From: a virus
Reading direction: 5' to 3' (one strand)
Length of the DNA: 24,693 bases
IMG/VR virus record: IMGVR_UViG_3300017710_000050
Coordinates: 1-24,693 of that record
Part shown: piece after piece, positions 1 through 24,693 of the stretch
How positions within the stretch are numbered: the stretch's first letter is position 1
Layout of the letters: each line of letters starts with the position of its first letter
The notes under the pieces: model-generated
What the model saw: only the letters and a program-made list of their open reading frames with translations
Told to the model about the DNA's origin: nothing
The model's database searches: none
Made by a program: the position numbers and the translations under genes

Positions 1-45
1 GTTAGACAGACCGCTATGACCACAAATATCGACCCCTTGCCCCCC

Positions 46-70
46 CACCCTGCCACTAGCGGTAGGGGTG
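46..70 (+). other. C-rich leader hairpin
   Basis: The first 106 bases hold no convincing gene. Within them, CACCCTGCC (46-54) can pair with GGTAGGGGTG (61-70) with one bulged G, around a six-base loop. A competing 7-base inverted repeat, ACCGCTA (10-16) and TAGCGGT (57-63), shares the right arm. The C-rich stretch (33-50) is unlike the AT-rich rest of the window. It could be the terminator of an upstream gene, since a short T-run follows at 80-85, or an RNA leader of the packaging operon. The sequence cannot decide between these. Confidence 0.3.
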
Positions 71-106
71 CATCACACAATTTTTCTTCACTTTTTGGAG
101 TCAGCT

Positions 107-385
107 ATGGCATATGAACCTAAGGTTGGTGAGTCTTACCCCCAGCCAAATAAATTTAAGAAAGAAGAATGGCAAGCCACTCACAAGGGCAAAATTCTTT
201 TACCTGATGGCAAAACGTATTATTTGGATGTTTGGCCTAAGTACATCAGTAAAAATGGTAACGAGATGGTGAAGGTTAAGATTGGCAAAGAGTGTCCTCC
301 AGATAATCAGGCAGCCAGACCAAATGTTGATACCTTTAGCCAGCCAGAAGGTTTTAAAGATTTAAAAGATGATATTCCCTTCTAA
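107..385 (+). CDS. small protein with SSB-like acidic C-terminal tip
   Basis: A 92-aa protein of unknown family. The ATG at 107 is preferred to a GTG at 68 because GGAG (97-100) lies six bases upstream of it. Residues about 25-60 look like a beta-rich segment (KGKILLPDGKTYYLDVWPK and on). The protein ends LKDDIPF, which closely matches the conserved tip of bacterial single-stranded-DNA-binding proteins (DDDIPF). In SSB that tip recruits replication and repair enzymes. The body shows no clear OB-fold signature, so it may be a divergent phage SSB, or a small protein that mimics the SSB tip to occupy host SSB-binding sites. Its stop overlaps the next start (TAATG), which suggests coupled translation with the terminase small subunit. 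The tip is observed; the function is inference. Confidence 0.7.
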   Translation: MAYEPKVGESYPQPNKFKKEEWQATHKGKILLPDGKTYYLDVWPKYISKNGNEMVKVKIGKECPPDNQAARPNVDTFSQPEGFKDLKDDIPF

Positions 386-768
386 TGCCTAAACCGAGCC
401 CATTAAAAAATTGGGGTGGTGTTAGAACACTCCAGGGAAAGTTAAAGAGATCAGACACCTTAACTGCCAACAGAGAGGCAGTTGCGTATGAGTTATTGAG
501 TATGGCATCTACTCGACTTACCGATATTGTTGAGTGGGATGATAAGGGAAGTGTGAAGGTGAAAAGTGTTGAGGATATTCCCAAATCTGCATTATCAGCC
601 CTAAAAAGCATAAAGGTGAATACCAAGGGTGAATTGGAAGTTGAACTTTACGACAAGGTGGGAGTGTTGCGGATTTTAGCAAAGGCATCTGGTTTATTGG
701 ATAGGCCAGAGGATGAAGATAAACCAGCAGTAATTGGGATAAATGTAAAAGCACCACATGACACTTAG
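385..768 (+). CDS. putative terminase small subunit, short form
   Basis: A 127-aa protein. Its C-terminal half (residues about 48-105) reads like the end of Terminase_2-type small subunits: a VEWDDKG turn, a predicted-helix stretch SALSALKSI, a beta segment, then ELYDKVGVLRILAKASGLL (residues 87-105). That last element is the usual 'LYDK...AL..L.K..GL' close of the family. The DNA-binding helix-turn-helix that normally takes up the first 60 residues or so is missing; only about 45 residues precede the C-terminal part. It overlaps the upstream stop by one base (TAATG). Two genes downstream lies the large terminase, the expected partner for recognising and cutting concatemeric DNA. It could instead be another DNA-packaging factor, but context and motif agree well. 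Confidence 0.7.
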   Translation: MPKPSPLKNWGGVRTLQGKLKRSDTLTANREAVAYELLSMASTRLTDIVEWDDKGSVKVKSVEDIPKSALSALKSIKVNTKGELEVELYDKVGVLRILAKASGLLDRPEDEDKPAVIGINVKAPHDT

Positions 769-901
769 GATGTATTGCAAGTTTTGTAATTTGTTTAAAA
801 CTGTAAATCTATTTGGTGGAAGAATTAAAGGTAGTTGGAGTTGTAAGGGATGCTATGAAAGAGAAAATAAACCCCAAGCATTACAAAAAAGGCAAGGTTG
901 A
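758..901 (+). CDS. 47-aa putative zinc-knuckle mini-protein
   Basis: A small reading frame, too short for usual gene-calling cutoffs, starting at ATG 758 or, less likely, ATG 770. It encodes two CxxC pairs: CKFC at residues 7-10 and CKGC at 29-32, eighteen residues apart, with aromatic and glycine residues between (LFGGRIKGSWS). This is the spacing of a small zinc ribbon. It overlaps the end of the terminase small subunit gene by 11 bases and the DUF3310 gene by 47 bases in another frame, and it fills the only gap in this otherwise fully packed part of the operon. No strong ribosome-binding site is visible for 758, so coupling to the upstream gene would be needed. Four cysteines in two knuckles are unlikely by chance in such a short frame. 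A role in nucleic-acid binding is only a guess. Confidence 0.5.
   Translation: MTLRMYCKFCNLFKTVNLFGGRIKGSWSCKGCYERENKPQALQKRQG
845..850 (+). promoter_or_regulatory. ribosome-binding site that sets the DUF3310 start
   Basis: AAGGGA sits four bases upstream of the ATG at 855. It supports that start over the longer frame from a TTG at 813, which has no comparable site. The site lies inside the CxxC mini-gene. Confidence 0.5.
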
Positions 902-1088
902 ATGTATAGATGCCATAGAAAGCTGTACAAAAGAAATGCAAGGTTTCGATGCTATTTGTGTAGCAAATATTATCAAATATCTATGGCGGTTTCCCTTTAA
1001 ACACAACAATCCGCAACAAGATTTATTAAAGGCCAAATGGTATTTGGAAAGGTTAATTGATGCCCAGAACAAAACAAAAGACAAGTAA
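855..1088 (+). CDS. DUF3310 family protein
   Basis: A 77-aa protein that starts MKEKINPKHYKKG, which matches the DUF3310 family of phage nucleotide-kinase-like or SaV-like small proteins. Family hallmarks are visible: the NPKHY opening (residues 6-10), a VECID segment, and a helix with KYLWRF followed by a Lys/Asp-rich 'DLLKAKWYLERLI' helix. The family is common in phages of many hosts; its function is not established. The longer frame from TTG 813 would add 14 residues with no family similarity. The gene overlaps the large terminase by 29 bases in another frame, so it is part of the packaging operon by position, although in many phages the family travels with nucleotide-metabolism genes. Confidence 0.85.
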   Translation: MKEKINPKHYKKGKVECIDAIESCTKEMQGFDAICVANIIKYLWRFPFKHNNPQQDLLKAKWYLERLIDAQNKTKDK

Positions 1089-2625
1089 AAAAATTGATGA
1101 AAGTGGTTTAAATCTAGATTTTAGTAGATCACCCACAGTTTATAAATTCTTACAAAGCAATGCTTTTGTCAGAGGGATTATGGGTGCTGTTGGTAGTGGT
1201 AAAACTTATGCCTGTTGTGCCGAAGTTATGATGAGGGCAGTACAACAAAAACCAAGTCCTGTTGATGGTATCAGGTATTCAAGATGTGCCATTGTCAGAA
1301 ACTCTTACCCAATGCTAAAGACTACAACCATAAAAACGTGGTTGGAGTTATTTCCTGAGAACGTGTTTGGTGCAATGAATTGGACACCCCCTATCACGCA
1401 TCACATTCGTTTGCCAGCAAGAGAAGGTGCAAGTGGGATTGATTTGGAAGTTATGTTTATTGCCCTGGATACTCCAAGGGATATTCGTAAATTGCTTTCC
1501 CTGGAATTGACAACTTCATTTGTTAGTGAGGCAAGAGAATTACCAAAAGCAGTAATTGATGGAATCACACACAGGGTTGGAAGATACCCCACAAAACGAG
1601 ATGGTGGTGCAACGTGGCATGGGTTGTGGATGGACACAAACCCAATGGATAGTGACCATTGGTACCATTTGATGGCTGAACAAACCGATATGCGAGGCAA
1701 ACACGCATGGAAGTTTTTTAAGCAACCACCAGGAGTAATTGAAGTTTCACCAGATAAATTGCCTGAGAATCCAGAGGCGAATGATCATACATTTGCTGCT
1801 GGGAAATGGTGGAAGGTAAACAGCAAAGCAGAAAATCTAAACAATTTACCAGCTGGTTATTATCAGCAAATGCTCCCAGGTAAAAACTTGGATTGGATAC
1901 AATGTTACGCTGCTGGCCAATACACATTTGTTAAAGAAGGCAAAAGTGTTTGGGAAGAATATAACGATCAGGTCATGTCAGGGGTTGTTGAATATCAAGA
2001 TTCTTTGCCATTAATTATTGGTCTTGATTTTGGTTTAACTCCAGCAGCTGTTATTGGGCAAAAACATTTATCAGGTGTTTGGGTAATTTTGCATGAGATT
2101 GTTAGCTTTGATATGGGTTTAGAAAGATTTTGTAATCAGCTTTTAACAGAATTAAATATGCGTTTTCCTAAATCAGAAATTAAAATTTATGGTGACCCAG
2201 CTGGTATGGCAAGAGATCAAATCTATGAGGTAACTGCATTTGACCATTTACGAACCATTGGTTTAAACGCACAACCAGCACCAAGTAATAATTTTAAAGT
2301 TAGACGAGAAGCTGGTGCTGCTCCAATGTTGCGATTGATAAAAGGTAAACCAGGGCTAATGGTTAATGTTGATTGTAAGCAACTGCGAAAAGCATTAAGC
2401 GGTGGGTATCATTTTAAACGTGTAAACATTGGTGCTGGGCAAGAACGATTTAAAGATATGCCAAATAAAAATGAATCTTCACACATTGGTGATGCGTATG
2501 GATATTTATTAACTGGCGGTGGTGAACACAAACGAATGACAACTGGAAGAGCCAGATTTGGTGATTCTTTTTCAAGATCAAATCGTCCAAACGCTGTACA
2601 TGATTTTGATGTTTTTTCTCTTTAG
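1060..2625 (+). CDS. terL: terminase large subunit
   Basis: A 521-aa ATPase-nuclease that powers DNA packaging into the procapsid and cuts the concatemer. The N-terminal motor has a Walker A motif GAVGSGKT (residues 42-49) and a Walker B-like strand ending SFVSEARE with the probable catalytic Glu157. The C-terminal RNase H-like nuclease shows its three acidic motifs: GLDFG (Asp323), YGDPAG (Asp379) and HIGDAYGY (Asp478). Length is normal for the family. ATG 1060 is chosen over TTG 1057 because AAAGG (1048-1052) is spaced seven bases from it. It follows the small subunit in the same operon and precedes the portal by five genes. Both enzymatic centres look intact. Confidence 0.96.
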   Translation: MPRTKQKTSKKIDESGLNLDFSRSPTVYKFLQSNAFVRGIMGAVGSGKTYACCAEVMMRAVQQKPSPVDGIRYSRCAIVRNSYPMLKTTTIKTWLELFPENVFGAMNWTPPITHHIRLPAREGASGIDLEVMFIALDTPRDIRKLLSLELTTSFVSEARELPKAVIDGITHRVGRYPTKRDGGATWHGLWMDTNPMDSDHWYHLMAEQTDMRGKHAWKFFKQPPGVIEVSPDKLPENPEANDHTFAAGKWWKVNSKAENLNNLPAGYYQQMLPGKNLDWIQCYAAGQYTFVKEGKSVWEEYNDQVMSGVVEYQDSLPLIIGLDFGLTPAAVIGQKHLSGVWVILHEIVSFDMGLERFCNQLLTELNMRFPKSEIKIYGDPAGMARDQIYEVTAFDHLRTIGLNAQPAPSNNFKVRREAGAAPMLRLIKGKPGLMVNVDCKQLRKALSGGYHFKRVNIGAGQERFKDMPNKNESSHIGDAYGYLLTGGGEHKRMTTGRARFGDSFSRSNRPNAVHDFDVFSL

Positions 2626-2634
2626 CGATATCAC

Positions 2635-2652
2635 CTTGCTTGTGAAAGCAAG
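2635..2652 (+). other. GTGA-capped hairpin after terL
   Basis: CTTGCTT (2635-2641) pairs perfectly with AAGCAAG (2646-2652) around a GTGA loop of the stable GNRA class. A CGA/TCG pair (2626-2628 with 2655-2657) can extend the stem across an internal loop. It lies in the 62-base gap between terL and the next gene, upstream of a strong ribosome-binding site (GGAGG). A run of six T (2668-2673) lies 15 bases beyond the stem, too far for a classical terminator. RNA processing or messenger stabilisation is equally likely. Confidence 0.5.
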
Positions 2653-2687
2653 TTTCGTAAAGTAGCATTTTTTGTAGGAGGAAAAAA

Positions 2688-3236
2688 ATGTTAAATATAT
2701 TGCTCCCAGCAATTGCAACTGTTTTTAGTGCGTTTTATGCTGGTAAACAAGCATCAAAAGCCAGAAAGCAACAGCGAGCCGCAACTGATCAGGCAAATAA
2801 AACTGCAAGAGAAGCATTGGATAATGCTATAAAAACCAGAAAAGATCAATCTGGTTATTTTGAGGATACTTTGGCAGATAGCCAAAAAAGATTAACTCTT
2901 TTGACGCAAGATCAAGAAAAAGCAAGTGTACAAAGACAGGCTCAAATTGATTCGTATAACAAAATGGTTGACGTACAAAGAGATCAATTTACTCAAAGCC
3001 AACAAGCACTCCAAGAAGAATCAAAAAGATATGAGCAAGATCGTGCAGATGCTCAAAAACGAGAGGCTGCTATTCAAAAAGAAATAGAAGATCAGCGTAG
3101 AGAGCAAGGTGAAAAAGATTCTGCAATGGCAAAAGCTAGACGAAGAAGAGGTGGTAAACGAGGTTTGTTATCTCAAACCAGGCTTAATCCAGAAATAGGA
3201 TTGAGTGGATTACAAACTACTTTAGGTTCAAGTTAA
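2688..3236 (+). CDS. coiled-coil protein with N-terminal hydrophobic segment
   Basis: A 182-aa protein preceded by a very strong ribosome-binding site (TAGGAGG, 2674-2680). Residues 1-19 are hydrophobic (LLPAIATVFSAFYAG) and could form a membrane or core segment. Residues about 20-145 are a long, charged Gln/Lys/Glu-rich helix with the character of a coiled coil. The C-terminal 35 residues are Arg-rich and then read GLLSQTRLNPEIG, similar in style to the end of the next gene's product. I recall similar proteins between terminase and portal in marine podoviruses, without an assigned function. A minor virion or head-assembly component is the likeliest role by position. Confidence 0.75.
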   Translation: MLNILLPAIATVFSAFYAGKQASKARKQQRAATDQANKTAREALDNAIKTRKDQSGYFEDTLADSQKRLTLLTQDQEKASVQRQAQIDSYNKMVDVQRDQFTQSQQALQEESKRYEQDRADAQKREAAIQKEIEDQRREQGEKDSAMAKARRRRGGKRGLLSQTRLNPEIGLSGLQTTLGSS

Positions 3237-4052
3237 ATGGCTAAAACTGCACTCGAATATTATCAGGATTTTCAAAAATCTGTTGATGCTTTTGATGATG
3301 CGTATGAATTATATTCTGGCGAATATGATGATTATATTGGTAGTTTTTATATGGGTGGTTTGCGTTTGAGTCCATCTAATTTTAATACAAGTTATGGTAT
3401 GAGGCCATTACCAGGCACTAGATTTAAAGATAATTTTGTTTCTCAATTTGATCAAGGATTTGGAACATATGCACGAACTGGTGATGTTAGACAAGCAGAA
3501 TTAATATCGGATACAACTGGTCAATCTGGTTATGGTTTTCGAGGCAGACAAAGAAAAGTTTATCGTGACCCAATTACTGGCATGACATATGAAACACCTC
3601 AATTTAATACAAAGCAAGGTGTTGAATTTTCAGATGGAACATTTGGTTTTTCAGATGGAACAATTATTGGTTTAGCCCCAGAGCCAGAGTTGACTGCAAC
3701 AACTCCAGTTTTTGACAAAGCAAGATTTGAAGAACTGGCAGATCAACCATTAAAAAACTTACAAAATTTAATAGATCAAGAAAATTTAGAAATTGAAAAA
3801 ATAAAAAGAAAAAGAGAAGAAGAAGATGAAAATTTCAGAATACGTTTTGCAAAAATGCAAGAAGATCAAGATGCAGAGCTTGCAAAGATGGAGGCAAATA
3901 CTTTGGAGGCTCAAGCAAGTGTGGCCAGGCAACAAGAACTCTTAGAGTCTGAAACAAATGAGATTTTAAAAAGAACAGGCAGAAGAAAAACTGCAATGGT
4001 AAGGGCAAGAACTTTAAGAGGACGTCCAATTTTATCAGGTGAAAATGCGTGA
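3237..4052 (+). CDS. hypothetical virion-associated protein with C-terminal coiled coil
   Basis: A 271-aa protein starting directly after the stop of its neighbour (TAAATG), so probably coupled to it. The first ~170 residues are Tyr-, Gly- and Asp-rich with no recognised fold (YDDYIGSFYMGGLRLSPS near the start). Residues about 175-245 are a highly charged helix. The end reads RRKTAMVRARTLRGRPILSG, paralleling the Arg-rich, LLS-containing end of the upstream product. The pair may share a C-terminal signal, for example for incorporation into the head, although that is inference. The last four bases overlap the next gene (GTGA). Confidence 0.7.
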   Translation: MAKTALEYYQDFQKSVDAFDDAYELYSGEYDDYIGSFYMGGLRLSPSNFNTSYGMRPLPGTRFKDNFVSQFDQGFGTYARTGDVRQAELISDTTGQSGYGFRGRQRKVYRDPITGMTYETPQFNTKQGVEFSDGTFGFSDGTIIGLAPEPELTATTPVFDKARFEELADQPLKNLQNLIDQENLEIEKIKRKREEEDENFRIRFAKMQEDQDAELAKMEANTLEAQASVARQQELLESETNEILKRTGRRKTAMVRARTLRGRPILSGENA

Positions 4053-4477
4053 AAAATTTAAAATTGACAAGCCAAGAAAAAAATATTGTGAATTATCACA
4101 GGCAAACAATAAAAGATAAAAAAGTTGGAACAGATGAACAAGGTAGGCCAATGACAGTATATGCCGTTGGCATTTCTATTTTGGATGATGATGGAAAAGA
4201 AACTGGAAAATTTGTAAGTGTTCCAGGTTATGTTGAGGGCAAAGATGGAAATATGTTTGTTCCCAAATATTCAGATGGAACAGTAAATGAAGATTATCTC
4301 AGAAACTATTGGAGATCAGAAATAAACACAAACTTTTTTCCAGTTTATAACTCAGGAACAGAGTTAAATAAAAGGTCAGAAGAGATACATCAAATAATGA
4401 ATGACGAAAAAGACATTGCTAATAAAACTTTAAAAAGAAATCAAAGAAATTTAATTAACTCTATGGAGGGAATGTGA
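4049..4477 (+). CDS. conserved hypothetical phage protein, GTG start
   Basis: A 142-aa protein. Its GTG start overlaps the upstream stop (GTGA), a typical coupling arrangement; no ATG in frame lies nearby. The core reads TVYAVGISILDDDGKETGKF and then VSVPGYVEGK, a beta-rich segment I recall from other podovirus proteins between terminase and portal. A helical part follows with NTNFFPVYNSGTELNKRSEE and a Lys/Asn-rich end. No catalytic motif is visible and the family's function is unknown. Position suggests a small virion or assembly protein. Confidence 0.7.
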   Translation: MKNLKLTSQEKNIVNYHRQTIKDKKVGTDEQGRPMTVYAVGISILDDDGKETGKFVSVPGYVEGKDGNMFVPKYSDGTVNEDYLRNYWRSEINTNFFPVYNSGTELNKRSEEIHQIMNDEKDIANKTLKRNQRNLINSMEGM

Positions 4478-4635
4478 TGCCAGGTTTATACGAAAACATC
4501 CACAAAAAAAGAAAACGCATTGCTGCTGGTAGTGGCGAGAAAATGAGAAAAGTTGGTAGTGCTGGTTCGCCAAAGAAATCAGATTTTGTAGCAGCTGCTA
4601 AAACTGCAATGAAAAAGAAAAAGAAAAAATATTAA
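4477..4635 (+). CDS. 52-aa Lys/Arg-rich small phage protein
   Basis: A short gene, below common length cutoffs, that overlaps the upstream stop by one base (TGATG) and the downstream start by one base (TAATG), so the frame is boxed in by coupled neighbours. The product begins MPGLYENIHKKRKRIAAGSG and continues EKMRKVGSAGSPKKSDFVAA, ending in a Lys tract before the final Tyr. The IHxKRKRIAAGSGEKMRKPG-like string is one I recall as conserved in small proteins of many podoviruses. It is strongly basic and lacks acidic balance, which suggests binding to DNA, for example as packaged with the genome. Function is not established. Confidence 0.8.
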   Translation: MPGLYENIHKKRKRIAAGSGEKMRKVGSAGSPKKSDFVAAAKTAMKKKKKKY

Positions 4636-4955
4636 TGCAACCAATCAAAGACCCCAAAGGTGGATTGACTGCCAGAGGTAGACGGCATTTTAAAAAAACT
4701 GAAGGGGCAGATTTAAAACCTGGGGTAAAAGGTGCAGCAGATACTCCAGAAAAAATGAGAAGGAAAGGTTCTTTTTTAACTAGGTTTTATACAAATCCTA
4801 GTGGCGGTTTTAAAGATAAAAAAGGAAAACCTACAAGGCTTGCATTAGCTGCTAGGGCTTGGGGAGAACCAGCACCAACAAATAGACAAGCAGCCTCAAG
4901 ACTTGCTGCAAAAGGTAGAAATTTGCTTGAAAAATATAAACTGAGGAAAGCATGA
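4635..4955 (+). CDS. basic conserved protein, resembles DUF6321
   Basis: A 106-aa, Arg/Lys-rich protein. The string GGLTARGRRHFKKTEGADLK (residues 9-28), followed by PGVKGAADTPEKMRRKGSFL and then TRFYTNPSGG, matches what I remember of the DUF6321 family in phages and related elements. The C-terminal half has an Ala-rich helix (RLALAARAWGEPAPT) and a second helix. It is coupled to both neighbours: TAATG before, and an ATGA overlap with the portal gene after. The family is uncharacterised. With the preceding mini-protein it makes a pair of basic proteins placed just upstream of the portal. Confidence 0.8.
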   Translation: MQPIKDPKGGLTARGRRHFKKTEGADLKPGVKGAADTPEKMRRKGSFLTRFYTNPSGGFKDKKGKPTRLALAARAWGEPAPTNRQAASRLAAKGRNLLEKYKLRKA

Positions 4956-6535
4956 ATATCAAAGGCAAGCGTTTAACTACGCAACAAGTGATTACCAGAT
5001 TTGAATTAGCACAAAGAAAAAAAGATATCTGGGAAGATTTATATTCTGATGCTTACGAGTTTGCAATTCCTCAAAGGCAGTTGTATGGATATTACGAGGG
5101 TTCAAGTCAGGGTCAAAAGAAAATGACAAGAGTTTTTGATTCAACAGCAATCCATTCTACTTCTAGATTTGCAAATAGGATGCAGAGTGGCGTTTTTCCT
5201 CCACAAAGAAGGTGGTGTAGATTAGAGCCTGGCAATCAAATCCCTTTTGAGCAACAAGCAGAAGTACAAAGTGTTTTGGATCAATACACAGACACAATGT
5301 TTTCTGTGTTGAAAAACTCAAACTTTGATATTGCAATGGGTGAATTTTTACTAGATTTATCGGTTGGTACAGCTGTGATGATGATTCAACCAGGCAATGA
5401 AACCTCACCAATAAATTTTATTCCAATCCCACTTTTCTTGGTTAGTTTTGAAGAAGGTGCAAATGGCGAAATAGATAAAGTTTATAGAAAAATGAGAATG
5501 AAGGGTGAGGCAATTACCCAGCAATGGCCTGATGCTAAACTGCCTGAATCAGTTGCAACTCGAATTAAAAACAAACCAACAGATGAAGTTGATTTAATCG
5601 AGGCAACAATAAAAGATTATGAGCAAGGTGACTGGTGTTATCACGTGATTGATAAACATTCAAAAGAAGAAATTGTTTATAGAAGAATGAATAACTCACC
5701 ATTTGTAATTTCACGTTACATGAAAGTTGCTGGCGAGATTTATGGCAGAGGTTTACTTTTAACGGCATTGCCAGACATAAAAACTTTAAACAAAACAAAA
5801 GAATTGTTGTTAAAAAATGCAACTCTTTCTGTGATGCCTGTTTTTACAGCACAAGATGATGGTGTCCTAAATCCTCACACAGTAAAAATTGTGCCAGGGG
5901 CAATTATTCCTGTTGCAAGAAATGGTGGATCGCAAGGTGAAAGTTTAAGGCCACTTCCTAGGGCTGGTGATTTTAATGTAAGCCAATTAATTATTAATGA
6001 TTTACGAATGTCTATTAAGCAGATTTTATTGGATGAGAGTTTACCGCCAGATAATATGTCTGCAAGATCAGCAACAGAAATTGTAGAACGGATGAAAGAA
6101 CTTTCTCAAAATTTAGGAAGTGCTTTTGGCCGATTGATAAATGAAACTATGATTCCTATTGTTGATAAAACTTTAGCGGTTATGGATGAGCGTGGAATGA
6201 TTAACTTACCATTACAAGTAAATGGTCTGGAGGTAAAAGTTTCGCCTAGTAGTCCACTTGCTATGGCACAAAACATGGAAGAAATAAATTCTATTGTTCA
6301 ATTTATCCAGCTTACCCAACCTATGGGGGCAGAAGGTGAATATGCAATTAATAAATCTGCGTTAGTTGATTACCTTGGAGATAAGTTAGGAGTTCCAAGT
6401 GAGGTTCGACATGATGCGGCAGAAAGAGCAGTAATGATTGAAGAGCGTGCGAAAGCTGAACAAATGGCGGTTATGATGCAAGCACAACAGCAGCAACAAA
6501 TGGCTGGTGATGTACCTCCAGAAGGGATGAATTAA
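4952..6535 (+). CDS. portal (head-tail connector) protein
   Basis: A 527-aa protein of the T7 gp8-like head-tail connector family. The dodecameric ring it forms is the channel for packaging and ejection and the seed for procapsid assembly. The N-terminus carries the family pattern: a helix ending WEDLYSDAYEFAIPQR (residues about 27-42), then MTRVFDSTAIHSTSRFANRM with QSGVFPPQRRW. The middle contains the GRGLLLTALPDIKTLNK helix and SLPPDNMSARSATEIVERMK, also typical. The C-terminus ends in a Gln/Met-rich tail (QAQQQQQMAG), probably a flexible extension. Length fits the family. It overlaps its upstream neighbour (ATGA) and its downstream one (TAATG). Confidence 0.96.
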   Translation: MNIKGKRLTTQQVITRFELAQRKKDIWEDLYSDAYEFAIPQRQLYGYYEGSSQGQKKMTRVFDSTAIHSTSRFANRMQSGVFPPQRRWCRLEPGNQIPFEQQAEVQSVLDQYTDTMFSVLKNSNFDIAMGEFLLDLSVGTAVMMIQPGNETSPINFIPIPLFLVSFEEGANGEIDKVYRKMRMKGEAITQQWPDAKLPESVATRIKNKPTDEVDLIEATIKDYEQGDWCYHVIDKHSKEEIVYRRMNNSPFVISRYMKVAGEIYGRGLLLTALPDIKTLNKTKELLLKNATLSVMPVFTAQDDGVLNPHTVKIVPGAIIPVARNGGSQGESLRPLPRAGDFNVSQLIINDLRMSIKQILLDESLPPDNMSARSATEIVERMKELSQNLGSAFGRLINETMIPIVDKTLAVMDERGMINLPLQVNGLEVKVSPSSPLAMAQNMEEINSIVQFIQLTQPMGAEGEYAINKSALVDYLGDKLGVPSEVRHDAAERAVMIEERAKAEQMAVMMQAQQQQQMAGDVPPEGMN

Positions 6536-6786
6536 TGGCTGGTTGGGATGATATAGACAACATAGAAAAATCAACAGTTGCTGATATTCCAGAAATAGAT
6601 AAATTATGTTTGAGAGTTTTTGGAACTGCTGAAGGAAAAAAATTAATGGATTGGTTGGTTGATAGAACAATCAACTCCCCTTCTTTTATTCCAGGTGCAG
6701 ATCATTCAACTGGATATTTTTTGGAAGGTAAAAAAGATTTGGTACGAGAACTTAAATTACGAATAGGGAGAGCATTGAATGGCTGA
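6535..6786 (+). CDS. Bbp19-like small phage protein
   Basis: An 83-aa protein resembling the Bbp19 family, which in many podoviruses sits between portal and scaffold. Recognisable elements are DKLCLRVFGTAEGKKLMDWL (residues 23-42), a 'SPSFIPGADHSTGYFLEG' loop and a C-terminal helix KKDLVRELKLRIG. Its role is unknown; position suggests head morphogenesis. It overlaps the portal stop by one base and the scaffold start by eight bases. Confidence 0.8.
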   Translation: MAGWDDIDNIEKSTVADIPEIDKLCLRVFGTAEGKKLMDWLVDRTINSPSFIPGADHSTGYFLEGKKDLVRELKLRIGRALNG

Positions 6787-7552
6787 AGAAGAAACTGTTG
6801 AGCCTAGTAGTGAAGAAACTACTGGACTACTTGATAGCGAACAGGCGGTTGTTGAAAAAGAACCAGAAAACAATGAAACTCAAATATCACATTTAGAGGG
6901 TGCTGAAGAGCCTGAGAAAATGGAAGTTCCAGATTATTTTCCTAAACAATTCTGGGATGAAAAAAAGCAAGAACCGATGATCGAACAAATGTCAAAGTCG
7001 TACAATGACATGAGAAAAATTATTTCTCAGGGAAAACACAAAGTTCCAGAAAAATATTCTTTAGAAACTTTAGGTGATGACGTTGATGGCAACCCAGCAA
7101 AAGATATTTTATTAAATTTTGCAAAAGATAATAATTTATCTCAAAACCAGTTTGATAATTTAGTTACTGACCTTGGAGTAAAACTTGCAGAGTTAGCACC
7201 AGACCAACAAGCACAATCCATTGATGTTGATGCAGAAAAAGAATTGTTAGGCAAGAACGCAAATCAACACATTGAATCAATGGTTACCTGGGCAAGAGGT
7301 TTTGTCGATAAGGGTATTTGGTCAGCTGATGATTTTGAAGAATTTAAAGTTATGGGTGGTACTGCCAAAGGTTTAAAAGCATTGATGAAACTTAGAGAAT
7401 CTTATGAAGGCAGAATCCCAATTGAATCTCAACCATTGGAAGGTATGCCAAGTGATGAAGAATTAAAAGCAATGGTGGCCGACCCAAAATACAATACAGA
7501 CCCAGGCTATCGTATTAAAGTTGAAAAATTATTTACTCAAAGATATAACTAA
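6779..7552 (+). CDS. scaffold / capsid assembly protein
   Basis: A 257-aa acidic protein. The first ~45 residues are Glu-rich and probably disordered. PDYFPKQFWDEKKQEPMIEQ (residues 51-70) and MSKSYNDMRK after it match the opening seen in T7-like capsid assembly proteins. The rest is mainly helical, with a short basic C-terminal helix (GYRIKVEKLFTQRYN) of the kind that docks scaffold to coat protein. The gene lies directly upstream of the major capsid gene, the classical position. An intrinsic terminator follows 11 bases after its stop, so it ends the packaging/portal transcription unit. Confidence 0.88.
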   Translation: MAEEETVEPSSEETTGLLDSEQAVVEKEPENNETQISHLEGAEEPEKMEVPDYFPKQFWDEKKQEPMIEQMSKSYNDMRKIISQGKHKVPEKYSLETLGDDVDGNPAKDILLNFAKDNNLSQNQFDNLVTDLGVKLAELAPDQQAQSIDVDAEKELLGKNANQHIESMVTWARGFVDKGIWSADDFEEFKVMGGTAKGLKALMKLRESYEGRIPIESQPLEGMPSDEELKAMVADPKYNTDPGYRIKVEKLFTQRYN

Positions 7553-7563
7553 TTTTTCCTTTT

Positions 7564-7591
7564 AAGAGGGTTGGTCACCCTCTTTCTTTTT
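7564..7591 (+). terminator. intrinsic terminator after scaffold gene
   Basis: AAGAGGGT (7564-7571) pairs perfectly with ACCCTCTT (7577-7584) around a five-base loop, followed at once by TCTTTTT. This is the clearest rho-independent terminator in the window. It separates the portal/scaffold unit from the major capsid transcript. Confidence 0.85.
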
Positions 7592-7613
7592 AAATAATTA
7601 CCAAAAGTAGCTA

Positions 7614-7674
7614 TTGCAATTTGTATAAGTTTGGTTTAAATTTGGTGATATAAGGAATAGCGAGGCTTTATAAT
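7614..7674 (+). promoter_or_regulatory. candidate promoter(s) for the capsid transcript
   Basis: Just after the terminator, TTGCAA (7614-7619) and TAAATT (7637-7642) are separated by 17 bases and match the bacterial -35/-10 consensus in four of six positions each. A perfect TATAAT (7669-7674) lies further down but has only a weak -35 (TGATAT, 7646-7651) at proper spacing. Either would place a new start between terminator and capsid gene, as expected if the capsid needs its own strong transcription. A phage-specific promoter that cannot be recognised from the sequence alone is also possible. Confidence 0.35.
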
Positions 7675-7742
7675 TCGCCCCTGAGGCTGGCAAACCTCAA
7701 CTGCAAGCAAGCCCAGAATCTTCTGGAACACTAGCGAAAAAA
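7656..7742 (+). ncRNA. folded non-coding leader of the major capsid gene
   Basis: The 225-base gap before the capsid gene has no ATG-started frame of any length. Its middle is richer in G and C than the flanks. Hairpins: TGAGG (7682-7686) with CCTCA (7695-7699), and CCAGA (7713-7717) with TCTGG (7722-7726) around ATCT. A short GCGA/TCGC pair (7660-7663, 7675-7678) encloses the TATAAT. The element is flanked by direct repeats TAGCGA (7658-7663 and 7732-7737) and followed by an A/T-only stretch before the ribosome-binding site GGAG (7766-7769). It may be a 5' untranslated region, a small RNA, or a regulatory element; I do not recognise a known RNA family. Confidence 0.35.
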
Positions 7743-7777
7743 AAATTTAATTTTAATAACCTAGTGGAGATTCTAAA

Positions 7778-8620
7778 ATGGCTTTAGGATTATCAAGTGC
7801 ATTTGTAGAACTATTTTCTACCGAAGTGCATCAAGCCTACCAAGGCTCAATGACTTTGCAAGGTTGTGTTCGCACCCAAAGTGGTGTTGAGGGCAGCACT
7901 TACAAATTCCCAAAAATTGGAAAAGGGGTTGCACAAACTCGTATTCCGCAAACTGACGTTGTTCCTTTGAATGTTACATATTCTCAGGTAACCGCAACCT
8001 TAAAAGATTATATTGCAGCAGAATATTCTGATATTTTTTCAAGTCAAAAAGTAAATTTTGATGAGAGAAGAGAATTAGTACAAGTGCTTTCAAATGCAAT
8101 CGGAAGAAGGCACGATCAAGAAATTCTTGATGCGTTAATTAACTCAGGCACATCTTTAACTGTTGCAAATTCTATTGGTGGTTCTGCTACCAATTTGAAC
8201 GTAGCAAAGTTAAGAAATGCTAAACAGCAACTGGATGCAAAAAATGTACCTCCAACTGATAGGCACATTGCAATTCATGCAAATTCATTGGCTAGTTTGC
8301 TTTCAGAAACTTCAGTCACTTCGAGCGATTTCAATACTGTAAAGGCTCTTGTTTCTGGTGAGGTAAATACTTTCTTAGGATTTAATTTTTATGTCTTAGG
8401 TGACAGAGATGAAGGCGGTTTACCCATAGATGGCAGTAGCGATAGAGATTGCTTTGTATGGCAAAAAAATTCTGTCGGTCTAGCTGAAGGATTGCCTGTT
8501 CAAACAAAAATTGATTACGTTCCAGAAAAAACATCTTTCTTGGTTGCAAGTATGTTTTCGGCTGGGGCAAAAGCAATTGATGCTGACGGCATTGTAAAAA
8601 TTACTTGTAGGGAGTCATAA
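7778..8620 (+). CDS. major capsid protein
   Basis: A 280-aa protein resembling the Phage_capsid_2-type coat proteins with the HK97 fold. Typical elements: MALGLSSAFVELFSTEVHQA at the start, an E-loop region with GSTYKFPKIGKGVAQTRIPQ, the long spine helix ending RRHDQEILDAL, and KLRNAKQQLDAKNVPPTDRH before a P-domain 'LLSE' segment. The C-terminus (VPEKTSFLVASMFSAGAKAI) closes as expected. Length is on the short side but usual for this family in podoviruses. The ribosome-binding site GGAG lies eight bases upstream of the ATG. It directly follows scaffold, across a terminator and leader. Confidence 0.92.
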   Translation: MALGLSSAFVELFSTEVHQAYQGSMTLQGCVRTQSGVEGSTYKFPKIGKGVAQTRIPQTDVVPLNVTYSQVTATLKDYIAAEYSDIFSSQKVNFDERRELVQVLSNAIGRRHDQEILDALINSGTSLTVANSIGGSATNLNVAKLRNAKQQLDAKNVPPTDRHIAIHANSLASLLSETSVTSSDFNTVKALVSGEVNTFLGFNFYVLGDRDEGGLPIDGSSDRDCFVWQKNSVGLAEGLPVQTKIDYVPEKTSFLVASMFSAGAKAIDADGIVKITCRES

Positions 8621-8622
8621 TC

Positions 8623-8901
8623 ATGGCATTTGATAAAGATGGTTTAAATAATGCTGCTGCCAGCAAGAAAGGCAACGCACCAGCAATCCACACTTACAAA
8701 ACAACTGATACCGCAGCAACTTTAAATACAGCTGGATATTTTAATTCAGCAAATGAAGTGTTTACAGTTGGTGATTTGGTTTATTCGTTTTGTGATACAG
8801 GTGGATCGGCTAGAGGCACAATTCATGTTGTTACAGAAGTCAGTGCTGGTGTAGTCGATTTGGTTGATGGAACAACAATTAGTTTAACTGATACCGACTA
8901 A
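8623..8901 (+). CDS. putative capsid decoration protein
   Basis: A 92-aa protein two bases after the capsid stop, with its own GGAG site (8611-8614). It begins MAFDKDGLNNAAASKKGNAP and continues with 'YKTTDTAATLNTAGYFN' and a beta-rich end. Small proteins of this kind after the capsid gene are often annotated as head decoration or fibre proteins. The sequence looks like a compact beta domain with no membrane segment or catalytic motif. Role inferred from position and pattern only. Confidence 0.65.
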   Translation: MAFDKDGLNNAAASKKGNAPAIHTYKTTDTAATLNTAGYFNSANEVFTVGDLVYSFCDTGGSARGTIHVVTEVSAGVVDLVDGTTISLTDTD

Positions 8902-8915
8902 ATTTTTGTAAACAC

Positions 8916-8941
8916 GCTGGCATCTAGAAATAGGTGTCAGC
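8916..8941 (+). terminator. long GAAA-capped hairpin after the capsid pair
   Basis: An eleven-pair stem, GCTGGCATCTA (8916-8926) with TAGGTGTCAGC (8931-8941), includes two G-T wobbles and is capped by GAAA, a stable GNRA tetraloop. The following bases are AATTTATTT, a weak T-tract. It could be a partial terminator that keeps capsid messenger far above tail messenger, or an RNA-processing or stabilising structure. Confidence 0.5.
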
Positions 8942-8959
8942 AATTTATTTAGGAAAATT

Positions 8960-9574
8960 ATGGCTGCTGGTGATACAGCTGTAACGATTTGTTCGGATGC
9001 TCTTTTGCTCTTAGGTGCGAAGAGCATTTCGTCATTTACGGAGGGGACAGACGAGTCAAATATTGCAGATCGTTTGTATCCAGATATTCGAGATACAACA
9101 TTAATGATGTTTCCTTGGAGTTTTGCATTTAAAAAAATACAATTAGCAAGACTTCTGACCACTCCAACTTCTGAGTGGCGATATCAATTTCAAATGCCTG
9201 GTGATCGACTAGGTAATCCAAGACAAGTTTTTACAACCAACCAAATCAATCCAACTTCATTTAAAGATTTTGAAATGCAAGGAAGTTTATTGCTTACAAA
9301 TGAAGAAACAATTTTTGTTGATTATCCATTCAGAACTGAAGAGTTTGCTATGCCAGAATATTTTGTTCAGTTATTAAAATATATGTGTGCCTGGCATTTT
9401 GCTTTTCCAATTACAGAGCAAGAAAACAAATCTACTTATTGGCAGATTGTAGCAAGTGGAACTCCAGGTGAAAATGGCAGAGGTGGTTTTACAAGACAAG
9501 CTATGCAAATGGATGCTCAAGGAAATCCAAGTCAGACAATTGAGGATTTTGCTTTAGTAAATGCGAGGTTTTAA
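8960..9574 (+). CDS. tail tubular protein A-like (adaptor)
   Basis: A 204-aa protein of the T7 gp11-like adaptor family, which docks under the portal and carries the nozzle and fibres. The opening 'AVTICSDALLLLGAKSISSF' with TEGTDESNIADRLYPDIRDT is the family signature, followed by PWSFAFKKIQLAR. The central strand-rich part and C-terminal helix (FVQLLKYMCAWHFAFPITEQ) also fit. Start ATG 8960 has AGGA (8951-8954) upstream. It abuts tubular protein B with no gap. Confidence 0.9.
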   Translation: MAAGDTAVTICSDALLLLGAKSISSFTEGTDESNIADRLYPDIRDTTLMMFPWSFAFKKIQLARLLTTPTSEWRYQFQMPGDRLGNPRQVFTTNQINPTSFKDFEMQGSLLLTNEETIFVDYPFRTEEFAMPEYFVQLLKYMCAWHFAFPITEQENKSTYWQIVASGTPGENGRGGFTRQAMQMDAQGNPSQTIEDFALVNARF

Positions 9575-11560
9575 ATGTCACGTTTCATTGATATGCAAAC
9601 CAATTTTACGACAGGAGAACTTGATCCACTCCTTAGAGCAAGAGTTGATGTGGCAGCATATGAAAACGCATTATCGGAGGCAACAAATGTAGTTATACAA
9701 CCTCAAGGTGGTTTAAGAAGAAGGCCAGGTTTAGAACATATTATGGAGTTGCCTGATTCAGGTTCGGCATCTGCTGCTAATGGTGTTCGATTAGTGCCTT
9801 TTGAATTTAGTGTTGATGATTCGTATATGCTCGTTTTTACTCACGAGAGAATGTCAGTAATAAAAGATGGTACACAAATTACAAATATTAATGGGTCTGG
9901 TAATGATTTTTTAAGCACTACTATTACTGCTGCAATGTTGAACACAATGAATTATGTTCAATCAGCAGACACAATGATAATTACCCATGAGGATTTGTCA
10001 CCACTAAAATTACTTAGAGGTGGAAATGACGCAACCTGGACAATAAGTTCAGTAACATTTGATTCTGTGCCTTTATATGCTTATTCATTAAGTGTTTCAA
10101 ATCCAACTGTTGATATTACCCCTTCAATTGTAAGTGGCAAAATACAGATTACTTCTAGTGCATCTGCGTTTGCAACTTCTCATGTAAATCAATATGTAAA
10201 TGCAGAACCGCAAGGAAGGGCAAGAATTTTACAATTTGTTTCTGCCAAGGAAGTAAAAGCAGTAACTGAATATCCATTCTTTGATACGTCAACTATTACA
10301 GCTGGCAATTGGGATTTAGAACAAGGATATGAAAATGTTTGGTCTGTATCAAGAGGGTTTCCAAAGTCAGTAATTTTTCACGAAGGCAGATTATATTTTG
10401 GTGGAAGTAAATCTAGGCCGTCAACAATTTGGGGATCAAAGGTAGGATTGTTCTTTGATTTCAAACCAACTGAATTATTAGATGATGATGCAGTTGAGGC
10501 AACATTAGATACAAACCAATTAAATTCTATTGTTGATATTATGTCTGGGCGTGATCTGCAAATATTTACAACTGGTGGTGAACATTTTGTTCCTCAATCA
10601 TCCACTAATCCGATCACCCCACTCACTATGATTTTTAAAAATGTTTCAAGGCATGGAAGTAAACCTGGAACAAAAGCAATACCTTTAGAATCTGGAACTG
10701 TATTTGTTCAAAGACAAGGTAAAAGTTTAAATGAGTTTTTATTTAGTGACCAGCAACTAACCTATATAACTTCAAAAGTTAGTTTACTTTCTGGCCATTT
10801 ATTAAAGAGTCCAAAAAGAATGGCATTAAGACGAGCAACATCAACTGATGAGGGTGATTTACTTTTAATTAGTAATGAAGAAGATGGATCACTTGCAGTC
10901 TTTTCTATAATGCGTAGTCAAAATGTAGTTGCTCCAAGTCACTATGAAACGAATGGTGAATTTTTAGATGTCAACTGTGATGTGCAAGATATTTATGTTG
11001 CAACCAAAAGAACATTTAATTCTACTAATAAATTTTTTATTGAAGAGTTTAATGACAATTCATTTACTGATTGTTCATTTATGGCGTCTGCTGCAACTGC
11101 GAGTGTAACTGGATTACCGCATACCGCTGAAACAGTAAATGTTATTACAGATGGTATTCCGCAAAGTAATGAAACTGTTGTGGGTGGGTCAGTAACTTTT
11201 GACAGAGCATCTACTGGTAGATATGAAGTAGGTTTAGCATTTACTCCAAAGATTAGTACCATGCCAGTAGAAATCAAATTAACAACTGGTACTCGAACTG
11301 GCTATAAAAAACGAGTGTTACAAGTAAATGCGATTGTAGATAATACTCAGCATTTAAAAATTAACAATCAAACAATTTCATTTAGACAATTAGATAATCC
11401 ACTTTTTGATTTGGCTGTACCAACATTTACTGGCACAAAAAGAGTAGATGGAATTTTAGGTTATTCCAGGGATGCCAAGGTTACAGTCACTCAAGACCTT
11501 CCACTAAAAATGACTTTGCTAGGTTTGGAATACAAAGTTGCGGTCAATCAAGGAACATAA
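9575..11560 (+). CDS. tail tubular protein B-like (nozzle)
   Basis: A 661-aa protein of the T7 gp12-like nozzle family, which forms the distal tube of the short tail. The opening 'NFTTGELDPLLRARVDVAAY' (residues 10-29), then ENALSEATNVVIQPQGGLRR and RPGLEH, is the hallmark of this family. The remainder is beta-rich as expected. YFGGSKSRPSTIWGSKVGLF and the 'DIMSGRDLQIFTTGGEHFVP' blade are also familiar. Length is slightly shorter than T7 gp12. It starts right after protein A and ends right before the next gene (TAAATG). Confidence 0.93.
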   Translation: MSRFIDMQTNFTTGELDPLLRARVDVAAYENALSEATNVVIQPQGGLRRRPGLEHIMELPDSGSASAANGVRLVPFEFSVDDSYMLVFTHERMSVIKDGTQITNINGSGNDFLSTTITAAMLNTMNYVQSADTMIITHEDLSPLKLLRGGNDATWTISSVTFDSVPLYAYSLSVSNPTVDITPSIVSGKIQITSSASAFATSHVNQYVNAEPQGRARILQFVSAKEVKAVTEYPFFDTSTITAGNWDLEQGYENVWSVSRGFPKSVIFHEGRLYFGGSKSRPSTIWGSKVGLFFDFKPTELLDDDAVEATLDTNQLNSIVDIMSGRDLQIFTTGGEHFVPQSSTNPITPLTMIFKNVSRHGSKPGTKAIPLESGTVFVQRQGKSLNEFLFSDQQLTYITSKVSLLSGHLLKSPKRMALRRATSTDEGDLLLISNEEDGSLAVFSIMRSQNVVAPSHYETNGEFLDVNCDVQDIYVATKRTFNSTNKFFIEEFNDNSFTDCSFMASAATASVTGLPHTAETVNVITDGIPQSNETVVGGSVTFDRASTGRYEVGLAFTPKISTMPVEIKLTTGTRTGYKKRVLQVNAIVDNTQHLKINNQTISFRQLDNPLFDLAVPTFTGTKRVDGILGYSRDAKVTVTQDLPLKMTLLGLEYKVAVNQGT

Positions 11561-12211
11561 ATGGCTACTTTAGATCAGATATTTAACACAGTTGGACAAG
11601 TGGCTGGTGCAGCCTCACCATTTTTACAATTAGGTAGTGGAATTGCAGCTGCTGGATCACAAAAAGCTGCTGGTATATATCAATCTGGGTTGTATGAATT
11701 AAAAGCAATTGACACTTTAGCACTTGCAGATATTAGATCAGAGCAAACAGAAAAAATTGGAACGATTCAAGCTGGTAGACGTTTAATACAATCTAAAATT
11801 CAAGCAAGAAATTATATGATTCAAGGCAATCGTGTTTTAAAAAATATGAGGGCAAGCAATGCTGCAATTAGAGCAAGAGCAGCTGCTAATGGAGTAAGCC
11901 TTGGAAGTGGATCGATTGCTGGTTTACAACAATCTAATGTTGATGAGGCAATGTTTGATTTAACTCTTTTAGATTACAACGCACTTAACGCTAAAGTAAT
12001 GGGATTTGAAGATGCAAGTGCAATGTATTTAAGTGCAATTAGGCAAGGTTTATATGATAAATCTGCTGCCAAAATGCAAGCACAACAATTTAGAACTGCT
12101 GGTAGATTTGCTAAAGAATCTGGCGGTTTACTTGCAGACCAAACATTACTTGAAACTGGTACAAACTTTCTTACAAAAGCTGATTCAATCGTTGACGCAT
12201 TTAGACCTTAA
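11561..12211 (+). CDS. internal virion protein B-like (gp14-like)
   Basis: A 216-aa Ala/Gln-rich helical protein directly after tubular protein B, the position of internal core protein gp14 in T7-like phages. The N-terminus has a hydrophobic, glycine-containing segment (residues about 12-35). Then come RSEQTEKIGTIQAGRRLIQS, and 'RARAAANGVSLGSGSIAGLQ', a Gly-Ser turn that I associate with this group. Gp14-like proteins are ejected and form a channel in the outer membrane. Homology is by pattern and order rather than strong motif. Confidence 0.75.
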   Translation: MATLDQIFNTVGQVAGAASPFLQLGSGIAAAGSQKAAGIYQSGLYELKAIDTLALADIRSEQTEKIGTIQAGRRLIQSKIQARNYMIQGNRVLKNMRASNAAIRARAAANGVSLGSGSIAGLQQSNVDEAMFDLTLLDYNALNAKVMGFEDASAMYLSAIRQGLYDKSAAKMQAQQFRTAGRFAKESGGLLADQTLLETGTNFLTKADSIVDAFRP

Positions 12212-12225
12212 CTTAAAATTCGAAA

Positions 12226-13869
12226 ATGGCACAAGCAAGATACACTCAACAATCATTATTTGATAATGTTGGATTAAGTCCAGCAAGGGCAACTAATGTC
12301 AGGCCAACTCAGTTTGCTGGTATGCAAGCAGCAGCACAACTTGAAACAACCAGGGCTAATGTAAAAAATAGATTAGCAAAAATGCTAGACCCAATTGCAA
12401 CAAGTTATATTGAAAATGAGGCATTAAAATACTCAGCTGAAAATCCTGTTACCCAAGAGCAATTAAAAGTTATTGCTGATACAGGTGATGTTTCGGATTT
12501 GGAGGGTAATGATTTTACTGTGCGAGGTAAGATTCTCAAAAAACTTAGAGCAAGCCAAGTATCAAATCAATTGTTAACTCAAGCTAAAACTGAAATGTTA
12601 AAAATGTTACCTGGAATCGAATCAGGTGATTTAAGTTACGACAAAGTTTTACAACAAGCAAACGAGATTATTGATGGGTATACAGGAACAGTTGGAAAAC
12701 TTGATCCAGAAGTGGCGATCAAATTTAGGGCAAGTGCTGCAAGTTTGGGAAATACTCTTTATCAAAAAGCAATAAATTTAACTATACAAAGAAACCAGGC
12801 ACTTGCATTAAGAGATGTTAATAAGGGTATAGAAAACGCAAAATTAGAAGCAATAACAACATTAAATAACAATATCAAACAGTATGATCCTAACACTCCT
12901 AAAATTTTAAAATCTTTGGAACAGTCACAATTAAATGCAATTGCAAGTGCAAATATAAACCCAAGCCAAATACAAGTTTTAAGTCAAAAATTAAAAAATG
13001 ATATTAAAACTGTAAAAATAGATGCTATTGCAAATTACATAAATAGCAACGATTTTTATCCTAATCTGGCAAGTTTTGAAAAACTAGAAAAATTAAAAAA
13101 ACTTGATGCTGGTTCTATGTCAGAACTTTTTGGACAACTTAGCAATAAAGATAGAAAAGAAATAGAAAATCAATTTTTAAATCAGATAACAAATATAGAG
13201 GCAAGAAGAGAATCTGATCTTAAAAAAGATATAAAAGTTAAAGAAGAAGAATTTGAAAATTTAATTGTTGAATTAGACAAGGCAGAAAATGATCCTTATA
13301 TGGATCAAGAAAAAATAGATCAAATTAAAAAGAAAATGTTAGACCTAGAAACTAATGATGGAAATTCTTTTGTAACAAGAAAAGAAATAGAAAAATATAT
13401 TTTGCCTAAAGGTGCAACTTTATCTGAAAAAGAACAATTAGAAAAACAAATAATTGATGGAGTTTTTACAACTCAAAAAGAAATAAAAAAACAAGCATTT
13501 TTAATTGATGCAAATGCAACACAAATGCAAGGTTTTTTTAAACTGTTGCGTAGTGAAGTTGCAAAAGAAGAAAAACAAATTGAAAACTTAATTTTAGGTA
13601 TTACTTCAGAGGGAATAAGTATTGGAATGTTGGATAGTTCAACTACAAGACAAAGAATTGAAAAAGCAAAAAGAGTTTTATTTAACTTTGAAAAATCTGA
13701 AATAAATAGATTAAAAGAAAAGTTTAATAGATTTGAATTTTTAAATAATGTTTATACAAATTTATACGACAAAGATGGAACTTTAAAAACTGAGGTTGAT
13801 AGTAAATATGAAACATTAAGAAAATCTTTAATTAAAGAGGGAATAAATATTAACAATGCTAGAAATTAA
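12226..13869 (+). CDS. putative internal virion / ejection protein
   Basis: A 547-aa protein, mostly long charged helices rich in Lys, Glu, Asn and Ile, with no recognised enzymatic motif. The N-terminus (QQSLFDNVGLSPARATNVRP) resembles the openings of internal virion proteins in pelagiphage-like podoviruses as I recall them. Its place, second in the four-gene block after tubular B, fits the T7 gp15 position in an ejected core. No strong ribosome-binding site is seen, and the gene follows 14 bases after its neighbour. The composition becomes more AT-rich and Asn/Lys-rich in its second half. Confidence 0.65.
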   Translation: MAQARYTQQSLFDNVGLSPARATNVRPTQFAGMQAAAQLETTRANVKNRLAKMLDPIATSYIENEALKYSAENPVTQEQLKVIADTGDVSDLEGNDFTVRGKILKKLRASQVSNQLLTQAKTEMLKMLPGIESGDLSYDKVLQQANEIIDGYTGTVGKLDPEVAIKFRASAASLGNTLYQKAINLTIQRNQALALRDVNKGIENAKLEAITTLNNNIKQYDPNTPKILKSLEQSQLNAIASANINPSQIQVLSQKLKNDIKTVKIDAIANYINSNDFYPNLASFEKLEKLKKLDAGSMSELFGQLSNKDRKEIENQFLNQITNIEARRESDLKKDIKVKEEEFENLIVELDKAENDPYMDQEKIDQIKKKMLDLETNDGNSFVTRKEIEKYILPKGATLSEKEQLEKQIIDGVFTTQKEIKKQAFLIDANATQMQGFFKLLRSEVAKEEKQIENLILGITSEGISIGMLDSSTTRQRIEKAKRVLFNFEKSEINRLKEKFNRFEFLNNVYTNLYDKDGTLKTEVDSKYETLRKSLIKEGININNARN

Positions 13870-13878
13870 TAAACAAAA

Positions 13879-14943
13879 ATGAACTACTCATCTTTTGAAC
13901 AACAATACATGGTTAAGAAAGTACCAGCTGCTGTTCCTGGTGCAAGTGGCAAAGCACGATTTCAAATGGAAAAATCTGCTGCTCGACAAATACAAGACCC
14001 TCCAGAAGTAAAAGATATTTTAAAAAGTGTTGGCTATGTTGCTGATGAATATTTAGATATTGGTGCTGCAACTGTAAAAGGTGTAACGCAAGGCACAATC
14101 GGTTTACCTGGCGATCTTGAGGGATTAGTTAGAACTGTTGCTAATAGTTTGGGTGCTGATATAAGTGAGGAAACACTTGCCCCAACAACTGAAGAAGTAA
14201 AAAAATGGTTTGATCAAAACATTGGAAAAGTTGGTGATGGAAAAAATCCATATGAAACAATTGGTGAATTTGGTGCATTAGGTAAGCCAACAGAATTAGC
14301 AGTTCAAGGTGCAGTCAAAGGTGTTAAAGCAACAAAAAATGTAATTGATAATTTAGATGAATCAGTTTTAAGGCCAACTGGTTCTATTGAGCCAGGTGCA
14401 TTTTTGCCTAACAAAAAAAAATCAAAAAAAGTTATAGATACTATACCAAAACCAAAAGGAAAGATTCTTAAAAATGTAGATTCTTCTATGTTGAATTTGG
14501 TGCAAGGGCAATGGATTAAATGGAAAGAACCTGTTTTTGAGGGTAGTTTTAGAAAACCAAAATATGTGGGGGATAGAACTTTTAGTGGAACTATACAAAA
14601 TGAATCTTATGGTGCTGAAAAAGGGCAGCATACTTTTACTATTGTTTTGGATTCAAGGGAAGGTGTAAATTCAGATCAATATTTAGATGGTGAAAAAATA
14701 AGAAGAAAAGGAAGAAATCTTTATCCTAATGTTCAAGAAACAATTTTAGCAAAAGATACAAAAACAAAAGAGTTAATAAAAAACATTGAGGGATTGGGAG
14801 TCAAAATATCTAAAGCATCAGACAAAATGGATAGCAAAGCAGTAGATAGACTAAGTAGCGAAAGAATAGAATTACAAAAACAACTTGATAAATTAAAAGA
14901 AAAAGAACAAACAACAAAAGACGATACCAAGGGCAGTAAATAA
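13879..14943 (+). CDS. internal virion-associated hypothetical protein
   Basis: A 354-aa protein of three parts. Residues about 50-130 hold a 'QGTIGLPGDLEGLVRTVANS' and 'LAPTTEEVKKWFDQN' segment, a helical module I recall from phage ejection and polyvalent proteins. Residues about 195-290 are beta-rich, with RTFSGTIQNESYGAEKGQHT and RRKGRNLYPN, reminiscent of a large-polyvalent-protein domain. The last 60 residues are a Lys/Glu-rich coiled coil. It sits between two putative ejection proteins and overlaps the next start (TAATG), so joint assembly in the internal core is likely. Exact role unknown. Confidence 0.6.
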   Translation: MNYSSFEQQYMVKKVPAAVPGASGKARFQMEKSAARQIQDPPEVKDILKSVGYVADEYLDIGAATVKGVTQGTIGLPGDLEGLVRTVANSLGADISEETLAPTTEEVKKWFDQNIGKVGDGKNPYETIGEFGALGKPTELAVQGAVKGVKATKNVIDNLDESVLRPTGSIEPGAFLPNKKKSKKVIDTIPKPKGKILKNVDSSMLNLVQGQWIKWKEPVFEGSFRKPKYVGDRTFSGTIQNESYGAEKGQHTFTIVLDSREGVNSDQYLDGEKIRRKGRNLYPNVQETILAKDTKTKELIKNIEGLGVKISKASDKMDSKAVDRLSSERIELQKQLDKLKEKEQTTKDDTKGSK

Positions 14944-17900
14944 TGGCAATTGAAGATAACATAGTTGATGAAATACAACCGCCAGATTCTCAAGTAGATA
15001 CTGCTGATATTATTCAAGCACCAGATGATATGGGTCTTGATATGTCAGAAGGAACTGAAGTTGCTGGTGTAGGTAAAGGTGCAGCTGCAATTCGTAAAGC
15101 TATAAAACAAGGTCAGGATGAAACTTTAGAAACAATACAAAATAAACCTGATGCCTCTGTTAAACCAATAATGGAAAAGAAAAAAGAACCAGTATTGGAA
15201 TCAAAAAAAATCTCACAAGATACAACAGTATTTCCAGAGGCAGATAAAGAAATAGCTGATGATGTAGTTGAAAAAATAAATATAAGAAAAGCAGAAAAAA
15301 ATGTAACAGGCAAAGCACCAAAGCAAGAGTTTAATTTTGATGTTATCAATGAAAACAATTTAAGTGGTGAAAACATATCTGCTGTTATAGGTGGGTTTTC
15401 AGATTCTTTGGGAATCAAAAAAAAGAAAGTACCATTCGATCAAATAAAAGAAAAAGCAAATGAACTTGGTATTGATGAAAAATTTATAAACAGAGTTGTA
15501 GAAGGTGGCAAAGAATTTAAGGGTGATGCAGTACAAGTTTATCGTGCTATGCAATTACTAGAGGTGTCTGCTAAAGAACTAGATACACAAATGTTGAAAG
15601 CAGCACAAGGCCAAGCAACTGAAATGGATTTGTTAAAACTAAGACAACAAATTACATTGCATGGTTTGATTCAAAAAGGTGTTAAGGGAATACAAACTAA
15701 TACTGCTAGAGCGTTAGCAATAATGCGAGTTAAACGTGACACATCAAATATTAATGCAGTACAAAAAATATTAGATGAAACTGGCGGTGCTAATTCATTG
15801 CAAGATTTAGCAAGATCATATATTAAAGTACAAGACAGATCAGCAAAAAATAATTTGCTTGAAAAAACTATGTTTAATTCTACTGTTGATGTCTGGCTAA
15901 CAACATGGATTAATGGGTTATTATCTGCTCCAACAACTCACGCTAAAAACATTTTTGGTAATACATTATTTGCAATTTACCAAAGCCCAGAAAGATTAGT
16001 TGCTGCTGGTTTTTCAAAAGCATTAGATAAATTAAATCTAAGAAAAGAAATAATAAAATCTGATAAGCGATTTCTTGGTATTAGAATACCTAAACTTAGT
16101 GATGAGGCTCAAGATGAATTAGTTGAAATGGGAGAGTTTATAACTGATGCCCAATCTCTTAAATTAAGTTTTATTGAAGGATTTAATTTAGCTGGCAAAG
16201 CATGGAAAACAAACAATCCATCAGACCCATTATCTAAAATAGAATTGCGTGGTAATCCAGATATTTCAGAAGATATTAAAAATATTTCTGGAGGTTTAGG
16301 CTTAGATGTTTCAGAGGGAACATGGATTGGCAAAGGCATTGATCTTTATGGCACAGCTGTGCAAATACCTGGCAGAGCATTGTTATCAGAGGATGAGTTT
16401 TTTAAAGGTGTAATGAATCGAATGGGATTAAATAGATTAATCTCAAGAAGAACAAATGCCACTTTTAGAAACGCTATTAAAAATGGTTTGTCTGAGGATG
16501 AGGCAATAGCACTTGCACAAAAAGAAACTTTAGAGTTATACAAAAACCCTCCTGATGAACTATCTGATGCAGCCAGGGAAGAGGCAAAAGTTTCAACTTT
16601 TACTAATGAACTGCCTCCCCTTTTAAAAAGTTTGGAACAATCAATATTTAGAAATCCAATTGTAAAAACTATTGTGCCTTTTTTTAGAACTCCATCAAAT
16701 ATAGCAATGCAAGTTTTAGAAAGAACCCCTTTTGCTCCTCTAGTAAGTAGTAGATATAGAGCAGATTTAGTAGCTGGAGGAGTTAGAAGAGATTTAGCTT
16801 TGGCAAAAGTTACAATGGGTTCATCTTTATTAGCCACATTTGCTATGGTTGCTCAAGATGGTTTAATGGGTGTGACTATGACAGGAAGAGGTGCTGGAAG
16901 AAAGAATGATAGACAAGCATTAATTCGATCTGGGTGGAGGCCATATTCATTTGTTCTTGATGGTTCAGCTGATAACTTATCAGATGAGGCTAAGAAAACT
17001 TTTGCAATGTTAGAAAAACGTGGTTTGGCAAGTAAAGGCAAAAATAAAATATATATTAGTTATTCTGGCTTTGAGCCTATGTCTGCTTTTTTTGCTATGG
17101 CATCTGATTATGCAGACTATGCTAGATACAATGAAAACGATAGTAAAACTCAACAAGTTTTTTATGGTGCTTTAGCTGGGATGTTTAACTTTTTAAGTGA
17201 ACAACCATTCTTAACAGGCATTAGTGATATATCAAAAGCAATAATGGGTGGTGATTCTTATGGAGATGATATTGACAGAGCAGAGGCAGTTATAAATGCT
17301 TTAGCCAAACAGGGAACAACTGCATTTGTGGGTGGTTCACCGCTTGGTTTTCAAAGTAGTTTGATTGCCAGCATTGAAAGAATAAATGATCCAACAGCAA
17401 CAGATGTGACAGTAAAAGGTTTGGATTTGCCTGTTGGGGTCAAAGGGTTTTATGAGGCTTTAAACAGATACAAAAGCAGAATACCTTTTTTCAATGATGA
17501 CTTACCGCCAAGATTAAATCTTTGGGGAGAGCCTGTGCAATCAGGGCAAGGTAAGGTCTATGAAATGTTTACACCACTTAGAATTTCAACTGAGCAAATG
17601 AGTTATGTTGATTCAGAGTTGGTTAGTATTGGCTCAACTATTTCTATGCCGTCCAGGGTAATGAGTTTAGAAAATACAAAAATTGAACTTACACCAGATC
17701 AATATAATGAGTTTATTGGTTATTACAATGCCCCATTGGAAGAAGGTGGACTCACAGCAAAAGCAAGATTTTTTGAGTTAATGACCTCCGAGTTTTATCA
17801 AAATGCCACTATATATCAAAAACAATTAATCACAAAAAAATATCATAGTGAGTTAATGGAAAAAGCTAGAGGATTGTTTATACGCAATAACGCTAATAAT

Positions 17901-17969
17901 TTAGTTGAAGAAATCAAAGAACATAAATTAAACCTTATTGATAAAGGGATGTTTTATGATGGCAAATGA
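14943..17969 (+). CDS. large internal virion (ejection) protein
   Basis: A 1008-aa protein, the largest here, in the place of T7 gp16. The N-terminal ~200 residues are acidic and low-complexity. The middle has SEDEFFKGVMNRMGLNRL, PPLLKSLEQSIFRNPIVKTI and VPFFRTPSNIAMQVLERTPF (residues about 540-600), a PFFRTPxNI signature I recall from large proteins of other podoviruses. A possible membrane-active helix follows (SSLLATFAMVAQDGLMGV). I see no lytic transglycosylase motif of the kind found in T7 gp16, so cell-wall cutting must come from elsewhere or be absent. Function by size, position and signature. Confidence 0.7.
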   Translation: MAIEDNIVDEIQPPDSQVDTADIIQAPDDMGLDMSEGTEVAGVGKGAAAIRKAIKQGQDETLETIQNKPDASVKPIMEKKKEPVLESKKISQDTTVFPEADKEIADDVVEKINIRKAEKNVTGKAPKQEFNFDVINENNLSGENISAVIGGFSDSLGIKKKKVPFDQIKEKANELGIDEKFINRVVEGGKEFKGDAVQVYRAMQLLEVSAKELDTQMLKAAQGQATEMDLLKLRQQITLHGLIQKGVKGIQTNTARALAIMRVKRDTSNINAVQKILDETGGANSLQDLARSYIKVQDRSAKNNLLEKTMFNSTVDVWLTTWINGLLSAPTTHAKNIFGNTLFAIYQSPERLVAAGFSKALDKLNLRKEIIKSDKRFLGIRIPKLSDEAQDELVEMGEFITDAQSLKLSFIEGFNLAGKAWKTNNPSDPLSKIELRGNPDISEDIKNISGGLGLDVSEGTWIGKGIDLYGTAVQIPGRALLSEDEFFKGVMNRMGLNRLISRRTNATFRNAIKNGLSEDEAIALAQKETLELYKNPPDELSDAAREEAKVSTFTNELPPLLKSLEQSIFRNPIVKTIVPFFRTPSNIAMQVLERTPFAPLVSSRYRADLVAGGVRRDLALAKVTMGSSLLATFAMVAQDGLMGVTMTGRGAGRKNDRQALIRSGWRPYSFVLDGSADNLSDEAKKTFAMLEKRGLASKGKNKIYISYSGFEPMSAFFAMASDYADYARYNENDSKTQQVFYGALAGMFNFLSEQPFLTGISDISKAIMGGDSYGDDIDRAEAVINALAKQGTTAFVGGSPLGFQSSLIASIERINDPTATDVTVKGLDLPVGVKGFYEALNRYKSRIPFFNDDLPPRLNLWGEPVQSGQGKVYEMFTPLRISTEQMSYVDSELVSIGSTISMPSRVMSLENTKIELTPDQYNEFIGYYNAPLEEGGLTAKARFFELMTSEFYQNATIYQKQLITKKYHSELMEKARGLFIRNNANNLVEEIKEHKLNLIDKGMFYDGK

Positions 17970-18008
17970 CAATGTACAATTAACATATAACACATTTGAA
18001 AGTTAGAT

Positions 18009-19490
18009 ATGAGTAATATTCCAATTAGCAATGTAACAAGAAGGCAAGTTTTCGCAGCATCCTCTGCCACTACTTTTGCTTTTACATTTGAGGTTTTGTC
18101 AGAAACAGATATCTCTGTTTTTTCTGATGACACTCAGCTGGAATTATCAACCAACTATACAGTTACTTTAAACTCTGCAACTGGCACAGGGCAAGTTAAT
18201 TTAAGTGCGACACCTGTTGGTGTTTCTCAGATAGCTGTAATAGGTAATCGTGCGATCCAAAGAACAACAGATTTTACAACTGGTGGAGATTTCAACGCAA
18301 AAACTTTAAATGATGAATTAGATTCTCTAACAATTTTTGCCCAGCAAAATGCTGAAGGATTGCAAAGAACTTTAATTGCTCCACAGACTGATCCAGCTGG
18401 GTTGGATATGACCTTGCCTAGAGTATCGGATCGTGCAAATAAGTACTTGGCATTTGGTTCTGCTGGTGAGGCTATAGGTGGTGCAGCTGCTGTTGATATT
18501 TCTGGCATACAAGATTTGACAGCAGAGATTTCGGCTTTGGGTGGTTTAAGTTCAGAGCTTACAACTTTAGTTGCCTTTACTGCACAACTAACTAATTTAG
18601 GATCTGCCCAGGCAATAGCAAACTTATCGGCAGTAGGTGCGATAGCAAATGAAGTATCTGTTGTAAGCACGATGAAAACAGATATAGATAATGTTTTGGA
18701 TTCAACTGCTGAAATAAGTACGGCTGCTAGTTTATCAACTGCCCTATCCACTTTTGCTGGCATTGGAACAGCTGACATTGCGACTGTTGCAAGTTATGGT
18801 ACTGCAACGCTTACAGGGGTTGCATCCCAATCTGCAAACATTACTCAGGTTGCAAGTTTATCGGCAGAAATAACTGCTGTTTCAGCATCCAGTTATTCGG
18901 CATTAATGACAAATGCTGTTGGTATGTCTGCAAATATTGCACAAGTATTATCTCAGTCAGCAGAGATCACTCAGGTTGCATCTCAATCTGCTGAGATTAC
19001 TGGGGTGTTTAATATAAGAGCAAATGTTACAACTGCTGCTGATAATGTAAGTGCAATAAGCAGCAACTCTATAAACATTGGTGCAATTTCTGCTGTCAGT
19101 ACGAATATAAATAATATTAATAATTTGGGTTCTGCTGGTGCAGTATCTAATGTTGCAACAGTTGCATCTGCAATTGATTCAGTAAACACAGTTGCAACCA
19201 ACGTATCTGCAACAATAGTTTTTGGTCAGACTTACCTAGGTGCTTTAAATACCGCACCAGGGTCAGCAATTGAAGGGGCGTTGTACTGGAATTCATCAGC
19301 AGATAAATTATATGTGTTTGATTCTTCAGCCTGGAGTCAAGCAGCATTTGAAATTTCATCAACTGGAGTTTTAAGTGTTGATGGGGAAACAGGCCATGTC
19401 GTTTTATCAACCGCACAACTAACCGCAAAGCTAGACAACAGCTATGAGCCTAAAGGCAGAGCAGTTGCCATGAGTCTAGTGTTTTCATAG
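18009..19490 (+). CDS. tail fibre protein, T7-type N-terminus
   Basis: A 493-aa fibre. Residues 1-140 match the T7 tail-fibre attachment domain: VTRRQVFAASSATTFAFTFE, a 'LSTNYTVTLNSATGTGQVNL' strand pair, then the FTTGGDFNAKTLNDELD and FAQQNAEGLQRTL helices. The shaft (about 165-400) is built of short repeats of SAxIxxVxS type. The last 80 residues (GALYWNSSADKLYVFDSSAW, then GVLSVDGETGHVVLS) form a knob-like module common in phage fibres. The N-terminal domain binds the adaptor/nozzle; the shaft is probably trimeric. It starts 39 bases after the large ejection protein. Confidence 0.9.
   Translation: MSNIPISNVTRRQVFAASSATTFAFTFEVLSETDISVFSDDTQLELSTNYTVTLNSATGTGQVNLSATPVGVSQIAVIGNRAIQRTTDFTTGGDFNAKTLNDELDSLTIFAQQNAEGLQRTLIAPQTDPAGLDMTLPRVSDRANKYLAFGSAGEAIGGAAAVDISGIQDLTAEISALGGLSSELTTLVAFTAQLTNLGSAQAIANLSAVGAIANEVSVVSTMKTDIDNVLDSTAEISTAASLSTALSTFAGIGTADIATVASYGTATLTGVASQSANITQVASLSAEITAVSASSYSALMTNAVGMSANIAQVLSQSAEITQVASQSAEITGVFNIRANVTTAADNVSAISSNSINIGAISAVSTNINNINNLGSAGAVSNVATVASAIDSVNTVATNVSATIVFGQTYLGALNTAPGSAIEGALYWNSSADKLYVFDSSAWSQAAFEISSTGVLSVDGETGHVVLSTAQLTAKLDNSYEPKGRAVAMSLVFS
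18831..19007 (+). repeat. ten-residue repeats in the fibre shaft
   Basis: Within the fibre gene the unit SA(N/E)IxxV(A/L)S(Q/L) recurs at residues 275-284, 285-291, 307-316, 317-326 and 327-333. The DNA copies still share strings such as ACTCAGGTTGCA (18843-18854 and 18969-18980), so some duplication looks recent. Such repeats extend the trimeric shaft and can change length by recombination. Confidence 0.6.
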
Positions 19491-19502
19491 GAGAAATAAC
19501 AA

Positions 19503-20444
19503 ATGGCACTCAAAGGTAATTCAACAAGCATTTCAGCCAATACTACTTTGGTGACTATGCCAGCAACGTTGGAGGGTGCTGTACATGGTTTACAAATTGG
19601 TAACACAACTTCCAATAACATTAATGTTGAGTTTAAATTTAAAGACTCAAGCAAGTCTGCTGAAACAACTTTTTTAGTTGCACCAGTTTCAGCTAACTCA
19701 ACTTTTACTTTTCAAAAACCAATCAATCTAAATAGCCAGGATGCAATAATTTGTTCATCTACTGCTACTGGGTTAGTTGGAATCACTTCAACCTTTGAAG
19801 ATTCAACAGTCAATTTAGGTGTGTTGAGTACAGCTGGTGTGTACACTTCGGCAACTACATATAGTTTTGGAGATTTAGTTTCTGATGGTGCTGGCAACAC
19901 ATTAATTTCCACTTTTAATAATAATGTAAATCGAGGCATTGCTAATGCTTCTGCATTTCAAACGTTTGCATCAAAGGGTGATACTGGAGATGTTTCATTG
20001 GCAGGAACAGCCGAACTTACAAACAAATCTTTTGCAGATTCAGTAACAGTTTCCGCAAGTTTAACTGCTAATACAGTAAATGATGTCGATGGAGATTTAC
20101 GAACTGTACCAACTTCACGAACTTTTGGTGCAGGTGTTACAGATGCGGCAACAGCATCAGCACTAGACGTAGGTAATTTTATTTTAATGACAGGAACTGC
20201 GGCTTCAGTCCAAAACTTAACGATTCCATCAGGAGTGTTTTCAACAGGAGATGTCTTTACATTAGTTAACACTCCATATGGCGGAAAAACAGCGGCATCA
20301 ACAACAACTATTTCTGCGGCGGCTACTGCCTTTGTTGCAGGAGGAACATCAGCAACTGCTGTGATTTCTCTAGGTTTTAATGGAGTTGCAACAGTTTTAT
20401 TTGCAAGTGCCAATGGTTGTTTTATAACAGGAAACGTGGAGTAA
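19503..20444 (+). CDS. second tail fibre or fibre-tip protein
   Basis: A 313-aa Ser/Thr/Ala-rich protein with a GGAG ribosome-binding site just upstream. The N-terminal 100 residues are a beta sandwich-like stretch. 'YTSATTYSFGDLVSDGAGNT' (near 118) resembles a small carbohydrate-binding motif, and it is followed by a collagen-like SKGDTGDV. The C-terminal domain 'VQNLTIPSGVFSTGDVFTLV' and what follows is a beta module often found at the ends of phage fibres. It probably assembles with the fibre upstream and the glycine-rich protein downstream to make the receptor-binding apparatus. Confidence 0.7.
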   Translation: MALKGNSTSISANTTLVTMPATLEGAVHGLQIGNTTSNNINVEFKFKDSSKSAETTFLVAPVSANSTFTFQKPINLNSQDAIICSSTATGLVGITSTFEDSTVNLGVLSTAGVYTSATTYSFGDLVSDGAGNTLISTFNNNVNRGIANASAFQTFASKGDTGDVSLAGTAELTNKSFADSVTVSASLTANTVNDVDGDLRTVPTSRTFGAGVTDAATASALDVGNFILMTGTAASVQNLTIPSGVFSTGDVFTLVNTPYGGKTAASTTTISAAATAFVAGGTSATAVISLGFNGVATVLFASANGCFITGNVE

Positions 20445-20447
20445 AAA

Positions 20448-21518
20448 ATGACAGGAATACATCAAGTTTTATTATCTAACTTTTCAGCAGGAGAGGGAGG
20501 TGCCCCTACTGAAATTGAATTATTTGTTTTGGCAGGAGGAGCATCTGGTGGTGGTGGAACCCACGGAGGAGGCGGAGGTGCAGGTGGATTAAGAATGTTT
20601 ACTGCGGCATCAACATTAACATTAACGGCTGACACAACTTATTCTATTAGTGTTGGTGGTGGTGGTCCACTGGCAGAAAATTCCCAAGTAGGTAATGATG
20701 GTACTAACTCTTTTTTCACTTCATCAGGTGTTCATATTGTAGCAACTGGCGGTGGAGGTGGTGGTTGTTCTGGAGGCACAGGTACAAATCAACCTGTTTC
20801 TACTGTTGCTCGAACTGGCGGTTGTGGTGGTGGTGGAATGGCTGATAGTAACGTAAACGCAGGTGGTATTAATAATGGTGCTTCTGGTAATGCAGGTGGA
20901 AGTTTAAATGGAATACCTGAAGGATTTAATGGCGGTGATGGACTTGATGGTACTTCTCAGCATACTACTTGTGGAGGCGGTGGTGGTGCAGGTGCAAATG
21001 GTGGCCCTGCTATAAATAATGGTACTAATAAAAAAGGAGGTGCAGGTGGGACAGGAAAAACAGAATCAATAACTGGTCAAAGTTTAGAAATTGGAGGTGG
21101 CGGTGGAGGGGCTACTGATGCGACTGGAGGAAGTCCACAAGTAGGATCAGCAGGTGGTTTAGGTACTCATGGCGGTGGTCGAGGTGCTACTGGTTTAGGT
21201 AATATAACTACCAATTCTTCAGGCACCCACCAACAGGGAACAACAGACGATCCTACGGCAGGAACAGATAATAAAGGAGGTGGTGGAGGTGGAGCTTCAG
21301 CTGCGTGTTTTAGTGATGGTGTTCGAGCAAGCCCTACATTAATAAATAAAAGTGGAGCAGGAGGGTCTGGCTTAATAGGTATTGCTTACTTAAAAAAGTT
21401 TAGAAATATTCAATCAATAGGTGCAGGTTTAACACCAGGCAAATCAGCAGACACTACTCTACGAACAGGTTATAAAGTTTATACGTTTACTGCTGGTAGT
21501 GGCGATATAGAATTTTAA
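20448..21518 (+). CDS. glycine-rich adhesin-like protein
   Basis: A 356-aa protein with dense glycine runs interrupted by short spacers: GGGGTHGGGGGAGGLRMF near residue 35, and further Gly-rich stretches to about residue 285. The framing sequences fit the Gly-rich phage/bacterial domain: 'EIELFVLAGGASGGGG' at the start, TTYSISVGGGG, and TGYKVYTFTAGSGDIEF at the end. Known relatives include polyglycine-helix adhesins at phage fibre tips, such as gp38-type tips that bind receptors through loops set in a glycine lattice. Here the gene comes after two fibre genes, as expected of a tip. Receptor specificity is unknown. Base composition is shifted to GGN codons. Confidence 0.75.
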   Translation: MTGIHQVLLSNFSAGEGGAPTEIELFVLAGGASGGGGTHGGGGGAGGLRMFTAASTLTLTADTTYSISVGGGGPLAENSQVGNDGTNSFFTSSGVHIVATGGGGGGCSGGTGTNQPVSTVARTGGCGGGGMADSNVNAGGINNGASGNAGGSLNGIPEGFNGGDGLDGTSQHTTCGGGGGAGANGGPAINNGTNKKGGAGGTGKTESITGQSLEIGGGGGGATDATGGSPQVGSAGGLGTHGGGRGATGLGNITTNSSGTHQQGTTDDPTAGTDNKGGGGGGASAACFSDGVRASPTLINKSGAGGSGLIGIAYLKKFRNIQSIGAGLTPGKSADTTLRTGYKVYTFTAGSGDIEF

Positions 21519-21522
21519 GGAG
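21517..21522 (+). promoter_or_regulatory. ribosome-binding site supporting a TTG start
   Basis: AAGGAG lies eight bases before the TTG at 21531, across an eight-base A run. No in-frame ATG or GTG lies near, so this site decides the rare start. The motif overlaps the stop of the glycine-rich gene. Confidence 0.7.
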
Positions 21523-21530
21523 AAAAAAAA

Positions 21531-21932
21531 TTGGCACATTATGCAATTTTAGATTCTGATAATGTTGTTATTCATGTAACAACAGGCAAAGACGAAAATA
21601 ATACTGACTATGAAAGAGATGGTAAATCATCTTGGGAAGAGTGGTATCGAGATTATTTTAATGCTCATGATTGTAAAAGAACAAGCTATAACACTCATGC
21701 AAATGCTCATAGATTAGGTGGTACACCTTTTCGTAAAAATTATGCAGGAAAGGGATTTACTTACGACTCTAGCAAAGATGCTTTTATTTCTCCAAAACCA
21801 TTTACAAGTTGGGTTTTAGATGAAACTACTTGTACATGGAAAGCACCTGTTTCATATCCAACTGATGGTAAAAATTATAATTGGAATGAGGATACAACTT
21901 CTTGGGTAGAAGTTACAAACTATGGAAATTAG
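21531..21932 (+). CDS. fibre-associated conserved marine-phage protein, TTG start
   Basis: A 133-aa protein. MAHYAILDSDNVVIHV opens it; 'RKNYAGKGFTYDSSKDAFIS' and PKPFTSWVLDETTCTWKAPV follow, then YPTDGKNYNWNEDTTSWVE. I recall this pattern as a frequent virion-associated protein of cyanophages and other marine phages, usually next to fibre genes and without assigned function. A Trp-rich C-terminal repeat (SWVL, TWKA, NWNE, SWVE) suggests a small beta fold that could bind a fibre or a glycan. Its end overlaps the oxygenase gene by 11 bases. Confidence 0.8.
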   Translation: MAHYAILDSDNVVIHVTTGKDENNTDYERDGKSSWEEWYRDYFNAHDCKRTSYNTHANAHRLGGTPFRKNYAGKGFTYDSSKDAFISPKPFTSWVLDETTCTWKAPVSYPTDGKNYNWNEDTTSWVEVTNYGN

Positions 21933-22539
21933 TCTTAAAACTGTTGATGATCAACCTGTAATTATTATAAACAATTATTTTGACAACAATGAATATAACC
22001 AATTAACAAATTTTATTTTTGATTTAAATCCATATGAGTGGCACACAAATCCAAAAAAAACATTTGGTGCAACAAAAGAGGAAGGCACTATTCAATTAAA
22101 AAAAAATTATGCAATTAATTTAGATAGTTTGTACACAGCAGAAGGAAGAAAGTACTGTCCAGTTTTTAACATTAATAGGAAACTTTTTATAAAAGAAGTT
22201 ACAAAAAAATTAATAAAATTAAATCCTTTATTTAATTATTTAGAGTCTTGTACTTCTGATACTACTTTTTTAAATTATTACGAAAATAATAATTTATATG
22301 ATTTTCATAAAGATATAGCAGTCTTTACTGCTAATTATATCTTTTTTAAAGAATCTAAAAATTTTAAAGGTGGCGAGTTTAATATTGAAAATAAATTAAT
22401 TAATAAACCAGAAAACAATACTATGATAATTTTTCCATCTTTTTTACACCATAAAGTTGAAACTGTACTAATGCCAGAAAGCAAACGAGGACAATGCTTG
22501 GGTAGATTTTCAATGACTCAATTCTGCTCTTTTAAATAA
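21922..22539 (+). CDS. 2-oxoglutarate/Fe(II)-dependent oxygenase
   Basis: A 205-aa protein with the double-stranded beta-helix iron site of this superfamily: H129xD131 in YDFHKDIAVF, a distal His at 176 or 177 (FLHHKVE) and the co-substrate Arg195 in GRFSM. Family length and spacing fit prolyl-4-hydroxylase-like phage oxygenases. These enzymes couple 2-oxoglutarate decarboxylation to hydroxylation of a protein or small molecule. Marine phages often carry one near fibre genes, where modification of virion or host proteins has been suggested. Substrate here is unknown. It overlaps the fibre-associated gene, so it is probably made with the fibres. The coding sequence is more Asn/Lys-rich and AT-rich than the fibre genes. 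Confidence 0.85.
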   Translation: MEISLKTVDDQPVIIINNYFDNNEYNQLTNFIFDLNPYEWHTNPKKTFGATKEEGTIQLKKNYAINLDSLYTAEGRKYCPVFNINRKLFIKEVTKKLIKLNPLFNYLESCTSDTTFLNYYENNNLYDFHKDIAVFTANYIFFKESKNFKGGEFNIENKLINKPENNTMIIFPSFLHHKVETVLMPESKRGQCLGRFSMTQFCSFK

Positions 22540-22542
22540 AAA

Positions 22543-22704
22543 ATGAATACCGAAAAAAATTTAGACACTAGAGTTTCGATTCACGAGGCGATTTGCGAAG
22601 AAAGATATTTATCTATAATTTCTAGAATAAAGAGGCTAGAAACCATCTTGATTTGTTCATTTGGGGCAATCTTTATAATGTTGTTGAGCCTTGTTACAAA
22701 ATGA
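22543..22704 (+). CDS. 53-aa XhlA-like membrane protein
   Basis: A short gene three bases after the oxygenase. The first ~33 residues are an amphipathic, charged helix (HEAICEERYLSIISRIKRLE), followed by one hydrophobic segment (ILICSFGAIFIMLLSLV, residues 35-51) and a terminal Lys. This layout matches small hemolysin XhlA-like phage proteins, which sit in the inner membrane and assist holin/endolysin lysis. It opens the lysis cassette. No strong ribosome-binding site is visible, so coupling to the oxygenase is likely. Confidence 0.7.
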   Translation: MNTEKNLDTRVSIHEAICEERYLSIISRIKRLETILICSFGAIFIMLLSLVTK

Positions 22705-22759
22705 ATTTAAAACAATCTAACAAAATAACAAAAGCATTTCTTAATTTGTTGAGAAAAAA

Positions 22760-23299
22760 ATGTTAGACCCAGTATCAGTAACAGCATTAATTGCAACTGC
22801 TACAACTTCTTTTAATGCAATTAAATCTGCAATTGCGTTGGGAAAAGATATAACGCAAACTATGCAATCCGTAATGACCTGGGCAGATTCAGTTGATACT
22901 CTGCACGAAAAATTACAGGAAGATAAAAACAAAGAGAAAAAATTTACTGTTAAAAATGGTCACTCTGAAACTGCTCAAGTTTTAGATGCAATGACAATTC
23001 GGTTAAAGACAGCTGATTGGGAGAAACAACTTAAGCACGAATTTTTGTATGGAGGTTTAAGAAGATTCTCTGACATTTGTAATGATGGTCGTGGCACTAC
23101 AATGGATGCGTATAAAGAATTTCTAAAGTTAAGACGTGAACTGCGTAGTAAGAAAATTAGAGAAAGACAAGAGGCTAGAGCAAAAAAACAAAAGTTAATT
23201 AATGATGTGATTAATGGAACTCTAATAGCCTCATTAATTGCTTTGGCAATTGCAATTGTTTATACAGCTTATTATGTGATTGTAGAGTATAAAGGATAG
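22760..23299 (+). CDS. C-terminally membrane-anchored conserved phage protein
   Basis: A 179-aa protein. Residues 5-28 are Ala/Thr-rich and mildly hydrophobic (SVTALIATATTSFNAIKSAI). The middle is charged and helical. Residues about 120-145 are strongly basic (ELRSKKIRERQEARAKKQK), followed by a single membrane span (INGTLIASLIALAIAIVYTA, from about 151). I recall related proteins near the lysis genes of T4-like cyanophages and other marine phages, annotated as virion structural or unknown. With basic residues before the span, the bulk should face the cytoplasm. It could be a lysis regulator or a virion protein. Confidence 0.7.
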   Translation: MLDPVSVTALIATATTSFNAIKSAIALGKDITQTMQSVMTWADSVDTLHEKLQEDKNKEKKFTVKNGHSETAQVLDAMTIRLKTADWEKQLKHEFLYGGLRRFSDICNDGRGTTMDAYKEFLKLRRELRSKKIRERQEARAKKQKLINDVINGTLIASLIALAIAIVYTAYYVIVEYKG

Positions 23300-23308
23300 G
23301 AGATTTTA

Positions 23309-23764
23309 ATGTTAAATTTAATTGGAAGTTTACTGCCTGTCGGTGAAAAGTTAATTGATAAATTAATTCCAGACCCCCAGGCAAAACAAAAGGCTCTAAA
23401 AGAATTAAAACAAATGGAGCAATCAGGGGAATTAGCAAGACTTTCCGCTGATCATGCAAATACTGCAAGTGCCCGTGAGCGAGAAATGGAAATCGCCAAT
23501 TCTCAATTCGCCCCAATGGTAAATAAAATCATCGTACCGTGCCTAGCCATACTAATTGTATTTCTAACATTTGGCATGATGTCAGCAATCTTGTTTATGG
23601 ATATAGAATCTGGTAAGAATTACGAGATAAGTTTATATATCTTAGGGTTGCTCTCAGGAGCATTGATGAGTTGCATCAATTATTATTTTGGAAGTTCAAC
23701 TGGTTCAAAAGAAAAAAGTAAAGAGTTACAAGAAATTATGGAAAAGAAAGAACCAAAGCTATGA
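23309..23764 (+). CDS. holin, GTA-like 3TM-holin family
   Basis: A 151-aa protein with a GGAG ribosome-binding site (23299-23302). IPDPQAKQKALKELKQ (residues 20-35), then SAREREMEIANS, match the holin family known from gene transfer agents. Two clear membrane spans follow (residues about 74-95 and 106-126), then FGSSTGSKEKSKELQEIM, also typical. Holins accumulate in the inner membrane and open it at a set time to release the endolysin. The endolysin gene overlaps its end by four bases (ATGA), as expected of a lysis pair. Confidence 0.85.
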   Translation: MLNLIGSLLPVGEKLIDKLIPDPQAKQKALKELKQMEQSGELARLSADHANTASAREREMEIANSQFAPMVNKIIVPCLAILIVFLTFGMMSAILFMDIESGKNYEISLYILGLLSGALMSCINYYFGSSTGSKEKSKELQEIMEKKEPKL

Positions 23765-24153
23765 GTGTGGATTGGGAAAATTCTAAATACTTTAAAGCAA
23801 CTGAATTTATGTGCAGTCATACTGGCACAGAAAATATGGATGCCCACTTTATTGAAAAGTTAAATATGCTACGTCAGATTTATGGCAAACCCATGACAGT
23901 TAGTTCTGGGTACAGAGATTCAACACACCCTGTTGAGGCCATGAAAAAAGACCCTACATCTGGGTCACACGTTAGTGGAAAAGCAGCAGATATTTTAATA
24001 GAACGAGCGGAGGCATATAAACTTTTGTCTTTGGCATTTGACGTAGGGTTTACTGGTTTAGGTGTCAATCAAAAAGGTGGTGCAAGATTCTTACACCTAG
24101 ACACCATTGAAAGTTCACCCACAAGACCTCGCCCTACTATCTGGAGTTATTAG
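23761..24153 (+). CDS. endolysin, peptidase M15-type
   Basis: A 130-aa protein of the Peptidase_M15_3 (D,D-carboxypeptidase-like) family that cleaves peptidoglycan cross-links. The zinc ligands are visible: H70 and D77 in SGSHVSGKAADI and H112 in RFLHLD. SSGYRD (residues 48-53) is the family's substrate-side motif, and the N-terminus carries the usual EFMCSHTG. Length is full for a single-domain enzyme; no signal peptide is present, so it depends on the holin upstream. It ends two bases before a convergent minus-strand gene. Confidence 0.93.
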   Translation: MSVDWENSKYFKATEFMCSHTGTENMDAHFIEKLNMLRQIYGKPMTVSSGYRDSTHPVEAMKKDPTSGSHVSGKAADILIERAEAYKLLSLAFDVGFTGLGVNQKGGARFLHLDTIESSPTRPRPTIWSY

Positions 24154-24155
24154 GA

Positions 24156-24467
24156 CTAACTTGAATCTTCAAGGAAGTGATCCCAAGAAACACTTAAATT
24201 ATCTATAACAGATATTATTTCATCTTTATTTTTTGAATTAAATTCTCTAATTTCAAACTCGTAAAAGTCTTGGTATTTTGTTCCTTTAGATTCAAAGTCA
24301 CCAGATGTATTAATTATTAATTCATCACAATATTTTTTATGATATGTACCAAATAAATTAATATTTTTTTTTAGATATTGTTGTCTTTTATTTGCAGTTG
24401 TTTTAGAAGTAAATATTTCAAAATATTTATGATTGCCAGAATAACAAATTAAAATATAAAATTTCAT
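24156..24467 (-). CDS. hypothetical protein
   Basis: A 103-aa protein on the opposite strand, tail-to-tail with the endolysin. MKFYILICYSGNHKYFEIFT and the remainder are Lys/Tyr/Asn-rich, with alternating strands and helices and no known motif. Its start overlaps the stop of its upstream neighbour by four bases (ATGA), so the two are co-transcribed. Small genes on the opposite strand next to the lysis module are often early or host-takeover genes; that is inference. Confidence 0.7.
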   Translation of the reverse strand: MKFYILICYSGNHKYFEIFTSKTTANKRQQYLKKNINLFGTYHKKYCDELIINTSGDFESKGTKYQDFYEFEIREFNSKNKDEIISVIDNLSVSWDHFLEDSS

Positions 24468-24693
24468 TTTTCATTATTCTTTAAAAGTTCATTATTCATT
24501 TGCATGAAAATTTGCAGATATTTGTTTTTATCTTTTGCAGAACTCGTTAAAATCTCATTTCTTTTTTGCTCATAAAGTTTGTAAGCATCCTCATAAGTTT
24601 CAAACTCAACGCAGCTATCTTTATTTTTAATTGAATCAAAAACCTTGTAAGTTTTTTTGCTCACCTCAATCTTTTCAATTACTTTTTCTGCAA
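24464..24693 (-). CDS. hypothetical protein, possibly truncated by the window edge
   Basis: A minus-strand frame that stays open to the right edge. A GTG at 24664 would give 66 residues, but the frame continues upstream without a stop (EKVIEKIEV precedes), and GTG 24664 has no well-spaced ribosome-binding site, so the true start may lie outside the window. The visible part, YKVFDSIKNKDSCVEFETYE with DAYKLYEQKRNEIL, looks like a short beta-alpha unit with a Lys/Asn-rich helix. No family recognised. Coupled to the downstream minus-strand gene. Confidence 0.6.
   Translation of the reverse strand, partial: AEKVIEKIEVSKKTYKVFDSIKNKDSCVEFETYEDAYKLYEQKRNEILTSSAKDKNKYLQIFMQMNNELLKNNEK

Follow-up and report, generated by a model that had tools for sequence, protein, structure and literature searches.

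A 2-oxoglutarate oxygenase gene linked to a mobile glycine-rich adhesin cassette in a podovirus, and its possible role as an accessory protein hydroxylase

Few 'auxiliary' genes recur in marine phages as often as those of the 2OG-Fe(II) oxygenases, for which the functional guesses offered so far are DNA repair and nitrogen/2OG metabolism. Here we ask what such an enzyme does when its gene sits among the predicted receptor-binding genes of a small marine podovirus. The stretch of DNA analyzed (the window) is an entire IMG/VR record of 24,693 bp. It has a podovirus gene order, in which terminase, head-tail connector, major head protein, tail tubular proteins and internal virion proteins are followed by fibre genes, a holin and an M15 endolysin. 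The nearest cultured relative is Methylophilales phage MEP301, with 57% identity in tail tubular protein B. An original prediction, made from the sequence, held that an oxygenase encoded behind the fibres hydroxylates a fibre, an adhesin or a host surface component, much as collagen is hydroxylated. The features that bear on this idea are listed in Table 1.

Table 1. Genes, catalytic codons and shared block of the tip region (window coordinates)
Feature	Position	Strand	Basis or remark
Tail fibre protein	18009..19490	+	phrog_1640 'tail protein', E=7.9e-17, residues 19-125
Second fibre-region protein, 313 aa	19503..20444	+	Homologues in L002, L003, L141 and L157
Glycine-rich adhesin, Gly_rich_2 domain, 29.5% Gly	20448..21518	+	PF21722, E=4.5e-8; phrog_2295, E=2.5e-28
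Mosaic block shared with L002	21348..22550	+	blastn, 91.5% DNA identity
phrog_7759 protein, 133 aa, TTG start	21531..21932	+	phrog_7759, E=4.3e-43
2OG-Fe(II) oxygenase, 205 aa	21922..22539	+	PF13640, phrog_61, AF2 model and Foldseek, invariant residues, dN/dS
H129-K-D131 codons (HxD iron ligands)	22306..22314	+	H and D invariant in 27 aligned sequences
H177 codon (distal iron-ligand histidine)	22450..22452	+	Invariant in 27 aligned sequences
R195 codon (predicted 2OG-binding arginine)	22504..22506	+	Invariant in 27 aligned sequences

The genes of the tip region all point the same way and are never more than 12 nt apart; the last two, those of the phrog_7759 protein and the oxygenase, overlap by 11 nt (21922-21932). 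Based on this tight packing, they are probably co-transcribed; a sigma-70 promoter scan found promoter-like sites below chance, and a terminator scan gave results near chance. The N-terminal 125 residues of the first fibre protein match phage tail-protein families, and the protein as a whole is 71% identical to its counterpart in L141, a sister by backbone. No family match was found for the second fibre-region protein in Pfam or PHROG. The glycine-rich adhesin that had been predicted is indeed present, its score against PF21722 exceeding the profile cut-off, and we predict from its sequence that it is a receptor-binding adhesin of the Pam3 gp24 / S16 gp38 type. The oxygenase was said to come directly after this adhesin, which is not the case, for the phrog_7759 gene stands between them. 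It was also said to overlap a fibre-associated protein; the overlap is real, but the overlapped gene encodes the phrog_7759 protein, which is not a proven fibre. Lysis genes, not replication genes, follow the oxygenase. Downstream of the tip cassette and ahead of the holin lies a gene for a 179-aa protein (22760-23299) with an MLDP start and, as judged by eye, a C-terminal hydrophobic stretch. Its product has a weak phrog_32327 match alone, and MLDP/MDP-type proteins occupy the same position in several related loci.

The claim that the oxygenase is intact, with an HxD...H...R set of catalytic residues, was borne out. The protein passes the PF13640 cut-off of 27 marginally (27.9 bits, E=4.8e-6) and matches phrog_61, '2OG-Fe(II) oxygenase', at E=1.5e-12. 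A six-frame PF13640 search over the window missed the gene at E<=0.001, even though hmmscan matched the protein. Likewise, a phmmer search of PDB with the single sequence found nothing, while a profile of 27 oxygenase sequences reached a PKHD hydroxylase at 1.2e-4. The iron triad (H129, D131, H177) and the C-terminal basic residue (R195) are all in place. An AlphaFold (AF2) model with a mean pLDDT of 87 shows the double-stranded beta-helix fold, and its top Foldseek matches in PDB are 2OG oxygenases, with E-values down to 2.7e-8. These include Shewanella PKHD (3dkq), PolD, PiuC, Dictyostelium PHD, OGFOD1/Tpa1, human LH3, P. putida P4H and the PBCV-1 collagen P4H. The nearest named models in BFVD are cyanophage 2OG oxygenases. 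Since dN/dS is about 0.06 against the copy in L002 and 0.23 against that in L003, the gene is maintained under purifying selection. Taken together, the sequence and the model suggest an intact, selected and active-looking Fe(II)/2OG dioxygenase of the prolyl/peptidyl-hydroxylase fold class. The PKHD/PHD/P4H-like fold of the model would fit a protein hydroxylase; it does not fix the substrate class, because PiuC, PolD and AlkB-type enzymes are also among the fold neighbours.

Two other functions of such enzymes can be weighed against these data. Phage 2OG oxygenases are usually annotated as nucleic-acid enzymes, that is, AlkB-like proteins of DNA/RNA repair or base modification, and DNA repair has been proposed for them in the literature (PMC9146016, PMC11288001). 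AlkB-type structures do occur in the fold list, but they rank below the PKHD, PHD and P4H enzymes, and no AlkB Pfam family matches the protein; we therefore rejected an identification as an AlkB-type dealkylase. With the gene linked to an adhesin and followed by lysis genes, a nucleic-acid role in general is very unlikely. Least probable is hydroxylation of a small molecule (an amino acid, siderophore or similar) for host or phage metabolism. PolD and PiuC, which are among the best fold matches, would fit it, but the window holds no biosynthetic partner genes, and the linkage is to adhesin genes.

The analogy with collagen hydroxylation found no support in the composition of the candidate substrates. 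The collagen-like 'GDTG stretch' that had been noticed in the upstream fibre is a single KGDTGD (19974-19991) in the second fibre-region protein, and in neither fibre protein did a sequence scan find as many as four Gly-X-Y triplets in a row. Proline makes up 1.4-1.9% of the two fibre proteins (1.9% of the second) and 2.5% of the adhesin, whose short Gly-X-Y runs are poly-Gly. Glycine-rich tips such as Pam3 gp24 and S16 gp38, with which the adhesin belongs, are not collagens (PMC9608196). A collagen-type prolyl 4-hydroxylase system was thus rejected, as no collagen Gly-X-Pro substrate is encoded nearby.

Comparison with related loci has also shown that the adhesin cassette, comprising the glycine-rich adhesin, phrog_7759 and the oxygenase, is mobile and has been exchanged between unrelated backbones. 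The block shared with L002 starts within the adhesin gene, of which it takes in the codons for about 56 C-terminal residues, continues through phrog_7759 and the oxygenase, and ends 11 bp past the oxygenase stop codon; the remaining genes of L002 are unrelated to those of the window or nearly so (23% identity in the head protein). The L003-L007 loci carry the cassette on another backbone, together with an inserted 158-aa oxygenase-like gene. In contrast, L157 retains the C-terminus of the adhesin (88% identity), phrog_7759 (83%), the holin (93%) and the endolysin (85%), and there phrog_7759 runs straight into the next gene, the oxygenase being absent; this empty site is read from the ORF map, as the unrelated downstream genes at the window/L157 junction do not align as DNA. 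The 30.3-kb record of L157 contained no match to our oxygenase profile (A5) or to PF13759. Similarly, L141 is close to the window in backbone (82% identity between the internal virion proteins) and has a glycine-rich adhesin and phrog_7759 with no oxygenase at the site. In MEP301, a GIY-YIG/NUMOD3 nuclease occupies the equivalent region. The oxygenase therefore behaves as an exchangeable accessory and is not a fixed requirement of the adhesin, since in L157 this adhesin tail and phrog_7759 persist although the enzyme is missing. An obligate oxygenase-adhesin pair is ruled out by L157 and L141. The window and L002, with the oxygenase, and L157, without it, constitute natural with/without pairs for one adhesin type. 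An adhesin C-terminus with a lone TPG was considered as a marker for the oxygenase and discarded: the DNA pattern matched only L002 and L157, and L157 has no enzyme. As a separate observation, L141 encodes a 323-aa TPR and 2OG-FeII_Oxy_5 (PF13759) fusion (L141:9679-10650) directly behind its M15 endolysin, not beside the adhesin.

Linkage in relatives, whose absence was to count against the original prediction, was examined in 80 phrog_7759 loci from IMG/VR that were picked without regard to oxygenases. Seventeen of them hold oxygenases, 21 genes in all, and every one of the 21 lies within 3.5 kb of phrog_7759. Ten of these genes fall in the 1 kb just upstream of phrog_7759, an excess with a binomial p of about 6e-6 relative to sequence coverage, although genes that share a locus are not independent. 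Clustering divides the 21 genes into 13 groups at 70% identity and into 10 at 50%, and the linkage therefore does not come from one lineage. The linkage of the pair in relatives thus stands, while its obligate character does not. Cultured phages gave a similar picture: an annotated 2OG oxygenase lies beside or near phrog_7759 in nine of the 16 phrog_7759-bearing records inspected (DSL-LC04, S-SM1, S-RSM4, P-RSM4, S-MS29, S-CAM8, HTVC023P, HTVC033P and HTVC008M), and by annotation none does in the other seven (ctn9Y15, HTVC025P, CRP-207, CRP-143, Melnitz-3, Bellamy and Greip, the last being a cut record). In Melnitz, a 2OG gene has been described among the replication genes (PMC9004378). An oxygenase gene lies just upstream of structural/fibre genes in P-SSM7 and S-SSM5, and in Mosig 2OG oxygenases lie directly downstream of fibre genes. 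Several oxygenase families are thus linked to the adhesin/phrog_7759 pair across different backbones, which is evidence for a functional connection with the host-recognition cassette. A 'dioxygenase island', with several oxygenase-type genes (2OG, phytanoyl-CoA dioxygenase and 'leprecan') near the fibre genes or phrog_7759, was also seen in L136, L162, L163, L013 and L160, which are of cyano- and pelagiphages.

The optional presence of the enzyme somewhat favours a different explanation, namely that the gene is a moron in a recombination hotspot and acts on host metabolism or stress, through 2OG/nitrogen signalling or another host protein, with no relation to the adhesin. Near-identical cassettes are indeed polymorphic for the gene (L157, L141), and the nuclease of MEP301 lies in the equivalent region. 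In addition, 2OG oxygenases have been described as the auxiliary genes with the most copies in one marine cyanophage (PMC10436341), and action via 2OG/NtcA has been proposed (PMC3037559). However, a hotspot filled at random should contain mixed enzymes, whereas oxygenases of several families dominate here and enzymes of any other family are limited to one or two occurrences. The remaining non-Gly-rich ORFs near phrog_7759 form 129 clusters, of which any given Pfam family matches two at most, compared with 20-21 oxygenases, and the families that recur are structural, lysis or recombination proteins. Moreover, neither PF13759 nor PF13640 was found outside the fibre locus in 34 records scanned whole (32 of the 80 loci plus L002 and L007). 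This dominance of oxygenases over other enzymes makes a purely random hotspot less likely, and we consider a moron unrelated to the adhesin somewhat improbable.

Upstream sequence sufficed for a search for glycine-rich ORFs in 72 of the 80 loci. Such an ORF stands directly upstream of phrog_7759 in 50, the order Gly-rich, oxygenase, phrog_7759, with the enzyme inside the pair, occurs in eight, and eight further loci have a glycine-rich ORF within 1.5 kb (66/72 in total). The phrog_7759 protein is thus a regular partner of glycine-rich adhesins, and we regard it as a putative adhesin chaperone or tip component. Its AF2 model is confident (pLDDT 92.5), and Foldseek found nothing significant in PDB, the Pam3 structure 7ypx_a and the Mu tail-fibre/chaperone 5yvq_B appearing at E-values of about 4; nor did the protein match Pfam. 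With fold matches of this kind, we do not treat it as a proven chaperone. The family is extremely common, with at least 580 confirmed stretches in IMG/VR, and it usually lies behind a glycine-rich adhesin.

Pam3 offers a close parallel to this arrangement: its fibre gp24 has a glycine-rich tip that binds the receptor and is accompanied by a small partner protein of its own, the chaperone gp25 (PMC9608196). However, comparisons of sequence and fold gave no significant match between the window's phrog_7759 and gp25, and, unlike for the window cassette, no oxygenase is described for Pam3 in the text consulted. The enzyme has counterparts in the cyanomyovirus oxygenases of phrog_61/PF13640 (T4-like GC 611; S-SM1 SSM1_056 and S-RSM4 SRSM4_136), which have the same catalytic residues at 33-34% identity and which, in S-SM1, S-RSM4 and P-SSM7, are likewise near fibre genes. 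The cyanomyoviruses carry multi-gene oxygenase clusters, whereas the window has a single copy that overlaps phrog_7759 behind a glycine-rich adhesin in a small podovirus. A second family, phrog_81/PF13759 (2OG-FeII_Oxy_5), belongs to the same superfamily (profile-profile probability 94.6) and occupies the same cassette. Its members have an HHxHxHP-type motif and lie between the adhesin and phrog_7759 (L059, L076, L099, L115) or beside phrog_7759 (DSL-LC04), in contrast to the window's order of adhesin, phrog_7759, oxygenase. The collagen prolyl hydroxylase of Paramecium bursaria Chlorella virus-1 (PBCV-1; 5c5t) and human EGLN/PHD share the fold class, and EGLN3 likeness of phage phrog_61 proteins in general has been reported (PMC12774648); the window enzyme, however, has a TM-score of about 0.5 and 13-15% identity to the viral protein (vCPH), and its phage offers no collagen substrate. 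The gene is hence a further member of a known family, and its adhesin-cassette context is the new part. The original prediction regarded modification of virion tips in podoviruses as new, which goes too far. That phage prolyl hydroxylases might have a role related to tail fibres and collagen had already been floated in passing (PMC9301287), but in the open-access literature searched we found no demonstration of such a role and no report of the linkage to the adhesin and phrog_7759, or of a hydroxylated phage tail protein.

The linkage in podo- and myoviruses points to the host-recognition apparatus of the virion or to its receptor. The receptor side would involve an enzyme that modifies the host surface late in infection (a glycan, lipid A or an outer-membrane protein), for example to keep progeny from sticking to debris or to shut out other phages. 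Linkage to receptor-binding genes fits this idea as well as it fits modification of the adhesin. However, inspection by eye of the 205 residues of the oxygenase showed neither a signal peptide nor a membrane segment; a cytoplasmic enzyme would have to use precursors, and no recognised lipid or glycan hydroxylase is among the listed fold neighbours. We regard a receptor-side enzyme as quite unlikely. Based on these observations, we tentatively propose, as the best though far from assured reading, that the product is a late-made accessory protein hydroxylase whose target is most likely the glycine-rich adhesin, a fibre or phrog_7759. The gene would be carried as an optional member of the mobile adhesin cassette in the podovirus structural block, and its product would be made late together with the fibre proteins. 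It may then hydroxylate a small number of residues, perhaps a single one, in a newly synthesised protein. The enzyme could in this way tune how that protein folds, how stable it is or how it binds the receptor, and would not be essential. A broader version of this proposal is doubtful: exchangeable 2OG dioxygenases of several families, with genes next to or within the adhesin/phrog_7759 pair, might form a widespread modular system of post-translational modification for the receptor-binding tips of marine phages, hydroxylating the adhesin, tuning host recognition or virion stability, and being gained and lost like host-range determinants.

Two annotated families seen in these loci may bear incorrect names. 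The phrog_274 proteins, labelled 'DNA endonuclease V' (denV), are encoded in cyanophages and pelagiphages (L013:7137-7625, L136:6451-6963, L003:6318-6794); HxD...H...R is invariant in five sequences, and they match the 2OG profiles built here. A 'DNA endonuclease V' of BFVD also appears among the fold matches of the window oxygenase. The phrog_274 proteins appear to be 2OG oxygenases that carry the wrong name. The phrog_2954 proteins, labelled 'ferrochelatase', recur in fibre-adjacent oxygenase clusters (L139:8313-8933, L136:5681-6451, L163:5985-6626, L162:4377-4967, L164:8781-9425). Profile searches of Pfam and PDB gave no ferrochelatase match for them; HxD...H is invariant in eight sequences and two members have weak 2OG-profile matches, and this is possibly another misnamed 2OG oxygenase family.
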